Of a stretch of 64,000 nucleotides of DNA, positions 1-64,000 are shown piece by piece. The DNA is from Leeuwenhoekiella nanhaiensis (GTDB lineage Bacteria > Bacteroidota > Bacteroidia > Flavobacteriales > Flavobacteriaceae): contig NZ_KZ319287.1 in assembly GCF_002744755.1 (NCBI RefSeq), positions 186,001-250,000 of the forward strand, given 5' to 3'. The notes under the pieces are model-generated. The model saw only the letters and a list, made by a program, of their open reading frames with translations, did no database searches and was not told the DNA's origin. How positions within the stretch are numbered: position 1 is the first letter of the stretch; every line of letters starts with the position of its first letter. The position numbers were made by a program, and so were the translations under genes.

Positions 1-3000
1 CAACAGGGTTTTCAAAATGCGTTGCGCCAGGTTGGGGCACAACAGTATTTATGGGAATATCCTGATGCTGCTCAGGAAATTGACTATCAAAAACCGGAAG
101 GCGAACTGGTTGTTCTGCCCTATATAACCGATGCCGGGACTACAATGAAACTGGCCTATAAGTATGATATCTATGCCACCTATCCGCTAAGCAGAGGTGA
201 GGTTTATGTAGATGCACAAAAAGGCGAGGTGTTATTTTACAACAGTATTATTAAGCACGTAGATAGTTTTGGCCACGTGGGTGAAATCGCTGCAACTGTA
301 AAAACTGCTGACGAAGCTAAAAAGGCTTTGGAGAATTACGATGCTTTAGCCTACATTACCGGTAGTGCCGCCACCCGTTATAGCGGTACGCGTTCTATAG
401 AAACTGCTCTAAGTGGCGGAAGCTATATTCTTGCCGATGCAGGAAGAAAACTATACACCCGTGATGCTAAAAATCAGGCGCCGGGCTCAACCTATCCCTA
501 CATTAACAACTACGACCAGTTTACAGATAACGACAATAACTGGACAAGTGCAGAACACAGTGTAAACAAAGATGACGCGGCATTAGATGCACACTGGGGT
601 GCGATGATGACCTATGACTACTTTTTAAGTCAGCACAACCGCAACTCCTATGACAATAACGGAGCTCAAATACGCAGTTATGTGCACGTAGATGTGAACT
701 ACGACAACGCATTCTGGAATGGTTCGGTTATGTCTTATGGAGACGGTTCTTCAAACGGACAGGAAGGTAACGGCTATTTTGATGCCTTAACTTCTCTTGA
801 CGTGGCAGCTCACGAAATAGGTCATGCAGTCTGTACCTATACGGCAAACCTGGCTTATCAGCGCGAATCAGGGGGTCTTAATGAAGGCTTCTCAGATATC
901 TGGGGTGCTGCTGTTGAATTTTATGCTAAAGGAAACGGCAACGAGACCAATCCCAATCCTGAAATTTGGCTGATTGGTGATGAGATTGACCGCAGAGCAG
1001 GCTCAGCAGCCCTGCGTTCTATGTCAGATCCAAAATCTTTAGGGCAACCCGACACCTACGGCGGTACATACTGGAAAGAGCCTAATTGTGGTACACCTAC
1101 CCGAACTAACGATTATTGCGGGGTACATACCAATTCCGGGGTTTTAAATCACTGGTTTTACCTGACTTCTGTGGGAGGAGCAGGCACGAATGATGTGGGA
1201 GATTCTTATTCGGTTAACGGAATCGGCGTTACTAAAGCTGCATGCATCAGCTACAGAACCGAGTCGCTTTACCTTTCTTCCAACTCAACCTATGCAGATG
1301 CACGTGCTGCGAGTATTCAGGCGGCTATAGATCTTTATGGTGCCGGTGGTGCCGAAGAGCAGGCCGTAACCAATGCCTGGTATGCGGTCAACGTGGGCAG
1401 TGCCTATGGAGAAACACCTCCGGTAGAATACTGTACGTCTCAGGGCAATAGTGTAGCAGATGAGTACATAGGCCGGGTACAGTTGGGAAGCATTGATAAC
1501 ACCAGTGGCGCTTCAAGCGGATATACCAATCATACAGCAATCAGTACCGAATTGACTCGTGGAAGCGCTGCAACCATAACCATCACTCCGGTTTGGAGGG
1601 GAACTGTTTATGCGGAAGGTTATGCGGTATGGATAGATTACAACCAAAACGGAAGCTTTACCGATAACGGCGAATTGGTATTTAGCCGTGCGGCTTCAAC
1701 CAGCACTTCAGTTAGCGGAAGCTTTACCGTTCCTGCTTCAGCATTAGATGGTTCTACCCGTATGCGTGTTTCTATGAAATACAATGGAATTCCATCTTCT
1801 TGCGAAACCTTTAGCTACGGGGAAGTGGAAGATTATACCATCACTTTTGGAGGTGGTACTGCAGATACTGAAGCTCCATCAGCCCCCACAAATCTTGCTG
1901 CCTCTAACATAACCGAAACCACTTTAGATTTAAACTGGAATGCTTCCACAGATAACGTGGGTGTAACCGGTTATGATGTATATCAGGGAGCCAGCCTTTT
2001 AGGGACCGTAACAGGTACTTCGGCTTCTATTACAGGTCTTACTGCAGATACGGCTTATTCATTTTCGGTACAGGCTAAAGATGCAGCGGGTAATGTTTCG
2101 GCATCAAGCAATACGGTTAATGTTACTACTGCGGGTGGCGTTACAGCAGATACTGAAGCTCCATCAGCCCCCACAAATCTTGCTGCCTCTAACATAACCG
2201 AAACCACTTTAGATTTAAACTGGAATGCATCCACAGATAACGTGGGTGTAACCGGTTATGATGTATATCAGGGAGCCAGCCTTTTAGGGACCGTAACAGG
2301 TACTTCGGCTTCTATTACAGGTCTTACTGCAGATACGGCTTATTCATTTTCGGTACAGGCTAAAGATGCAGCGGGTAATGTTTCGGCATCAAGCAATACG
2401 GTTAATGTTACTACTGCGGGTGGCGTTACAGCAGATACTGAAGCTCCATCAGCCCCCACAAATCTTGCTGCCTCTAACATAACCGAAACCACTTTAGATT
2501 TAAACTGGAATGCATCAACAGATAATGTGGGCGTAACTGGTTATGATGTATATCAGGGAACCAGCCTTTTAGGGACGGTAACAGGAACTTCGGCTTCTAT
2601 CACAGGTCTTACTGCAGATACGGCTTTTTCCTTTTCGGTACAGGCTAAAGATGCAGCGGGTAATGTTTCGGCATCAAGCAATACGGTAAATGTTACAACT
2701 GCCGGTGGCGTCACAGCAGATACTGAGGCTCCTTCAACACCAACAAACCTTGCAGCTTCTAATGTGACAGAGACTACACTTGATTTATCCTGGAATGCTT
2801 CTACAGATAACGTGGGTGTAACCGGTTATGATGTGTATCAGGGAAGCAGCCTATTGGGTAGCGTAACAGGAACTTCGGCTTCAATAACCGGCCTGACTGC
2901 TAATACTGCCTATACCTTCTCGGTACGTGCTAAAGATGCAGCAGGTAATGTTTCTACTGCAGCATCGGTAAATGTGACCACTGCGGGCGGCGGCGGGCCT

Positions 3001-3804
3001 TTAGACGACACGCTGATTGCCAGTTATTTTGAAACCGGCTGGGACGGCTGGATTGACGGTGGTGGAGACTGCGCCCGCTATGCGGGGTCTCGCTCTCCTG
3101 AAGGGACCTATTCAATTCAGTTGCGTGATAACAGCGGCGTTGCTTCATCAATGACGAGCCCGGAGTTTGACCTTTCGGCTTACGACAATATCGAAATCAG
3201 TTTCTCACTATATGCCTATAGTATGGAGTACGGTGAAGATTTCTGGGTACGGTATAATGATGGTTCGGGCTGGCAAACTGTTGCTGCTTACGCGCAGGGA
3301 ACCAGTTTTAACAACAATACCTTTTACACAGCGACAATCAATCTGCCTGCAACCAGTTATAATCTGACTTCTACCGGAAGCTTCCGCTTTCAGTGTGATG
3401 CCAGCGCAAATGGTGACCTGGTATATATAGATGAGGTGGTGATACGCGGTACCGCGACAGCAGGTGTAAATGGCATTGTAGAAGCTGCTGCTCCTCAAAC
3501 TTTTGGAGGCGAAAGCTTTGCTGATCAACCTGATTTTGAGGGTGACTTTGTAGTGTATCCTAGTCCGGCGGTTGACCTTGCCCGTGTACAGCTAATGCTT
3601 GATATTGAAGACAAGCCGGTTGATGTAATGCTTTCGGTTTACGATATCAAAGGAAGTCGTGTTCTTACTAAAGAATACAGCAACCTAACTGAAGCTGCAT
3701 TTACAGAAGAACTGGACGTGACTAATTTCAAATCAGGAGTATATTTTGTAGAAATTACTTCGCAAAGCGGAATGAAAGAGACGGCTAAATTTATCAAGAA
3801 ATAA
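1..3804 (+). CDS. Secreted M4 (thermolysin-type) metalloprotease with FN3 repeats and T9SS signal, 5' truncated
   Basis: The frame is open from base 1, so the true start and signal peptide lie upstream of the window. In order it shows the end of an FTP/PepSY propeptide, an M4 catalytic domain with the zinc motif HEIGH at 811-825 and the third ligand in GLNEGFSD near 880-900, a GEVEDY-type beta module ending near 1857, four fibronectin type III domains (1861-2994), a jelly-roll-like adhesion module (about 3000-3460), and a type A T9SS C-terminal sorting domain (about 3550-3804) with the usual VYDIKG and SGVYFVE signatures. It is therefore expected to be exported, cross the outer membrane by T9SS and act as an extracellular or surface endopeptidase. 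FN3 and jelly-roll parts probably bind substrate or act as spacers. A strong terminator follows. Confidence 0.93.
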   Translation, partial: QQGFQNALRQVGAQQYLWEYPDAAQEIDYQKPEGELVVLPYITDAGTTMKLAYKYDIYATYPLSRGEVYVDAQKGEVLFYNSIIKHVDSFGHVGEIAATVKTADEAKKALENYDALAYITGSAATRYSGTRSIETALSGGSYILADAGRKLYTRDAKNQAPGSTYPYINNYDQFTDNDNNWTSAEHSVNKDDAALDAHWGAMMTYDYFLSQHNRNSYDNNGAQIRSYVHVDVNYDNAFWNGSVMSYGDGSSNGQEGNGYFDALTSLDVAAHEIGHAVCTYTANLAYQRESGGLNEGFSDIWGAAVEFYAKGNGNETNPNPEIWLIGDEIDRRAGSAALRSMSDPKSLGQPDTYGGTYWKEPNCGTPTRTNDYCGVHTNSGVLNHWFYLTSVGGAGTNDVGDSYSVNGIGVTKAACISYRTESLYLSSNSTYADARAASIQAAIDLYGAGGAEEQAVTNAWYAVNVGSAYGETPPVEYCTSQGNSVADEYIGRVQLGSIDNTSGASSGYTNHTAISTELTRGSAATITITPVWRGTVYAEGYAVWIDYNQNGSFTDNGELVFSRAASTSTSVSGSFTVPASALDGSTRMRVSMKYNGIPSSCETFSYGEVEDYTITFGGGTADTEAPSAPTNLAASNITETTLDLNWNASTDNVGVTGYDVYQGASLLGTVTGTSASITGLTADTAYSFSVQAKDAAGNVSASSNTVNVTTAGGVTADTEAPSAPTNLAASNITETTLDLNWNASTDNVGVTGYDVYQGASLLGTVTGTSASITGLTADTAYSFSVQAKDAAGNVSASSNTVNVTTAGGVTADTEAPSAPTNLAASNITETTLDLNWNASTDNVGVTGYDVYQGTSLLGTVTGTSASITGLTADTAFSFSVQAKDAAGNVSASSNTVNVTTAGGVTADTEAPSTPTNLAASNVTETTLDLSWNASTDNVGVTGYDVYQGSSLLGSVTGTSASITGLTANTAYTFSVRAKDAAGNVSTAASVNVTTAGGGGPLDDTLIASYFETGWDGWIDGGGDCARYAGSRSPEGTYSIQLRDNSGVASSMTSPEFDLSAYDNIEISFSLYAYSMEYGEDFWVRYNDGSGWQTVAAYAQGTSFNNNTFYTATINLPATSYNLTSTGSFRFQCDASANGDLVYIDEVVIRGTATAGVNGIVEAAAPQTFGGESFADQPDFEGDFVVYPSPAVDLARVQLMLDIEDKPVDVMLSVYDIKGSRVLTKEYSNLTEAAFTEELDVTNFKSGVYFVEITSQSGMKETAKFIKK
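1861..2994 (+). repeat. Four tandem FN3-encoding repeats, 285-bp period
   Basis: Units begin at 1861, 2146, 2431 and 2716, exactly 285 bp (95 codons) apart. I see a single difference between units 1 and 2 in the part I aligned (gcttcc versus gcatcc in the WNAS segment); unit 3 has several changes and unit 4 is the most diverged. The gradient of identity suggests recent amplification by unequal recombination or slippage inside the protease gene. Confidence 0.95.
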
Positions 3805-3828
3805 TCTTACTGGTTTCTTTAAATCAAG

Positions 3829-3857
3829 GCCCGGTGCGTTTGCACCGGGCTTTTTTT
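3829..3857. terminator. Rho-independent terminator between convergent genes
   Basis: Perfect 9-bp stem GCCCGGTGC/GCACCGGGC with a GTTT loop, followed by seven T on the plus strand. It sits 24 bp after the protease stop codon and just before the 3' end of the convergent exonuclease gene. Confidence 0.92.
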
Positions 3858-3860
3858 GTG

Positions 3861-4574
3861 CTAAACTGAAGTGACTTCGCTTTCTTCTAATAAGGGTTCG
3901 TTGCGCAGGCGTAATACAATTTGAGCCACAGCAACCACATCACGCTCACAATATTCTATTATGCGTTTGATATTTTTATGTTTGTAATACACCTCACGTA
4001 CCTGACTGCCGTCAATGTCTGTTTTTGGAGAAGGAATATCCAGAATTTTAGTAAGTAGTTTAAGAGACGTATAGTGTTTGTAGTCGCCAAATTTCCACAA
4101 CTCCAGTGTATCCAAATGCGGAATTTCCCAGGGTTTTTTACCAAATAGATCCAGCTTAAACGGAAGCTTGATACCGTTTACAATCATTCTTCGGGCAATA
4201 AACGGAAAATCAAATTCCTTCCCGTTGTGAGCGCAAAGTACATGCTGTGGCTTGTTGTAATGTTCGCTGAGTAATTTTTTAAACTGAAGTAGTAATTCTC
4301 TTTCGGTGCCTGAAAAGGTTGTGGTCCTGAAGTTTCTTTTTTCGCCTTCTATCTTAAAATAACCCACAGATATGCAGACAATTTTCCCAAATTCGGCCCA
4401 GATACCCGCCCGCTCGTAAAATTCTTCGGCGCTAAACTCGTCCCGGCGTTGGTATTCGGTTTTGTCAGCATACAACTGTTGCATAGTTTCATCCAGATCG
4501 CTAAAGCGCTCGTGTTGCGGCACCGTCTCGATATCGAGAAACAGAATGTGTTCTAAGTTGAGGCGACTTATCAT
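3861..4574 (-). CDS. Predicted 3'-5' exonuclease (DnaQ-like, PolB-exonuclease type)
   Basis: A 237-residue protein with the exonuclease signatures of the DEDD superfamily: Exo I as D14-I-E16, Exo II as HNGKEFD at 116-122, and Exo III as YCERD at 207-211. This arrangement matches the predicted 3'-5' exonucleases related to the proofreading domain of family B polymerases (COG3298 type), which stand alone without a polymerase domain. The likely role is 3'-end trimming of DNA or RNA in the cytoplasm; the substrate cannot be told from sequence. The start lies 1 bp after the stop of the upstream serine hydrolase gene, so the two are probably cotranscribed. Confidence 0.8.
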   Translation of the reverse strand: MISRLNLEHILFLDIETVPQHERFSDLDETMQQLYADKTEYQRRDEFSAEEFYERAGIWAEFGKIVCISVGYFKIEGEKRNFRTTTFSGTERELLLQFKKLLSEHYNKPQHVLCAHNGKEFDFPFIARRMIVNGIKLPFKLDLFGKKPWEIPHLDTLELWKFGDYKHYTSLKLLTKILDIPSPKTDIDGSQVREVYYKHKNIKRIIEYCERDVVAVAQIVLRLRNEPLLEESEVTSV

Positions 4575-4575
4575 C

Positions 4576-5715
4576 TCAATTCATTTTATAAGCTTCATCA
4601 AAATAGGTTTCCAGCTCGGCCGGATACCCGTTTTCAGCCAGCGGACCATGGTTGTGACCCAGTCGTACCACAATGAGATTATCTTCAGGTAGCACCATCA
4701 CATATTGGCCCAGATGCCCGCGCATCATAAATACGTCTTTGCCTTTATAATCCATCAACCAAAAGCCGTAACCGTAGGGTTCCCCTTCAAACCGGGGCTG
4801 GATTGATTTCGCCACAAAAGAAGAATCCAAAATCTGCCTGCCATTCCACCTCCCATAATCTTTGTACAACTTACCCAGACGTGCAAAATCGCGTGCGTTT
4901 GACGCGATACAGCAATAAGCTTTTACGAGTCCGCCGTCTTCACTATCCAGTTGCCACAAAGCATCTTCCTGAGCGCCGAGGGGTTTCCATAGATTTTCCG
5001 AAAGATAGTCTGCCAGTTTTTTACCTGTTGCTTTTTCGAGTACCATAGCGAGGAGTTGGGTATTTCCGCTGAGGTAAGTAAATCCCTTTCCGGGTTCGCC
5101 TTTCATTCCCAGATTGCGCATCACGGGATCGAGATTGTCATCAAAATACGCCCGTGTGGTAACTGAAAACGGACTATAATACGACTCATCCCAGTTGAGG
5201 CCGCTGGCCATCGAGGCAAGATCGCCTACGGTCATTTGAGCTGCCGTTCCGGTAGCATATTCCGGGATGAAATCGCCTACCGGCTGGTCGAGACTTTTGA
5301 TGTGCCCCTGCATTATGGCTTTGCCCAGCAATGCCGAAACGTAACTTTTAGCCATCGAAAACGAGTTGCTTTTTGAGGTCTGCCCAAAGCCATCGTAATA
5401 TTCTTCGAAAACAATACTGTCGTTTTTAATAACGAGAAAGGCCACAGAGCCGTATTTCTGATGAATTTGCTTGAGCTGTTCGCTCGGCTCATGGGTGTTG
5501 TAATTTGCAGCTTCGGGCCAGGCCTGGGGCGTACCATGCGCAATTGTGGTGTTGTCAAACTTTTTATAATCTTCCAGATAGGCAGTGGTGTGCCCGGTAA
5601 AATAGATGGTGCGCACGGCTTTGAGCAAATAGTCGTAATCAAACACATACAATGCGATGACGAGTACGACGATCAGGCTTATCAAACCTAAAAAAATGCG
5701 TTTGAGTAGTTTCAT
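4576..5715 (-). CDS. Serine hydrolase of the beta-lactamase/class C family, membrane-anchored
   Basis: 379 residues. Residues 5-25 form a hydrophobic N-terminal anchor. The nucleophile motif S120-M-A-K123 (SxxK) and the later Y214-L-S are those of the penicillin-binding-protein/esterase superfamily; the HLG segment near residue 330 replaces the KTG box. The overall pattern resembles 6-aminohexanoate-dimer hydrolase (NylB)-like and EstB-like enzymes rather than true beta-lactamases. It probably hydrolyses an ester or amide at the periplasmic side of the membrane. The substrate is unknown. It forms a likely two-gene unit with the exonuclease downstream. Confidence 0.8.
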   Translation of the reverse strand: MKLLKRIFLGLISLIVVLVIALYVFDYDYLLKAVRTIYFTGHTTAYLEDYKKFDNTTIAHGTPQAWPEAANYNTHEPSEQLKQIHQKYGSVAFLVIKNDSIVFEEYYDGFGQTSKSNSFSMAKSYVSALLGKAIMQGHIKSLDQPVGDFIPEYATGTAAQMTVGDLASMASGLNWDESYYSPFSVTTRAYFDDNLDPVMRNLGMKGEPGKGFTYLSGNTQLLAMVLEKATGKKLADYLSENLWKPLGAQEDALWQLDSEDGGLVKAYCCIASNARDFARLGKLYKDYGRWNGRQILDSSFVAKSIQPRFEGEPYGYGFWLMDYKGKDVFMMRGHLGQYVMVLPEDNLIVVRLGHNHGPLAENGYPAELETYFDEAYKMN

Positions 5716-5766
5716 ACTCTAAAGATACCGAAAAAGGATTAGGATTTTTTAAGGAAATCCGTAGAT

Positions 5767-6240
5767 CTAAAAAAGAGATTGTTGGGTCACCGGACTCTCG
5801 TGTTCCAATAGCCATTTTTTACGCCAAATCCCGCCAGCGTAGCCGGTCATAGACTGGTCGCTGCCAATCACACGATGACATGGAATGATGATAGCGATGG
5901 GATTTTTTCCGTTTGCGGAGGCTGCTGCACGAATGACTTTGGGATCACCCAGATCTTTAGCCATTTGTAAATAGGAAGTGGTTTTTCCAAAAGGAATTTC
6001 AGCCAGTTGCTGCCAGACCCGTTTTTGAAAGTCGGTACCTTGTGGGTTTAATTTAAGGTTGAACGCTGTGCGTGTTCCGGCGAAATACTCTTCTAATTGT
6101 AGGACCGTATTGGTCAATGCTTCCGGTATGTTTTCGCTTTGCGGAAGTTTTTCATCTAAAAATGCAACGCGTTGCAATCCTTCTTCATCCCCTTCAATCT
6201 GAATGCTTCCCAGAGGCGAAGTGAGATAAGCTACATTCAT
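5767..6240 (-). CDS. ogt: Methylated-DNA--[protein]-cysteine S-methyltransferase
   Basis: 157 residues, the normal length for single-domain Ogt/MGMT. The active-site motif PCHRV lies at 120-124 with acceptor Cys121. The HTH-containing C-terminal domain (RVWQQLAEIPFGKTTSY and the AAASANGKNP segment) is complete. The enzyme repairs O6-alkylguanine and O4-alkylthymine by suicidal alkyl transfer. The ATG overlaps the stop of the upstream CNNM/CBS gene by 4 bp (ATGA), so translation is probably coupled. Confidence 0.93.
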   Translation of the reverse strand: MNVAYLTSPLGSIQIEGDEEGLQRVAFLDEKLPQSENIPEALTNTVLQLEEYFAGTRTAFNLKLNPQGTDFQKRVWQQLAEIPFGKTTSYLQMAKDLGDPKVIRAAASANGKNPIAIIIPCHRVIGSDQSMTGYAGGIWRKKWLLEHESPVTQQSLF

Positions 6241-7415
6241 TCTGAATCTTCGTCGTTGGTTTCAGAAGTTTTCTTTTTGTCTTCGATATTGTGCTGCGGA
6301 TCGAGCTTGACGTTTTCGGCAGGTTTTGGAGCTTCTTCCAAAACGATTCCCATGCGTTTTGCGCGGCGTTCCCAATTTTTACGAGCCTGCACCTGCATAT
6401 CTTCAATAGTGTCGCTCTCGTCCATTATTTCGAGTCCCAGAAGGGTTTCAATGATGTCTTCCATGGTCACTATCCCAATGGTGTTTCCAAATTCATCGGT
6501 AACCAGAGCCAAATGCCCGCGACTTTTGATAAAGGTGTCAAAAAGTTCTGGTATAGGTTGGTCTGCATTGACTATGAGAATATCTCTTTTGATGTCTGAA
6601 AGCAGTTTGTCACCGTGTTCTTCCACAATTTCTTCAAGCACATCGTCTTTAAGAATAAAACCGGTAATGTTGTGAGTTTTGCCGTGATAAACGGGAATCC
6701 GCGAAAATTTAAGATGACGGTGTTCTTTATGGAATTCTTTCAGCGACTTGGTTTCATCTTCCAAAACCACAACCGGAAACGGCGTCATCACGTCTTTAGC
6801 CAAAACCGATTTAAAAACCAGCAGGTTTTTAATAACTGTGGTCTCGTTGTCTTCAAAAACGCCTTCTTTTTCGGCAGCATCGGTAAGTGCCATAAATTCT
6901 TCGCGGCTCATCGTACTCACATGCGCTGATTTGCCCACCAGTTTGGTTACCTGCATTAAAACCCAAAGAATCCCGGTGTATTTCAGGACGAGAAGAATGA
7001 TGGTCAAACTTTTCGCAGTAAAATTACCCAGAGATTTCCAGTAGGTCGCACCTATGGTTTTTGGGATGATTTCTGACAAGACTAAAATCGCAAGAGTCAT
7101 AATGGTAGATACCAGACCTACAAAGTTGATTCCAAATAAATTGACGTCATAGCCCGATTCTGCGGCCATCGTACCGGCCTGATCCCCAACCAAAATCGCA
7201 CCTACGGTGTGCGCAATGGTATTGAGCGTAAGAATCGCAATTAAGGGCTTGTCAATGTCTTTTTTAAAGTTGGCCAGGGTTTCTGCATAGCCTTTGCCTT
7301 CTTTGGTCTTGATGCGGATAAAGTTTGGCGTTATACTGAGTAAAACGGCCTCCAGAATAGAGCATAAGAAGGAAAAAAATATCGAAATAAACGCAAATGC
7401 GATAAGTAGTGCCAT
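6237..7415 (-). CDS. CNNM/CBS-domain membrane protein (HlyC/CorC-type)
   Basis: 392 residues. The N-terminal half (1-165) is a DUF21/CNNM transmembrane domain with three to four hydrophobic helices. Residues about 205-330 form a CBS pair (MTPFPVVVLEDE and LVTDEFGNTIGIVTMEDIIE). The C-terminal transporter-associated domain found in full CorC proteins is missing; instead there is a charged tail of about 60 residues. CNNM relatives are linked to Mg2+ or Co2+ efflux with CBS sensing of nucleotides. It is translationally coupled to ogt. Confidence 0.85.
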   Translation of the reverse strand: MALLIAFAFISIFFSFLCSILEAVLLSITPNFIRIKTKEGKGYAETLANFKKDIDKPLIAILTLNTIAHTVGAILVGDQAGTMAAESGYDVNLFGINFVGLVSTIMTLAILVLSEIIPKTIGATYWKSLGNFTAKSLTIILLVLKYTGILWVLMQVTKLVGKSAHVSTMSREEFMALTDAAEKEGVFEDNETTVIKNLLVFKSVLAKDVMTPFPVVVLEDETKSLKEFHKEHRHLKFSRIPVYHGKTHNITGFILKDDVLEEIVEEHGDKLLSDIKRDILIVNADQPIPELFDTFIKSRGHLALVTDEFGNTIGIVTMEDIIETLLGLEIMDESDTIEDMQVQARKNWERRAKRMGIVLEEAPKPAENVKLDPQHNIEDKKKTSETNDEDSE

Positions 7416-7515
7416 CGGTTAGTTTGGATTTGCGATAAATATACTATAAATCACAGGGTCTCGCCAAGAGGTTAAGAAAAGCTTAGGTTATAGCAACCGG
7501 AAACAGATTTACCAA

Positions 7516-8025
7516 TTACCAGCCGCTGTATTGGGGTGGTTTCAAACCCTTTAAGTTAAGGTACACAATGAGTTGCCCGCGATGGTGGGTGATATGATCC
7601 TGAAGCAGATTGAGAATTTGCAAACGCGATTTTTCACCCGCAAAAAAGTCTACTTGTTCTGCAAAGCGCTTTTCAGGATAAGCTTTAATCGTCTCCAAAA
7701 TCAAATCAAATGAGGATGCGAGATTGGCAATGATGCGTTCTTTGGAGTTGGTAGCGGTACTCACTTCAGCTTCCGGTTTATCAAAATAGGTAGTTGCCAG
7801 CCATTCCATATTACCGTTTATGTGCTGGAGTTGCTCCTCGAAGCTCATTTCCCGCTCGGTAGGTTTGTAATCGTAAAGGGAGTCGGGCATTTGCTCAGCG
7901 ATCGCGATCAAATAGGCTTTAGAATTTTGCCATTTTTCAAGCCAGGCTTGTTTATACAGATTTTCCTGAGCCTGAAGGGTAGTCAGGCTCAGGAGAAAAA
8001 TCAAAATTGAAAAGATGCTGCGCAT
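7516..8025 (-). CDS. Exported DinB-like four-helix protein
   Basis: 169 residues with a clear signal peptide (about 1-20, ending LQAQE). The rest matches the DinB/YfiT four-helix fold, with histidines placed as in the metal triad (QHINGN near residue 67 and DHITHHRGQ near 145). DinB relatives in Bacillus are damage-inducible; secreted versions are frequent in Bacteroidota and their function is not established. It starts 2 bp after the stop of hemB and is the last gene of the haem operon. Confidence 0.75.
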   Translation of the reverse strand: MRSIFSILIFLLSLTTLQAQENLYKQAWLEKWQNSKAYLIAIAEQMPDSLYDYKPTEREMSFEEQLQHINGNMEWLATTYFDKPEAEVSTATNSKERIIANLASSFDLILETIKAYPEKRFAEQVDFFAGEKSRLQILNLLQDHITHHRGQLIVYLNLKGLKPPQYSGW

Positions 8026-8027
8026 GT

Positions 8028-9017
8028 TTAGGAAATCAATTTAACCACATCCTTTGCAAAATAACTCGCGATAAGACTGGCACCTGCGCGTTTGATCGCG
8101 AAGGCCTGTTCTAAAACTACTGCATCGTGATCGAGCCAGCCGCGTTCTGCCGCAGCTTTGATCATCGCATATTCGCCGCTCACCTGATACACCGCAACGG
8201 GGACATTTACCGCGTTTTTAATATCACGTACAATATCGAGATAGCAAAGTCCGGGTTTTACCATCACGATATCGGCGCCTTCGTCAATGTCCATCAGAGT
8301 TTCTTTTATAGCTTCCTCGCGGTTTGCATAGTCCATCTGATAGGTTTTCTTATCCTTCGGCACATCTTTTAAATCTACCGGTGCACTGTCTAGCGCGTCG
8401 CGAAACGGACCGTAAAAAGCTGAAGCATATTTTGCGGAATAGCTCATAATGCCCACATCGTGATGCCCTTCATCTTCAAGCAGGGTACGCATTTCAAAAA
8501 TACGGCCGTCCATCATATCGCTGGGCGCCACCATATCTGCACCGGCGTTGGCGTGCGAAAGTGCCATTTCAGCTAACACGGCGCTGGTATCGTCGTTTAC
8601 GATTTTACCGCCGCCCACAATGCCGTCGTGGCCAAAAGATGAAAAAGGATCCAGTGCAACATCGGTCATCACGACCATTCCGGGTAAGACATCTTTAACG
8701 GCTTTGATGGAGCGCTGCATCAAACCGTTGGGGTTTAAAGCTTCGGTACCGCTGTTGTCTTTCAGCTTCTCATCTACTTTTACAAACAACAACACGCTTT
8801 TTAAGCCCAGTTTCCAGAGTTCTTTTACTTCTTTCTGCAAATTATCAAGACTCAGTCGGTAGTAACCCGGCATCGATGCGATTTCGTCTTTAACTCCTTT
8901 TCCTTCCACAACAAAAAGGGGAACGATAAAGTCATTGGGCGATAGGGTGGTTTCGCGTACCAGAGCGCGTACAGCTTCCGTGGTGCGTAATCTGCGATTT
9001 CTTCTTAATGGAAACAT
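8028..9017 (-). CDS. hemB: Porphobilinogen synthase (5-aminolevulinate dehydratase)
   Basis: 329 residues, full length. Condenses two 5-aminolevulinate molecules to porphobilinogen. The Schiff-base lysine lies in MVKPG near residue 255 and the second conserved lysine in the SYSAKYASAFYGPFR segment. The region that holds the catalytic zinc cysteines in yeast and E. coli type enzymes reads DVALDPFSSFGHDG, with Asp and Ser instead of Cys, so this is predicted to be a Mg2+-type enzyme rather than zinc-dependent. It follows hemF by 33 bp in the haem operon. Confidence 0.97.
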   Translation of the reverse strand: MFPLRRNRRLRTTEAVRALVRETTLSPNDFIVPLFVVEGKGVKDEIASMPGYYRLSLDNLQKEVKELWKLGLKSVLLFVKVDEKLKDNSGTEALNPNGLMQRSIKAVKDVLPGMVVMTDVALDPFSSFGHDGIVGGGKIVNDDTSAVLAEMALSHANAGADMVAPSDMMDGRIFEMRTLLEDEGHHDVGIMSYSAKYASAFYGPFRDALDSAPVDLKDVPKDKKTYQMDYANREEAIKETLMDIDEGADIVMVKPGLCYLDIVRDIKNAVNVPVAVYQVSGEYAMIKAAAERGWLDHDAVVLEQAFAIKRAGASLIASYFAKDVVKLIS

Positions 9018-9050
9018 AGTTGTATTTTTTATTCCAATTGTTATTTCTAT

Positions 9051-9953
9051 TTACACCCACTCTCTGGGGTTTTTTAAAACATCGACCAGCCGGGATTCCG
9101 GACTTCCGGGAGCGGGATGATGGTCGTAGCGCCATTGCACGTGCGGGGGCAGACTCATCAGGATACTTTCAATTCTTCCGTTTGTTTTAAGGCCAAAAAG
9201 TGTGCCTTTATCGTGAACCAGATTGAATTCTACATACCGGCCCCGGCGCACTTCCTGCCAGTCGCGCTCCTTTTCGCCGTAGGCTAGATCTTTTCGCTTT
9301 GCTAAAATAGGGGCATAGGCATCCAGAAAACTGTCGCCTACCTGAGTGACAAAATTATACCAGTCCTGCATAGATCGCTCTTCGGTGGCTTTGAGGTAGT
9401 CAAAAAACAAGCCGCCTATTCCCCGCGCTTCGCCTCGGTGGCTGTTGTGAAAATACTCGTCGCAACGGGCCTTGTAATGCGGGTAAAAATCGGGATCGTG
9501 CGCGTCGCAGGCTGTTTTGCAGGTCTGGTGAAAATGCACCGCATCTTCTTCAAAAAGGTAATAGGGCGTTAAATCCTGCCCGCCGCCAAACCACGAGTCG
9601 ACCAGTGTACCGTCTTTTTCAAACATCTCAAAATACCGCCAGTTGGCGTGAACTGTAGGCGCATACGGATTTTTGGGGTGTATGACCAGGCTCAGACCGC
9701 AGGCAAAAAAATCAACATCCCCCACTTTAAAATACTTCTGCATTGCCGGCGCGAGCGGACCATGCACTTCAGAAATATTAACGCCACCTTTCTCAATCGC
9801 TGCACCGTCTTCGATCACACGGGTACGTCCACCGCCACCTTCGGGACGCGTCCAGAGGTCTTCTTTAAAAGTTGCAACCCCGTCAAGTTCTTCCAGTTTT
9901 GAGGTGATTTGATCTTGTAAGTTCTTGATATAGCTTACAAACTGCTCTCTCAT
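9051..9953 (-). CDS. hemF: Oxygen-dependent coproporphyrinogen III oxidase
   Basis: 300 residues, full length for HemF. Conserved motifs include the GGGGRTRVI segment near residue 40 and the active-site WFGGGQDLTPYYL segment near residue 120. It oxidatively decarboxylates coproporphyrinogen III to protoporphyrinogen IX using O2, which fits an aerobic lifestyle. It lies 3 bp after the GNAT gene and precedes hemB in the same operon. Confidence 0.97.
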   Translation of the reverse strand: MREQFVSYIKNLQDQITSKLEELDGVATFKEDLWTRPEGGGGRTRVIEDGAAIEKGGVNISEVHGPLAPAMQKYFKVGDVDFFACGLSLVIHPKNPYAPTVHANWRYFEMFEKDGTLVDSWFGGGQDLTPYYLFEEDAVHFHQTCKTACDAHDPDFYPHYKARCDEYFHNSHRGEARGIGGLFFDYLKATEERSMQDWYNFVTQVGDSFLDAYAPILAKRKDLAYGEKERDWQEVRRGRYVEFNLVHDKGTLFGLKTNGRIESILMSLPPHVQWRYDHHPAPGSPESRLVDVLKNPREWV

Positions 9954-9956
9954 GCT

Positions 9957-10487
9957 TTATTTTTTAAGGATGTAAAGCTCCATGTCTTTGGCTTTACCGC
10001 GTGCCGGTTTAAATTCGTTTTCAAGGGTGCTGTGCCATATAAAACCACTGCGCTGTGCCACGCTGATGCACTTCTCATTACTGCTGTGCGTGATGATTTT
10101 GAAGGTCGAAATCTGATGGTTGATGTATCCAAAGTCTGAAACCCGCTCTACTGCCTGAGTGATCCATCCGCGGCCGTGGAAACGTTTGTCCAGGCAATAG
10201 GCAAATTCACCTTCGGCTTTTTCAGAATCTATTTCTTTTAGAATGACCAATCCGGCCATTTCGGGGTGAATGGTCGTATTCAAAGCAAAATGGAAGGATT
10301 TTTTGGCTTCCGAAAGCGCGATGGCTTCTTCGATATAGGCCTTTGAGGCTTTTATCGTTTTTGTTTTTTTGAAGGTTTCGGGGAAATAGGTCTTAAAAAT
10401 ATCCTTATTGCCTTTAAAAAGGGTATTGAGCGCCTTGGCATCCTCAAGGGTGAGTAGTGCCAGGTTGAATTCAGTTTCTGTAGTCAT
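9957..10487 (-). CDS. GNAT N-acetyltransferase, RimJ/RimL-like
   Basis: 176 residues with the GNAT layout typical of RimJ/RimL: an acceptor-side N-terminus and the acetyl-CoA loop region EFAYCLDKRFHGRGWITQAV near residues 93-112. Proteins of this group acetylate N-termini, amino sugars or small molecules; the substrate here is unknown. The start overlaps the end of the EI24-like gene by 17 bp and the stop lies 3 bp before hemF, so it is expressed within the haem operon without an obvious link to haem. Confidence 0.8.
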   Translation of the reverse strand: MTTETEFNLALLTLEDAKALNTLFKGNKDIFKTYFPETFKKTKTIKASKAYIEEAIALSEAKKSFHFALNTTIHPEMAGLVILKEIDSEKAEGEFAYCLDKRFHGRGWITQAVERVSDFGYINHQISTFKIITHSSNEKCISVAQRSGFIWHSTLENEFKPARGKAKDMELYILKK

Positions 10488-11232
10488 CAGGATAAACAGT
10501 TTTTTGGTCTAACAATTCGAGCGTGGTTTTGCTGGCTGCTGTTACCGAAATGGGCAAAACCAAAATAATACCCACAACCGGGATCAATAAAAACAGCATA
10601 AAAACAATGCCGTTTCCTATCGCATAACCCCGATGGCGTTTTACAAAGTTAACGCTTTCCCGATACGGAAAATGCCGTTCTAGGGTGTAATCCATATTTC
10701 CAAAACCGGCATAATAGGCCTGAATCAAAAAGAGAATGGCTGTGGCTGCGATCCCTATCACGGGAATGAGACTTAGAAATAAAAACGGAATACTGAGCAA
10801 AAGTTCCCAGGCCAAATTCCTTAGGTTGATTTTGAGACCGCGCACGAGTTGGCCGGCGTTTGAGGTATTTCTGTGCTGATGCACTCCGCTGTAAAAATGA
10901 GCTTCCAGTTTTTCAGAAACCGGACTCATAAAGGGCGCAGAAAATGCCATAATGAGATGTTTGTAAGCAATAAGCCCCAGAGCGATGATGATCAAAGCGC
11001 CTACGATGGTACTAAGCATAGCCACGGTTTGCGCGCCCCATTCCCAGATCCACAACTTCGAAATTAATGCCCCAATATTATCTGAAAGTCCCCAGGCGCT
11101 TACCCCAATGAGCAGGGCAGTAAAAAAACTAATCGCCATCGGGATGGCAAAATACTTCCAGAGCTTGAGTTTGCTGATGAGCCCGAGGCTGTCTTTATAG
11201 GCTGCGAGACCTTTAAAAATAGATTTTATCAT
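10471..11232 (-). CDS. EI24/CysZ-like integral membrane protein
   Basis: 253 residues with four to six hydrophobic segments (about 30-55, 70-95, 150-180 and 205-240) separated by polar amphipathic stretches. The pattern and the internal phrase LIQAYYAGFGNMDYTLER match the EI24/DUF540 family, which includes the sulfate transporter CysZ. Whether this homologue carries sulfate or some other solute is not evident. Its ATG overlaps the preceding stop by 4 bp. The family often sits in flavobacterial haem clusters. Confidence 0.72.
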   Translation of the reverse strand: MIKSIFKGLAAYKDSLGLISKLKLWKYFAIPMAISFFTALLIGVSAWGLSDNIGALISKLWIWEWGAQTVAMLSTIVGALIIIALGLIAYKHLIMAFSAPFMSPVSEKLEAHFYSGVHQHRNTSNAGQLVRGLKINLRNLAWELLLSIPFLFLSLIPVIGIAATAILFLIQAYYAGFGNMDYTLERHFPYRESVNFVKRHRGYAIGNGIVFMLFLLIPVVGIILVLPISVTAASKTTLELLDQKTVYPDDYRN

Positions 11233-11717
11233 TTTTCTGAAATATAGACCAGACGCTTTCGATTTTGATGCGCTTCAGGGGCCGAAATGCGGATTGCTTT
11301 TTCGGCTTCAGTTTTCAAAAAACCAATTACTTCAGCTTCTGTAGCCTGCACATAATGTGGTAAAGCCTCGATGCCAAAATGGTTGTTGTGCAAATCCATC
11401 TCCCGATCAAGCGTCCTATTCACAAACAATTCTTCGTGTAAATTAGTGAATTTTAGGGCCCAGTCCTGCGCTTTTTTTACATCTGAAGTTTTGCGATAAA
11501 CGGCTTGCCCTAACAACATAGCCCATAAAGCATGGCGAAAGGCATTGGCCTTGTTGCTTTTATGATGCGTTTTACCATACTTCGCAGTAGCAACCTGCAT
11601 CGCTTTTTTAGAAGCTTTGATGCTGAGCGGGATGTAAAAAGGTCGCGTGGCAAAAAGCCGGGCAAGTTTAAAAAGCTGAGGGATACTCAGGGTTTTTAGC
11701 GTTGCCCAGATTCTCAT
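11229..11717 (-). CDS. DUF6973-like protein
   Basis: 162 residues. The conserved core [14 protein letters not shown] (near residue 63), an HEELF near 96 and DLHNNHFG near 110 agree with the DUF6973 pattern of conserved His, Glu and Asp, which could form a metal or catalytic site. No function is known to me. The gene overlaps hemE at its start and the EI24-like gene at its end, each by 4 bp, so it is tightly coupled within the haem operon. Confidence 0.65.
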
Positions 11718-12745
11718 CGCTCGGCTTTGTATTCTTTTACCGCTTCAATAAACGCACCTGCATTTTCTAGCGGAATATTCGGTAAAATCCCGTGGCCCAG
11801 GTTTACGATGTATTTGTCCTTGCCAAAAGCGTCAATCATTTCGGTAACCATACGTTTGATTTCGCTCGGGGGCGAAAAGAGGCGTGTGGGATCAAAATTT
11901 CCCTGAAGCGTAATGTTGCCACCGGTTAGATAACGGGCATTTTTAGGGCTACAGGTCCAGTCAACACCAAGGGCTGAAGCACCACTTTTAGCCATTTCGC
12001 CCAAAGCAAACCAGCAACCTTTACCAAAAGCGATCACAGGAGCTTCGTCTTTTAAGGCATCGATGATTTGCTGCATATACTGCCAGCTGAACTCCTGATA
12101 ATCTGTGGGCGAAAGCATTCCGCCCCAGCTGTCAAACACCTGAACGGCGTTAACCCCGGCCTTTACTTTTTCTTTGAGATACAGAATCGTGGTATCGGTG
12201 ATTCTCTGAAGCAGGGCATGTGCGGCTTCGGGCTGGGTAAAGCAAAATTCTTTAGCCAGATCGAAGTTTTTGGAGCCCTGTCCCTGTACGCAATAGCACA
12301 GAATCGTCCAGGGGCTACCCGCAAAACCGATTAATGGAATCTCGTCGTTGAGTTTTTCTTTGGTCATCTTGATGGCCTCCATCACATAACCCAGGGTATC
12401 ATTGATGTCTGGAACGATCACACGATCTAATTGCTCCATAGACCGAATGGGATCTGGCAACCAGGGGCCCACACCGGGTTTCATTTCTACCTCAATATTC
12501 ATCGCCTGCGGAATCACCAAAATATCACTAAAGAGGATCGCTGCGTCCATCCCGTAACGGCGTATGGGCTGTACGGTGATTTCGCTGGCCAATTCGGGAG
12601 TCTGGCAACGGGTAAAAAAGTCGTATTTAGCCTTGATTTCCTGAAATTCGGGCAGGTAGCGACCGGCCTGACGCATCATCCAAACGGGTGGGCGTTCTAC
12701 GGTTTCGCCTTTAAGTGCTCTTAAAAATAAATCGTTTTTGATCAT
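11714..12745 (-). CDS. hemE: Uroporphyrinogen decarboxylase
   Basis: 343 residues, full length. The diagnostic N-terminal motif [17 protein letters not shown] is intact (residues 18-34), as are the [15 protein letters not shown] and [11 protein letters not shown] segments. It removes four carboxyl groups from uroporphyrinogen III to give coproporphyrinogen III, a cytosolic step. It lies 36 bp downstream of the hemD fusion gene. Confidence 0.97.
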
Positions 12746-12781
12746 AATTTCGGTATCATCCCGAGTAGGGTCGGGAGGTTC

Positions 12782-13867
12782 TTATTTTAATGCTTTTACG
12801 GCTCTCGCGATCACGCTTTCAATCGTGGTCGCGTTTGCAATCGTATACTGGTCTGTATGATTTTGAACTTCGTTTGCCGTGGTTTGACCAATGCAAACTG
12901 CAAGCGTATCTTTTAAATCGTTTTGTTTTGTAAAGCTCTGCACTCCGCTCGGACTAAAAAACAAAACGGCGTCAAATTTTTGCTCAAATTTTTTAGCGTT
13001 TAAGCCGGTTTGATATACTTCAATCTCCTGAAAAAGTATCTGGTTTTCTTTTAAAATTTGAGGCAATTCGTCTCTTCGCTTATTGCCGCAAAAAAAGCAA
13101 AAATGCGCGTCTTTGTGGTTTTTTGCGATAAAATCGGCTAAATCTGCTGCGTTTTGAGCACTTTTTGCCACGTTGAAGCCATTTTTTAAAAGCAAGGCTT
13201 CGGTTTTGGTGCCAACGCAATAGCACCTCAGCCCAGGCCTCATCTCCGGCCCTTCTCCCGCCGGAGAAGGGAGCTTTTTGTCGTTCGCGAGCTCACTTTT
13301 TTTAAGGCGAACTTTGTTTAGAAAAGCCTGGACTGCATTTTTACTGGTGAAAATGAGATTTTCTAGTTGCTGCGGAAGTTCAAAATCAAGAAATTCAATG
13401 TGTATCGCATCGTATTCTACCACTGAAAAACCGGCTCCCAGAATCAGGTTCTTTTGGGAGACAGAAAGTCTTTTAGTAGAAAGAACCCTCACCCCAACCC
13501 CTCTCCCGCCGGAGAGGGGTGAGGATTCTTTTATTTCAACTATGGCCTTGATTATCTCTTTAGGGTCTCTAAAAACGGTTTCGTTTTCAAACCGAAGTAC
13601 TTTATAGCCTAGTGCTTTGAGGTGTAAATCACGGATTTCGTCTTTCTCTTTTTGTTCAGGGTGGTTGTGATAGCCTCCGTCTAACTCAATGACGAGGTTG
13701 AGCTCGTAACAGAAAAAATCAACTATATAATTTTTGAGTGGATGCTGTCTGCGAAATTTGAGGCCCTTTACTTTGCTATCACGAAGCAACTCCCAAAGCA
13801 CTTTCTCTGCTTCGGTAAGCTCTTGCCTAAGCAAGCGAGCGAATTTTATGTGATTGCTTCTCTTCAT
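12782..13867 (-). CDS. hemD: DUF559 endonuclease domain fused to uroporphyrinogen-III synthase
   Basis: 361 residues in one frame. Residues 1-115 form a complete DUF559 domain, a Vsr/PD-(D/E)XK-like nuclease fold with D50 and E61-L-D63 as likely catalytic acids and YKVLRFEN near 88. Residues 116-127 (SPLSGGRGVGVR) are the translation of a palindromic repeat. From VLSTKRL at 128 to the end is HemD (about 235 residues), which closes hydroxymethylbilane into uroporphyrinogen III. A second palindrome is translated inside HemD at about 198-210. The HemD part looks intact otherwise, and its place between hemC and hemE is the expected one. A GTG at 13490-13492 (codon 126) inside the repeat could start HemD alone as M-R-V-L-S-T-K. 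Whether fusion or separate protein is made is open. Confidence 0.9.
   Translation of the reverse strand: MKRSNHIKFARLLRQELTEAEKVLWELLRDSKVKGLKFRRQHPLKNYIVDFFCYELNLVIELDGGYHNHPEQKEKDEIRDLHLKALGYKVLRFENETVFRDPKEIIKAIVEIKESSPLSGGRGVGVRVLSTKRLSVSQKNLILGAGFSVVEYDAIHIEFLDFELPQQLENLIFTSKNAVQAFLNKVRLKKSELANDKKLPSPAGEGPEMRPGLRCYCVGTKTEALLLKNGFNVAKSAQNAADLADFIAKNHKDAHFCFFCGNKRRDELPQILKENQILFQEIEVYQTGLNAKKFEQKFDAVLFFSPSGVQSFTKQNDLKDTLAVCIGQTTANEVQNHTDQYTIANATTIESVIARAVKALK
13238..13275 (-). repeat. Palindromic repeat copy inserted in frame inside hemD
   Basis: Arms CCCTTCTCC (13250-13258) and GGAGAAGGG (13263-13271) around a CGCC loop, plus a tail reading GGAGATGAGG on the minus strand. It is almost identical, with two changes, to the intergenic copy at 43570-43608. 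In the hemD frame it encodes LPSPAGEGPEMRPG between the conserved HemD parts, just before CYCVGTKT. No frameshift or stop is introduced. Confidence 0.93.
13486..13524 (-). repeat. Palindromic repeat copy at the DUF559/HemD junction
   Basis: Arms CCCCTCTCC (13498-13506) and GGAGAGGGG (13511-13519), loop CGCC, and a G-rich tail GGTTGGGGTGAGG on the minus strand pointing into hemD. The right arm can also pair with the tail, so alternative hairpins are possible. The tail supplies a GGGG stretch and an in-frame GTG that could restart translation for HemD. Confidence 0.93.
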
Positions 13868-13871
13868 ATAG

Positions 13872-13914
13872 CTTCCTTCTCCATTTGGAGAAGGATTAAG
13901 GATGAGGGTTAGGG
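13872..13914 (+). repeat. Palindromic repeat copy between hemC and the DUF559-hemD gene
   Basis: CCTTCTCC, loop ATTT, GGAGAAGG, then a tail with GGATGAGG and GGTTAGGG reaching the hemC stop codon. It belongs to the same family as the copies at 13238, 13486 and 43570, with a different loop. On the minus strand its arm reads GGAGAAGG just ahead of the DUF559 ATG and could act as a ribosome binding site. Confidence 0.85.
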
Positions 13915-14832
13915 TTAAAGTTCTTTCTTAATAGTTTCCATCAACTCGCGGCCACCGCTTTCAAGGATTTTTAGGGCGCACAAAGCGCCAAAATCCTGAG
14001 ATTCACGTACCGGAATGGTTTCCTCGATTTCCATCTTTTGGCTTCCGTCAAGACTGAAAAGGGCACCATGAAAATGAATGTGTTCATCTTTGATTTCTGC
14101 ATAAGCGCCAATGGGTGCTGTGCAGCCACCTTCCAGTTTTCGCAGGAATTCGCGTTCTACGCGTGTGGCGAGTTCGGCATTTTTATCGTTGAGTTTGGCG
14201 CAGGCTTCTCTGCAAAACGAGTCGTCTTCCATCACCGCAATTACCATCGCACCTTGAGCCGGTGCCGGAATCATCCAGTCGAGCACAATATGATTTTCAG
14301 GTTTGAGGTTGATGCGCTCCAGGCCTGCTTTCGCAAAAATGGCTCCGGCCCAGTCGTTATCGGCTACTTTTTGAAGCCGGGTATTTACATTACCGCGTAA
14401 ATCAACAACCTGATGCTTCGGATATTTGTGCAGCCACTGCGCCTTACGTCGCAAACTGCCTGTGGCAATGGTAGTCGCATCTTCAAATGCAGCTTCGGTT
14501 TTTTCGCCCTTAAAAACAAAAATGTCTTCCTGTGCCGCACGGGGTAAAACCGCTCCCTGAACGATGCCTTTTGGCAATTGCGTGGGTACATCTTTCATAG
14601 AGTGCACCGCAATATCAACCGTTCCGTTAATCATTGCAACATCGAGGGTTTTCGTAAAAATACCGGTGATACCCAGTTCGTAAAGCGGTTTATCGAGTAT
14701 GAGATCGCCGGTAGATTTAACCGAAACCAGTTCGGTTTTATAACCCAGTTTGTTGAGTTGATCCTGCACGGTATGGGCCTGCCAGAGCGCGAGTTCGCTA
14801 TCGCGGGTGCCTATGCGTATGGTTTTTGCCAA
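13915..14832 (-). CDS. hemC: Hydroxymethylbilane synthase (porphobilinogen deaminase)
   Basis: 305 residues, full length. The dipyrromethane cofactor is bound by the Cys in LEGGCTAPIGAY near residue 235, and RGNVNTRLQK and SMKDVPT are the conserved substrate segments. It polymerises four porphobilinogens to hydroxymethylbilane. The start is 3 bp from the hemA stop. The stop codon touches the tail of the palindromic repeat downstream, so insertion of the repeat seems to have spared or slightly reset the hemC end (C-terminus ...TIKKEL). Confidence 0.97.
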   Translation of the reverse strand: MAKTIRIGTRDSELALWQAHTVQDQLNKLGYKTELVSVKSTGDLILDKPLYELGITGIFTKTLDVAMINGTVDIAVHSMKDVPTQLPKGIVQGAVLPRAAQEDIFVFKGEKTEAAFEDATTIATGSLRRKAQWLHKYPKHQVVDLRGNVNTRLQKVADNDWAGAIFAKAGLERINLKPENHIVLDWMIPAPAQGAMVIAVMEDDSFCREACAKLNDKNAELATRVEREFLRKLEGGCTAPIGAYAEIKDEHIHFHGALFSLDGSQKMEIEETIPVRESQDFGALCALKILESGGRELMETIKKEL

Positions 14833-14835
14833 AGC

Positions 14836-16101
14836 TTAGTTGTTTTGAAGATTGAACACTTTTTGAATGAGATCCAGACTTTCGGTGCTGGTAAGGTCCT
14901 CGGTTTTTAAGTGTTTTGCAAACTGTGTGGTAATTTTCTGAATGATGCGCTCGCTGATGATCTCGGCCTGTTCTTCGTTAAAATTGGCGATTTTGCGACG
15001 CTGATTGTCAATTTCACCGGCTTTCATATCGGCCAGTTTCAATTTAAGGGCTTTAATGGTAGGAGCAAACTGGCGCGTGGTGAGCCACTCGTAAAACTCT
15101 TCCTTAATTTCATCAATGATCGCCTGTGCCTGAGGCAGTTGTTTTTTACGGCGGTTAAGCGTATCGTTTGTGATTTGCGAAAGTTGGTCCAGATGCACCA
15201 GGCTCACGCCTGCTACTTCCTCCACATTTTCATTCACATTTTTCGGAATACTCAAATCCAAAATAAGCAGCGGCTTTTTGAGGTAGAGCAATTCCCTGGA
15301 AATCGTGGGTTTCTGCGCGCCGGTTGCGACGATAAGCACGTCTGCAGCTGCGATTTCAGACTGAATATCTGCGTAATCTTTAACGATGAGGTTAAACTTA
15401 CCCGCGATTTTTTCGGCTTTATCCTTGGTGCGGTTGATGAGCGTGATGTGATCGTTTTGGGTGTGTTTGACCAAATTTTCACAGGTATTACGCCCAATTT
15501 TTCCGGTGCCGAAAAGCAAAATGTTTTTTTCGGAAACAAAAGGAACCCGGGATAAGATATACTGTACCGAAGCAAAACTCACCGAAGTCGCTCCACTTGA
15601 AATATTGGTTTCGTTTTTTATGCGCTTGCTTGCCTGAATAACGGCATTGATGAGGCGCTCCATAAACGGATTGACGAGTTTGAGTTTTTTCGCTCTGCGA
15701 AAACCGTTTTTCAACTGACTGATGATCTCAAAATCTCCCAGAATTTGGCTATCGAGACCGGTGCCCACTTTAAACAGGTGTGCCACCGCGTCCTCATTTT
15801 TATAGAAATAGGAAACGGCCTCAAATTCTTCAATGGTACCGCGGGTATGCTCGCACAACAATTTTACCAGATCGAGCGGCTCCTGGGCAAAACCATACAA
15901 TTCGGTGCGGTTGCAGGTAGAAATGATGCTCAGACCTTCAATGCCCTCTTCTTTAGCACGAAGTAAAATTTGATCCTGAATTTTGGCATCCACAGCGAAA
16001 TGCCCGCGTGTTTCGGCATCTGCTTTAAGATAGCTTAAGCCAATGGCGAAAAAATCCCCGGGATAAGCCGGATAAAAATGTCGTTTGCCGTTTGTATTCA
16101 T
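14836..16101 (-). CDS. hemA: Glutamyl-tRNA reductase
   Basis: 421 residues. The catalytic Cys lies in STCNRTELYG near residue 62; the NADPH domain shows LLFGTGKIGRNTCENL and the C-terminal dimerisation helix region is complete. It reduces glutamyl-tRNA to glutamate-1-semialdehyde, the first committed and usually regulated step of C5-pathway haem synthesis. It is the first gene of the minus-strand haem operon, preceded by a perfect -7 box and divergent from an AraC regulator. The partner aminotransferase HemL is not in the window. Confidence 0.97.
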   Translation of the reverse strand: MNTNGKRHFYPAYPGDFFAIGLSYLKADAETRGHFAVDAKIQDQILLRAKEEGIEGLSIISTCNRTELYGFAQEPLDLVKLLCEHTRGTIEEFEAVSYFYKNEDAVAHLFKVGTGLDSQILGDFEIISQLKNGFRRAKKLKLVNPFMERLINAVIQASKRIKNETNISSGATSVSFASVQYILSRVPFVSEKNILLFGTGKIGRNTCENLVKHTQNDHITLINRTKDKAEKIAGKFNLIVKDYADIQSEIAAADVLIVATGAQKPTISRELLYLKKPLLILDLSIPKNVNENVEEVAGVSLVHLDQLSQITNDTLNRRKKQLPQAQAIIDEIKEEFYEWLTTRQFAPTIKALKLKLADMKAGEIDNQRRKIANFNEEQAEIISERIIQKITTQFAKHLKTEDLTSTESLDLIQKVFNLQNN

Positions 16102-16112
16102 AAGATAGGCTG

Positions 16113-16120
16113 CAAAAGTA
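16113..16120 (-). promoter_or_regulatory. -7 promoter box for hemA operon
   Basis: Minus strand TACTTTTG matches the Bacteroidota -7 consensus TAnnTTTG exactly. It ends 11 bp before the hemA ATG, so the leader would be only a few bases. No good -33 TTTG was seen at the expected distance. Confidence 0.55.
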
Positions 16121-16190
16121 TTTCCTGCACTGCTGAAAAAATAACGCTGGAAGCATGATTTTTAACGATGCCTGAATAAAAGCGGTGTTT

Positions 16191-16223
16191 TTTGACTAAA
16201 ATGCTGAAAAAGCGCTAATTTAG
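16191..16223 (+). promoter_or_regulatory. Possible promoter for the AraC-type regulator gene
   Basis: TTTG at 16191-16194 and TAATTTAG at 16216-16223 are 21 bp apart, close to the Bacteroidota -33/-7 pattern (one mismatch in the -7 box). The 190-bp divergent hemA/araC region is a likely place for control of both genes. Confidence 0.4.
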
Positions 16224-16292
16224 TGGGGTAATTCGATTTTTATAAAATCGGTTTGTTTAGAATAAATCTAAATAATAGAAGAAATTCACAGG

Positions 16293-17180
16293 ATGGAAAC
16301 TTTAGAAAATAACGCTTCAGGTTTATACCGGGAAACCCGTATTGAAGAAGGGTTTTTTATTTTAAAATTTAATAACGAAACCGCTGAAAAACAGGTGGTC
16401 ACGCGACAGGTGGACAGCAGCTACATTCAGTTTCATTTTTGTGCTAAAGGGAATTCGGTATTTCTCTTTAATGAAGGCAATTACCGCCTGCCGTTGAGTG
16501 AAGAACACTCGCTTTTACTGTACAATCCGCAGCGGGATTTACCTATAAATCTGGAAATCGCACCCGAAACCTGGGTGATTTCAGTATTTATTTCGATCAA
16601 AAAATTCCATTCCCTGTTCTCCCGTGAAGCTGATTTTATAACCTTCCTCAGCGATGAAAACCGGGATCGTAAATACTATAAAGACGGATTGATCTCGCCT
16701 TCGATGGCGATTGTGCTCAACCAGTTGATGAACTATAATTTGCATCCTTCTGTCAAAGCCCTGTACTTTAAAGGCAAGGCCTATGAATTGCTGAGTCTGT
16801 ATTTTAACCGCCCATCAGAAGCCGATACCGAGCAATGTCCGTTTCTTGTAGATGAAGATAATGTGGCCAAAATTAAAAAGGCCAAAGATATCGTGATTGC
16901 CCGTATGGCTGAACCGCCGTCTCTGCAGGAGCTGGCAGATGAGATCAATCTGAGTTTAAATAAACTTAAGGAGGGCTTTAAGCAGATTTACGGCGATTCG
17001 GTTTACAGTTTTTTATTCGATTACAAGATGGAAGTCGCCCGCCAACTGCTCGCGAGCGGTTCGCATAATGTAAATGAAGTAGGGCTGAAAATAGGTTATA
17101 GCACAGCCAGTCATTTTATCGCGGCTTTTAAGAAGCAATTTGGCACTACGCCTAAGAAATACGTTCAATCTTTAAACTAA
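16293..17180 (+). CDS. AraC-family transcriptional regulator divergent from hemA
   Basis: 295 residues. The C-terminal hundred residues hold the two helix-turn-helix motifs of AraC regulators (SLQELADEINLSLNKLKEGF and NEVGLKIGYSTASHFIAAFK, ending in the typical FGTTPKKY). The N-terminal 170 residues form a beta-rich sensing half not assignable to a ligand. Its position, head to head with hemA and upstream of hemH, is typical of flavobacterial haem loci and suggests control of haem or iron genes, but this is inferred from context. ATG start at 16293 follows CACAGG. Confidence 0.9.
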   Translation: METLENNASGLYRETRIEEGFFILKFNNETAEKQVVTRQVDSSYIQFHFCAKGNSVFLFNEGNYRLPLSEEHSLLLYNPQRDLPINLEIAPETWVISVFISIKKFHSLFSREADFITFLSDENRDRKYYKDGLISPSMAIVLNQLMNYNLHPSVKALYFKGKAYELLSLYFNRPSEADTEQCPFLVDEDNVAKIKKAKDIVIARMAEPPSLQELADEINLSLNKLKEGFKQIYGDSVYSFLFDYKMEVARQLLASGSHNVNEVGLKIGYSTASHFIAAFKKQFGTTPKKYVQSLN

Positions 17181-17191
17181 AATTAAATGCT

Positions 17192-17917
17192 ATGAGAACA
17201 CTGGGACTGCTATTAACAATCGCCATCCTAATGCTGAGTTGCAATTCGGCTCAAAAACCCATGTCAAAAGGTACTAAAAACGTGCTGGTTTTTAAAAAAA
17301 CAAATGGTTTTAGACACGCATCCATCGAAACCGGAGTGGAGACGCTTCGCGAAATAGGTCGTGAAAACGTTTGGGCGGTACAGCATTCTGAAGACTCGTT
17401 GATTTTTACGCCTCAAAACCTGAAGAATTTTGACCTCGTGGTGTTTTTAAGCACCACCGGGGATATTCTGGGTGAGGAGCAGCAGGAAGCATTCAAAAAT
17501 TATATGGAAAATGGGGGTAAGTTTTTCGGAATTCATGCTGCAAGTGATACCGAATACGGCTGGCCATGGTATGGGGAATTTATTGGCGGGTATTTTATGA
17601 GCCATCCCAAAACCCAAAAGGCAACTGTGGTTAAAAAAGAAAAGCATCCAACGGTTGCGATGTTTCCGGAGCGTTTTGAGCGCACTGATGAATGGTACAA
17701 TTTTAAAAACTTAAGTCCTAATGTACACGTCACCCTCACGCTTGATGAGTCTTCTTATGAAGGTGGTGCAAACGGGGATTACCACCCCCACGCCTGGTTT
17801 CATAAAGTAGGTGAGGGGGAAATGTATTACACCGGAGGCGGTCATACGGAAGAGGCCTATGCTGAGCCGCTGTTTAGAAAACATCTTGAGGAGGTGATGA
17901 AGTGGTTGATGGAGTAG
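17192..17917 (+). CDS. ThuA-domain lipoprotein
   Basis: 241 residues. The N-terminus is a lipoprotein signal with lipobox LMLSC (Cys17). The rest is one ThuA domain, a glutamine-amidotransferase-like fold: KTNGFRHASIETG, FGIHAASDTEYGWPWYGEFIGGYF and the C-terminal GRGEMYYTGGGHTEE-like segment reading GEGEMYYTGGGHTEE. ThuA proteins are linked to sugar metabolism, and exported versions are common in Bacteroidota. The gene begins 11 bp after the AraC gene and may be cotranscribed. Confidence 0.85.
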   Translation: MRTLGLLLTIAILMLSCNSAQKPMSKGTKNVLVFKKTNGFRHASIETGVETLREIGRENVWAVQHSEDSLIFTPQNLKNFDLVVFLSTTGDILGEEQQEAFKNYMENGGKFFGIHAASDTEYGWPWYGEFIGGYFMSHPKTQKATVVKKEKHPTVAMFPERFERTDEWYNFKNLSPNVHVTLTLDESSYEGGANGDYHPHAWFHKVGEGEMYYTGGGHTEEAYAEPLFRKHLEEVMKWLME

Positions 17918-17945
17918 GAAACAAAGGCATTTGCAAAAATAGCAG

Positions 17946-17985
17946 TCCTCCAAACCTTCTTCCAAAGGAAGGGCTGGGGGGATGA
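17946..17985 (+). repeat. REP-like hairpin with G-rich tail
   Basis: CTTCC-AAA-GGAAG core extended on both sides, followed by GGGCTGGGGGGATG, with a partly complementary CCTCC at the left. It has the same hairpin-plus-tail plan as the elements around hemD but a different arm sequence. It lies in the 127-bp gap before a TA pair. Confidence 0.6.
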
Positions 17986-18044
17986 ATGTTATGACTTTTC
18001 TAAATAATAAAAGTGTAAATTTAATACTCCTAAATACCTAAGCT

Positions 18045-18263
18045 ATGGATCTGGATGTACGGAAATATAAATTTATAAAAGAGCTTTTAAGGGTCGAAAG
18101 TGATGATGTTATGGATAAGCTGGAACGTATTTTGGGTCAGGAGCGCGATTACGCAGAAGAACTTTCCCCAGAGAACAAGGCCGAATTAGACCGGCGTCTT
18201 AAAGCATACGAGAACAATCCACAAGACTTCTTAAATTGGGAAGAAGTCAAAAAGGACTGGTGA
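18045..18263 (+). CDS. Antitoxin, putative addiction module component family
   Basis: 72 residues, acidic and helical, ending in NWEEVKKDW. The C-terminal stretch from LSPENKAELDRRL matches the unstable antitoxin family (PF09720 type) that pairs with ParE/RelE toxins. The C-terminal part would wrap the toxin. The stop TGA overlaps the toxin ATG by one base (TGATG), typical of coupled TA genes. It resembles the antitoxin at 60983-61210. Confidence 0.82.
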   Translation: MDLDVRKYKFIKELLRVESDDVMDKLERILGQERDYAEELSPENKAELDRRLKAYENNPQDFLNWEEVKKDW

Positions 18264-18568
18264 TGAAATACCGGGTCATTTTACTTCCGAAAGTACTTGA
18301 AGATTTAAAGGAAGCTAAGAAATGGTATGCTACCATAAATCCCACATTAGCAAAAGATTTTAAAATACAGGTCAATAAGGAAATAGATTATATAGCTGAA
18401 TTTCCTGAACACTATCAACGTAGGTATAAGGAACTAAGACAATCTCTGGTCGCTCGCTTTCCATACTCCATTTTCTATTTAGTGCAAGATGACCAAAAGC
18501 AACTTGTTGTTTTCGCGGTTTTACATTTTCGGAGGAACCCGGAGTTGGCACGCAAACGAATAAAATAA
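18263..18568 (+). CDS. RelE/ParE-family toxin
   Basis: 101 residues when started at the ATG at 18263, which overlaps the antitoxin stop; a longer upstream start would run into the antitoxin. The sequence shows the ParE/RelE fold: helices with EAKKWYATINPTLAKDF, then the strands YRRRYKELRQ-like, FPYSIFYLV and VVFAVLHFRRNP. The family either cleaves mRNA on the ribosome or poisons gyrase; which applies here is unknown. Confidence 0.85.
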   Translation: MKYRVILLPKVLEDLKEAKKWYATINPTLAKDFKIQVNKEIDYIAEFPEHYQRRYKELRQSLVARFPYSIFYLVQDDQKQLVVFAVLHFRRNPELARKRIK

Positions 18569-18605
18569 ATTTTACCAATACCCTCCTACAAGAACCCTTA
18601 TCACT

Positions 18606-18640
18606 TTTGCTTCCCAAACAAACGATAAGTCGTAATTTTA
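18606..18640 (+). promoter_or_regulatory. Possible hemH promoter
   Basis: TTTG at 18606-18609 and TAATTTTA at 18633-18640 (one mismatch from TAnnTTTG) are 23 bp apart, and hemH starts 20 bp later. Confidence 0.4.
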
Positions 18641-18660
18641 GCACTTAAAAAAAGGAAACG

Positions 18661-19701
18661 ATGAAAAAAGGAGTACTTATGGTCAATCTGGGTTCGCCAG
18701 ATAGTACAGACCCTAAAGATGTGAAGAAATACCTGGGTGAATTTTTGATGGACGAGCGCGTGATTGATGTGCCACTTTGGGCACGAACACTTCTTGTAAA
18801 AGGCATCATCTTGAATACCCGTCCTAAAAAATCTGCTGAAGCCTATTCCAAAATCTGGTGGGACGAAGGTTCGCCGCTTATTGTTTTAAGTGAAATGCTT
18901 CAGGAAAAAGTCGCTGATAAGGTTGATGTTCCGGTAGAACTGGCGATGCGCTACGGAACGCCGTCTCTCAAAGAAGGATTACAAAAATTAGACGATCAGG
19001 GCGTTGATGAGGTGTTGATCATACCCTTGTATCCCCAGTTTGCCATGGCGACTACAGAAACTATTCTGGTTTTAGCCGAAGAATTGCGCAAGGAGCACTT
19101 TCCGCATATGCGTTTTTCAGATATTCCTGCCTTTTACAACAAGCCCGAATATATTGAGGTATTATCCCGAAGCATCAACGAGAAAATTGAGAATCTTGAT
19201 TATGAGATGCTGGTTTTCAGTTATCATGGGGTGCCTGAGCGCCACATTCGTAAGAGTGATGTGACTAAGAGCCATTGCAAGATAGACGGCAGCTGCTGCA
19301 AGACTGCATCAGCAGCGCATCAGTTTTGCTACCGCCATCAGTGTTACGAGACCACGCGGCAGGTGGCTGAAAAGCTAAACCTGAAAGAAGGCACCTATTT
19401 TACTTCCTTTCAATCCCGCTTGGGTTTTGATCCCTGGTTACAGCCCTATACAGACCGAACCATAGAGCGTTTTGGTAAGGAAGGCATTAAGAAAATGGCG
19501 ATTGTAACTCCGGCATTCGTTAGTGATTGCCTCGAGACTTTAGAAGAAATCGCGATGGAAGGCGAAGAAATTTTTCACGAAGTGGGCGGAAAGGAATTCA
19601 CCACCATTCCCTGCCTTAACGACCGCGACGACTGGGTGCACGTAGTAGCCACCTGGATTAACGATTGGGCACTGGTTGAAGCCTCAAAAGCTATAGCGTA
19701 A
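18661..19701 (+). CDS. hemH: Ferrochelatase with cysteine-rich insert
   Basis: 346 residues. Inserts Fe2+ into protoporphyrin IX to give protohaem. The active-site SYHGVPERH segment (near residue 195, catalytic His) and the C-terminal FVSDCLETLEEI segment are intact. Between them lies a Cys-rich stretch, SHCKIDGSCCKT then HQFCYRHQCYETT, with five cysteines that could bind an internal [2Fe-2S] cluster, as reported for some bacterial ferrochelatases. It is separated from the hemA operon by the regulator, ThuA and TA genes, and ends at a strong terminator. Confidence 0.97.
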   Translation: MKKGVLMVNLGSPDSTDPKDVKKYLGEFLMDERVIDVPLWARTLLVKGIILNTRPKKSAEAYSKIWWDEGSPLIVLSEMLQEKVADKVDVPVELAMRYGTPSLKEGLQKLDDQGVDEVLIIPLYPQFAMATTETILVLAEELRKEHFPHMRFSDIPAFYNKPEYIEVLSRSINEKIENLDYEMLVFSYHGVPERHIRKSDVTKSHCKIDGSCCKTASAAHQFCYRHQCYETTRQVAEKLNLKEGTYFTSFQSRLGFDPWLQPYTDRTIERFGKEGIKKMAIVTPAFVSDCLETLEEIAMEGEEIFHEVGGKEFTTIPCLNDRDDWVHVVATWINDWALVEASKAIA

Positions 19702-19705
19702 TTTC

Positions 19706-19733
19706 ATTCCCGCGAAGGCGGGAATCTTTTTTT
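19706..19733 (+). terminator. Rho-independent terminator after hemH
   Basis: 8-bp stem ATTCCCGC/GCGGGAAT with a GAAG loop and a run of eight T, starting 5 bp after the hemH stop. Confidence 0.88.
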
Positions 19734-19748
19734 AATACAGCACAAAAA

Positions 19749-21101
19749 TTGCTCAAACCCAATAAATCTGAAGCCTTAGGAAGCGAACCCATCGCCGGCC
19801 TGTTGATCAAGCAGGCGGTTCCCGCGTCAATCGGGATTCTGGTGATGTCGCTTAATATTCTGGTTGATACCATTTTTGTGGGCAACTGGATCGGCAGTAT
19901 CGCCATCGCGGCGATCAATGTGGTGCTTCCGGTTTCCTTTTTTATCGCGGCTTTGGGGATGGCAATCGGGATTGGCGGTTCTTCGATTATTTCGCGGGCT
20001 TTAGGAGCCAACGATTCGGGCAAAGCCCTTAAAACCTTTGGCAATCAAATCACGATTACCCTGTTGCTTACAGTAAGTATGGTAGTCCTGGGTCTGGTCT
20101 TTATCAACGATCTCATTCCGGCTTTTGGCGGAAAAGGCGACATTTTTGAACCGGCTAAAATCTATTATCGTATCGTCTTGTACGGCGTGCCCGTATTGGC
20201 TTTATCGATGATGGGAAACAATGTCATTAGGGCCGAAGGCAAGCCTAAATTTGCCATGATCGCGATGATCATTCCGTCGGTGGGGAATTTAATTTTAGAC
20301 TATATTCTTATCAATTTGCTCGATATGGGGATGGAAGGTGCCGCCTGGGCAACCACAGCCTCCTACATTTGCTGTTTCTTTTATATTTTCTGGTATTTTT
20401 TAAGCGACAACTCTGAGTTAAAAATAGACATCAGTCATTTTGGTCTCGACTGGCCCATTCTCAAAGAAATGTCTGCACTGGGCTTCGTTACGCTGGCCAG
20501 ACAGGCGGTGGTGAGTGTGACCTATTTGTTGATGAATAACATCTTGTTTGATCTTGGAGGCGAGGCCTCGGTCACCGTTTATGGTATTATAGGCCGAATG
20601 CTCATGTTTGCCTTGTTCCCGGTTTTGGGAGTAACTCAGGGTTTTCTGCCCATTGCAGGATACAATTACGGCGCAAATAATTATTCCCGCGTTCGCGAAA
20701 GCATTAAGCTGGCCATCACCTATGCGTGTGGGGTTGCCTTGCTGATTTTTATACTCATTATGGCCTTTCCGGAAGCTATTGTTTCCGTATTTACTCAGGA
20801 TGAAGCGGTTCTAAAAGATACGCCAAACGCCATGCGCTGGGTGTTTGCTGCTGTTCCCATTATTGGGATTCAGTTAATAGGTTCGGCGTATTATCAGGCG
20901 ATTGGTAAGGCGGTTCCGGCATTGCTACTAACGCTCACCAGACAAGGCTTTTTCTTTATTTCGTTGGTGCTTATTTTACCGAACTATTTTGGAGAAATCG
21001 GTGTGTGGATTTCTTTTCCTATTGCAGATACCCTTTCTACCGTGGTAACAGCTTATTTCCTTTGGCGTGAAACCCGTCAGAATCTGGAAACCGAAACTTA
21101 A
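19749..21101 (+). CDS. MATE-family efflux transporter
   Basis: 450 residues with about twelve transmembrane helices in the two-bundle MatE layout; LLIKQAVPASIGILVMSLN near residue 20 and the second-half repeat LARQAVVSVTYLLMNN are typical. It is expected to export cationic compounds in exchange for Na+ or H+. No ATG lies at the right place; the reading frame opens at a TTG (19749), 16 bp after the terminator of hemH, so expression probably needs its own promoter or read-through. Confidence 0.9.
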   Translation: MLKPNKSEALGSEPIAGLLIKQAVPASIGILVMSLNILVDTIFVGNWIGSIAIAAINVVLPVSFFIAALGMAIGIGGSSIISRALGANDSGKALKTFGNQITITLLLTVSMVVLGLVFINDLIPAFGGKGDIFEPAKIYYRIVLYGVPVLALSMMGNNVIRAEGKPKFAMIAMIIPSVGNLILDYILINLLDMGMEGAAWATTASYICCFFYIFWYFLSDNSELKIDISHFGLDWPILKEMSALGFVTLARQAVVSVTYLLMNNILFDLGGEASVTVYGIIGRMLMFALFPVLGVTQGFLPIAGYNYGANNYSRVRESIKLAITYACGVALLIFILIMAFPEAIVSVFTQDEAVLKDTPNAMRWVFAAVPIIGIQLIGSAYYQAIGKAVPALLLTLTRQGFFFISLVLILPNYFGEIGVWISFPIADTLSTVVTAYFLWRETRQNLETET

Positions 21102-21149
21102 GAGCAGAAATGCTTATCTTAGTTTGCTACTAACTAAGTTTTTTCGATC

Positions 21150-24100
21150 ATGCACAACTTTTTACGCGGCGTTGTTTGCGCGCTGGTTTTTCTTTCTACT
21201 TTTTCGTTTCAGGCTCAGGATGTTGATGAGTCTTTATATTCCGCTTTAGAATACCGTCTTATCGGTCCGTTTCGAGGTGGCCGAAGTGCCGCAGTTACAG
21301 GCGTTCCCGGCAAGCCCAATCTTTTTTACTTTGGCGCTACCGGGGGCGGGGTTTGGCGTACCAAAGACGGCGGGCGCTCCTGGGAAAATATCTCTGATGG
21401 CTATTTTGGCGGAAGTATCGGCTCTGTTGCCGTAGCGCCCAGCGATCACAATATTATCTATGTGGGCGGGGGCGAAAATACGCTGCGCGGAAATGTTTCT
21501 TCCGGTTACGGAATGTGGAAAACTACAGACGCCGGTAAAACCTGGGAGCAGGCCGGCTTGCCCAAAAGTAGACACATTTCAAAAATCGTGATTCATCCCG
21601 ATAATCCCGATGTGGTTTATGCGGCGGTTTTGGGAGATATCTATAAGCCGACACAAGAACGCGGAGTTTATAAATCTACAGACGGCGGTAAAAGCTGGAA
21701 TAAAGTGCTGTTTGCTACCGAAGATGCCGGTGCGGTTGACCTTACGTTTGACCCGAATAATTCACGGGTTTTGTATGCGTCTACCTGGCACAGCCGAAGA
21801 ACTCCCTATAGTTTTATAAGCGGAGGTACGGGTTCAGCCTTGTGGAAAAGTACCGACAGCGGAGCTACCTGGAAGGAGATATCTAAAAATGAAGGTTTCC
21901 CTCAGGATACCCTGGGAATTATCGGCGTGGCCGTTTCGCCTGTAAATTCAGAGCGTGTTTTTGCAATGGTCGAAAATAAAGATAAGGGCGGCCTGTACCG
22001 AAGCGAAGACGCGGGTGCCACCTGGAAACTCATTAACGACGACCGAAACTTACGTCAACGTGCCTGGTACTACACCAAAGTTTATGCAGATACTGAAGAC
22101 GAAGATGTGGTTTACGTACTTAACGTAAGCTATCACAAGAGTACTGACGGCGGTAAAACTTTTGAAAGTAACAATGCTCCCCATGGCGATCATCACGATT
22201 TGTGGATTGCGCCGGAAGATCCTATGCGTATGATAATGGGTGACGATGGTGGCGCGCAGGTAACCTACGATGGTGGTGAGACCTGGAGCACCTATCACAA
22301 CCAGCCTACCGCCCAGTTTTACCGGGTGACTACAGACAACCAGTTTCCGTATCGTATTTATGCTGCCCAGCAGGATAACTCTACCGTACGCATCCCGCAC
22401 CGTACAGACGGGTATAGCATTACTGAAGAAGACTGGGAAAGCACCGCAGGTGGCGAGAGCGCCCACATCGCAGTAGATCCTGAGAATCCCGATATTGTGT
22501 ATGGTGGAAGCTACGACGGCTTTTTGACCCGTGTCAATCACGAGAATAACAGCGTACGTTCCGTTTCGGTATGGCCAGATAATCCTATGGGTCACGGTGC
22601 CGAGGATATGAAATACCGCTTTCAGTGGAATTTTCCCATTATGTTTTCCCGCCATAATCCTGATGTGCTCTACACCTTCAGCAATCACGTGCATAAGACT
22701 ACCAATGAAGGCCAAAGCTGGGAAGTAATCAGCCCCGATTTAACTACAGACGATAAGTCAAAGCAAAAATCTTCGGGCGGACCCATCACACAGGATAACA
22801 CTTCCGTGGAATATTATTGTACCATTTTCGCAGCAAATGAAAGTCCGCTTAAAGAAGGACTGTTGTGGACGGGTAGTGATGACGGCCTCGTGTACGTCAC
22901 CCGTGACGGAGGCGAAAACTGGGAGAATGTAACACCCAAAGGAATGCCCGAGTGGATGATGATCAACAGCATTCAGCCTTCGTATTTTGACGAAGGTACC
23001 TGCTACATTGCGGGTACCAAATACAAATCGGGTGACTTCGCGCCCTATTTATACAAGACTACCGATTACGGCAAAAGCTGGAAAAAAATCACAAACGGCA
23101 TCGAGCCTGAGCATTTTACCCGCGTGGTACGCGAAGATCCCGCTCAGGAAGGTCTGTTGTACGCCGGTACCGAAACCGGAATGTACATTTCCTTTGATGC
23201 GGGAGCCAACTGGAAGCCTTTTCAGCTCAATCTGCCTATCGTTCCGGTTACCGATCTGGCACTTAAAAACAACAACCTGATCGTTGCCACACAAGGGCGC
23301 AGCTTATACATCATTGATGATCTGAGCGTACTGCACCAGCTGGATGGAAACACCAAAACCGGCGCGGTTAAACTATTTAAGCCAAAAGACACCTATCGCA
23401 TGGATGGCGGCAGTCGTAAGTCCAATTCAGCAGGCACCAATCATCCTTCCGGCGTGATGACCTATTTCTATTTACCCGAATACGACGCGGAAAAAGACAG
23501 TGTTGCGCTGACGTATTTTGATGCGAAAAACGATACGATTAAGTCGTACAGTACCAAAGGGGAAAAGGACAAACTGGAGGTTAAAGCAGGAGGAAACCAG
23601 TTTAATTGGGATATGACCTATGAAGGAGCAGAACGCCTACCCGGAATGATTTTATGGTGGGCCAGTACCGAAGGACCTAAGCAGATACCCGGCACCTACA
23701 CCGTAAAACTGAATGTAAACGGAACGGATTACGCACAACCTTATACCGTTGTGGCCGATCCGCGTTCGGAAGCGTCTCAGGCCGATATGCAGGCGCAATT
23801 CGACTTTATAAATGATGTAAACAAAACCGTTGACCGCGCACACAAGAGTATTAAGAAAATACGCAACATCACCGGCCAGTTGAGCGCTTTTGAAAAGCAA
23901 TACAAAGACAACCCGGCGACCAAAGAACTGCGCGAAAAGTCTAAAACGCTTCGGGAGAATTTAGAAGAAATCGAAAAAGCCCTGTATCAAACCAAAAACC
24001 GAAGCGGTCAGGATCCACTAAACTTTCCAATCCGTTTGACCAATAAGCTGGCGCATTTAAATTCGCTTGTGGGTATGGGTAATTTCGCGCCAACCGATCA

Positions 24101-24245
24101 GGATATCGCGGTCAAAAACGAACTGACCAAACAGGTAAATGCTGAGCTTACTAAGTTTGACCAACTCGTAAGCGATGAGGTTGCTGCGTTTAATAAGGCT
24201 TTTAACGCGATGCAATTGAATTATTTATTTGTTGAAGAGGAATAA
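21150..24245 (+). CDS. Secreted VPS10/sortilin-type BNR-repeat protein
   Basis: 1031 residues with a signal peptide (1-23, ending SFQAQ). About ten BNR/Asp-box repeats of the form S-T-D-x-G-x-T-W occur between residues 60 and 700 (for example KDGGRSWENI, TDAGKTWEQA, STDSGATWKE), giving a seven- or ten-bladed propeller related to VPS10/sortilin and xyloglucanase propellers. The last 250 residues hold a beta sandwich and a helical tail. Such proteins are often named glycosyl hydrolases in Bacteroidota, but catalytic activity is not shown. No T9SS domain is visible, so a periplasmic site is likely. Confidence 0.87.
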   Translation: MHNFLRGVVCALVFLSTFSFQAQDVDESLYSALEYRLIGPFRGGRSAAVTGVPGKPNLFYFGATGGGVWRTKDGGRSWENISDGYFGGSIGSVAVAPSDHNIIYVGGGENTLRGNVSSGYGMWKTTDAGKTWEQAGLPKSRHISKIVIHPDNPDVVYAAVLGDIYKPTQERGVYKSTDGGKSWNKVLFATEDAGAVDLTFDPNNSRVLYASTWHSRRTPYSFISGGTGSALWKSTDSGATWKEISKNEGFPQDTLGIIGVAVSPVNSERVFAMVENKDKGGLYRSEDAGATWKLINDDRNLRQRAWYYTKVYADTEDEDVVYVLNVSYHKSTDGGKTFESNNAPHGDHHDLWIAPEDPMRMIMGDDGGAQVTYDGGETWSTYHNQPTAQFYRVTTDNQFPYRIYAAQQDNSTVRIPHRTDGYSITEEDWESTAGGESAHIAVDPENPDIVYGGSYDGFLTRVNHENNSVRSVSVWPDNPMGHGAEDMKYRFQWNFPIMFSRHNPDVLYTFSNHVHKTTNEGQSWEVISPDLTTDDKSKQKSSGGPITQDNTSVEYYCTIFAANESPLKEGLLWTGSDDGLVYVTRDGGENWENVTPKGMPEWMMINSIQPSYFDEGTCYIAGTKYKSGDFAPYLYKTTDYGKSWKKITNGIEPEHFTRVVREDPAQEGLLYAGTETGMYISFDAGANWKPFQLNLPIVPVTDLALKNNNLIVATQGRSLYIIDDLSVLHQLDGNTKTGAVKLFKPKDTYRMDGGSRKSNSAGTNHPSGVMTYFYLPEYDAEKDSVALTYFDAKNDTIKSYSTKGEKDKLEVKAGGNQFNWDMTYEGAERLPGMILWWASTEGPKQIPGTYTVKLNVNGTDYAQPYTVVADPRSEASQADMQAQFDFINDVNKTVDRAHKSIKKIRNITGQLSAFEKQYKDNPATKELREKSKTLRENLEEIEKALYQTKNRSGQDPLNFPIRLTNKLAHLNSLVGMGNFAPTDQDIAVKNELTKQVNAELTKFDQLVSDEVAAFNKAFNAMQLNYLFVEEE

Positions 24246-24269
24246 ATAATAAGAACTTAACAAACTAAA

Positions 24270-24296
24270 AACTCCCGAATTCATCGGGAGTTTTTT
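24270..24296. terminator. Bidirectional terminator
   Basis: ACTCCCGA/TCGGGAGT stem flanked by A-run and T-run (AAAAACTC ... GAGTTTTTT). It serves the BNR-protein gene on the plus strand and the convergent TA operon on the minus strand. Confidence 0.9.
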
Positions 24297-24304
24297 AGTT
24301 TTAT

Positions 24305-24637
24305 CTAAGCGACTTCAAATTCAACATCGTTCATTTCTACACGAAATCGAACGTTTGCCTCAAGTGCCTGAAAGACTTTTAAAATGGTCTCGACCGTAAC
24401 ATTTTTAGTGTTACGTTCCAGCTTAGAGATTTGAGATTTTTGAACCCCAATTAATTTTCCAAGTTCTTCCTGAGTTAAATTCCGTTCTTTGCGAACAGAT
24501 TTAATCGTATCTCCCAGTATTTCCATTCGCAGATCAAACTCATAAGTGTCACGTTCCGGAGTGCCTACTTTTCCCAGATCCTGATCTTTCATTTGGTCAA
24601 GGGTCATCATCTTCATTTTTCTATTTTTTGCTGCCAT
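24305..24637 (-). CDS. XRE-family antitoxin (HigA-like)
   Basis: 110 residues. A standard Cro/C1 helix-turn-helix lies at about 50-100 (RKERNLTQEELGKLIGVQKSQISKLE-type segment). It follows the toxin gene by 5 bp, the toxin-first order of higBA and similar systems. It would neutralise the toxin and repress the operon. Confidence 0.87.
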   Translation of the reverse strand: MAAKNRKMKMMTLDQMKDQDLGKVGTPERDTYEFDLRMEILGDTIKSVRKERNLTQEELGKLIGVQKSQISKLERNTKNVTVETILKVFQALEANVRFRVEMNDVEFEVA

Positions 24638-24642
24638 GATTC

Positions 24643-24981
24643 TTAGTTTTTTTGATTAAAGTATTCAGCCTTAATTTTTAAGGCTTTCTCAATCTCCGTT
24701 TTTGGAACTTTACTCACCTTTTTAATTATTCCGTGGGTCGATAGAACCAGCGTATCTGTTTTATCGGTTTTATCCCAGAAAGCGAATAACCGGTATTGTA
24801 TTCCTTGGTAAAGTGTCCTAAATTCCCAAATATCATCTGTAAGCTTTTTGAAAAGCTTCGGGTCTCGTTCAAATCTCGCTTTATCCAAATTGTAATAGAT
24901 TTTCTTTTTAGACTTTGCGTCTAGTTTTGACATAAAATCTATGGCCTGTTCAAGAAAAATAATTTCAAATTTAGGTTTCAC
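24643..24981 (-). CDS. HigB-like toxin (phage Gp49/RelE fold)
   Basis: 112 residues with a GTG start at 24981-24979. The middle part DDIWEFRTLYQGIQYRLFAFW is the hallmark of Gp49/HigB-like toxins, where the Arg and aromatic residues serve ribosome-dependent mRNA cleavage. LVLSTHGIIKKVSKVPKTEIEKA at the end is also typical. It forms a toxin-first operon with the XRE antitoxin. Confidence 0.87.
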   Translation of the reverse strand: MKPKFEIIFLEQAIDFMSKLDAKSKKKIYYNLDKARFERDPKLFKKLTDDIWEFRTLYQGIQYRLFAFWDKTDKTDTLVLSTHGIIKKVSKVPKTEIEKALKIKAEYFNQKN

Positions 24982-24999
24982 AAAAGCAGATTATAAATG

Positions 25000-25007
25000 C
25001 AAATATA
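25000..25007 (-). promoter_or_regulatory. -7 box for the higBA-like operon
   Basis: Minus strand TATATTTG is a perfect TAnnTTTG box, 18 bp upstream of the toxin GTG. Confidence 0.5.
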
Positions 25008-25076
25008 GTAACAAAGTTGATTTATATGGAAACTTTTGAAATTTTACTTAATGTATCAGTAACCGGCAATTAGCTT

Positions 25077-25084
25077 TACCTTTG
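25077..25084 (+). promoter_or_regulatory. -7 box directly before hemJ
   Basis: TACCTTTG, a perfect -7 consensus, ends 4 bp before the hemJ ATG at 25089, so transcription would begin at or next to the start codon (leaderless or nearly so). Confidence 0.5.
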
Positions 25085-25088
25085 CCTT

Positions 25089-25640
25089 ATGGAAGCCTAT
25101 TACCTCTATTTTAAATCCCTGCACCTCATTTTTGTCGTGACCTGGTTTGCGGGGCTGTTCTATATGCCGCGTTTGTTTATGTACCAGATTGAAGCTTCCG
25201 AAAAACCGGAGCCCGATCGCAGTATTTTAGGAAAACAGCTCGCACTGATGGCCAAGCGCCTTTGGAAAATCATCACCTGGCCTTCGATGATTCTGGCAAG
25301 TGTATTTGCGTTTATAATGCTGCACATTCAGCCGGGTTGGCTTAACGCCCCGTGGATGCAGATCAAACTGGGGTTTGTGGTGTTGTTGTATGTGTATCAC
25401 TTTAGAAATCATCAGATTTTTAAGCAACTACAGGCGGGCAACTTCAAGTATACGACTCGGTTTATGCGTATTTGGAATGAAGCACCCACGCTCATCCTCT
25501 TTGCCGTCATTTTTTTGGTCATTACTAAAAGTGCAACCAACTGGATCTGGGGACTGGCCGGTTTAATCGTGCTTGCTATCCTCCTGATGTTGGGCATAAA
25601 ACTCTATAAAAGCATTCGCGAAAAAAATCCGGAAGCCTAA
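25089..25640 (+). CDS. hemJ: Protoporphyrinogen IX oxidase, HemJ type
   Basis: 183 residues with four to five transmembrane helices. The conserved His in SLHLIFVVTWFAGLFYMPRLF and the conserved Lys in MAKRLWKIITWPSM are the family marks of HemJ. It converts protoporphyrinogen IX to protoporphyrin IX in the inner membrane, the step between HemF and HemH, and no HemG or HemY is seen here. That it lies in the same neighbourhood as seven other haem genes supports the call over a generic CopD-like annotation. A long C-terminal helix follows the TIWGLAGL-like segment. Confidence 0.9.
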   Translation: MEAYYLYFKSLHLIFVVTWFAGLFYMPRLFMYQIEASEKPEPDRSILGKQLALMAKRLWKIITWPSMILASVFAFIMLHIQPGWLNAPWMQIKLGFVVLLYVYHFRNHQIFKQLQAGNFKYTTRFMRIWNEAPTLILFAVIFLVITKSATNWIWGLAGLIVLAILLMLGIKLYKSIREKNPEA

Positions 25641-25669
25641 CGGCGCGGTTTTTGATTAGCTTTAAAGTC

Positions 25670-27136
25670 ATGAAATTTCACAAGCTTTCTCTTCGCCTGC
25701 GCATCTTTTTTGGGATGGTTTTTCTCATTTTGGGAGCCTCTATCCTGATAGGGATTATCAGTGTGTTGCAGTATAGGGAGGAGGCCAAAGATTACCACCG
25801 CGACCGCTTGCTGCGCAAAGAAGATCAGATACGGGCCGAAATTGATTACGTCCTCGACCAGACCACTTATGAGGTAAAGTCTGAAAACATTCCGTTGATT
25901 TTAAAATTCAACTCAGACATCTACCGCATCGCAGACGTTCATGAGTTGCCTATAAATATCTACGATTTAGACGGTAATCTTTTAGTCAAGTCTAAAGAAT
26001 CCTTTACCGAAGATACGCTTGAAACCCGCCTGAACCCGGGAATTCTCGACGGTCTCGCAAATACACCTACCAAACGCTGGGTGGTGCCCTCCGAAATTGA
26101 TGGCGTCAAATACCAGTCTTCCTACACCTACATCAACGACAACCAGTTTAAGCCGTTGGCGATTATGAATCTTCCCTACATTCAGGACGATGATTTCATT
26201 ACCCGCGAGCTTGAGGAGTTTTTGCGTCGCCTGGCGGAAGGCTATTTGTTTATGTTGCTCATCGCAACGGCTTTGTCTTATTTTCTGTCGCGCTACATCA
26301 CGCGTAGTCTTAAGACGATTAGTGATAAAATGATTGAAACCCGGCTTGATAAACGCAACCAGCGCATTGAGATTGAAGATGCCAGCGAAGAGATCAGCAA
26401 TCTGGTCAAGTCGTATAACGGGATGATAGACGAGCTTGAGAACAGTGCCGCAAAGCTGGCCCAGAGCGAGCGGGAGGCCGCCTGGCGTGAGATGGCCAAG
26501 CAGGTGGCGCACGAGATTAAAAATCCGTTGACGCCTATGCGGCTTACCGTACAGAGTTTTCAAATGCGCTTTGACCCGCAGGATCCTGATATTCGCAAGA
26601 AACTCGATGAATACAGCCACACAATTATTCAACAGATAGATACGATGAGCTCTATTGCAGAGGCTTTTTCCAATTTTGCCAAAATGCCGGCGCAGCAAAA
26701 CGAAACCCTAAATGTGGTTTTTGTGACCAAACTGGCGCTTGATATTTTTACCGAGCCCTATCTTACGTTTGCCAGCGATGCCGAAGAAATTACGGCAAAG
26801 TTAGACCGCACCCAACTGATCCGCGTGGTGACTAACCTGGTGAAGAATGCCATCCAGGCGACTGAAGATACCGAAGATCCACACATTCGCGTAGAGATCA
26901 AGAGCGAACCCGACGAAGTGTGTATTTTGGTTTGCGATAACGGGCACGGCATTTCAGAAGAAAATGCAATCAAGGTGTTTGAACCCAAATTCACTACCAA
27001 ATCCAGCGGAATGGGTCTTGGCCTGGCAATGGTTAAAAATATTGTGGAAACCTATAACGGAACCATTACTTTTACTTCTAAGGCAGATCGCGGCACCGTA
27101 TTTAAGGTGACTTTTCCGCGGGTAGAAGAACACTAA
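25670..27136 (+). CDS. Membrane sensor histidine kinase, NtrY-like
   Basis: 488 residues from the ATG at 25670; a TTG 18 bp upstream is a less likely start. Transmembrane helix at about 10-35, a periplasmic or extracytoplasmic sensor to about 185, a second helix at about 187-207, HAMP to about 260, then the H-box QVAHEIKNPLTPMR with the phosphoacceptor His, the N-box LVKNAIQATED, and G-boxes DNGHGIS and GMGLGLAMVK. No response regulator gene is adjacent, so it is an orphan kinase. It starts 29 bp after hemJ and may be cotranscribed. Confidence 0.92.
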   Translation: MKFHKLSLRLRIFFGMVFLILGASILIGIISVLQYREEAKDYHRDRLLRKEDQIRAEIDYVLDQTTYEVKSENIPLILKFNSDIYRIADVHELPINIYDLDGNLLVKSKESFTEDTLETRLNPGILDGLANTPTKRWVVPSEIDGVKYQSSYTYINDNQFKPLAIMNLPYIQDDDFITRELEEFLRRLAEGYLFMLLIATALSYFLSRYITRSLKTISDKMIETRLDKRNQRIEIEDASEEISNLVKSYNGMIDELENSAAKLAQSEREAAWREMAKQVAHEIKNPLTPMRLTVQSFQMRFDPQDPDIRKKLDEYSHTIIQQIDTMSSIAEAFSNFAKMPAQQNETLNVVFVTKLALDIFTEPYLTFASDAEEITAKLDRTQLIRVVTNLVKNAIQATEDTEDPHIRVEIKSEPDEVCILVCDNGHGISEENAIKVFEPKFTTKSSGMGLGLAMVKNIVETYNGTITFTSKADRGTVFKVTFPRVEEH

Positions 27137-27148
27137 AAAACGCATCTT

Positions 27149-27931
27149 ATGAATTTTGAAAACCTCATTTATGAAGTGGATGATCAATTGGCGATCATCA
27201 CCATAAACCGACCTAAAAAATTAAACGCCCTCAATAAAGAAACCATTCAGGAGCTTCACGACGCGTTTGCGGAAGCGGATGCCGACGCAAACATAGGCGT
27301 CATCATTCTTACCGGAAGCGGGGAGAAGGCCTTTGTGGCCGGGGCAGACATCAGCGAGTTCTCCGAATTTGAAGAGGAAGAAGGGGCGATGCTGGCGCGA
27401 AAGGGACAAAAACTCCTTTTTGATTTTATCGAAAACCTGAGCACCCCCGTAATCGCTGCGATCAACGGTTTTGCGCTGGGTGGCGGTCTTGAGCTGGCGA
27501 TGGCATGTCATATACGCATAGCGAGCGACAATGCCCGTATGGGATTGCCCGAAACCTCTCTGGGACTCATTCCCGGTTATGGCGGTACCCAGCGCTTGCC
27601 GCAACTGGTAGGCAAGGGTCGCGCTTTTGAAATGATTATGACCGCGAGTATGATCAATGCAGACCAGGCCCTGCAATACGGCCTCGTCAATCACGTGACC
27701 ACGCAGGAAGAGTTGATGGCACTTGCCGAAAAAGTCGCTTCAAAAATCCTCGATAACTCCGGCGTTGCCATCGCGACCGCGATACAGGCTGTAAATGCCG
27801 GTTTCAAAAACGGGGTAAATGGCTACGAAGCCGAAATTGAAGGTTTTGGCGCCTCATTTGGTACCGAAGATTTTAAAGAAGGTACCAGCGCCTTTTTAGA
27901 AAAGCGCAAAGCGGAATTTCCGGGGAAGTAA
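27149..27931 (+). CDS. Enoyl-CoA hydratase/crotonase family protein
   Basis: 260 residues, the normal length. The oxyanion-hole segments AFVAGADISEF and GFALGGGLELAMACHIRIA and the catalytic Glu residues in GLELA and PETSLGLIPGYGGTQRL are present, so hydratase activity is likely. It would hydrate trans-2-enoyl-CoA in fatty acid or amino acid breakdown. It begins 12 bp after the histidine kinase stop and ends before two hairpins. Confidence 0.93.
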   Translation: MNFENLIYEVDDQLAIITINRPKKLNALNKETIQELHDAFAEADADANIGVIILTGSGEKAFVAGADISEFSEFEEEEGAMLARKGQKLLFDFIENLSTPVIAAINGFALGGGLELAMACHIRIASDNARMGLPETSLGLIPGYGGTQRLPQLVGKGRAFEMIMTASMINADQALQYGLVNHVTTQEELMALAEKVASKILDNSGVAIATAIQAVNAGFKNGVNGYEAEIEGFGASFGTEDFKEGTSAFLEKRKAEFPGK

Positions 27932-27984
27932 AGGCTATGTCAGTCTGTCCCGAAACGTCGGGAGTCGAAGACCTATAATTTAAA

Positions 27985-28006
27985 AAACCGCTATTAAGCG
28001 GTTTTT
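27985..28006 (+). terminator. Terminator after the crotonase gene
   Basis: AAACCGCT, loop ATTA, AGCGGTTTTT. A separate GC-rich hairpin TCCCGA-AACG-TCGGGA lies just upstream at 27948-27963. Confidence 0.75.
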
Positions 28007-28081
28007 GTGTTTAAATTTATATCAGGCTCTGGTAATCAGCATTAAAATTATTGATAACCGTAAATTACATAGGTAAACGGC

Positions 28082-28089
28082 TATATTTG
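28082..28089 (+). promoter_or_regulatory. -7 box for the AT-rich two-gene unit
   Basis: TATATTTG is a perfect TAnnTTTG, 48 bp upstream of the ATG at 28138. No convincing -33 box at standard spacing. Confidence 0.4.
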
Positions 28090-28137
28090 TTTTAATATGA
28101 TTATTTGGCAACAAGCCGAAAAAACAAAACTGATAGT

Positions 28138-28524
28138 ATGAAATTGAAGTTTCAAGAAAATATTGACAAAATAAAAAACTGTCCATCGCAAAACGAAAAA
28201 GGAGAAATGAATTTATTCCGTTGCGTAGAAAGTGAGATTTCGGAAAAATCATTTGTTCCACAAGCGGTATTGTTAAAACCAAAATATCAAGACATGTGTA
28301 TTGCTTGGGGGATATCAGTTTTCAACAGCTTTGATTCGGCTAATCAAATGCTAAAGAACTTGTCGAAAAATAAGAGAAATAACTATTCGAAAATTGCTCG
28401 TGGAATTATAAACGATAGTCACGGAATTAAACATGGTGGAAATAACAAAAAGCATTATACGTTTTTCCCGACAGAAGAGTTTAATATCCTAGAAAATTTC
28501 GAAGTTGTGAACCGAAATGACTAG
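28138..28524 (+). CDS. Small protein of unknown function, first gene of an AT-rich pair
   Basis: 128 residues from the ATG at 28138; an upstream in-frame TTG at 28105 is possible but less likely. I do not recognise the family. The sequence is basic and soluble, with no signal peptide or membrane helix. Distinct parts are FRCVESEISEKSFVPQAVLL, ending with ARGIINDSHGIKHGG and KKHYTFFPTEEFN. It overlaps the next gene by 8 bp (ATGACTAG), so the pair is translationally coupled. Base composition is clearly AT-rich compared with the flanking core genes, suggesting transfer. Confidence 0.75.
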   Translation: MKLKFQENIDKIKNCPSQNEKGEMNLFRCVESEISEKSFVPQAVLLKPKYQDMCIAWGISVFNSFDSANQMLKNLSKNKRNNYSKIARGIINDSHGIKHGGNNKKHYTFFPTEEFNILENFEVVNRND

Positions 28525-29854
28525 CCAAAACAAAAATATAGATTTCGACCTAAGCCAATTTCAAAGGATTGAAGACATTATTTATTTGGATGAACCAATA
28601 TTAAGTCATCTGATAAAAAATAATAGACACTACCTACTCTATCTTGTTGATACTTTAAAAAATAGCGATATATATTTACTTCTTGAATTAGAGGAGCAAA
28701 TAATTTTTGAATACCTAACAAAACAAACTACATTAAGAGAAGTAATTTTTTCGAATCAAAATTTCATTTATAAAATTGAACAAGATTTTTATGGAAAGAT
28801 TATTGGTGTCAATATTACTCAAAGTAAATTTTTGCCGGAAAATTACCTTCCTACTCAAGACTCTTATTTAAACTACGAGCCAACAGTTCAATCATATTAC
28901 TATGATTTTATCAAAAACTTTGAAACCAAAGCTTATTTACATTTACTTCGTGAACAAGCCTTTTATATCAAGTTAGCACCAACGAATAGTAAATATTCTG
29001 ATACTATTGGATTTAATGAGCTTGTGAGTGAACTTCTAAAGAATATTTCAACTTCATTTAAAAGCTTCTTGAAAGCTGATTTTTTCGAGTCCTTTAAGGA
29101 AATAATAACTGATGAAAGAAAACTAAATGCGTCATTCAAAAAACTTGCGCCTGATTTGGATTATAGAATGGTAGATTTAGATTTCGGAAGTTTTGAAATT
29201 GGACTTGCAGTTGACAAATTAATGAAGCAATCAATTGAGAATAAGGAAATAAGAGATTGGGCAATTGATGTTGGTTACAAATATCAAAATATAGTTTTAG
29301 ATGAAGATTATGATGAAGAAAATGTATCAAGAATAATTTCAAGTTACAGTCCTGAAGATAGAAAGAAAATATTTGAACCGATTTTCAAAATCACAGAGAA
29401 CTCTAATTTTGATTTCAAAATTAAGGATTCAAAAAGTAAAGAGTATTCTAAAATACTAATCAAGGATAAGGCAAAAATTGAGAGAATTTTACCGAGTAAA
29501 TTAGAAGTTGTGGAAGATGAAAAATCGAAGGAATTTGAGATTATTCAAGTCACAACTATAAAAGAGAAAGACAAGATTCGCAAAATAATAAGACTTGACG
29601 AGAATACCCTTTTTGAATCGACTGATACAAAGCAAGTAATTCTTAAGAAAAAAGACTTTGCGAAGTTTGATTATGACTTGGAATATGACGTAGAAATTCC
29701 ATTAGACATTTCGACTGAAAAAGGACAAGTAATATTTGAAACTGAATATGATGGAATCGAATTTAAAAAAGTATTGGACACAGGAAAATTCGATGACGGG
29801 ATCAGACAAATAATTGCTTCGATTTACGAATACATATTAAATAAATTGGAATAA
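28517..29854 (+). CDS. Unknown protein, possibly DUF6575-like at the N-terminus
   Basis: 445 residues, acidic, soluble, no signal peptide. The first 80 residues (YLDEPILSHLI, YLLYLVD, YLLLELEE, TTLREVIF) resemble from memory the DUF6575 layout of a short beta-rich domain, but I hold this loosely. The middle is helical (170-300) and the rest is charged, with repeated DEK-rich strands such as KLEVVEDEK. No catalytic motif stands out. Coupled to the small gene upstream, low GC, and isolated between core genes, so it may be a two-gene accessory system such as defence or addiction; this is a guess. Confidence 0.75.
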   Translation: MTSQNKNIDFDLSQFQRIEDIIYLDEPILSHLIKNNRHYLLYLVDTLKNSDIYLLLELEEQIIFEYLTKQTTLREVIFSNQNFIYKIEQDFYGKIIGVNITQSKFLPENYLPTQDSYLNYEPTVQSYYYDFIKNFETKAYLHLLREQAFYIKLAPTNSKYSDTIGFNELVSELLKNISTSFKSFLKADFFESFKEIITDERKLNASFKKLAPDLDYRMVDLDFGSFEIGLAVDKLMKQSIENKEIRDWAIDVGYKYQNIVLDEDYDEENVSRIISSYSPEDRKKIFEPIFKITENSNFDFKIKDSKSKEYSKILIKDKAKIERILPSKLEVVEDEKSKEFEIIQVTTIKEKDKIRKIIRLDENTLFESTDTKQVILKKKDFAKFDYDLEYDVEIPLDISTEKGQVIFETEYDGIEFKKVLDTGKFDDGIRQIIASIYEYILNKLE

Positions 29855-29990
29855 AAGCCAGTTGCAATTAATGGCTATTAGTAATTGCTTTTTCCCGCCT
29901 AATTCTTAAAATTCTCGCGTCCCGAGGCTTCGAGATTCAATATAACGACATTAACTTAATGGAGGATTAATTGCCTGTATCAACCAATCA

Positions 29991-31010
29991 ATGAAATTTG
30001 AAATAATCGATAAAAAATCTGGGCAGTTTCTGTTAAGTTCTGATATTGATAAAAATACACTTAAGAAATTAAGCAAACATTCAAATCTAAATAGCATCCA
30101 ATTTAGTGAGCCTGTGACTGATGTGAATGTCTGGATTAATTTTAGAGATTTACTATTTTCTAAAAATCCAGATCTAGAATTATATATTTATTCAAATCAT
30201 AACAAACCCTGGGATTTATCTTTTTTAGAGTTATTTCCCAATCTTAAGACTTTTGGAGTTGGTGGTTATATGGACTGCCTGAATATCGATTCTATAGGAA
30301 GTTTGGGAGCCCTTAAATCACTTTCTATTAACTCTTACAAGTTTGAAAATTTTGATTTTTTAAACAAGGTTAATCCAAATCTTATTTCACTGATTTTAGG
30401 ATCTACAAAAACAAAAAAAATTGATATATCCAGTATATCAAGATTTCAAAATCTGGAAAATTTATCTGTTTGGGGACACAAGCGGGGGATTGATCAGGTT
30501 TCAAAATTATCTGCTTTAAAAAAACTTCATCTTTCTGTTAATCTTGAAAATCTGGATTTCATTTCACAGTTGGATAAATTGAAATCTGTAAAACTTAGTT
30601 TTTCTCAGATTAAAAATCTTGGCGCTTTAACTCAACTAAAATCGCTTACACACCTCGATATTTTACAGGTGAGAAGGCTAGTAAGCCTTGAATTTATTTC
30701 AGGACTAAAAAATCTTAAAAATCTCATATTGACCAATTTGCCAAATGTTGAAACATTTCCTGAATTGAGCTACAATAATCAATTAGAACTAATTGATATT
30801 GAAAATTTGAAAGGATTAAAACACCTTGAAAGTTTGGAATTTGCAGAAAGTCTTAAGGAATTTAGTTTTGTCAATTGTAGTCATCTACAGCCTGAAGATT
30901 TCCTTCCTGTTTTAAGAAATAAGAATATTCAAAATGTAAACGTGGGATTTGGAAGTGACAAAAAGAATAACAAGTTCGAGGATCTTAAATTAATTTATGG
31001 ATTTAAATAG
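29991..31010 (+). CDS. Leucine-rich-repeat protein, cytoplasmic
   Basis: 339 residues without signal peptide or sorting domain. From about residue 70 on there are nine or ten repeats of about 22 residues of the type L-x-x-L-x-L (for example LGALKSLSI, FQNLENLSVW, LSALKKLHL, LDKLKSVKL, LKSLTHLDI, LKNLKNLIL), as in SDS22-like LRRs. LRRs bind proteins. AT-rich like the two genes before it. A 136-bp gap separates it from them, so it may be independent. Confidence 0.82.
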   Translation: MKFEIIDKKSGQFLLSSDIDKNTLKKLSKHSNLNSIQFSEPVTDVNVWINFRDLLFSKNPDLELYIYSNHNKPWDLSFLELFPNLKTFGVGGYMDCLNIDSIGSLGALKSLSINSYKFENFDFLNKVNPNLISLILGSTKTKKIDISSISRFQNLENLSVWGHKRGIDQVSKLSALKKLHLSVNLENLDFISQLDKLKSVKLSFSQIKNLGALTQLKSLTHLDILQVRRLVSLEFISGLKNLKNLILTNLPNVETFPELSYNNQLELIDIENLKGLKHLESLEFAESLKEFSFVNCSHLQPEDFLPVLRNKNIQNVNVGFGSDKKNNKFEDLKLIYGFK

Positions 31011-31114
31011 ATCGATCTAGGTGGTATAACTTTGGTTTAAAGCAAGATCTGTTTTTGCAATGTGAAATAAGATAAAAGAAAACATTTCGCCAAAACAAAA
31101 TAGGAAATATTCCA

Positions 31115-31122
31115 TATATTTG
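31115..31122 (+). promoter_or_regulatory. -7 box for the radical SAM gene
   Basis: TATATTTG, a perfect TAnnTTTG match, 16 bp before the ATG at 31139. Confidence 0.45.
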
Positions 31123-31138
31123 TAATAAATCCAATTAT

Positions 31139-32215
31139 ATGCAGGCCGAAGGAGAACATTTAAAGGGGCGTGGGGCGCAAAAAAATATTGCCAACAAGTT
31201 TGATAAGCATCAGCACGAAATCCGTGCCGATTTCCTCAATTACTGCGCGCACGAAGGCGACGAGCCCCAAAATCTCAAGACGCTGTTTATAGATACCTTC
31301 CCCAAAAGCATTGTCAACAAAGTAGAAAGCCCCGATGTGGGGATGGGTTTTTCGCTCAATCCCTATCAGGGTTGTGAGCATGGCTGCGTGTATTGCTATG
31401 CCCGCAATTCCCACGAATACTGGGGTTATGACGCAGGGCTCGATTTTGAAAGCCGCATTCTGGTAAAACGCAATGCGGTACAGCTGCTCGAAGCCTATTT
31501 TATGCGAAAAAGCTACAAAGCTGCGCCCATCGTGCTTTCGGGAAATACAGACTGCTACCAGCCCGCCGAAAAGGAGTTCCAAATCACCCGTCGCCTGCTC
31601 GAGACGTTTTATAAATACCGCCATCCCGTGGGTATCATCACCAAAAACGCGCTTATACAGCGCGATCTTGATATCATCAGGGAGTTGGCCAAATGCAATT
31701 TGATTCAGGTGAATATGTCTATCACCTCGCTTGAAGAAAAGACCCGTCGCCTGCTCGAGCCGCGCACCGCCAGCATTAAAAAGCGTCTGGAGACGGTTAA
31801 AAAACTTTCGGAAGCCGGCGTGCCGGTTAATGTGATGACGGCACCCATCATACCGGGCATTAACAGTCACGAGGTATTGCCGCTTATCAAAGCCGCTGCA
31901 GATCACGGCGCCCGCTCGGTAGGCTATACCGTTGTGCGGCTTAATGGTGCCATTGCGGGGATTTTTGAAGACTGGCTGAAGACCGCAATGCCCGATAGGG
32001 CAGATAAGGTGCTCAACCAGATTGCCGCTTGCCACGAGGGCAATCTCAACGATTCGCAGTTTGGCCGCAGAATGCGCGGCAGCGGTGAGTTTGCCACCCA
32101 AATAAAAGCTCAGGTAGAACTGGGCCGCAAAAAGTATTTAAAGGGCCGCGGTATCGATCCGCTGGACTGCAGCCTGTTTGAAAAATATCGGCCAGGGCAG
32201 TTGTCGCTGTTTTAG
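31139..32215 (+). CDS. PA0069-family radical SAM protein
   Basis: 358 residues. The cluster motif CEHGCVYCYAR near residue 78 has the CxxxCxxC spacing that binds the [4Fe-4S] cluster. The sequence is similar to the spore-photoproduct-lyase-like PA0069/Rv2578c group, whose biological reaction is not known to me. The C-terminal half is complete and ends FEKYRPGQLSLF. Sits alone, with its own -7 box, 39 bp before the next gene on the same strand. Confidence 0.88.
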   Translation: MQAEGEHLKGRGAQKNIANKFDKHQHEIRADFLNYCAHEGDEPQNLKTLFIDTFPKSIVNKVESPDVGMGFSLNPYQGCEHGCVYCYARNSHEYWGYDAGLDFESRILVKRNAVQLLEAYFMRKSYKAAPIVLSGNTDCYQPAEKEFQITRRLLETFYKYRHPVGIITKNALIQRDLDIIRELAKCNLIQVNMSITSLEEKTRRLLEPRTASIKKRLETVKKLSEAGVPVNVMTAPIIPGINSHEVLPLIKAAADHGARSVGYTVVRLNGAIAGIFEDWLKTAMPDRADKVLNQIAACHEGNLNDSQFGRRMRGSGEFATQIKAQVELGRKKYLKGRGIDPLDCSLFEKYRPGQLSLF

Positions 32216-32254
32216 CGGGTTTGTTGGCACAGTTTCTGCATTTTTAGAGGTGCT

Positions 32255-33388
32255 ATGAGAAACTACCCGATTGCCTTATTGATGTTGCTTGCCGTGCTGC
32301 TCACCAGCGGTTGCAGCAAACTCACCCGTGTCACAGACGTGATCACTCAACCCACAGCCCGTGAGGTGTATGCGCGTAATTTTGATAACGATTCGCTGCC
32401 CTATCTCAACTGGAACCGGGCTTTTAGCAGGGCCTTGCAAGACAGTCTTGCGGTTGATCTGCCTTACGCCGAACAGGGAATTTTCAATACCCAAAGTCTG
32501 CCCGTTTACGCGTATAATCTCGAACTGGAGCTGGGTCGTAACTATCATTTTGAAGTGCTTACCGACACGCTAAATCCATTGGTTTTTATAGATCTCTACG
32601 AAAAAACTTCAGACAGCATTTCACCCTTTAAATTACTGGAACAAGCCGATTATGAAAGCAAATCTTTAAGCTTTTCGCCTAAAAAAGCCGGAAACTACAA
32701 ACTGGTACTGCAACCACAGCTGGGAGCAAAGGGCGAATTTTCGATGCGGTTTAGCAGCAGTCCGGCCTATGCTTTTCCGGTGTCGGGCTTGTCGTCAAAA
32801 GCGGTACAAAGCTTTTGGGGAGCGGCCCGAGATGGCGGCAGGCGCAGTCACGAAGGCGTAGATATTTTTGCAGACCGCGGTACACCCGTGCTGGCCGGTG
32901 TAGACGGTTATGTAAGCAGTACCGGGAACCGCGGCCTGGGCGGTAAGCAGGTTTGGCTGCGCGATGGTCTGTTTGGAAGCAGTTTGTATTATGCGCACCT
33001 GGACAGTATTATTGCCAGAACGGGACAACGCGTAAAAATCGGTGATACGCTGGGTCTGGTAGGCAACAGCGGTAACGCGCGCACCACGCCCCCGCACCTG
33101 CATTTTGGAATTTACCGAAGGGGAAGCGGCGCGATCAACCCGTTTCCGTTTATTCAGGAAGCTCAGCTTCCCGAGGCTTCAAGTGATTCAGAAACACCCG
33201 TTCAGGTTGTTGTGAAAGCATCAAAAGCCAATTTACGATTGGGACCTTCGGCTAAAGCCGAAAAGGCAACCACACTAAGCAGACGTGATACCCTCACGGT
33301 TCAGGGGCGCACCACCGACTGGCTACATATCAAAACTTCCGAAAACCAACATGCTTTTATACATGAGAGTCTGGTGAAAAATCAATAG
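32255..33388 (+). CDS. M23 peptidase lipoprotein with C-terminal SH3 domain
   Basis: 377 residues. A lipobox LLTSGC marks Cys20. The LytM domain at about 190-310 has zinc ligands HEGVD and PHLHFG and the expected central RGLGGKQVWLRDG strand. The last 65 residues (ASKANLRLGPSAKAEKATTLSRR onward) look like a bacterial SH3 domain that would bind peptidoglycan. It probably cuts cell-wall cross-links at the outer-membrane-facing side of the periplasm. The N-terminal 180 residues contain a beta domain of unknown role. Confidence 0.88.
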   Translation: MRNYPIALLMLLAVLLTSGCSKLTRVTDVITQPTAREVYARNFDNDSLPYLNWNRAFSRALQDSLAVDLPYAEQGIFNTQSLPVYAYNLELELGRNYHFEVLTDTLNPLVFIDLYEKTSDSISPFKLLEQADYESKSLSFSPKKAGNYKLVLQPQLGAKGEFSMRFSSSPAYAFPVSGLSSKAVQSFWGAARDGGRRSHEGVDIFADRGTPVLAGVDGYVSSTGNRGLGGKQVWLRDGLFGSSLYYAHLDSIIARTGQRVKIGDTLGLVGNSGNARTTPPHLHFGIYRRGSGAINPFPFIQEAQLPEASSDSETPVQVVVKASKANLRLGPSAKAEKATTLSRRDTLTVQGRTTDWLHIKTSENQHAFIHESLVKNQ

Positions 33389-33539
33389 TGTTTTAAATAC
33401 TTCTTATATGCAAGAGGTTACCTGTAGGTACTATGATTATCAATAAATTTTTAAATCAAGGGGTAAATTTTCTTCTTTAGTGATCTTTTTCTTCAGCATA
33501 GCAAGAAGTCCCCGTTAAAAATTTTTGAAGCCTTGGAGA

Positions 33540-33645
33540 AAATTTAGGGGACTTGTTGCGGTTTTGCCTGATAAGGCAAAAATGCCTAAGAAAAAGTGTC
33601 TTTTCTTTTGTTACTTTTCTTTGGACAAGCAAAGAAAAGTAAAGG
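33540..33645. repeat. Intergenic hairpins in a 392-bp gap
   Basis: The gap 33389-33780 holds no gene. Two perfect inverted repeats occur: TTTTGCC-N6-GGCAAAA at 33562-33581 and a 12-bp TTACTTTTCTTT-N8-AAAGAAAAGTAA at 33611-33642. The second has no T-tract arrangement typical of a terminator. The block resembles a dispersed Flavobacteriaceae intergenic sequence as I recall it, but copy number cannot be shown here. Confidence 0.6.
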
Positions 33646-33780
33646 ACTAATTTTAGAAACTATATTTTACTTGGCACAACTGGTTACAGTGAATATAGTT
33701 TACCGTGTAATTAACAGTTTTTTGGGTGCTATGGCCTTAAAAGCTTGGTATTTTTAGGTGTTAAACAAAACACGCAAACG

Positions 33781-35145
33781 ATGTCGATATTCGGAAAAGT
33801 AAAAAATACCATTGGCCTTCTAAAATCTATTGATTTAGATGCTTTGGCCAAACTCTCTCAAAAAGTAGATTTATCTCAGGTGATGAGCGCAGTGGGCAAT
33901 CTAGACGATCGCCAGCTGAAAGGTCTGATGAAAATGTTGAATTCACAGGCTAAAAAAGGTCAGCATAAACTTCCGCCCATAGACGGGGATTTTTACAATT
34001 TGGCGCAAAAGTTAAGTCCGGAAGAGCGCGAGCTGCAGATGAAGATGCGCAATTTTATGGAAGATGAGGTAAAACCCATCGCAAACCGATATTGGAACCG
34101 AGCCGAATTTCCTCACGAAATCATACCCAAATTTGCCGAACTCAATATGGCAGGTATCGCCTACAAAGGCTACGGCTGTCCCAATCAGAGTTTCCTGATG
34201 GAAGGCATTCTGGCGATGGAGCTCGCCCGTGTAGATGTGTCTATCTCTACTTTTTTTGGCGTACACAGCGGCTTGGCCATGGGTTCGATTTACCTCTGCG
34301 GAAGCGAGGAGCAAAAAGAATATTGGTTGCCCAAAATGCAGAAATTTGAGAAAATAGGCGCTTTTGGTCTTACCGAACCCGAAGTAGGATCTGGAGCCGC
34401 AGGCGGACTGGGAACAACCTGTAAAAAAGACGGTGATGCCTGGGTACTTAACGGTCAGAAAAAATGGATTGGTAACGCGACCTTTTCAGATATAACCATC
34501 ATCTGGGCGCGTGATTTGGATAGCGGTCAGGTAAAGGGCTTTATTGTGCGTAAAGAAAATCCCGGCTTTAAAGCCGAGAAAATGGAAGATAAAATGGCGT
34601 TGCGTACCGTGCAGAACGCCCTGATTACTTTAACTGATTGCCGCGTGCCCGAAAGCGATCGTTTGCAAAATGCAAATTCGTTTAAAGACACTGCAAAAGT
34701 ATTGCAGATGACCCGTGCGAGTGTGGCGTGGCAGGCCGTGGGCTGTGCCCGTGGTGCTTATGAAGCAGCGCTGAAGTACACCAAAAAGCGGGAGCAATTT
34801 GGCCGTCCTATCGCCAGCTTCCAGCTGATCCAAAATCACCTGGTCGAGATGGTTTCCAACCTTACCGCAATGCAAACTTTGTGTTTCCGCCTTAGCGAAA
34901 TGCAGGATGGCGGTTCGCTTACGGACGAGCACGCGTCTTTGGCCAAAGTATTCTGCTCAATGCGTACACGTGATGTGGTGAGCCGTGCCCGGGAGGTAAT
35001 GGGCGGTAACGGTATTTTGCTTGAGTATGATGTGGCGCGTTTTGTGGCAGATGCCGAAGCGATTTACAGCTATGAGGGGACTAAAGAGATCAATTCGCTT
35101 ATTGTAGGACGGGCGATTACAGGTTACAGTGCGTTTGTGAGTTAA
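33781..35145 (+). CDS. Acyl-CoA dehydrogenase, glutaryl-CoA dehydrogenase-like
   Basis: 454 residues from the ATG at 33781; upstream TTG starts would add 12 residues of poor quality. The N-terminal 60 residues are an extra leader-like helix (FGKVKNTIGLLKSIDLDALAKL). Flavin-dependent domains follow. The catalytic Glu is expected in the SYEGTKEINSLIVGRAITGYSAF segment, which is close to that of glutaryl-CoA dehydrogenase (TYEGTHDIHALILGRAITG). It may decarboxylate glutaryl-CoA in lysine and tryptophan breakdown or act on a related acyl-CoA. Confidence 0.85.
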   Translation: MSIFGKVKNTIGLLKSIDLDALAKLSQKVDLSQVMSAVGNLDDRQLKGLMKMLNSQAKKGQHKLPPIDGDFYNLAQKLSPEERELQMKMRNFMEDEVKPIANRYWNRAEFPHEIIPKFAELNMAGIAYKGYGCPNQSFLMEGILAMELARVDVSISTFFGVHSGLAMGSIYLCGSEEQKEYWLPKMQKFEKIGAFGLTEPEVGSGAAGGLGTTCKKDGDAWVLNGQKKWIGNATFSDITIIWARDLDSGQVKGFIVRKENPGFKAEKMEDKMALRTVQNALITLTDCRVPESDRLQNANSFKDTAKVLQMTRASVAWQAVGCARGAYEAALKYTKKREQFGRPIASFQLIQNHLVEMVSNLTAMQTLCFRLSEMQDGGSLTDEHASLAKVFCSMRTRDVVSRAREVMGGNGILLEYDVARFVADAEAIYSYEGTKEINSLIVGRAITGYSAFVS

Positions 35146-35192
35146 TTGCTCAGGATTGAGTAAATTGGCGCTTCAAAATAAACCTACAACCT

Positions 35193-35915
35193 ATGAATAT
35201 TAAAAAGTTTGTGTTGGCGTCTGCTGCGGCTCTTGCTTTAGTCAACTGCGGCACACCCCAAAAAACCGTGACACAACCCGAAACCTTTCAGCTTAAGACT
35301 TTTCAGGACTCTATTTCCTATGTAATGGGGATAAATAGCGGGGAGAATTTGCGTGATATCCCTGCGGGAATATTCGATTTTAAAGCTTTTGAAAAAGGTC
35401 TGAAAGAATCGTTTAAAGATTCTGTTGTTTATAAGCTTGATGAGGCCGCTTCGCGAAAGCTTTTTCAAACGCTTAATGATACCATGCAGAAGATTGAAAA
35501 AGCTAAGATCGAAGAACAAATAGCCGCAAATAAAGCTGAAGGCGCGGCATTTTTAGAAGAAAATGCGAAAAAACCAGGAGTGGTTACCACAGAAAGCGGT
35601 TTGCAGTATGAAGTCTTGCGTGAGGGAGATGGCGAAAAACCGGGGCCCGGTGATCGTGTGAAGGTGAATTACGAAGGAAAATTAATTGACGGAACCGTCT
35701 TTGACTCGTCTTACAAACGCGGCGAACCTCTGGTTTTTGGCGTAAGTCAGGTAATTAACGGCTGGACCGAAGGTTTGCAGTTGATGCCCACAGGCAGTAA
35801 ATACCGTTTTTACATTCCGCAGAATTTAGCTTATGGCGAGCGCGGTGCAGGTAAGGATATCAAGCCTTATGCCACCCTGATTTTTGATGTGGAATTGCTT
35901 GAAGTTTTAAAATAA
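35193..35915 (+). CDS. FKBP-type peptidyl-prolyl isomerase lipoprotein
   Basis: 240 residues. Lipoprotein signal with lipobox ALVNC (Cys19). Residues about 30-120 form an FKBP_N dimerisation domain and 130-240 the FKBP catalytic domain ([59 protein letters not shown]). It would help fold exported proteins in the periplasm. It is a paralogue of the next gene and the two form a tandem pair, related to Mip-like proteins. Confidence 0.93.
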
Positions 35916-36026
35916 GCTAGATAGATTGCTGACTTTCATCAGGCAAATACATATTAACGGGCTCAGGATTTTTGTAAACCTTTAAATATCCCGTTATTTG
36001 CACACGAAAATTAAAAACCTAAAACA

Positions 36027-36761
36027 ATGAAATTAAATAAAGTATTTTTCGCGCTTCCGGTTGTAGCACTTACACTGGTAAACTGCGATAATTCTAAAAT
36101 GAGTTCTGGTGATGCAGAGCTTAAGACCTTTAAAGATTCTGTTTCGTATATGATTGGTGCCAACAGTGGTGCTCAGTTTAAGCAGGCATTGGGTGACAAT
36201 CCTGATGAGTTGTTTGATCTGGAAATGTACGAAGCTGGTGTACGCAAAGGATTTACAGACAGTCTGGAGTTTTCGCCACAAACAATGCAAGCTTTGATGA
36301 CCCGTTTCCAGGAAGAGCTTCGTGCCAAGCAGGAAGAAGCAGCAATGGCTAAAGCAGCTGAGGCTAAGCAAAAAGGAGCAGAATTCTTAAAAGAAAATGC
36401 GACTAAAGAAGGCGTTCAAACAACAGATAGCGGTCTTCAGTACATCGTGATTGAAGAAGGTACTGGTGATATGCCAACAGCTACAGATCAGGTTGAAGTA
36501 AAATATGAAGGAAGCCTTATCGACGGAACCGTTTTTGACGGAAATATGGGATCAGATCAGACAGCTACTTTTGGTGTAAGCCAGGTAATCAAAGGCTGGA
36601 CTGAAGGTTTACAATTGATGAAGGAAGGAGCGAAATACAAGTTCTTTATCCCTTCTGATCTTGCTTACGGAGATCGTGGTTCAGGTCCTAAAATTGGTCC
36701 CGGTGAAACTTTGATTTTTGACGTGGAATTGATTGACGTTAAAGACGCTACACAGGAGTAA
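36027..36761 (+). CDS. FKBP-type peptidyl-prolyl isomerase lipoprotein, second copy
   Basis: 244 residues with the same plan as its upstream neighbour: lipobox TLVNC (Cys20), helical N-domain containing FKDSVSYMIGANSG, catalytic domain with [39 protein letters not shown] and LIFDVELIDVKD. The two proteins share most catalytic motifs but differ in the N-domain, so they are old duplicates rather than a recent copy. The stop is 1 bp from the TTG of the ZIP gene. Confidence 0.92.
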   Translation: MKLNKVFFALPVVALTLVNCDNSKMSSGDAELKTFKDSVSYMIGANSGAQFKQALGDNPDELFDLEMYEAGVRKGFTDSLEFSPQTMQALMTRFQEELRAKQEEAAMAKAAEAKQKGAEFLKENATKEGVQTTDSGLQYIVIEEGTGDMPTATDQVEVKYEGSLIDGTVFDGNMGSDQTATFGVSQVIKGWTEGLQLMKEGAKYKFFIPSDLAYGDRGSGPKIGPGETLIFDVELIDVKDATQE

Positions 36762-36762
36762 A

Positions 36763-37455
36763 TTGAATTTAATTGTCATAGCCGTAGTTTCCGGAGCCCT
36801 TATTCTGGGTGCGGTCTGGGGTATTTATGGCAATCTTTCTAAACAAACAGAGGGCTTTCTCGTTGCACTTGCAGGAGGAGCCCTTATTGTTTCTGCCGTA
36901 CTCGAACTCATCAATCCCGCGATTGAAAAAGCCCAAACTGGCATAGCCTTATCAATTGTTTTTGCAGGTGCTTTGGTCTTTACCGGCTTAGATTATGTCG
37001 TCAAGAAAAAATGGGGTTCAGATAGCGGGGGCGGCCTTCTTGCGGCCATTACTTTAGACGGAATTCCTGAAAATCTCGCTCTTGGCGTTGCACTGATTGG
37101 CGCAGATGCGCTTGCCGTGGCAGCACTTTCGGGCTCTATATTTTTATCAAATCTTCCCGAAGCTGCAGGTGGTGCCAAAGAAATGACTGAAAACGGGACT
37201 TCAAAAAAGAAGGTGCTGTTGCTCTGGTGCGTTACCGCATTGATCTTGTCTCTGGCGGCCTATCTGGGCAATCAATTACTCGCCGGTGTGGCTGAAGAAA
37301 CCTTGGCATACATCCGGTGTTTTGCCGGAGGTGCGGTTGTGGCCTCACTCGCGATAGAAGTATTTCCCAAAGCATTTAAAAACGAGCAGTACTGGACCGG
37401 TCTTGCTGCTGCTCTGGGGCTTATTCTTGCTTTTTTCCTTAACAGCCTGGCGTGA
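36763..37455 (+). CDS. ZIP-family metal transporter
   Basis: 230 residues from a TTG at 36763, 1 bp after the FKBP stop; a longer frame from 36733 would overlap that gene by 29 bp and encode a polar leader, which is unlikely. Seven to eight transmembrane helices. The metal-binding motif of helix IV reads DGIPENLALG, so the His of the usual HNxPEG is replaced by Asp, an altered site. Helix V has the SNLPEA motif. It probably moves Zn2+ or another divalent metal. Confidence 0.8.
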   Translation: MNLIVIAVVSGALILGAVWGIYGNLSKQTEGFLVALAGGALIVSAVLELINPAIEKAQTGIALSIVFAGALVFTGLDYVVKKKWGSDSGGGLLAAITLDGIPENLALGVALIGADALAVAALSGSIFLSNLPEAAGGAKEMTENGTSKKKVLLLWCVTALILSLAAYLGNQLLAGVAEETLAYIRCFAGGAVVASLAIEVFPKAFKNEQYWTGLAAALGLILAFFLNSLA

Positions 37456-37462
37456 TGCTTGC

Positions 37463-37476
37463 GCTTTCGCGAAAGC
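37463..37476. repeat. Perfect palindrome GCTTTCGCGAAAGC after the ZIP gene
   Basis: A 14-bp perfect palindrome, 8 bp after the stop. Close relatives (TTCGCGAAAGC) occur at several points in the window, including within coding regions at 20697 and 35449, so this may be an over-represented oligomer in the genome. Confidence 0.6.
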
Positions 37477-37593
37477 CAAACAAATTCATTTTCAAAACGG
37501 ACAAAATTCTAACTAAATTTTAGAATTATCCCGGTACTGCTTTCGCCCTTATCTGGTTAACTTTAATTCATAGTTTGAAATGAAATACATGCT

Positions 37594-38505
37594 ATGGCGT
37601 ATATAGATTATTATAAAGTGTTGGGCCTTGATAAAAGCGCCACGGAAGCCGAAATTAAAAAGGCGTACCGAAAGCTGGCCCGTAAATACCATCCCGATGT
37701 AAATCCCGGTGATTCCGAAGCTGAAGAAAAATTCAAGCAGCTTAACGAGGCAAACGAGGTTTTAAGCAATCCCGAAAACCGAAAGAAATACGATAAATAC
37801 GGCAAAGACTGGCAACATGCAGAAGCCTATGAGCAGGCCGAAAGGCAACGCGGTCAGTACGCCAATGCCGGCGGTGGAAGCAGGGCGCAATACAGCGGGG
37901 GCTTTGACGAAGATGATTTTTCAGACTTTTTCAGTTCGATGTTTGGTGGTGCTGGAGGAGGCGGCTTCAGAGGCAGCGGGAGGCAGGCACAGTTTCGCGG
38001 GCAGGATTTTAACGCCACACTCGAGTTAGATTTGCGCGATGTGTATGAAAAACACAAGCGTACACTTACCGTAAATGGCAAGAACATTAGATTGACCATC
38101 CCGGCCGGGGTTGAAAACGGGCAGACCATTAAAATCAAGGGCTACGGCGGCGAGGGCGTGAATGGCGGTCCTAACGGGGACCTATACCTCGAATTCCGCA
38201 TACGCAACAACACCGCTTTTAAACGCGACGGTGCTAATTTGTACAAGACGGTCAAACTCGACCTCTATACCGCTGTATTAGGCGGAGAATTGTTTGTTGA
38301 CACCTTTGACGGCAGTGTAAAGCTCAAGATTGCTCCCGAGACGCCTTCCGGAAAGCAGGTAAAGCTCAAAGGCAAAGGCTTTCCCGTTTATAAGAAAGAC
38401 GGGCAGTTTGGGGATTTATACATCACCTACGAGATCGAAATGCCCACCAATCTTTCGGCACAGGAAAAGAAATTATTTGAAGAACTGGCAAAACTCAGAT
38501 CCTGA
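37594..38505 (+). CDS. cbpA: DnaJ-like co-chaperone, CbpA type
   Basis: 303 residues: J domain 1-70 with HPD in [11 protein letters not shown], Gly/Phe-rich linker with [12 protein letters not shown], then two C-terminal beta domains. No zinc-finger region is present, which marks CbpA rather than DnaJ. The next gene is its modulator CbpM and overlaps by a TGATG start-stop. It would deliver clients to DnaK or bind the nucleoid. Confidence 0.93.
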
Positions 38506-38795
38506 TGAATACACCAGAATTTATACCCGTAGCGCATCTCAGCAAGCAGTACCGTATTGAAGAAACCTTTATCACCGAACTGCACGAGAAAGGCGTGCTT
38601 CAGCTTAAAATCGTTGAACAAACCTATTGCCTGCATTGCGACAGCATGCCGGTTTTTGAAAAAATTATGCGTATTCATGACGAGTTGCACATCAATATCG
38701 AAGGTATAGACGTTATTCTTAATCTTTTAGATAAAATTGACGACCTCAATCGCCGGCTTGTTAAAACCCAAAACCGCTTGCGACTTTACGAGTAA
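38505..38795 (+). CDS. cbpM: Chaperone modulator CbpM
   Basis: 96 residues, MerR-like helical protein with a short HTH-like start and the C-terminal coiled coil LLDKIDDLNRRLVKTQNRLR, the layout of CbpM. It inhibits CbpA by binding its J domain. Overlaps cbpA by one base, so stoichiometry is probably set by coupled translation. Confidence 0.88.
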   Translation: MNTPEFIPVAHLSKQYRIEETFITELHEKGVLQLKIVEQTYCLHCDSMPVFEKIMRIHDELHINIEGIDVILNLLDKIDDLNRRLVKTQNRLRLYE

Positions 38796-38822
38796 TCACC
38801 TAACCACTTAAAAAATAGTATT

Positions 38823-39728
38823 TTGAAGCATCTGAAAATCGCACTCGACTGGACGGCAAATACCAATCATTTGGGCTTTTTTATTGCCCGTGAACTGGGC
38901 TATTACAAGGATAGAAATCTGGAAGTTAGTTTATTGACGCCGGCAGAAGATGATTATCAGGTAACCCCGGCGAAGAAAGTAGAGCTCGGTATTGCAGATG
39001 TGGCGCTTTGCCCGCTGGAAAGCATTATCAGTTACCAAACCAAGGAAAAACCCTTCAATCTTAAAGCTATTGCGGCCATTTATCAGGAAGATTTAAGCGC
39101 GATTGCTGTAAAAGAGGATTCCGGAATTAAGAGTCCGGCAGATTTAGACGGAAAGTCATACGCCTCATACGAAGCGCGTTACGAGGATAAAATCGTGGAG
39201 CAATTGATCAAAAATGACGGCGGGGAAGCCAATCTGGAAATTTCCTATCCCAAAAAACTCGGTATTTGGGAAACCCTGTTAAAAGATAAGGCAGATGCTA
39301 CCTGGATTTTTCTCAACTGGGAAGCCTACCAGGCCGAAGCTCAGGGAGAAAAAATGCGCTATTTCAGATTGAAGGACTACAACATACCCTATTCCTACTC
39401 TCCGGTTGTTGCGGTAAATGGTAATACGGTTGAAGCGAATCGGGAAACCTATTCCGAATTTTTAAAGGCTACCAAAGCCGGATTTTTCTATGCGGAAGAT
39501 CACCCACAGGAAGCCGCTGAAATCTTACGCAAATACATTCCTGAAACCGAAAAGGAACTCGATCTGGTCGCCAGTATAAATTACTCCGTAGCCTATTTGG
39601 GTGCCAAAGAAAATTGGGGACGTCTTGATCCGGTGTTGATAGGTCGGTTTGTAAAATGGCTTGATGACCATCAGCTGGAAACCGAAACCCTGAAGACGTA
39701 TGACCTGATTTATAAGATCCTGGACTAA
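38823..39728 (+). CDS. NMT1/THI5-like substrate-binding family protein, no signal peptide
   Basis: 301 residues with a TTG start. The opening LKIALDWTANTNHLGFFIA is the typical N-terminus of the NMT1/THI5-like periplasmic-binding fold linked to thiamine pyrimidine uptake or synthesis. There is no signal peptide and no permease or ATPase gene nearby, so it is either a cytosolic ligand binder or an enzyme. The yeast THI5 active His and Cys-rich motif are not seen (VALCPLESIIS stands at that place), so HMP-P synthase activity is doubtful. It follows cbpM by 27 bp. Confidence 0.75.
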   Translation: MKHLKIALDWTANTNHLGFFIARELGYYKDRNLEVSLLTPAEDDYQVTPAKKVELGIADVALCPLESIISYQTKEKPFNLKAIAAIYQEDLSAIAVKEDSGIKSPADLDGKSYASYEARYEDKIVEQLIKNDGGEANLEISYPKKLGIWETLLKDKADATWIFLNWEAYQAEAQGEKMRYFRLKDYNIPYSYSPVVAVNGNTVEANRETYSEFLKATKAGFFYAEDHPQEAAEILRKYIPETEKELDLVASINYSVAYLGAKENWGRLDPVLIGRFVKWLDDHQLETETLKTYDLIYKILD

Positions 39729-39731
39729 AGC

Positions 39732-40766
39732 TTAAGGCGCCGGATTTGGGATTGCTTTATGCACGGCTTCGATTTCTTCTAAAATCGCTTCCGAAAGCTG
39801 AACGTCAATACTGCCTATGTTTTCTTTAAGCTGCTCCATGCTCGTAGCACCAATAATGTTAGACATCATAAAATCCCGGTCGGTTACAAAAGCTAAAGCC
39901 ATTTGTGTGAGGGATAGACCGTGCTTATCGGCAATTTCCTGATACTTTTGGGTTGCCTGTACCGCAAGGTCGTTTGAATACCTGCTGTACTGCGGAAAAC
40001 GGTTTATGCGCGATGCTTCGGTATCTGTGCCTTTGATGTATTTTCCGCTCAGGGTACCAAAACCAAGTGGCGAATAGGCCAAATAACCCACCTCTTCCCG
40101 AAGCATAATTTCGGTCATTCCTATTTCGTCTTTGCGATTCAACAGGTTGTAGGGGTTTTGAGCGCTGATCATTTTAGGCTTGCCCTTACGTGCTTCTTCG
40201 AGATAGCGTGATAGTCCGTAAGGCGTTTCATTACTTACCCCGATGTGACGTATCAAACCTTGCTGAATAAAACTGTTCAAATCGTCCAGAATCTGGGCGA
40301 AATTATCTTCCCAGCGCTCTTCAGAATCGTGCGTGTAGCCCAGTTTTCCAAAGTAGTTGGTATTGCGCTCCGGCCAGTGCAGTTGATACAGGTCAATATA
40401 ATCGGTTTGCAGGCGCTTCAGGCTTTTGTGAATGGCGTCTTTAAACTCGGCTTTGGTATAACCCCCGGTGCGAATGTGTTTTGACATTTCGGCCGGACCG
40501 GCAATTTTAGAAGCGATAACCAGATCGTCCCGTTTTTTGCGCTTATTCAGCCAGGTGCCGATGATGCGCTCGGTGCTTCCGTAGGTTTCTGCTTTTGCGG
40601 GAACGCTGTACAATTCGGCCGTATCAATAAAATTGATGCCCTGCTCCACCGCATAATCCAGTTGGGCATGACCTTCGGCCTCGGTATTCTGCTCACCCCA
40701 GGTCATCGTGCCCAGGCAAAGTTTAGAGATTTGGATATCCGTTCCGGGAAGTGTTGTATAGCGCAT
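39732..40766 (-). CDS. Aldo/keto reductase, Tas-like
   Basis: 344 residues starting at the ATG at 40766. The frame extends to 40826, but that part crosses the terminator of the next operon, so the shorter start is right (begins RYTTLPGTDIQISKLCLGTMTWG). NADPH-dependent TIM barrel with catalytic D-Y-K-H residues in FIDTAELYS, VIASKIAG and YQLHWPE. Likely reduces aldehydes or ketones. The C-terminus ends at the convergent NMT1-like gene, 3 bp away. Confidence 0.9.
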   Translation of the reverse strand: MRYTTLPGTDIQISKLCLGTMTWGEQNTEAEGHAQLDYAVEQGINFIDTAELYSVPAKAETYGSTERIIGTWLNKRKKRDDLVIASKIAGPAEMSKHIRTGGYTKAEFKDAIHKSLKRLQTDYIDLYQLHWPERNTNYFGKLGYTHDSEERWEDNFAQILDDLNSFIQQGLIRHIGVSNETPYGLSRYLEEARKGKPKMISAQNPYNLLNRKDEIGMTEIMLREEVGYLAYSPLGFGTLSGKYIKGTDTEASRINRFPQYSRYSNDLAVQATQKYQEIADKHGLSLTQMALAFVTDRDFMMSNIIGATSMEQLKENIGSIDVQLSEAILEEIEAVHKAIPNPAP

Positions 40767-40807
40767 AAGGGTATTTTTGAGACGCGAAGGTATTGCAAAA
40801 AATAAAA

Positions 40808-40831
40808 AAGCCTTGAAGGGTTTCAAGGCTT
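40808..40831 (-). terminator. Terminator of the TA operon upstream of the aldo/keto reductase
   Basis: 10-bp stem AAGCCTTGAA/TTCAAGGCTT with a GGGT loop; on the minus strand it is followed by T-rich sequence (TTTTTTATTTTTT). Its place supports the shorter start of the reductase. Confidence 0.85.
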
Positions 40832-40870
40832 AGGATAAGTTTAAGAGTGATACTAGTTTTCGTGCATTCT

Positions 40871-41155
40871 TTAGGAAGGTATGGGCTGAATTTGAATTTG
40901 TCCGCCAATAGCTTTCAGGACCTTGACAATGGTTGCGAATTGGGGTTTAGAACCTTCAGATAATGCTTTATACAGGCTTGGTCTACTCATTCCTGTTTCT
41001 TCTGCAATTTTAGTCATCCCTATTGCTTTTGCAACATTCCCAATAGCCTCAATAACATCTTCCTGATCTCCTTCCTCCAGAGCAGTATTCAGGTAAGCAG
41101 CAATAAGTTCTTTATTGTCCAGATAATCGGCAATTTCAAATTTTGAGGTTTTCAT
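40871..41155 (-). CDS. Antitoxin of the HI1420-like addiction module family
   Basis: 94 residues; a helix-turn-helix of the XRE kind lies near residues 45-80 (IAEETGMSRPSLYKALSEGSKP). The N-terminal part IADYLDNKELIAAYLNTALEEGD is characteristic of addiction module antidotes that lie downstream of their toxin. The gene starts 2 bp after the toxin stop. Confidence 0.87.
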   Translation of the reverse strand: MKTSKFEIADYLDNKELIAAYLNTALEEGDQEDVIEAIGNVAKAIGMTKIAEETGMSRPSLYKALSEGSKPQFATIVKVLKAIGGQIQIQPIPS

Positions 41156-41157
41156 AT

Positions 41158-41457
41158 TCAGAAATTTTGTTCTTTCCAGATTTGCTTAGCTTTTATAATA
41201 TCTTCTTGTTGAGAAGATTTATCACCTCCAATTAATAGGATGATGATTTTATCCTCTTTTTTGTGGAAATAGATGCGATAACCTTTACCTGTATCGATAC
41301 GCATTTCGCTAATACCATTTCCAACAGGTTTACAGTCTCCAAAATGACCATCACGCTGTAGTTTTTGAAGTCGAAATAGAATCTTAGCCTTGGCCTGCAA
41401 ATCTTTAAGCTTGCGTAGCCATTTATTGAATTCAGTCGTTTTCTCCAAAAAGACCAT
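41158..41457 (-). CDS. RelE/HigB-like toxin of the HI1419 family
   Basis: 99 residues: ATG at 41457. The sequence FNKWLRKLKDLQAKAKILFRLQKLQ and GISEMRIDTGKGYRIYFHKKEDKIIILLIGGDKSSQ are hallmarks of the addiction module killer family related to RelE/HigB. It is expected to be an mRNA interferase. Toxin precedes antitoxin, the order expected for this family. Confidence 0.88.
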   Translation of the reverse strand: MVFLEKTTEFNKWLRKLKDLQAKAKILFRLQKLQRDGHFGDCKPVGNGISEMRIDTGKGYRIYFHKKEDKIIILLIGGDKSSQQEDIIKAKQIWKEQNF

Positions 41458-41459
41458 TG

Positions 41460-41481
41460 CAAATGTATCTAGTCGGATACA
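41460..41481 (-). promoter_or_regulatory. Promoter and probable operator of the TA operon
   Basis: Minus strand TACATTTG (41460-41467) is a perfect -7 box ending 2 bp before the toxin ATG. A perfect 6-bp inverted repeat TGTATC-N6-GATACA (41464-41481) overlaps it, which fits autorepression by the antitoxin. Confidence 0.6.
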
Positions 41482-41544
41482 AAATTACTTCTTTTTTTAT
41501 TTAAAACTAAACCCGATAGTACGAATTTTCAGCAGATTACTTTT

Positions 41545-42504
41545 CTAAATATCATTCAACAATTTAGTCACTTCATCCAGTTTTGGAGTTAAGATGACCT
41601 CGATACGGCGGTTCTTGGCTTTGCCTTCGGCGTTATCGTTTGTCGCTACCGGTGCATATTCTCCACGACCGGCAGCAGTGAGGTTTTTAGGATCTATGCC
41701 CGAGTTCTGACTCAAAATCTCAACAATTGCGGTTGCACGTTTCGTAGACAAATCCCAGTTGTCTTTAATGGGGCCGTTGCCACCATAGGGCACATTATCG
41801 GTATGGCCTTCTATAAGCACTGCAATTTCCGGGTTTTGTGCCAAAACAGAACCCAATTGGTTCACGGCTTTGCGGCCATTGGCGCCCACAGTCCAGCTTC
41901 CGCTGTCAAACAACAGCTTGTTTTCTAACGAAACATATACTTTACCATCGCGCTGCTCAACGGTAAGACCGTTTCCTTCAAAGTCGATCAGGGCTTTTGA
42001 GATGGCATCTTTCAGCTGGCGCATTTTCGCATCTTTCGCAGCAATCATAGACTCGAGTTCTTCCACACGGCGGGAACGTTCGGTAAGATCGCGTTGTAGT
42101 TTTTCGAGACGGGTTTGCTCAGCAGCCAGTGCCGCCTGCTTTTCGTCAAGCTCAGCGATTAATTCGCGGTTTTTCTGTGAATTTTCGGCTATGCGTTTAG
42201 AACTGTTGGCTTCAAGAGCGTCATACGAATTCTGTAAATTTTCGAGATTGGCTTTGGTCGCTGCATAATCACGTTGTAGCGCGTCGCGCTCGGCGCGGGT
42301 ACTGGCGAGTTCGTCTTCCAGATTTTGGGCCTCTTCTTCAAACTGCTTCCGCAGGCGTTCAGACTGGGCCAGATCGTGACTGAGTTCTTGATTATCCGAT
42401 TTTAAATCGGCATAACGTGCTTCCAGGTCTTTATAGACTTTCGCAGAAACACAAGAGGTGAGTGTTGCGGCACTCAGGGCAATTAAGCAAAGCTTTTTGA
42501 TCAT
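41545..42504 (-). CDS. OmpA-family lipoprotein with coiled coil
   Basis: 319 residues. Lipobox TLTSC gives Cys18. Residues about 30-170 form a long coiled coil rich in E, L, R and A. The C-terminal OmpA domain (about 190-319) has the peptidoglycan-binding pattern IEGHTDNVPYGG, NWDLSTKRATAIVEIL, GRGEYAP and NRRIEVIL. It should be an outer-membrane lipoprotein that ties the membrane to the wall. Confidence 0.9.
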   Translation of the reverse strand: MIKKLCLIALSAATLTSCVSAKVYKDLEARYADLKSDNQELSHDLAQSERLRKQFEEEAQNLEDELASTRAERDALQRDYAATKANLENLQNSYDALEANSSKRIAENSQKNRELIAELDEKQAALAAEQTRLEKLQRDLTERSRRVEELESMIAAKDAKMRQLKDAISKALIDFEGNGLTVEQRDGKVYVSLENKLLFDSGSWTVGANGRKAVNQLGSVLAQNPEIAVLIEGHTDNVPYGGNGPIKDNWDLSTKRATAIVEILSQNSGIDPKNLTAAGRGEYAPVATNDNAEGKAKNRRIEVILTPKLDEVTKLLNDI

Positions 42505-42571
42505 AGTTAATGAGGTTGTTTAAACTAGCTAACGTTCGGTACCTGTTGATTATTGAAAGTGGCCAAAAAAA

Positions 42572-43339
42572 TTAAAAGCTATGATCCAGCTCCAGAAGTG
42601 CCGGGCAGTGGTCACTGTGTTTGGCTTCGGGCAAAATCACCGCGCGTTTAATTTTAGCTTTTAAGGGTTCGCTTACCATATTGTAATCCAATCTCCAGCC
42701 TTTATTATTGGCACGGGCATTGGCGCGGTAACTCCACCAGCTGTATTGCTCAAGATCGGGATTGAGATGGCGGAAACTGTCTGTAAATCCGCTGTCGATA
42801 AATCCGCTGAGCCACTCGCGTTCCACCGGTAAAAAGCCACTTACATTTTTAAGACGCACGGGATCGTGAATGTCAATAGGCTCGTGGCAAATGTTGTAAT
42901 CGCCACCGATGATGAGGTTAGGACGGGTTTTGCGAAGCTCTTTGGCATACTCGTGAAAATCTGCCATATAGCGCAGTTTAAACTCCAGGCGGTCATCGTT
43001 AGTCCCGCTGGGCAAGTACATACTCATAATGCTGAGGTCACCAAAATCGACCCTCAGGTTGCGACCCTCGCGATCCATATAATCGATGCCTGTGCCGTGA
43101 ATGACGTTATCGGGTTCTTTTTTGCTGAAAACGGCCACCCCGCTGTACCCTTTTTTTTCGGCGCTAAACCAGTAATTGTGATAGCCGGTTTCTTCCAGAA
43201 TTTCAGAATCCAATTGTTCGGGATGCGCTTTGGTTTCCTGAAGCAGCAAGACATCGGGATTAGCCGCTTTAAGCCAGTCTAATAAGCCTTTGCGCACTGC
43301 CGCACGAATTCCGTTTACGTTATAGGTGATTATTTTCAT
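42572..43339 (-). CDS. xth: Exodeoxyribonuclease III
   Basis: 255 residues, full length. Motifs of the endonuclease/exonuclease/phosphatase fold: LLLQETKA, GGDYNICHEPIDIHDP, and the C-terminal HSDHCPALLEL. It removes nucleotides from 3' ends and cuts at abasic sites in base-excision repair. The OmpA lipoprotein gene lies 67 bp downstream on the same strand. Confidence 0.95.
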   Translation of the reverse strand: MKIITYNVNGIRAAVRKGLLDWLKAANPDVLLLQETKAHPEQLDSEILEETGYHNYWFSAEKKGYSGVAVFSKKEPDNVIHGTGIDYMDREGRNLRVDFGDLSIMSMYLPSGTNDDRLEFKLRYMADFHEYAKELRKTRPNLIIGGDYNICHEPIDIHDPVRLKNVSGFLPVEREWLSGFIDSGFTDSFRHLNPDLEQYSWWSYRANARANNKGWRLDYNMVSEPLKAKIKRAVILPEAKHSDHCPALLELDHSF

Positions 43340-43407
43340 AGTGTATGTCCAGTTTGTGGCGAAGTTAGTGTTCCTGAGCTATAGATGAAAGTAGGAAGAG
43401 TAATATT

Positions 43408-43475
43408 CAGTGGGCGGTTTGCAGTAGCAGTTTGCAGTATAAATACGAAATATAAAATCGGAAATACAAAATCAC
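43408..43475 (+). repeat. Degenerate heptanucleotide tandem repeat upstream of a large gene
   Basis: From 43441 five 7-mers begin AAAT (AAATACG, AAATATA, AAATCGG, AAATACA, AAATCAC). Before them CAGTnnn-type 7-mers recur with one 6-bp step. It lies in the 327-bp gap between xth and the 1136-residue protein gene. Confidence 0.65.
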
Positions 43476-43518
43476 TTGATCGTGATGATTCTGGATTAGA
43501 CGAAACTTTCAAAAAACA

Positions 43519-43549
43519 TCCCTCTAAATCTCCCTTCAAAGGGAGACTT
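43519..43549. repeat. REP-like palindrome
   Basis: TCTCCCTTC/GGGAGA-type palindrome (TCTCCCTTCAAAGGGAGA) with a partner CCCTCT at one side. Same plan as the element at 17946. Confidence 0.6.
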
Positions 43550-43569
43550 TTACATTTTAGTTGATAATA

Positions 43570-43608
43570 AGCTCCCTTCTCCGGCGGGAGAAGGGTTGGA
43601 GATGAGGT
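43570..43608 (+). repeat. Intergenic copy of the hemD-type palindromic repeat
   Basis: Almost identical to the copy inside hemD (two changes over 38 bases) in opposite chromosomal orientation: arms CCCTTCTCC and GGAGAAGGG, loop GGCG, tail TTGGAGATGAGG. Confidence 0.92.
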
Positions 43609-43666
43609 GGTTTTTAGATGCCGGCAATAAAAATAATACTAACAATAAATCTTAGCTTTATGCCGT

Positions 43667-46600
43667 ATGCGTAACCTTTTTACTGTAGTGGTTTTTTTGA
43701 TGACGGCGGCGGCGTTTTCGCAGGAGTTGCGCTTTGCAGAAGACCGACTCAAAACATTGGTTGTACGCGATAGTGTGGTGCTCGATACGGTAAGCCTTAA
43801 TCCGGTGCGGTTTGAGGTGCGCACAGCCGACGGAGCGATTTTGGATTCCACTTTGTACAGCATAAATTATCCCACAGCGGTTTTTAAGTTGAAAAGTCCT
43901 GCAAATCCGCCGGACAGTCTAACCTTCGATTACCGTGTGTTTCCTGATTTTATGACCCGGCGTTATTTTGCTTACGATGCTGATAAGATCGTGAACAGCA
44001 ACGGCAATTTAAGCCGTGTGTACGCCTTGAAGCAGGAAACTTCCAAGCCGGAATTCACCCCTTTTGAAGGCCTTACCACCACGGGTAGTCTGGTGCGGGG
44101 TGTCACTTCGGGAAATAACCAAAACAGCACCTTTACCAGCGAACTTGACCTGCAAATCAGCGGTAAGCTGAGCGAAAAGGTGTCCCTGCGGGCCTCGCTT
44201 CAGGATGCCAATATTCCCCAGCAAAACGGGGGCTATTCGCAGCGCCTGGATGAATTTGACCAGATTTTTATTGAGCTCTACAGCGATACCTGGAACATCA
44301 GGGCGGGAGACATCAATCTGGCCAATACCACTTCGTATTTTGGGCGCTTCGCGAAAAAAGTTCAGGGGCTTTCGCTAAGCGGAATTCTGGAAGGGGAGCA
44401 GACTACTTCAGACTTTTTTGCCACTGGCGCTCTGGTGCGCGGGGTGTTTGCTCAAAGCCGGTTTACCGGGCAGGAAGGCAATCAGGGTCCGTATAAACTC
44501 ACGGGTCCTAATGGCGAACTCTACGTGCTCATCGTCAGCGGGAGCGAGCGCGTCTACGTCAACGGCGTTTTGCTTGAGCGAGGCGAGACGGCAGATTATG
44601 TGATAGATTACAACGCCGGCGAACTGCGGTTTAATCCCACTTTTCCCATTACCAGCGAGATGCGCATCTCGGTCGAGTACCAGTACAGCGAGCAAAATTA
44701 TACCCGAATCATTGGCTACGGCGGTGGCGGCCATCAATCTGAAAAACTCAGCCTGAGGGCTCACGTCTACACCGAAAGTGACCTTAAAAACCAGCCGCTG
44801 GTCCAAAATCTAAACCGGGAGCAGGTGGGTGTTTTGGAAGCCGCCGGTGATGATAGTTCGCTTATGACGGCGCCCAGTGCCAACCCGGACACGTATAACG
44901 AAAACAAGATTTTATACCGAAAAGAGCAGCGTGACGGTCGGGAAATTTTCGTTTTTTCAACCGACTCCGAAGCCGAATTGTTTAACGTGCGTTTTACGCA
45001 GGTGGGCCCCAATCAGGGCGATTACATCATCAGCAGCGAGGTGGCCATCACGCGCATTTACGAGTATGTGCCACCCGTAGACGGGATTCCGCAAGGTAAT
45101 TTTGCGCCATTGGTGCGGCTTTTTGCACCCACGCAACTCCAAATGGCGGTGGTACAGGGCGATTATAAGCCTTCGGAAAAAACCAGCATCAGTTTTGAAG
45201 GTGCCGGAAGCCGTCAGGATTTAAACCTGTTTTCTGATCTGGACGATGCCAATAACGAGGGTTTTGCGGGGCGCATTCAGGCGCGACAACGCGTGTACGG
45301 CAATCCCGAAAAACAGGTGCTTGAGGCCTTTGCCAATCTCGATTACATTCAGAATGATTTTAGAAATATCGAGCGTACCTACGCGATTGAGTTTAGCCGC
45401 GACTGGAATGTGCCTTTACGACCTCAGGGCGATCAGACGCTTATTTCTTCGGGGCTTCAGTTTGCTGATAGCGCTTTGGGTTTTGTAGACTATCGTTTTG
45501 AGCAGTTGCGCTTCGCGGAAAATTACCGGGGAAGCCGCAATAGTGTCGTGGGAAGCCTTCGGCACAACAAACTACAGACCTACTTCAACGGAAGCTACCT
45601 CAAAACTGAAGCAGATACCGCCACCACTTCCTTTTTTCGCCTGAATACGAATGCGGTATATGGCTTTCAGAAAAACTGGCTTGGTGCAAAATACAGAACC
45701 GAAAATAACGAGAGTAGTAATCCCATAACCGGCAGGCTAGATCCTTTAAGTCAGCGTTTTCAAATGCTGGAAGGTTTTGTGGGACGTGGCGACAGTACCG
45801 CGGTTTTTGTAGAAGTGGGCTACCGCTATCGCGTGAACGACAGTTTGAGGGGAAACAGTCTGGAGCGCGTAAATCACAGCAACACCTGGTTTTTAAAATC
45901 CCAATTGATTAAAAACGAAAAAACAGCATTGGGACTTTTTGTCAATTACCGCGAACTGCAATTTGAAAATCGGGCTTCAGCGACCGAGCGTTCGTTGAAT
46001 TCGCGTTTGCTTTTTGACCAAAAACTGGCTAAAAACCTGATCAGGCTCAACACGCTTTTTGAGACTGCGAGCGGCACACTACCGCAACAGGAATTTACGT
46101 ATGTGAAAGTTGATGAAGGCCAGGGGGTGTACACGTGGATCGACTACAATAACGACGGTATTCAGCAGTTGCAGGAATTTGAAGTGGCGCAGTTTAGCGA
46201 TCAGGCGGATTTTATACGGATTCTGCTACCCAACCGTGTTTTTGTAAAAACCCATCAAAACCGACTCAGCCAGATCGTGACGCTCAATTTTTCGCAATGG
46301 TCTGGGAAAACCGGGTTTCAAAAAGTGCTTTCCCATTTTTACAACCAGACCAGTTACCTGATTGACCGTAAAGTGCTTCGGGGCGGCAGCGCCTTTGACC
46401 TCAATCCGTTTAAGGATGCCAATACGCTGGGGCTTAATCTCAACTTGCGCAACACCTTGTTTTTTAATCGCGGAAAACAGCGGTACACGACCAGTTACAC
46501 CTATCTGGCTAACACGACCCGAAACCTTATTGCTTTAGGCCTGCAAACCAATGAACTTAAGAGCCATCAGCTAAATTTTTTACACAAAGTGAAAGAACAG

Positions 46601-47077
46601 TACGTGTTGAATTTTAATACGGAAATCGGGACCAACAGCAGTAATTCTGAAAATTTTGAGCAGCGCAATTACAGGCTGAATACGTTTAGCTTCAATCCTG
46701 AAATTTCTTACTTGTTCAGCGACAATTCGAGGGTTTCGGCATTTTATAATTTTGTGGAAAAAGCCAATCAAACCGAAGGTTTTGAAAATCTGAATCAGCA
46801 GAATTTCGGTTTTACGGGGAGCTTCAGCAATGCCGATAAATTTTCGCTGAATGCCGGTGTGAAGTATATTAAAAACAGCTTTGAAGGTTCAGCGTTTTCG
46901 CCTGTGGCTTATCAAATGCTTGAAGGTTTACAACCCGGCACCAACTTTACCTGGAATGTTTTGGCACAAAAGCGCATTACCCAATTTCTCGATTTGAATC
47001 TATCGTATCAGGGCCGCAGCAGCGAAAACACCCGCACCATTCACACCGGAAGCGTGCAGCTTCGGGCGTTCTTCTAG
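43667..47077 (+). CDS. Large outer-membrane beta-barrel-like protein of unknown function
   Basis: 1136 residues with a signal peptide (1-18, ending AAAFSQE). The first 100 residues are a beta domain. Residues 120-330 carry motifs such as TGSLVRGVTSGNNQN, DLQISGKLSEKVSLRASL and GSERVYVNGVLLERGETADYV, the last resembling repeats in large gliding and surface proteins. The remaining 800 residues are strand-rich with alternating aromatic residues and end in F-F, which fits an outer-membrane barrel. No T9SS domain. I do not recognise a named family. It converges, 1 bp apart, with the secreted protein on the other strand. Confidence 0.82.
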   Translation: MRNLFTVVVFLMTAAAFSQELRFAEDRLKTLVVRDSVVLDTVSLNPVRFEVRTADGAILDSTLYSINYPTAVFKLKSPANPPDSLTFDYRVFPDFMTRRYFAYDADKIVNSNGNLSRVYALKQETSKPEFTPFEGLTTTGSLVRGVTSGNNQNSTFTSELDLQISGKLSEKVSLRASLQDANIPQQNGGYSQRLDEFDQIFIELYSDTWNIRAGDINLANTTSYFGRFAKKVQGLSLSGILEGEQTTSDFFATGALVRGVFAQSRFTGQEGNQGPYKLTGPNGELYVLIVSGSERVYVNGVLLERGETADYVIDYNAGELRFNPTFPITSEMRISVEYQYSEQNYTRIIGYGGGGHQSEKLSLRAHVYTESDLKNQPLVQNLNREQVGVLEAAGDDSSLMTAPSANPDTYNENKILYRKEQRDGREIFVFSTDSEAELFNVRFTQVGPNQGDYIISSEVAITRIYEYVPPVDGIPQGNFAPLVRLFAPTQLQMAVVQGDYKPSEKTSISFEGAGSRQDLNLFSDLDDANNEGFAGRIQARQRVYGNPEKQVLEAFANLDYIQNDFRNIERTYAIEFSRDWNVPLRPQGDQTLISSGLQFADSALGFVDYRFEQLRFAENYRGSRNSVVGSLRHNKLQTYFNGSYLKTEADTATTSFFRLNTNAVYGFQKNWLGAKYRTENNESSNPITGRLDPLSQRFQMLEGFVGRGDSTAVFVEVGYRYRVNDSLRGNSLERVNHSNTWFLKSQLIKNEKTALGLFVNYRELQFENRASATERSLNSRLLFDQKLAKNLIRLNTLFETASGTLPQQEFTYVKVDEGQGVYTWIDYNNDGIQQLQEFEVAQFSDQADFIRILLPNRVFVKTHQNRLSQIVTLNFSQWSGKTGFQKVLSHFYNQTSYLIDRKVLRGGSAFDLNPFKDANTLGLNLNLRNTLFFNRGKQRYTTSYTYLANTTRNLIALGLQTNELKSHQLNFLHKVKEQYVLNFNTEIGTNSSNSENFEQRNYRLNTFSFNPEISYLFSDNSRVSAFYNFVEKANQTEGFENLNQQNFGFTGSFSNADKFSLNAGVKYIKNSFEGSAFSPVAYQMLEGLQPGTNFTWNVLAQKRITQFLDLNLSYQGRSSENTRTIHTGSVQLRAFF

Positions 47078-47078
47078 A

Positions 47079-50000
47079 TTAACGCACAATAATTTTCTTA
47101 GACTGACCGCCGTCCCTATTCCCCAGACGTACAATGTAAATACCGCTGGAGGCGTAAGACATATCCAAGTCGTATTTGTAGCTGCCGTACTCGTTTTCAA
47201 TCCAGTTGTTTGCGAGTTTTTGGCCTAAAAGATTGTACACCGTTACCGCCATTTTTTCTGTAGTTTGATCAGTGCTCAATGAAATCTGAAACTGATCGCG
47301 TTCGGTTTCAATAATCACCAGTTCGCTATCGGGGAATATATTTTCTTCCACCGAAAGACTGTTGAAAATGCGCACGCTATAATCGTTGGTACGGCCGTAT
47401 TGCATGGTTCCGCATGGATCCTGAGCATCACCGCTAAAGGCGCTGTCAAGGCCGCGTATCCGCATACGATAGGTGTCGAGATTTACTCCTGCCGGAAGTG
47501 TCAGGGTAAAATCGGTATCAGTGGCTGCATTGGCAATCAGACCATTTGAAACCCTTTCAGAGGCTTCAAAACCGCCATTTTTGTTTAAATCAATAAAAAT
47601 AGCATAAGCAGTACCGTCAAATCCTGCCTGTAAAGTCCCGGTGTAGGGATTGTTCTGTATATCCAGATTAAAAACGGTATCAAGATCTGCATCAAACCCA
47701 TCAGATGAACAGGCCGTCGTTATACTGGTGCCTTCGAGATTGATCTGGGTAATTCCATCTCCAAACGAGGAGCAGTCTGAGAAGGGTGTGCAATAGGCAT
47801 TTACCACATCAACGGTGATCATATCATTGGTTTGATTTTTATCATCAGGCAAATCGGTACCTGCTGTGATGGTATAGGTCCCAAGTTCTGAGAAATCTTC
47901 GGTAGCGGTAAAGGTGTATGTGGCGGTTCCCTGAGCGGGTACGGTTCCGGTATAGGTTTCAGTTACCTGATTACCCGAATTGATACTGTAAAACACCGGA
48001 AAATTACTTTGAGCTTCAACACCAAAGTTGGTGATCGTTACAGTCACAGGCACCGAAGAACCCAGACCGGAGCCCGACTGCGGATTGTCTATAGACGTTA
48101 TACCCACATCCTCGCGCCATAAATTCTGTACGTTTACAGTAAGGGCGTCGTTTGAGGTGTCCTGATCGTTGCTAAGACCCGTTGTAACTGTAATTGAGTA
48201 GATCTGGCCGGTTGTAGAAAGATTTGCGGTTTGCGAAAAGCTAAAATCCGCTGTTTCGTTAAAGGCCAGTGAACCGGTAAAGGTTTCGGTCACGGTTGCC
48301 CCACCATCTACGCTGTAACTAACCGGAAAGCTGGTTTGTGTTGCAGTCCCCGCGTTTCGAAGGGTAACCGTGATGGTTTCGGTAGTAGTTAAATCACCAT
48401 CTTGCGGATTTACAAGCGCTATCGTTTGTACGTCATTAGTGAGGTCTGGCGCGAGTTTAAAAACACCCACCACATCTTTACGCTGTGGCCTGAAATATTC
48501 GGATATATACCAAAAGGTTCTGCCATCTGCAGGATCTGTAGTAAGATGCGTATAATCTGCATAGCGAGGGCTAAAGCTGAAACCGGTGCTGGTAGCTAAA
48601 ACCGTTTCAGGTACAGACATGACTCCTAAAGGATCGTTGGCATAACGCCCGGTAAAATTGATGGTTACCGGTAAATCTTCACTTACCGTAGAATACCCCA
48701 TGCCAATACTTCCATCGGCATCAAAACTCATACTTGCGCCAAAGGCATTATAGCCTGTAGGCGAAACATAGGTTCCTTCCTGATAAATTTCCCAGGGTTG
48801 ACCGTCTGCCGTCTGCCGTAATTCATACCAGCGTATGCCGGCCTTTTTACCACCTGCAGGAGCGACATTGACTACAAAATTGAAGATAGCCGAGTTGTAG
48901 CCGGCAAATTTGCGGTACTGTGCCTGTTGCATCACAGTGCCCTGCATCGCATCTATATTATCACCTGCGGGTTGAGGTAGGTTTGAAAAGTCTCCACCGT
49001 CAAACACGCTGTTAAAATCTGCTGTTGTAATGATTGCAGGCTGGGAAATACTGGAATTTGCAGGATTTACCCAGTCTACCGAAAGAGACCAGAGTTTAAG
49101 ATGATCGTCATTAACGTTTCTCCACGCATCATCCTGAAAAAATACCACCGTTGCCGGCCCACTTGCAGGTAAATTACCATCTGCAACACTCAAAAATTGC
49201 GGACTAAAAAAACCGTTAGTGCGCAAGGTAGGCAGTGGAAATCCCTGAAAGCCTACATCGGTCTGCCCGGTAAGCATTTTAGAACGTTCCATCACAAAAA
49301 CCGCGTCGCTGGGATTGGTCTGCCCGCCGGTAATATTAATGTTTGAGGTAATGTAGTATCCATCGTGCCAGATACCGTATTTGGGATAATCTGGGAACGT
49401 GCTGGTTTCAAAACCCATGGTATACACGTACCAGCCGTCATTTACAGGGTCTGAACCCTGACAAATGGCTATATTAAACCCGTTTTCGAAGCCATCTTCT
49501 TCATTCTCTTCTTCAAATTCGGTTATAACAAAACGATCTGCAGCCGCATCATACAGAATGATAGGATCACCTGCGGTGTTGCCGTCAAAGAGTGTTCCCA
49601 GTGAGGCTTCGTCAACCAAAAGATTGCCCTGTTTGTCATAAATTTTAAAACCGGAATTCCAGCCGGCGATATAATGATTGGGGCCGGCCGCACCCGTAGG
49701 ATCTGATGGAGTAAAAGTTGCCGTATTGGCCTCAAAAACCCGAATAGGCTCGGGCTCGTAGGTTTTTTGAGTGCCTTTCGATTTTGTGGTTTGAGCCTGA
49801 ACCAAAGGATCTCCGTCTTTGGGCAGACCTTTGCCGGGAACCACCTGATTGGCACTGCGACGTTTGGGGTTTATTTCTTCAACTTCCGAAAGTTTTTCGG
49901 CTTTAATGAAGGTTCCGTTTCTAATCTGAGAGGCCAGCGAGGGTACTTCCCGCACAAATTCCATTTTTCCTACAGTGGAGGGAGCGAGCTTTTCCTGTGC

Positions 50001-50102
50001 AAAAGTTTGTGATTTAAAAGAGAGTAACAGACTTAAAACCAGAATGGAATACGCTCTGATTTTAAAAACCTTGTTTATAGAAGTACATGACATCAGATTC
50101 AA
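47079..50102 (-). CDS. Large T9SS-secreted protein with CARDB-like repeats
   Basis: 1007 residues. Signal peptide at about 15-35. Residues 100-520 form a propeller-like domain with an acidic FEEENEED stretch and many DPxDGRT-type loops. Residues 540-790 hold three CARDB/Ig-like repeats (NDVQTIALVNPQDG, TITVTLRNAGTATQ, VTVTITNFGVEAQ). A GEVEDY-like module with NDYSVRIFN follows, and a type A T9SS sorting domain ends it (VYNLLGQKL, SGIYIVRLGN, KKIIVR). It is expected on the cell surface or outside; no enzyme motif is visible. Confidence 0.88.
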   Translation of the reverse strand: MNLMSCTSINKVFKIRAYSILVLSLLLSFKSQTFAQEKLAPSTVGKMEFVREVPSLASQIRNGTFIKAEKLSEVEEINPKRRSANQVVPGKGLPKDGDPLVQAQTTKSKGTQKTYEPEPIRVFEANTATFTPSDPTGAAGPNHYIAGWNSGFKIYDKQGNLLVDEASLGTLFDGNTAGDPIILYDAAADRFVITEFEEENEEDGFENGFNIAICQGSDPVNDGWYVYTMGFETSTFPDYPKYGIWHDGYYITSNINITGGQTNPSDAVFVMERSKMLTGQTDVGFQGFPLPTLRTNGFFSPQFLSVADGNLPASGPATVVFFQDDAWRNVNDDHLKLWSLSVDWVNPANSSISQPAIITTADFNSVFDGGDFSNLPQPAGDNIDAMQGTVMQQAQYRKFAGYNSAIFNFVVNVAPAGGKKAGIRWYELRQTADGQPWEIYQEGTYVSPTGYNAFGASMSFDADGSIGMGYSTVSEDLPVTINFTGRYANDPLGVMSVPETVLATSTGFSFSPRYADYTHLTTDPADGRTFWYISEYFRPQRKDVVGVFKLAPDLTNDVQTIALVNPQDGDLTTTETITVTLRNAGTATQTSFPVSYSVDGGATVTETFTGSLAFNETADFSFSQTANLSTTGQIYSITVTTGLSNDQDTSNDALTVNVQNLWREDVGITSIDNPQSGSGLGSSVPVTVTITNFGVEAQSNFPVFYSINSGNQVTETYTGTVPAQGTATYTFTATEDFSELGTYTITAGTDLPDDKNQTNDMITVDVVNAYCTPFSDCSSFGDGITQINLEGTSITTACSSDGFDADLDTVFNLDIQNNPYTGTLQAGFDGTAYAIFIDLNKNGGFEASERVSNGLIANAATDTDFTLTLPAGVNLDTYRMRIRGLDSAFSGDAQDPCGTMQYGRTNDYSVRIFNSLSVEENIFPDSELVIIETERDQFQISLSTDQTTEKMAVTVYNLLGQKLANNWIENEYGSYKYDLDMSYASSGIYIVRLGNRDGGQSKKIIVR

Positions 50103-50147
50103 ATTAGGGTTTTTAAATGTACGATTTATTACACATTATGGATTAAA

Positions 50148-50171
50148 AAAAGCTCCGTAGAGGAGCTTTTT
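50148..50171 (-). terminator. Terminator of glyS
   Basis: AAAAGCTCC, loop GTAGA, GGAGCTTTT, with a T-run on the minus strand, 23 bp downstream of the glyS stop. Confidence 0.85.
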
Positions 50172-50193
50172 AGAATTCAATTTATGTGTGTTA

Positions 50194-51729
50194 CTAGTCT
50201 TTATACCAGTGTTTAAAGTCTACTTTTTGGTGTAAAATGCCTGCAAGTTCAGCGATTTTTACACGCTTTTGCTCCATCGTATCGCGGTCGCGAATGGTTA
50301 CCGTATCGTCTTCGAGCGTGTCGTGATCTACCGTGATACAGAATGGGGTTCCGGCAGCATCCTGACGGCGGTAGCGGCGTCCCACAGCGTCTTTTTCGTC
50401 ATAAACCACGTTGAAATCCCACTTCAGCTCATTAATGATGCGCTCTGCAACTTCAGGCAGACCGTCTTTTTTAACCAAAGGTAAAATCGCTGCCTTAACG
50501 GGTGCAAGTATCGCCGGAAGCTTAAGCACGGTTCGGGTTGAGCCGTTTTCGAGCTCTTCCTCTTCCAAAGCTTTAGAAAACACAGCCAGGAACATACGAT
50601 CAAGACCTATAGAGGTTTCTACCACATAAGGCACGTAGCTTTCGTTCAATTCAGGATCGAAAAACTGCAGTTTTTTACCGGAAAACTTTTCGTGAGCCTT
50701 AAGGTCAAAGTCGGTGCGGCTGTGAATACCTTCAAGCTCTTTAAACCCAAACGGGAAGTTGAACTCAATATCTGCCGCGGCATTGGCATAGTGTGCCAGT
50801 TTCTCGTGATCGTGGAAACGGTAATTTTCTTCACCCAAGCCCAGAGACAGGTGCCATTTGAGGCGGGTTTCCTTCCAGTGCTCGTACCATTGAAGCTCTT
50901 CGCCGGGACGAACAAAAAATTGCATTTCCATCTGCTCAAACTCCCGCATTCTAAAGATAAACTGGCGGGCGACGATTTCGTTTCTAAAGGCCTTTCCGGT
51001 TTGCGCGATACCAAAAGGAATTTTCATCCTTCCGGTTTTTTGAACGTTCAGGAAATTCACGAAAATCCCCTGAGCGGTTTCCGGTCTCAGATATAAATCT
51101 GTTGCCGTATCTGCCGAAGCGCCCAGTTTTGTACCAAACATAAGGTTAAACTGGCGTACATCGGTCCAGTTTTTTGAGCCGGTATCAGGATCTGCGATTT
51201 CGAGTTCTTCAATCAGCGCTTTTACATCGGCCAGATCTTCAGCTTCCAGCGAGCGGGCCATACGCTTAAGTACACGGTCCTGCTCCTCGCGATAGCGAAT
51301 CACCCGGGCGTTTGTGGTTACAAATTCTTCTTCGTTGAATTTATCACCAAAACGTTTTTTGGCCTTATCGATTTCCTTCTGGGCTTTTTGGTTCAGCTTT
51401 TCGGCATAATCTTCAATAAGGACATCGGCGCGGTAACGCTTTTTAGAATCTTTATTGTCAATAAGCGGATCGTTAAAAGCATCTACGTGTCCTGAAGCCT
51501 TCCACGTTGTGGGATGCATAAAGATGGAAGCATCAATGCCTACGATGTTTTCGTGCATTTGCACCATACTTTTCCACCAGTACTCGCGTATATTTTTCTT
51601 GAGTTCGGCCCCGTTCTGACCGTAGTCGTAAACGGCGCTAAGGCCTTCGTATATTTCGCTACTGCCAAAAATGTAGCCGTATTCTTTTGCGTGTGATAAT
51701 ACTTTTTTAAAGTGATCTTCCTGTGCCAT
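50194..51729 (-). CDS. glyS: Glycine--tRNA ligase, class II homodimeric
   Basis: 511 residues, the length of the bacterial homodimeric (eukaryote-like) enzyme, not the two-subunit form. Class II motifs are present: YLRPETAQGIFVNF, IPFGIAQTGKAFRNE with the motif 2 RNE, and the C-terminal anticodon domain PAILAPVKAAILPL. It loads tRNA-Gly. Transcribed from a region full of tandem heptamer repeats directly upstream. Confidence 0.97.
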   Translation of the reverse strand: MAQEDHFKKVLSHAKEYGYIFGSSEIYEGLSAVYDYGQNGAELKKNIREYWWKSMVQMHENIVGIDASIFMHPTTWKASGHVDAFNDPLIDNKDSKKRYRADVLIEDYAEKLNQKAQKEIDKAKKRFGDKFNEEEFVTTNARVIRYREEQDRVLKRMARSLEAEDLADVKALIEELEIADPDTGSKNWTDVRQFNLMFGTKLGASADTATDLYLRPETAQGIFVNFLNVQKTGRMKIPFGIAQTGKAFRNEIVARQFIFRMREFEQMEMQFFVRPGEELQWYEHWKETRLKWHLSLGLGEENYRFHDHEKLAHYANAAADIEFNFPFGFKELEGIHSRTDFDLKAHEKFSGKKLQFFDPELNESYVPYVVETSIGLDRMFLAVFSKALEEEELENGSTRTVLKLPAILAPVKAAILPLVKKDGLPEVAERIINELKWDFNVVYDEKDAVGRRYRRQDAAGTPFCITVDHDTLEDDTVTIRDRDTMEQKRVKIAELAGILHQKVDFKHWYKD

Positions 51730-51851
51730 CTGCGTTGAATTCTCGGTTTGCTGTTTAAAACGGCTTCTGCTGGTCTAAAAGGTGCAGAAACAAGGGCGTA
51801 AAAATAAAAAAATAAGCGTCAACGATGCCGATATGACGGGATTTGTTGAGA

Positions 51852-52098
51852 AAATACGAAATACGAAATACGAAATACGAAATACGAAATACGAAATACG
51901 AAATACTTTAATTAAGAACAGAGAACAGAGAACAGAGAACAGAGAACAGAGAACAGAGAACTGACGGGTGAGAAGTAAGAGGTAAGTGGTAAAAGGTGAA
52001 AAGTAGGAGAAAACAATTTAATTTTTTATAGTTTAAGAAAACAGAAAACAGAAAACAGAAAACAGAAAACAGAAAACAGAAAACAGAAAACGGAAAAC
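51852..52098 (+). repeat. Four successive heptanucleotide tandem arrays
   Basis: The 381-bp gap upstream of glyS holds no gene but four 7-bp arrays. AAATACG x7 (51852-51900, plus a partial unit); AGAACAG x6 (51915-51956 and a partial); a degenerate purine-rich block with GT at every seventh position (51963-52004); and AGAAAAC x8 (52036-52091, then a changed unit GGAAAAC). Period 7 is kept across blocks of different sequence, and the plus strand is almost free of T. Confidence 0.93.
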
Positions 52099-52110
52099 GA
52101 AAACCCGAAA

Positions 52111-52992
52111 CTACTCCAGTTCCAGCACGCTGTTGCTTAGTAAACGGTCATTTTCAAACAGGTTGATGCGGTAAATGCCCGGTAAAAATTCTTCACGCGC
52201 AGGATTTATATACACGCAGGAGTTGATTTCCTGATTTGCATAATTGATTTCCTGATAGGCGCTGTAGATGAGGATGTTTTCACCAAATTCAAGCGAGACA
52301 TGCTCGCCAATCACATTATTGCGCGGGTCAATCACCTGAATGTAAAAGTCGTGAGCACCGGGTTTAGCCAGCGCATTGGCATTTACGGTATAACAGATTT
52401 CCATTTTATCTATTCGAGAGACGCGGTCGTTAGGCACAGTCTTACCGCTGCGACGCATGATTACACCTTCGGCCTTAAACTTACTTACGCTGAGTTGGGC
52501 GCCTTTAGCCAAATCATCCTGAAGTGCCCGATTTTGTTGTTCGAGTGAGTCGCGTTGCACCACCGTTTGATCAAAAGCTGCTTCCACATCTGATTTTTGT
52601 GAGGCGAGCAGCGCATTTTCACGCATCAGGCTGTCTGTCTTTTTGCGAAGCGCGTCACGTTCCTGTCTTAAAATGCTGAGTTCGCGGCGGTAGTTTTGAA
52701 GGGTAGCCTGTGAACTTTCGGCACTTTCGAGGCGCAGCAGCAAATTTTGAATGCGGTTACGGGCTTCCTGAAGTTCTGAGGTTAAAACCTGGTTGGTCTC
52801 CAGCTCAGTGTTGTAATTGATGAGCAAATCGTTGAGTTCGTCCCGTAAAATGGCTTTTTCCTCAGAAAGGGCAGTCTTGTTTGCGGTGAGTTCGTTATAA
52901 AATTTATAGGTATAAGCTCCTAAACCTAGAAGCAGCAAAAAGAGAATGCCGATAAGAATCTTTAAAGCGTTGGTATTGCGAGTGGTACTCAT
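52111..52992 (-). CDS. Inner-membrane-anchored coiled-coil protein, unknown function
   Basis: 293 residues. One transmembrane helix at about 10-30, then a long coiled coil (35-170) rich in E, L, R, Q, then a beta-rich C-terminal domain (VSKFKAEGVIMRRSGKTV onward; FYIQVIDPRNNVIGE; LFENDRLLSNSVLELE). The topology suggests a membrane anchor with an external or cytoplasmic coiled-coil rod and small sensor-like head. I know of similar conserved Bacteroidota proteins, but not a function. Its start is 54 bp from comF on the other strand. Confidence 0.72.
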   Translation of the reverse strand: MSTTRNTNALKILIGILFLLLLGLGAYTYKFYNELTANKTALSEEKAILRDELNDLLINYNTELETNQVLTSELQEARNRIQNLLLRLESAESSQATLQNYRRELSILRQERDALRKKTDSLMRENALLASQKSDVEAAFDQTVVQRDSLEQQNRALQDDLAKGAQLSVSKFKAEGVIMRRSGKTVPNDRVSRIDKMEICYTVNANALAKPGAHDFYIQVIDPRNNVIGEHVSLEFGENILIYSAYQEINYANQEINSCVYINPAREEFLPGIYRINLFENDRLLSNSVLELE

Positions 52993-53046
52993 TAAGCCTA
53001 TTTTGATATCTTAGTGCGAAAGTTATAATTTTTAATCAAAAGCGCA

Positions 53047-53724
53047 GTGCGGTCTTTGCTTAAACTCTTTTTTCCGGACCAGTGTCAGGCCTGTGATGCG
53101 CTCTTGAGCCGTGGTGAACATCTTCTTTGCACCGACTGTCGACACAACCTGCCTGTAAATCTTTTGCACCATACAACGTATAATCCCATTAAAAAAGTAT
53201 TGTACGGCCGGGTAAGTTTAGAACTGGCCACAAGTTTGTTTTATTTCGACAAGAAAAGTAGGGTGCAGCAGCTTATACACAACCTTAAATACCGCAATCA
53301 GGAACAGATCAGTGCGTTTTTAGGCGACTGGCTGGGAGCCGAACTGGCGCAGGTGGAGGCTTATCAAAACATCGATGTTGTGGTGCCCGTGCCTTTGCAC
53401 GTCAACCGGTTAAAAGAACGCGGTTACAATCAGGTTGCGGGTTTTGGGCAGCGCATCGCGAAAGCCTTACAGGTTGACTATAACGACCGGGCTTTGTACC
53501 GAAAGAAAGCTACTAAAACGCAGGTTTTTTCAAATCGGGGAGGACGAAGTACCGAAGTGATTGACTCTTTTGGGATTACCGAAGATCAAAGCCTTAAAAA
53601 CAAACACATCCTTCTGGTAGACGATCTGATCACAACAGGCGGTACGCTCGAAGGATGTGCGCTCGCTTTAAACAGGATTGAAGGAATCAAAATCAGTGTA
53701 GCGGTTATGGCAATAGCCAACTGA
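53047..53724 (+). CDS. comF: ComF-family phosphoribosyltransferase-like protein
   Basis: 225 residues, GTG start at 53047. An N-terminal zinc-finger-like segment CQACDALLSRGEHLLCTDCR is followed by a PRTase domain with the PRPP-binding motif VLLVDDLITTGGT. ComF proteins act in natural transformation, probably in DNA uptake with ComFA. The gene is alone here without other competence genes. Confidence 0.9.
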   Translation: MRSLLKLFFPDQCQACDALLSRGEHLLCTDCRHNLPVNLLHHTTYNPIKKVLYGRVSLELATSLFYFDKKSRVQQLIHNLKYRNQEQISAFLGDWLGAELAQVEAYQNIDVVVPVPLHVNRLKERGYNQVAGFGQRIAKALQVDYNDRALYRKKATKTQVFSNRGGRSTEVIDSFGITEDQSLKNKHILLVDDLITTGGTLEGCALALNRIEGIKISVAVMAIAN

Positions 53725-53765
53725 TTAAGGCGTTTTAGCCTTAGCGTTTCCATTAAATTAATTGC

Positions 53766-53773
53766 TATTTTTG
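53766..53773 (+). promoter_or_regulatory. -7 box before the Ig-like lipoprotein gene
   Basis: TATTTTTG, a perfect TAnnTTTG, ends 5 bp before the ATG at 53779. Transcription would start at or just next to the start codon. Confidence 0.5.
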
Positions 53774-53778
53774 CCGCT

Positions 53779-55395
53779 ATGTTTAGAAAAGGCCTACACG
53801 TACTTACCGCACTCGTTTTGCTGCTTCTGGTTGTGCAATGTGCAAAAAAAGGAACGCCTACCGGTGGACCCAAAGATGAAACCCCTCCGGTTCTTGTGCG
53901 TGCAGAACCGCCTAATTACACGACCAATTTCAACAGTAAGGAGATACGCATCTACTTTGATGAGTATATAAAGCTAAAAGATCTCAGCAAAAACCTCATC
54001 GTCTCGCCACCTATGAAAACCCCGGCAACTATTACTCCAATGGGTGGGGCTTCAAAATACATAGACATTGAGATTATGGATACGCTGTTGCCCAATACCA
54101 CTTACGTGTTCAATTTTGGCGAAAGCGTGGTCGATAACAATGAGGGCAATCCGTTTTCGTTTTTTAAATACGTGTTTTCAACCGGCGATTATATTGATTC
54201 GTTGACCGTTACCGGGGTGATACGCGATGCCCTGCTTAACAAGCCCGATAATTACGTTACGGTGATGCTTTACGAGGCAGATTCAACCTATACCGACTCC
54301 TTGATTTATAAGGAAGTACCGCGTTATGTGACCAATACACTAGACAGCAGCGTGGTTTTTGAGCTGACCAATATCAAGGCAGGTCGCTATAAACTGGCCG
54401 CTTTAAAAGATGAGGCCAGCAATTATACCTTTCAGCCCGATAAGGACAAAGTCGCTTTTTACGATGGGTTTATCGACGTGCCTACAGATTCGGTTTATGT
54501 TTTGCGATTGTTTAATGAAGAATTACCGGCTGAAGCAGGCCGGCCCAAACAGGCTTCGGCACAACGGGTGGCGATCCCGTATATCGGAAATCCTGATAGT
54601 ATAGGGGTGAACTTAATCAGTCAAAAGCCGGAAGGTTTTGAGCGTTTTATCAGCAATGTGAGCACGCAAGATTCGCTGCAGTACTGGTATAAACCCCAGG
54701 CAGAGACCGATTCGCTTATCTTTCAGTTTAAGACTCAAATACTCGATACCGGTTACGTGCGCCTGCGTCGCGGTCTGAAGATGGACTCTCTGCAGGTACA
54801 GCAGGCCACGAGTACACTTATTCTGGAAGAGCCGCTTCGGTTTAATTCTACCGTACCCTTAATGGCTGTTGATACGTCTAAAATCAGTATTCGTAAGAAG
54901 GATTCGACTTTTATTGAAAATTTCAAAATCCGGTTGCTGCCCGAAACACTTCAAATGCAGCTCGACTTTAAAACGGCTGAGCTGGAGAATTATGAAATTA
55001 TGATGTTGCCCGAGGCACTTACTGATTTCTACGGAACAAAAACAGACACGCTGCGGTTTAGGGTGAATACCAAAGAATATGCAGATTACGGCGACTTTAG
55101 CCTGACATTACAAAATGCCGCCCCGGTACAGCACATTGTGCAACTGGTGACCGAAAAAGGGGAGGTGAAGCGCGAAATTATAGCTAAAGAAGGAACGACA
55201 GTTTTTGAGTTCGACCGTCTGGAACCCGGTAAATACTACGCCCGAATCATTGTAGATCTCAATAAAAACGGTCGCTTTGATAGCGGTAATTATTTAGAAC
55301 AACTGCAGCCCGAAGAAGTAATTTACTATCCTGATCTGCTCGATATCCGATCTAACTTTTCTCAAAACGAAACCTTTTTCCTGACTCCGGAATAG
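53779..55395 (+). CDS. Ig-like (Big_5) domain lipoprotein
   Basis: 538 residues. Lipobox LVVQC gives Cys21. Residues 30-140 match the bacterial Ig-like Big_5 domain often found after GTPTGGPKDETPP (exact here), followed by strand-rich domains with YIDSLTVTGVIRDA and IYYPDLLDI. This conserved Bacteroidota envelope lipoprotein has no known enzyme activity. It lies downstream of comF, whose stop is 54 bp away, and has its own -7 box. Confidence 0.82.
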   Translation: MFRKGLHVLTALVLLLLVVQCAKKGTPTGGPKDETPPVLVRAEPPNYTTNFNSKEIRIYFDEYIKLKDLSKNLIVSPPMKTPATITPMGGASKYIDIEIMDTLLPNTTYVFNFGESVVDNNEGNPFSFFKYVFSTGDYIDSLTVTGVIRDALLNKPDNYVTVMLYEADSTYTDSLIYKEVPRYVTNTLDSSVVFELTNIKAGRYKLAALKDEASNYTFQPDKDKVAFYDGFIDVPTDSVYVLRLFNEELPAEAGRPKQASAQRVAIPYIGNPDSIGVNLISQKPEGFERFISNVSTQDSLQYWYKPQAETDSLIFQFKTQILDTGYVRLRRGLKMDSLQVQQATSTLILEEPLRFNSTVPLMAVDTSKISIRKKDSTFIENFKIRLLPETLQMQLDFKTAELENYEIMMLPEALTDFYGTKTDTLRFRVNTKEYADYGDFSLTLQNAAPVQHIVQLVTEKGEVKREIIAKEGTTVFEFDRLEPGKYYARIIVDLNKNGRFDSGNYLEQLQPEEVIYYPDLLDIRSNFSQNETFFLTPE

Positions 55396-55396
55396 C

Positions 55397-56170
55397 TTAA
55401 AGTTTGATACTGAAATGGTCCCGATCTGCCAAGAAATTGAGTTGGTTGCGGGTTTCTTCTAAATGCGCTTTAGATAATGTGGCGTAGATGGTTTGCTCTT
55501 TAGCTTCCGCGAAAGCTAAAGTGTCCCCGAGGCTGTCGTAGACACCGCTGTACCCGTTATACTCGTAGCCGTTGCCGTCTAGTCCCACACGATTTACGCC
55601 AATGCAATAGCTCATATTTTCAATGGCGCGTGCCTTAAGCAGCGTGTCCCAGGCAAAAATGCGTTTTTTGGGCCAGTTGGCCACATAGATAAGCGCGTCG
55701 TAATCTTCCAGATTGCGGGCAAACGCCGGAAAACGCAGGTCGTAGCAAATTTGTAAGAGCAACTTCCAGCCTTTGTAGTTGACGATGACTTTCTCATTAC
55801 CGCGATTATAAACCTTATGTTCCCCGGCAAGGGTAAAGGTATGTCGCTTGTCATAGGAGGTTACCGCTCCCTCGGGGGTGACGAAGTAGAACCGGTTATA
55901 ATAGTTGCCATCCTCTTCAATCATCAAACTACCTGCAAGGGCAGCTCCGGTTGCTGAAGCTTTGGTTTTCATCCAACTCAGCATTTCGCCGTTGTCAGCA
56001 CGACCCTGCGGACTCATACTAAAGCCGGTGGCAAACATTTCAGGAAGGACAATAAGATCGAGTTCCTGATTGAGTTCGCTGATTTTCTGGTCAAAATAGG
56101 CACGGTTTTCAGCAGGGTTTTCCCAGGCAAGATGGGCTTGTATGGCGGCGATGTGGAGGGTGTTGCTCAT
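55397..56170 (-). CDS. Nitrilase-superfamily amidase (omega-amidase type)
   Basis: 257 residues. The catalytic triad of nitrilases is present: Glu in LPEMFATGFSM, Lys in YDKRHTFTLAGEH and Cys in LLQICYDLRFPAF. The short length and these motifs suit omega-amidase/YafV-like enzymes that hydrolyse 2-oxoglutaramate. It converges with the Ig-like lipoprotein gene, one base between the stops. Confidence 0.9.
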   Translation of the reverse strand: MSNTLHIAAIQAHLAWENPAENRAYFDQKISELNQELDLIVLPEMFATGFSMSPQGRADNGEMLSWMKTKASATGAALAGSLMIEEDGNYYNRFYFVTPEGAVTSYDKRHTFTLAGEHKVYNRGNEKVIVNYKGWKLLLQICYDLRFPAFARNLEDYDALIYVANWPKKRIFAWDTLLKARAIENMSYCIGVNRVGLDGNGYEYNGYSGVYDSLGDTLAFAEAKEQTIYATLSKAHLEETRNQLNFLADRDHFSIKL

Positions 56171-56260
56171 AGCGTAAAGATAATTTTTTGCAAGTTATGT
56201 TTTAGGGGATCAGATTATATTGACTTAATTTGATTAGGAGAAAATATAATCAAACACAAA

Positions 56261-57421
56261 TTGATCCAGTCAAGTAAACGGTCTAAACTTATCTACTCTA
56301 GCAGTATCCTGCTGTTGATCAATGCTTTTTTTATGTATAAGTACCTGCCAAGATATTTAAGCGACTGGCAGAGTTTTTTAGTTGCACTGGTTTATAGTCT
56401 TTTGGTACTGACCCTTGTTTTTAAGGCAGGAAATTATTTAAAAAAGTATCCTTTCCTTACCAGGGCCTCCTTCTGGATTCTGGGGTTGGGATTTTTTGGT
56501 ATTAGCCTTATTATAAATCTAAATATTGACGGGCAAAATCTAAATATCGATCGCTGGTCTGCGCTCGAGGCTGGAATCAAGGCAATTCTTGAGGGTAGCT
56601 ACCCGTACAGCGCTGTTGATCATCTTGGTGGCTACACCTCAAATTTACCTGGTCTTTTTATAGTGGGGATGCCTTTTTACTTCTTGGGTGATGTAGGCTA
56701 TTTACAAAGCTTCACTTTCCTTCTTACCCTGATATTGATTTTTAAAAAAATAGCATCGGCTGAAGTACGTCTTATCGCGCTGCTGCTGCTCATCTGTTCG
56801 TTTTGGTATGTGTATGAAGTGGTGGTAAAAAGCGATTTGATAAGCAATACGCTGCTGCTCATTTTCTTAAGCGGCTGGCAATTTCAATCCCGATTTAAGG
56901 ATTTGGGTTTTGTGACTGGTTTGCTGGTTGCACTGGTGCTTTCAACACGTCTGGTTTATACAATCCCACTGATTTTATATGTTTTTAAACCGTTTTTAGC
57001 ACAGGGTATAAATCAAAAAGCACGTTTTTGCTTTGGTGTTGGGGTAGGTTTGATCCTTTTAGGAATCTTAGCTTTTATTCATACACCTTCCTGGGAAGTG
57101 TTTTTAGAATACAATCCGTTCGCTTTACAAAACAGACAATTACCCTTTGTTTTAAGTGTATTGCTAGTGCTTATAGCCTTTCCGGTGGCCTTCAGAATAG
57201 AGCGTTTTGAGCAGTTTGTGCGGGCTTCTGCCGTACTGTGCGCTCTTTCCGTGACTCTTTCTTTGCTGGGTTACTTAATCCAATTTGGATTTACACAAAC
57301 AATTGACCAGTCAATATTTGATCTTACCTACTTCAATATATTCACTCCTTTTGTGTGGTTGTACCTTGTTTTGCAATTAGATCATTATCAAAAAATAAAA
57401 GCAACAAAAAACCCTGCTTAA
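56261..57421 (+). CDS. Polytopic membrane protein, possible glycosyltransferase of the GT87/DUF2029 kind
   Basis: 386 residues with about ten predicted transmembrane helices; TTG start after AGGAG. A loop with SYPYSAVDHLGGYTSN follows the first group of helices and is like the catalytic loop of polyprenyl-phosphate-mannose-dependent transferases, but the diagnostic residues are uncertain. Basic segments flank the helices. The stop codon lies inside the hairpin that ends cspA. Confidence 0.6.
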   Translation: MIQSSKRSKLIYSSSILLLINAFFMYKYLPRYLSDWQSFLVALVYSLLVLTLVFKAGNYLKKYPFLTRASFWILGLGFFGISLIINLNIDGQNLNIDRWSALEAGIKAILEGSYPYSAVDHLGGYTSNLPGLFIVGMPFYFLGDVGYLQSFTFLLTLILIFKKIASAEVRLIALLLLICSFWYVYEVVVKSDLISNTLLLIFLSGWQFQSRFKDLGFVTGLLVALVLSTRLVYTIPLILYVFKPFLAQGINQKARFCFGVGVGLILLGILAFIHTPSWEVFLEYNPFALQNRQLPFVLSVLLVLIAFPVAFRIERFEQFVRASAVLCALSVTLSLLGYLIQFGFTQTIDQSIFDLTYFNIFTPFVWLYLVLQLDHYQKIKATKNPA

Positions 57422-57434
57422 TTTAAGCAGGGTT
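57410..57434 (-). terminator. Terminator of cspA
   Basis: 11-bp stem AACCCTGCTTA/TAAGCAGGGTT with an ATT loop; the T-run is on the minus strand. It covers the 3' end and stop of the convergent membrane protein gene. Confidence 0.87.
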
Positions 57435-57463
57435 GGAAAATCTTAAATATACTTCTATATATC

Positions 57464-57661
57464 TTAGTCGTGTAGAACGCGAACTTGCGCAGCTACCATA
57501 CCTTTTCTTCCTTCTTCTTCGATGTACTCAACCTGATCACCTTCTTCTAGCACTTCACCGTTAAGTCCGGTGGCGTGTACAAAGATGTCTTTGCCTGTGT
57601 CATCGTTAGTAATGAATCCGTAACCTTTTGATTCATTGAAAAATTTAACTGTACCTTTCAT
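57464..57661 (-). CDS. cspA: Cold shock protein, CspA family
   Basis: 65 residues, the usual length. RNP-1 KGYGFI and RNP-2 DIFVHA are present. The OB-fold protein binds single-stranded RNA or DNA and works as an RNA chaperone. The -7 box lies about 30 bp upstream, so no long cold-shock leader is evident. Confidence 0.95.
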   Translation of the reverse strand: MKGTVKFFNESKGYGFITNDDTGKDIFVHATGLNGEVLEEGDQVEYIEEEGRKGMVAAQVRVLHD

Positions 57662-57689
57662 TATAAAATTGTAAAAATTAATATTGCCA

Positions 57690-57697
57690 CAAAGCTA
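57690..57697 (-). promoter_or_regulatory. -7 box of cspA
   Basis: Minus strand TAGCTTTG, a perfect TAnnTTTG match, 28 bp before the ATG. Confidence 0.5.
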
Positions 57698-57819
57698 CGT
57701 GTTTATAGAGTACGAAGGTTACTTAAATGTAAATTTATTTTTAAAAGTTGCTGATTTTCAGAATTTTTGAGTTTAAAAAGCCTCTGAAATCGAATTGAGC
57801 CTCATTGTCAGGTAATTAT

Positions 57820-58110
57820 TTAGGATTCAGGATCCTTAGTTTTCTTTTTTGAGGATTTACCACGTTCCTGCTGCTGCTGATATTCTTTCATTTTCATGAT
57901 GTTTTCCTCGTCAAGCATATAATCTTTGACTTTACGGTCTTTCCAACGGTGGTATAGAAACATAGGCATCAGGATAAAAGCCACGGCCAGAATGGTGAGC
58001 CCTAAAAAGCGATCTCCGGTCAGCGTATCTGCCGTAAAATACCGCAGGTAAAAGCCGTAGCCCAGCGTGAGGCAGAGTATGCAAAACAGGATGATGATGA
58101 GATTGCGCAT
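57820..58110 (-). CDS. Small membrane protein, unknown function
   Basis: 96 residues. Two hydrophobic helices (about 1-20 and 32-52) followed by a charged cytoplasmic tail ending with KSSKKKTKDPES. It has no family I can name. The 202-bp gap upstream contains heptamer repeats. Confidence 0.65.
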   Translation of the reverse strand: MRNLIIILFCILCLTLGYGFYLRYFTADTLTGDRFLGLTILAVAFILMPMFLYHRWKDRKVKDYMLDEENIMKMKEYQQQQERGKSSKKKTKDPES

Positions 58111-58119
58111 TTTTTAATT

Positions 58120-58301
58120 CAAGGTTTAAAGTCTGAAATTCAAAGTGCAAAGTTCAGCGTTTTTTGATAGTTCAACGAATTCAATAACCAATAACTTGTA
58201 TCGATTCTGGTTTTAAAGCTTCAGATTCAAAATTGAGGTGATTTTAAATAACTCAATAACCCAATAACTTTTGAATAAATCATTCTGCATTCCTCATTCT
58301 G
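58120..58301 (+). repeat. Short heptanucleotide tandem blocks upstream of the small membrane protein gene
   Basis: Five 7-mers at 58120-58154 (CAAGGTT, TAAAGTC, TGAAATT, CAAAGTG, CAAAGTT), CAATAAC twice at 58182-58195 and twice again (one base apart) at 58254-58268, and CATTCTG, CATTCCT, CATTCTG at 58281-58301. The blocks differ in sequence but share the 7-bp unit length. Confidence 0.65.
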
Positions 58302-58312
58302 AATTAAAAAAA

Positions 58313-60103
58313 CTATTTCCTCGAAAAACTCACCAGCATACGACGGTAAGCAGTTAACAATTTAGATTTTGAGATAAAGCCATGGTACTTTCCGTTTTTA
58401 ATCACGGGTAAATTCCACGCGCCGCTTTCCTGAAATTTTCGCATAACAGCCTTGGCCGAATCAGACTCCAGATAAATATATTCGGGTGCGGCGTGCATCA
58501 GACTGCGTACTTCGGTGGTATCGTAAAGCGCGCTGTCAAACATAATTTCGCGTATATCATCAAGCGTAATCACACCTACGAGTTCATCATCTTCATTGAC
58601 TACCGGAAACAGGTTACGCGCTGATTTGGCCACCGCGTTTTTAACCATTTCGCCCAAAGTCATTTCGGGACGCACGCGAATAAAATTCGACTCGATCACG
58701 CTTTCCACATTAAGCAGGGTAAGCACGGCCTGATCTTTATCGTGGGTGATGAGTTCGCCTTTAAGACCCAGCTCCATCCCATAAACCGAATGCGGCAGGA
58801 AGTATTTATTTATTCCGTAAGCCAATGCGGCGGTGGTCATAAGCGGAATAAACAGACCATAGCCGCCGGTAATTTCGGCAATGAGGAAGATCGCGGTAAG
58901 CGGGGCGTGAAGCACCCCGGCCATAAGTCCGGTCATTCCCACCAGGGTAAAGTTACTTTCAGATACCTGAATGCCCGCTATGCCCAAATTGTTGACGACT
59001 TTAGCAAGGCAATTGCCCATTACGCTACCCATAAAAAGTACCGGAGCGAAAATCCCACCGATACCGCCACCGGCAAAGGTAATGGCAGCGGCAATCACTT
59101 TAAAAAAGACAAGACCCGCGAGTAAGCCAATCACTACCCAGATGTTGTCGAGATAATCATTAAAAAAAGTAGAACCCAGTGCCGGCACGGCTTTGCCTTC
59201 AAGCAACTGGTTGATCATATCAAATCCTTCTCCGTACAGCGGTGGAATAAAATAAAGCAATACACCCAGGCTTCCCCCGGCAATGATAAGCCTTAAGGTC
59301 ACCGACTGCCAGCGGGCATAGAATTTTTGTGTTTGAAAATACGCTTTGCTGAAATACACCGAAACCAAACCGGCCACGATGCCTAGAATGATGTAGTATG
59401 GAAAGTCTTCAATACTGAAAGCATCTTTTAGTGTAAAAGGCAAAATCGTGTCAGAACCAAAAAAGAAATAGGAAGTCAATATCGCCGAAAGTGAGGCCAG
59501 CAAAAGCGGCATCAGCGATAATAAGGTCAGGTCAAGGCTAAAAACTTCCACAGCAAAAATAATGGCGGCAATGGGAGCTTTAAAGATGCAGGACATCGCG
59601 CCGGCAGCGGCACAACCTAAAAGAAGCGTACGATGCGCCTGATCCATATGAAAAATACGGGAGAGGTATGAACTCATCCCGGCACCGGTAACCACTGTGG
59701 GACTCTCCAAACCTACCGAACCTCCAAAACCTACCGTTATAGGTGCGGTTATGAGCGAGGCATAAGCCTGATAATTGCGTAACAGTCCCTTGCGTTTAGA
59801 AATTGCGCGCAAGGTTGCGGGCACCCCGTGGCTCATAGGGTTGCGTATCACAAATTTTACAATGAGTACCGTTATGGCGAGACCAATAATGGGAAACAGA
59901 AAATAAAAACCGTAACGGTAATTTTCAACAAGGCCTCCTTCGAGCAGGTTTTGAATGACGTGCGTGATGTTTTTGATCAAGACAGCACCCAGACCGGCGA
60001 GCAGACCCGTCATAGCACTTAAAAGATAGACAAAAGTAGTCTTTGAAATATGCTTGTAACGCCAGGCGTGAAAGCGGTGAAGAAGCGGTTTTTTACCGGG
60101 CAT
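58313..60103 (-). CDS. ClC-family chloride channel/transporter with CBS pair
   Basis: 596 residues. The ClC core shows the ion-binding motifs SHGVPATL, GSVGLESPTVV (the gating Glu, E of the G-x-E-x-P motif), and GGIGGIFAPVLFMG. Hydrophobic helices run from 25 to 435. The C-terminal CBS pair (about 455-590) may bind nucleotides. It moves chloride or a related anion, and the glutamate suggests proton-coupled exchange. Confidence 0.93.
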   Translation of the reverse strand: MPGKKPLLHRFHAWRYKHISKTTFVYLLSAMTGLLAGLGAVLIKNITHVIQNLLEGGLVENYRYGFYFLFPIIGLAITVLIVKFVIRNPMSHGVPATLRAISKRKGLLRNYQAYASLITAPITVGFGGSVGLESPTVVTGAGMSSYLSRIFHMDQAHRTLLLGCAAAGAMSCIFKAPIAAIIFAVEVFSLDLTLLSLMPLLLASLSAILTSYFFFGSDTILPFTLKDAFSIEDFPYYIILGIVAGLVSVYFSKAYFQTQKFYARWQSVTLRLIIAGGSLGVLLYFIPPLYGEGFDMINQLLEGKAVPALGSTFFNDYLDNIWVVIGLLAGLVFFKVIAAAITFAGGGIGGIFAPVLFMGSVMGNCLAKVVNNLGIAGIQVSESNFTLVGMTGLMAGVLHAPLTAIFLIAEITGGYGLFIPLMTTAALAYGINKYFLPHSVYGMELGLKGELITHDKDQAVLTLLNVESVIESNFIRVRPEMTLGEMVKNAVAKSARNLFPVVNEDDELVGVITLDDIREIMFDSALYDTTEVRSLMHAAPEYIYLESDSAKAVMRKFQESGAWNLPVIKNGKYHGFISKSKLLTAYRRMLVSFSRK

Positions 60104-60180
60104 GGTGGTTCTTTTTAAAGCTTCAAAAGTAACGGCTCAACTCGATACGCAAGGTAACTTTAGATACTTATTTTCAAAAA

Positions 60181-60210
60181 AAATCCCCGTGTTTTTTAAA
60201 CCGGGGATTT
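60181..60210 (-). terminator. Terminator of the bacilliredoxin gene
   Basis: AAATCCCCG/CGGGGATTT stem with a 12-base loop; on the minus strand it is followed by a T-run, 22 bp after the stop. Confidence 0.8.
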
Positions 60211-60231
60211 GATGAAAACCAGATTATTAAT

Positions 60232-60642
60232 CTAGCAGTATTCGTTAAAGGCATCTATAAGATTGTCTGCAATAAGCTCTGCAGGACGGCCTTCTATATG
60301 GTGACGCTCAAGCATATGTACTAATTCTCCGTCTTTAAACAAGGCCATTGAAGGTGAAGAAGGAGGAAAAGGAACCATAAAGCCACGAGCCAGTTCGGTA
60401 GCCTCGCGGTCTACACCGGCAAATACGGTAAATAAATTATCAGGAGTTTTGGCGTTTTGCAGTGCCATACGGGCTCCCGGTCTTGCGTTTGCTGCAGCAC
60501 AGCCACAAACCGAATTCACAACCACAAGGGTTGTACCTTCTTTTTTCATAGCTGCCTCAACATCTTCGGTGGTATGTAATTCGGTGAAACCTACTGAAGT
60601 AAGATCTTCACGCATCGGTTTTACTAATTCTGCTGGATACAT
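60232..60642 (-). CDS. Bacilliredoxin (BrxA/BrxB, YphP/YqiW family)
   Basis: 136 residues, the normal length. The active site is NSVCGCAAANARPG near residues 43-56 with the CGC pair typical of BrxA/B. The enzyme removes bacillithiol or related low-molecular-weight thiols from proteins; Bacteroidota homologues are common and some of them make bacillithiol. Alone on the minus strand with its own promoter and terminator. Confidence 0.92.
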   Translation of the reverse strand: MYPAELVKPMREDLTSVGFTELHTTEDVEAAMKKEGTTLVVVNSVCGCAAANARPGARMALQNAKTPDNLFTVFAGVDREATELARGFMVPFPPSSPSMALFKDGELVHMLERHHIEGRPAELIADNLIDAFNEYC

Positions 60643-60667
60643 AGATTCTATTTTTTATTTTGGTTTA

Positions 60668-60675
60668 CAAAGATA
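60668..60675 (-). promoter_or_regulatory. -7 box of the bacilliredoxin gene
   Basis: Minus strand TATCTTTG, a perfect TAnnTTTG match, about 25 bp upstream of the ATG. Confidence 0.5.
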
Positions 60676-60956
60676 TAAAATTATAGTCGGGCAGTAGCGT
60701 CAAACCCTACGTAAGGAATGGGATTTTTATTAGGGCGCATCTTTGCCAAAGAGGCAAAGTCAGGCTTTCGGCCGTCGCTGTTTCCCCCGTTTGCTGAGTG
60801 ATTTGCCTGTTCTTGCATATTGCATAGGAGCAAACAGGGCAAACGAGCTCCACAGGGCCTCAATCCTTTGCGCAGCCCCGGAGTTTATACTGCTTCAAAA
60901 AGGTATTTTGGATGTCAGAAATTTTAAACTCAAGAGCTGGCTATGATTTATTCAAT
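60676..60956. other. Intergenic segment of higher GC content, no convincing gene
   Basis: Short open frames on both strands here (for example 60681-60863 minus) do not resemble known proteins and lack good starts. The composition is richer in G and C than the neighbouring spacers. It could be a remnant of an element or a repeat copy; nothing in the window matches it. Confidence 0.35.
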
Positions 60957-60964
60957 TAAATTTG
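60957..60964 (+). promoter_or_regulatory. -7 box for the TA operon
   Basis: TAAATTTG, a perfect TAnnTTTG, 18 bp before the antitoxin ATG. Confidence 0.5.
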
Positions 60965-60982
60965 TAAAGAAAAGCTAAGATT

Positions 60983-61210
60983 ATGAGTATAGAGGCCAAG
61001 AAGTTAGAGTTGATGAATCTCCTGTTGCAAACGCAGGAAGAACGTGTGTTGGCCAAACTCAAAAAAGTTTTTGAGGAGGAAGAAACCGATTGGTGGAGTG
61101 AGATTTCTGAAGAAGAACGAGAAGAAATCGAAACAGGTCTCAGTCAGGCTGATGCCGGTGACCTGATCCCTTATGCCGAAGTGAAGAAACATTTTGATAA
61201 ATGGCGCTAA
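60983..61210 (+). CDS. Antitoxin, addiction module component family
   Basis: 75 residues, acidic, with ISEEEREEIETGLSQADAGDLIPYAEVKKHF at the C-terminal half, similar in layout to the antitoxin at 18045-18263 (PF09720 type). The gene overlaps the toxin by 10 bp. Confidence 0.82.
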   Translation: MSIEAKKLELMNLLLQTQEERVLAKLKKVFEEEETDWWSEISEEEREEIETGLSQADAGDLIPYAEVKKHFDKWR

Positions 61211-61494
61211 AAATCGTCTGGACACCCCAGGCTGAGAGCGGTTTGATTAAAGTTCTTGAATATTTAGAAGAAAGATGGACTTCCCACGAAATTTTGAATC
61301 TGGAACAGAATTTACAGGATCTTTTAAGTCAGATTTCTGAGTACCCAAAGAGCTGCCCGGCTACTTCAAAGTATAAGCACGTTTACAAAGGACTGCTTGA
61401 TAAAAATAATTATATCGTTTACAAAGTTCATCTAGAAGAGAAACGTATCGAGATCATCAACTTCATAGGAACCAAACAAAAACCTTTAGAATAA
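61201..61494 (+). CDS. RelE/ParE-family toxin
   Basis: 97 residues. The IVWTPQAESGLIKVLEYLEERW start and the C-terminal strands NNYIVYKVHLEEKRIEIINFIGTKQ match the ParE/RelE toxin fold. It overlaps the antitoxin gene by 10 bp and is expected to be translated from it. The mode of action, gyrase poisoning or mRNA cleavage, is not clear. Confidence 0.85.
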   Translation: MALKIVWTPQAESGLIKVLEYLEERWTSHEILNLEQNLQDLLSQISEYPKSCPATSKYKHVYKGLLDKNNYIVYKVHLEEKRIEIINFIGTKQKPLE

Positions 61495-61760
61495 GATCAT
61501 GGTTTTCCAGTAGAAAACCCAATAGAGCTTTATACATTTGACATCCTGCTGTTTTAAATTTAAATTATTCAGTTTTTTTTTGTCCAACCTTTAATCAAAA
61601 GATCTCTATGCTTTCGGCATGCGATAATTGGTAACATTTTCCACGATTTACAGACTTACCTTTTGCAAAGACTTTATTGGCATCGCAATAGGTAAAATGC
61701 CTCGCGCCGATAGCCATCGGGATGCTTTTAAATTAAAAATTTATTTTAAGGCAATGCCTC
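61495..61760. other. Spacer between the TA operon and the djlA-like gene
   Basis: About 270 bp without a gene. T-rich runs at 61571-61581. No hairpin of note and no match to other repeats in the window. A promoter lies at its right end. Confidence 0.4.
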
Positions 61761-61790
61761 TTGGGCTTGCCCCGAGGTAGTTTATTTTTG
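61761..61790 (+). promoter_or_regulatory. Promoter upstream of the TerB-DnaJ gene
   Basis: TTG at 61761-61763 and a perfect -7 TATTTTTG at 61783-61790, 19 bp apart, the standard Bacteroidota spacing. The ATG is 56 bp downstream. Confidence 0.55.
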
Positions 61791-61846
61791 CAACGCATTT
61801 TTAAAATTCCGGTAGGGACAGCAGCTTGCCGGCAAAACAGGAATAG

Positions 61847-62593
61847 ATGATACGATGGATAGGAGCCCTTATAGGCTTTGCCTACCGCGGATTTTTAGGC
61901 GCGGTAGCAGGTTATGTAATTGGCATGCTTATAGACAATTTATTTTTTAGTAACCAAAAAACAGGATCCGGTCCAGGTCGCAGTCCGTTTGGAGGGCAAC
62001 GCACCACAGTAACACCCGGCGATTTTGAACTCAATTTGCTTTCGCTTTGCTCTCTGGTAATCAAGGCAGACGGGCAGGTGAGTCAGCGGGAGATGGACTA
62101 TGTACGGCAGTATTTTGTGCAGGCTTACGGCAAGGAGCGCGCTAACGCGACCTTTAGAACCTTTAATGAGGTAGTTAAAAAGCGCGAAATCAATGCGCAG
62201 CGTATTTGCGCTTATCTTTCTCAGCGCACGCGAAGAGAAGTGCGTCTGCAAATCGTGCATTTTCTATTTGGAATTGCTCAGGCAGACGGTACCGTTTCGG
62301 CTTCAGAGGTTAATAAAATCTCTGAAATTGCAGGTTATTTAGGGCTTAGCCGCAATGAGTTTGAGGGCTTAAAAGCCATGTTCTTTAAAAACGCAGACAG
62401 CGCGTACAAAATTCTGGAGATCGACAAGTCGGCCACAGACGCCGAAGTTAAAAAGGCCTACCGCGAGATGGCCAAGAAATACCATCCCGACAAGCTTCAA
62501 CATATGGATGAAGCCTACCGCGCCGGTGCCGAAGAGAAATTCCGCAATGTGCAAAACGCGTATGAAACCATTCAGAAAGAGCGGGGGATGTAA
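61847..62593 (+). CDS. DjlA-like TerB/DnaJ protein with N-terminal membrane segment
   Basis: 248 residues. Residues 3-30 are a glycine-rich transmembrane helix (ALIGFAYRGFLGAVAGYVIGMLI). Residues 60-170 form a TerB-like domain (LSLCSLVIKADGQVSQREMDYV, FGIAQADGTVSASEVNKISEI). The C-terminal 65 residues are a J domain with HPD in KKYHPDKLQ. This order equals that of DjlA, a membrane-anchored DnaK co-chaperone. No other gene in its apparent transcript. Confidence 0.92.
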   Translation: MIRWIGALIGFAYRGFLGAVAGYVIGMLIDNLFFSNQKTGSGPGRSPFGGQRTTVTPGDFELNLLSLCSLVIKADGQVSQREMDYVRQYFVQAYGKERANATFRTFNEVVKKREINAQRICAYLSQRTRREVRLQIVHFLFGIAQADGTVSASEVNKISEIAGYLGLSRNEFEGLKAMFFKNADSAYKILEIDKSATDAEVKKAYREMAKKYHPDKLQHMDEAYRAGAEEKFRNVQNAYETIQKERGM

Positions 62594-62811
62594 GTGATTA
62601 CTATCTTTTTAACGGATTCTGTTGCTCATCGATATTCAATCGTTTGCGCAGATGCTACTTTAAAATGCCTGATAATTAAGTGCTTACTTAAAACCATTTG
62701 AATTACTTTTATCAGGAAAATTTATTTAGGGCATTATAGTTGAAGGCACTAAATAGTTAACCCCTACGTTAGTACCCTAAATTTAACCCTAACCAGAGCC
62801 CCCTTTCTGTT

Positions 62812-64000
62812 ATGTCTCAAAGAATTTTACTTTGTAGCGCTTTCCTTTTCATTAGCTTTTTTACCAAAGCCCAAACCGTTACGGTTGATAGCCCCAGACC
62901 CGCCGAAGATTTAGTCAATATCCTGTTTGATGATTCGTGTGCCGAGATTTCTAATGTTTCCATCTCTTCAACACAGGCAGCCGGTTATTTTAATAATAAT
63001 GGAGGTGCCTTTCCGCTTGCTGACGGTGTTGTTTTACGCACCGGTGTCGCCAGCCTGAGTGCCGGGCCATACACAGGTAATGATGCCGATCTCAGCAGCA
63101 GTCTCAATTCAAACGGTGATGCCTATCTTCAGGACCTCAATGCTGCATCCGGAAACACCGGAGCTATTTCAGAAACGAGTTTCCTGGAGTTTGACTTTGT
63201 GCCCCTCGCCAGTAATTTTAGTTTCAATTTTATTTTCGCCTCTAACGAGTATGGCGAATGGCAATGTTCTTCTCAGGATATTATGGCCATCGTCCTGACC
63301 GATCTGGGAAGCGGGCAGTCTCAAAATCTGGCTGTTACACCTGCAGGAGAGCCGGTTGCCGTGCGCAACATCAGGGATCAGCGCAATAATCCGGCATGTA
63401 ACGGGATTAACGATGATTTATTTGATTCGTACGAGGTAAGCAATCCGCGGTCAACTATCAATATGAGAGGTTACACAGAGGTGCTTAATGCTTCTTCAAG
63501 CCTCACTCCGGGCAATACCTATCGCATTCGTATATCAATTGCTGATGCCAATGATGCTGATTTTGACTCCGCTATTTTTTTACAGGGAGGCAGTTTTAAC
63601 ACCAGCGTAAACCTGGGACCCGATTTTACATTGTGCAGCGGGGACAGCGCCTCACTAACCACTAACCTGGATGCCTCGGTTTATGACCATCGCTGGCTGT
63701 ACAACGGTACAATTATTACAGGACAAACCGGCAATACGATCAGCGTTAACCAAAGTGGTACCTATACCGTTCGGGTTACAAACAATGGTTGTTTGATTAC
63801 CGATGAGGTGGTAGTTAATGAACTTTCGGTACGGGAACCCGAAGATCTGCAGGCCTGCTACAATGGGGGCCAGCCCGCATCTTTTGATTTAACCCGGAAT
63901 AATGCTTCACGGCTGGGTCTGTCTAACAATCAGTTTGAAGTGGTGTACTACGCTTCTCAGGCAGATCTGAATGCCGGGCAGGCTATTCCGCAAGGAGAAA
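62812..64000 (+). CDS. Secreted choice-of-anchor-L-like surface protein, 3' truncated by window end
   Basis: The frame runs from the ATG at 62812 past base 64000 without stop, so at least 396 codons. A signal peptide (about 1-22, FTKAQT) is followed by a domain with LVNILFDDSCAEISNVS and FEFDFVPLAS-like strands (FLEFDFVP, FNFIFASNEYGEWQC) that matches the choice-of-anchor L domain. Then come Ig-like strands such as SGTYTVRVTNNGC. Such proteins usually carry a type B T9SS domain at the C-terminus, beyond the window. Confidence 0.85.
   Translation, partial: MSQRILLCSAFLFISFFTKAQTVTVDSPRPAEDLVNILFDDSCAEISNVSISSTQAAGYFNNNGGAFPLADGVVLRTGVASLSAGPYTGNDADLSSSLNSNGDAYLQDLNAASGNTGAISETSFLEFDFVPLASNFSFNFIFASNEYGEWQCSSQDIMAIVLTDLGSGQSQNLAVTPAGEPVAVRNIRDQRNNPACNGINDDLFDSYEVSNPRSTINMRGYTEVLNASSSLTPGNTYRIRISIADANDADFDSAIFLQGGSFNTSVNLGPDFTLCSGDSASLTTNLDASVYDHRWLYNGTIITGQTGNTISVNQSGTYTVRVTNNGCLITDEVVVNELSVREPEDLQACYNGGQPASFDLTRNNASRLGLSNNQFEVVYYASQADLNAGQAIPQGE

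What the first reader, a model, noticed from the sequence alone, without database searches (positions are those of the whole stretch)
13486..13914. DUF559 nuclease bounded by inverted palindromic repeats and fused to HemD
Seen: a complete DUF559 domain (Vsr/PD-(D/E)XK-like) is flanked by two hairpin-plus-tail repeats in inverted orientation with tails outward, and its frame runs through the inner repeat into HemD. Known: DUF559 genes are stand-alone proteins of about 110-120 residues and HemD is normally not fused to one. Inference: the 429-bp unit is a small mobile element whose nuclease may promote its own spread or that of its repeats, as homing endonucleases do, and it landed exactly at the 5' end of hemD. 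This is the best candidate for an undescribed system in the window.
Basis: partly seen in the sequence, partly recalled or inferred. Interest (0 to 1): 0.85.

Follow-up and report, generated by a model that had tools for sequence, protein, structure and literature searches.

The report
Hairpin-bounded nuclease inserted in host genes
A tiny nuclease gene bounded by hairpin repeats sits in frame on a haem-synthesis gene here, and the same kind of unit turns up inside many unrelated bacterial genes, which suggests a widespread, little-noticed selfish element.

Summary
Confirmed: ORF 13867-12782(-) is a DUF559 nuclease fused in frame to HemD, bounded by two inverted hairpin-plus-tail repeats. It is not unique. 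Among 110 high-scoring DUF559 loci of the phylum, C/T-armed hairpins lie within 250 bp on both sides in 64 and on either side in 96; 1,000-1,250 bp away, 0 and 4 of 106; around GIY-YIG genes, 0 and 1 of 26. Of 113 loci, 41 are in frame with longer sequence, including LeuRS, MetH, HsdR, RecG, HisA, HemF. Nuclease and repeat sequences co-vary across families. In Leeuwenhoekiella the hemD unit is present in six and absent in seven genomes and looks old, with losses. At leuS, inserts differ less than their flanks at fourfold sites in four of seven pairs, as after lateral spread. The nearest solved relative outside DUF559 is homing endonuclease I-Bth0305I. Best reading: a splicing-free, homing-like element with REP-like hairpin ends. 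Cleavage is untested; some repeat-rich genomes do not fit.

The parts
13868..13912 (-). Left repeat: C-rich tail (outward) then hairpin CCTTCTCC/GGAGAAGG, between the hemC stop and the DUF559 ATG
   Evidence: a tail-like remnant stands at empty sites of G004 and G005, weakly G003
13532..13867 (-). DUF559 nuclease domain (PF04480, aa 7-111 of the ORF) and the start of the linker
   Evidence: invariant D50, E61, D63, H67, D76 among the 20 sequences of A2; dN/dS 0.03-0.11 in the nine of ten pairs where it could be computed
13486..13531 (+). Right repeat: hairpin CCCCTCTCC/GGAGAGGGG plus C-rich tail, translated in frame as the DUF559-HemD linker
   Evidence: linker aa 118-134 has pLDDT below 50
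12782..13485 (-). HemD (uroporphyrinogen-III synthase) part of the fused ORF
   Evidence: PF02602; no second HemD match for G000
13236..13271 (+). Third, degenerate hairpin-plus-tail copy inside the hemD coding sequence
   Evidence: fold z only -1.2; a related copy is visible in G004 and G005 but not in G003 (read)
13915..14832 (-). hemC (host gene upstream of the insertion)
   Evidence: used as flank
43519..43612 (.). Solo inverted doublet of hairpin-plus-tail repeats without a DUF559 gene
   Evidence: one hairpin has the core of the copy at 13250

Best explanation
This is one copy of a small selfish element: a Vsr/EDxHD-like nuclease (DUF559) bounded by hairpin-plus-tail repeats that match its own lineage. 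The unit spreads homing-like: the nuclease cuts an empty target, or a target that resembles the repeat, and repair copies the unit in. Because the repeats can be read through without stops and encode Gly/Pro/Ser-rich disordered linkers, the unit can sit in frame in loops and linkers or at the ends of host proteins, some of them essential, without splicing. Solo repeat doublets would be non-autonomous derivatives. Shown here: structure, association, in-frame hosts, filled/empty polymorphism, lower synonymous divergence of the insert than of its flanks in four of seven leuS pairs, purifying selection on the nuclease. Inferred: nuclease activity, cleavage target, repair-driven copying, and that the repeats are recognition sites.
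For: Hairpins flank DUF559 on both sides in 64 and on either side in 96 of 110 loci, against 0 and 4 of 106 farther out, and 0 and 1 of 26 for GIY-YIG genes; the detector is conservative, as it misses the left hairpin of the window. Named genomes: either 15, both 4 of 24; far 1 and 0 of 22. Outside Bacteroidota: either 18, both 10 of 25; far 3 and 0 of 25. The 4 DUF559 copies of this genome each have a hairpin repeat on at least one side, of differing sequence. Cross-family Mantel r 0.187, p 0.0005, 2,000 permutations. 41 of 113 in frame with longer sequence; 29 of the 31 scanned hit another Pfam family. leuS: filled in 8 and empty in 5 of 13 genus members, at least three insert lineages at one loop. 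Fourfold differences, insert v flanks: G000-G008 10/41 v 104/178 (p 1e-4), G000-G001 10/41 v 102/176 (p 1.1e-4), G008-G001 1/50 v 60/183 (p 1e-6), G002-G009 4/38 v 60/184 (p 0.0055), uncorrected. The A1 profile hits 3r3p (I-Bth0305I) at E 2e-6; Foldseek E 1.4e-3, prob 1.00. The repeat-encoded linker is disordered.
Against: No excess similarity in the other three leuS pairs: G000-G005, G008-G005, G001-G005 (p 0.72, 0.32, 0.51). hemD inserts are about as divergent as their flanks. No co-conversion tract is visible around leuS. G312 has 260 copies of a related repeat, but its only DUF559 carries a different 37-bp inverted repeat; G040 has seven copies and no DUF559 match. By the scan seven of 25 loci outside Bacteroidota lack the hairpins (E. 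coli, Geobacillus, Salipiger, Gluconobacter, Streptomyces, Picosynechococcus 7002, Novosphingobium; the last has a long inverted repeat all the same), as do nine of 24 named loci; the Photobacterium region is full of such hairpins also far from the gene. Phage-type homing endonucleases carry an extra DNA-binding region (PMC3943268, passages), for which these short proteins have no room. Of the invariant residues, E61 and D76 but not D63 and H67 are matched in I-Bth0305I (alignment). Plain recombination of the insert could also give the leuS pattern.
Confidence: 0.6

Rival explanations
1. The hairpins are REP/REPIN elements moved by something else (a RAYT transposase or an unknown enzyme), and the DUF559 gene is a passenger trapped between two of them.
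For: Solo doublets without DUF559 exist (window 43519-43612; G198). G312 and G040 have repeats without a matching DUF559. RAYT-type genes (PF01797) are in 19 of 27 genomes examined, this one included.
Against: PF01797 has no match in G001, G002, G005, G006, which hold the leuS unit. The five RAYT loci read show no C/T-armed hairpins within 400 bp. In the genus seven of eight copies of the pattern searched lie at leuS units. DUF559 and repeat sequences co-vary.
Confidence: 0.2
2. DUF559 is an ordinary repair or restriction nuclease gene, and the hairpins are transcription terminators or mRNA-stabilising stems of small genes.
For: A DUF559 protein, VsrA, causes the SOS response of a methylase mutant in Caulobacter and was proposed to be a Vsr-like repair enzyme (PMC12907096, passage). 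Several hosts are restriction-modification proteins.
Against: Hairpins lie on both sides in most loci, often as inverted pairs with tails, and inside coding sequence. GIY-YIG genes do not have them. Hosts also include LeuRS, MetH, HisA, HemF.
Confidence: 0.1
3. The fusion is a useful two-domain enzyme: DUF559 modifies or regulates HemD.
For: The reading frame is kept and the nuclease is under purifying selection at hemD.
Against: Same-genus HemD lacks it in seven genomes, including one 93% identical. The same module sits on many unrelated hosts.
Confidence: 0.05
4. The insert is spliced out, as an intein or an intron.
For: In-frame position in genes some of which are essential, as for inteins and introns; a DUF559 gene is mentioned in the intein section of PMC9403480 (passage).
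Against: No Rfam family reached its gathering score over 13100-14100; the two weak hits are unrelated families. No intein family among the Pfam matches.
Confidence: 0.05

Closest known systems
EDxHD (Vsr-like) homing endonucleases, type I-Bth0305I
   Same: Catalytic core: profile E 2e-6 to 3r3p, Foldseek prob 1.00; PMC9403480 already assigns a DUF559 gene to the EDxHD family (passage); insert-specific lateral spread in part of the leuS pairs.
   Different: No intron or intein found, no room for an extra DNA-binding region, in-frame residence without splicing signals, ends formed by hairpin repeats.
REP/REPIN elements with RAYT transposases (REPtrons)
   Same: Hairpin-plus-tail repeats, inverted doublets, solo copies, a nuclease gene between repeats, intragenic copies (PMC3733652: passages, section 16, first part of section 17).
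   Different: DUF559 is not a HUH tyrosine transposase; tails are not GTAG or CGTC; copy number of the searched patterns in this genus is very low.
CGTC-tagged REPs
   Same: Palindromes with a short tag and intragenic copies; described as not associated with transposase genes (PMC3733652, section 16).
   Different: The tail here is CCTCA- or CCCCTCC-like; a link to DUF559 was not tested in those species.
Vsr mismatch endonuclease and VsrA of Caulobacter
   Same: Related fold (1vsr, Foldseek E 0.086); VsrA holds a DUF559 domain (PMC12907096, passage).
   Different: No repeat-bounded, mobile context is described in the passage read.
Rickettsia palindromic elements (recalled; seen in a search listing only)
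   Same: Palindromes in frame inside proteins.
   Different: No nuclease gene of their own, as recalled.

Membership tests
DUF559 (PF04480) | Profile match over the curated cut-off | tested here: met
   123.6 bits against 20.6
EDxHD homing endonucleases | Vsr-like EDxHD catalytic core | tested here: inconclusive
   fold and profile related; in the alignment E61 and D76 are matched in I-Bth0305I, D63 and H67 are not; the motif was not mapped further
EDxHD homing endonucleases | Extended DNA-binding region and long target site | tested here: not met
   judged by length only: most stand-alone open frames listed are about 116-200 aa for a 109-position domain; stand-alone copies were not domain-scanned with Pfam
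EDxHD homing endonucleases | Carried in an intron or intein | tested here: not met
   at this locus
EDxHD homing endonucleases | Insert spreads into empty alleles | tested here: inconclusive
   for: four of seven leuS pairs; against: the other three and hemD
EDxHD homing endonucleases | Site-specific cleavage | not testable with these tools
   needs a bench assay
REP-RAYT (REPtron) | HUH tyrosine transposase between the repeats | tested here: not met
   the gene is DUF559; no PF01797 match in four genomes that carry the leuS unit
REP-RAYT (REPtron) | GTAG (or CGTC) tag beside the hairpin | tested here: not met
   read from the window sequence; other loci not scored for it
REPIN | Inverted doublets dispersed in the genome | tested here: inconclusive
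   met in G198 and one doublet in this window; the exact pattern only twice in this genome
Intein or intron | Splicing domains or RNA family match | tested here: not met

The most novel reading that the evidence does not exclude
DUF559 nucleases with lineage-matched hairpin ends are a separate, cross-phylum class of REP-type mobile elements that needs no tyrosine transposase and lives in frame inside host proteins without splicing; they, or relatives, could be the missing partner of REP families for which no transposase is known.
Probability: 0.4. Interest if true: 0.92.

Novelty: new variant of a known kind. Interest (0 to 1): 0.8.

Why it matters
Short palindromic repeats are widespread in bacteria, and for some families the agent that spreads them is unknown; PMC3733652 (section 16) says of CGTC repeats that they are not associated with transposase genes. 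A small nuclease with its own repeat ends is a directly testable candidate for such an agent. It would also add a way for a selfish element to live in essential genes without splicing, through repeats that double as flexible protein linkers, and would explain odd Gly/Pro/Ser-rich inserts and DUF559 fusions that look like ordinary domains.

Tried and rejected
Recent insertion at hemD: set aside in favour of old insertion with losses, because insert identity tracks flank identity and empty sites of G004 and G005, weakly G003, resemble the left tail; a tail-like target that was there before cannot be excluded, and the tree alone does not decide (about five gains or five losses, by my count). Large co-conversion tract at leuS: not seen. 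GIY-YIG as a second nuclease of the same system, suggested by a GIY-YIG domain in one HsdR frame (L088): no hairpin found there, and 1 of 26 GIY-YIG loci has one. RAYT as mobiliser: see rivals. One common repeat for all DUF559: rejected. Outward tails as a general rule: only for in-frame copies. Simple amplifier model (DUF559 present, so its repeat is abundant): in the phylum sample 35 of 42 pattern-positive and 135 of 254 pattern-negative genomes have a DUF559 match (p 1.8e-4; counts compiled by hand, phylogeny not controlled), but G312 and G040 contradict it. Intron or riboswitch: nothing over threshold. Defence system: two weak PADLOC hits for the window protein (mREase_II E 3.2e-6, DpdF E 6.8e-6), none for L091. 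Hairpin counts depend on detector and anchor: 64 and 96 of 110 against 69 and 98 of 110 with a variant. A first count on the named loci, anchored on matches that themselves contained the repeats, gave 11 of 21 either side and 1 of 21 both (four short loci left out); re-anchored on the domain it is 15 and 4 of 24.

Full report
What is there. ORF 13867-12782 on the minus strand (361 aa) is DUF559 (PF04480, aa 7-111) followed by HemD (PF02602, aa 142-353). Two hairpin-plus-tail repeats bound the nuclease part in inverted orientation, tails outward: 13868-13912 between the hemC stop and the ATG, and 13486-13531 inside the ORF. A third, degenerate copy lies in the hemD coding part at 13236-13271. 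The exact pattern occurs only twice in the 4.37-Mb genome, both times here. The AlphaFold2 model (20 sequences, mean pLDDT 78, pTM 0.52) has two mostly confident parts; stretches of three or more residues below 50 are 1-3, 118-134 (written by the right repeat), 144-153 and 200-205 (in the region of the third copy).

Host.

Relatives at hemD. Among 13 genus members (own included), the fusion is in G000, G002, G006, G009, G010, G011 and absent from G001, G003, G004, G005, G007, G008, G012 (in G007 hemC is not upstream). G004 HemD is 93% identical to that of G000 and has no DUF559. In G004 and G005, more weakly in G003, the short hemC-hemD gap resembles the left tail but lacks hairpin and nuclease. 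Insert and flank identities are similar in the ten pairs compared (G006 could not be included), and dN/dS of the nuclease is 0.03-0.11 in the nine pairs where it could be computed; dS is above 1 except in G010-G011, where dN/dS is 0.094. I read this as an old insertion, vertically inherited and lost several times.

Relatives at leuS. The genome has three more DUF559 copies. By eye and by scan they carry hairpin repeats of other sequences, on both sides for two and on one side for the third. One sits in frame in leuS, before the editing domain. In 13 genus members this loop is filled in eight (G000, G001, G002, G005, G006, G008, G009, G012) and empty in five (G003, G004, G007, G010, G011); the four genomes of other genera searched are empty. 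The inserts fall into at least three lineages: pairwise insert identity is 82-98% within and 57-65% between them (G012 not in that comparison). Fourfold-site differences are lower in inserts than in flanks for G000-G008 (10/41 v 104/178), G000-G001 (10/41 v 102/176), G008-G001 (1/50 v 60/183) and G002-G009 (4/38 v 60/184), p 1e-4, 1.1e-4, 1e-6 and 0.0055, uncorrected; not for G000-G005, G008-G005, G001-G005. So four of seven pairs show it, and pairs sharing a genome are not independent. I saw no second leuS for G000 among the listed hits, whose other non-DUF559 matches in it are about 30% identical, so the interrupted enzyme probably works. No co-conversion tract was found: G000 and G004 flanks are 91-97% identical over the 600 bases on either side of the site.

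How general. I fetched the best-scoring DUF559 matches down to about E 1e-30 (one skipped at a contig edge, G218): 113 loci, 76 genomes, 29 families. This is the high-scoring part of the matches in 170 positive genomes of 296, not a random sample. C/T-armed hairpins within 250 bp: both sides 64, either 96 of 110 (three dropped for short flanks); at 1,000-1,250 bp: 0 and 4 of 106. For in-frame copies the signal is mostly in the first 100 bp (55 of 82 sides; 4 of 82 in the next 100). The detector misses the left hairpin of the window itself, so the counts are conservative. GIY-YIG loci: 0 both, 1 either, of 26 (four of 30 dropped at contig edges). Left flank against reverse-complemented right flank exceeds the 95th percentile of mismatched loci in 60 of 110. 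A good part of the loci also have long direct repeats on the two sides, up to about 300 bp, several of them inverted doublets present on each side. Named loci: either 15, both 4 of 24 (one dropped), far 1 and 0 of 22. Outside Bacteroidota, 25 loci that I picked for spread from 57 plasmid-collection records with a match, some of them chromosomes filed as plasmids: either 18, both 10, against 3 and 0 far away. Seven lack them by the scan, among them E. coli and Geobacillus; Photobacterium has ten more such hairpins far from the gene.

In-frame hosts. 41 of 113 loci have more than 130 aa of open frame beyond the domain on at least one side; 32 have long open frame on both sides. I scanned 31 of the 41: 29 hit another family: HemD, LeuRS, MetH, HsdR, HsdM, type ISP, Eco57I-type and MmeI-like enzymes, a DNA methylase, UvrD-type helicases, RecG, methylmalonyl-CoA mutase, a PurL-type amidotransferase domain, HisA-type, HemF, RNase H, N-formylglutamate amidohydrolase, an M23 peptidase. 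Restriction-modification hosts are frequent, which a defence reading would also predict.

Nuclease and repeat belong together. Over the 102 loci with a hairpin segment, protein identity and repeat similarity correlate across families (r 0.187, p 0.0005; 66 stand-alone 0.144, p 0.0005; 36 in-frame 0.293, p 0.0015). The correlation is weak but far outside the permutations. Within genomes, distant copies mostly have unlike repeats, while a 93%-identical pair (L101, L119) and several 54-65% identical copies of G204 have like ones. The pattern GGAGGRTTWRGGNGGGG occurs eight times in the genus, seven of them at the leuS unit and one elsewhere in G004 (its reversed control once in G000); in G198 it occurs 14 times, four beside the DUF559 gene and ten elsewhere, mostly as inverted doublets. 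PF01797 (RAYT-type) has no match in G001, G002, G005 and G006, and the five RAYT loci read show other hairpins or none. In G249 repeat copies away from the gene resemble the flanks of its DUF559 locus L089 (by eye).

What the nuclease is. The profile of 40 domains finds 3hrl (an endonuclease-like protein that it matches over its length) at E 1e-33 and 3r3p, the catalytic domain of homing endonuclease I-Bth0305I, at E 2e-6; Foldseek agrees (E 2.2e-7 and 1.4e-3) and places Vsr lower (1vsr, E 0.086). In the alignment the invariant E61 and D76 are matched in I-Bth0305I, D63 and H67 are not. The link of DUF559 to the EDxHD family is already in print (PMC9403480, passage). What I did not find in print is the link to hairpin repeats or the in-frame host range: searches in the open-access library only, listings and passages; Taylor et al. 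2011 is not held. PMC3733652 (passages, section 16, first part of section 17) describes REPs inside genes and states that CGTC repeats are not associated with transposase genes.

How it most likely works. Shown: a conserved nuclease under purifying selection, bounded in most loci by hairpins that co-vary with it, present or absent at fixed sites, and at leuS in some genomes younger than the divergence of the host gene. Inferred: the nuclease cuts an empty site or a repeat-like site, repair copies the unit, and the hairpins are its binding or processing sites. The repeats also encode flexible linkers, so an in-frame unit can be tolerated; once inside an essential gene only an exact loss is viable, which would help it persist.

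Results against. G312 (260 copies of a related repeat) has one DUF559 with a different, perfect 37-bp inverted repeat, between what read by eye as atpA and atpG; G040 has repeats and no DUF559 match. Outward tails are not general. Three leuS pairs and the hemD pairs show no lateral signal. Confidence is therefore moderate for the mechanism and high for the association.

Noticed in passing
window 43519-43612: Solo inverted doublet of hairpin-plus-tail repeats upstream of a 1136-aa ORF, without a DUF559 gene; one hairpin has the core of the copy at 13250.
   Followed up: partly
window 13236-13271: Degenerate repeat copy inside hemD, translated in frame; low-confidence stretch in the model.
   Followed up: partly
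L088 (HsdR frame, aa 251-317): A GIY-YIG domain in frame in the same HsdR that holds a DUF559 domain, with no hairpin found around it.
   Followed up: partly
L299: DUF559 between what read by eye as atpA and atpG, with a perfect 37-bp inverted repeat on its two sides.
   Followed up: no
L308 and L310: Two Deinococcus plasmids carry DUF559 at different positions of the same kind of hpa gene cluster.
   Followed up: no
L237 (leuS of G003): The empty leuS loop holds another short palindrome-like insert, so the loop may be a general hotspot.
   Followed up: no
L209, L216, L223: Frames that read by eye as IleRS, a CinA-like protein and MetH with DUF559 in frame; no family scan was made.
   Followed up: no
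L186 and the list: Rows of small GIY-YIG genes with equal scores, for example three in a row in G170.
   Followed up: no
L264, L265: RAYT-type genes of G000 and G004 with their own, unlike hairpins.
   Followed up: partly
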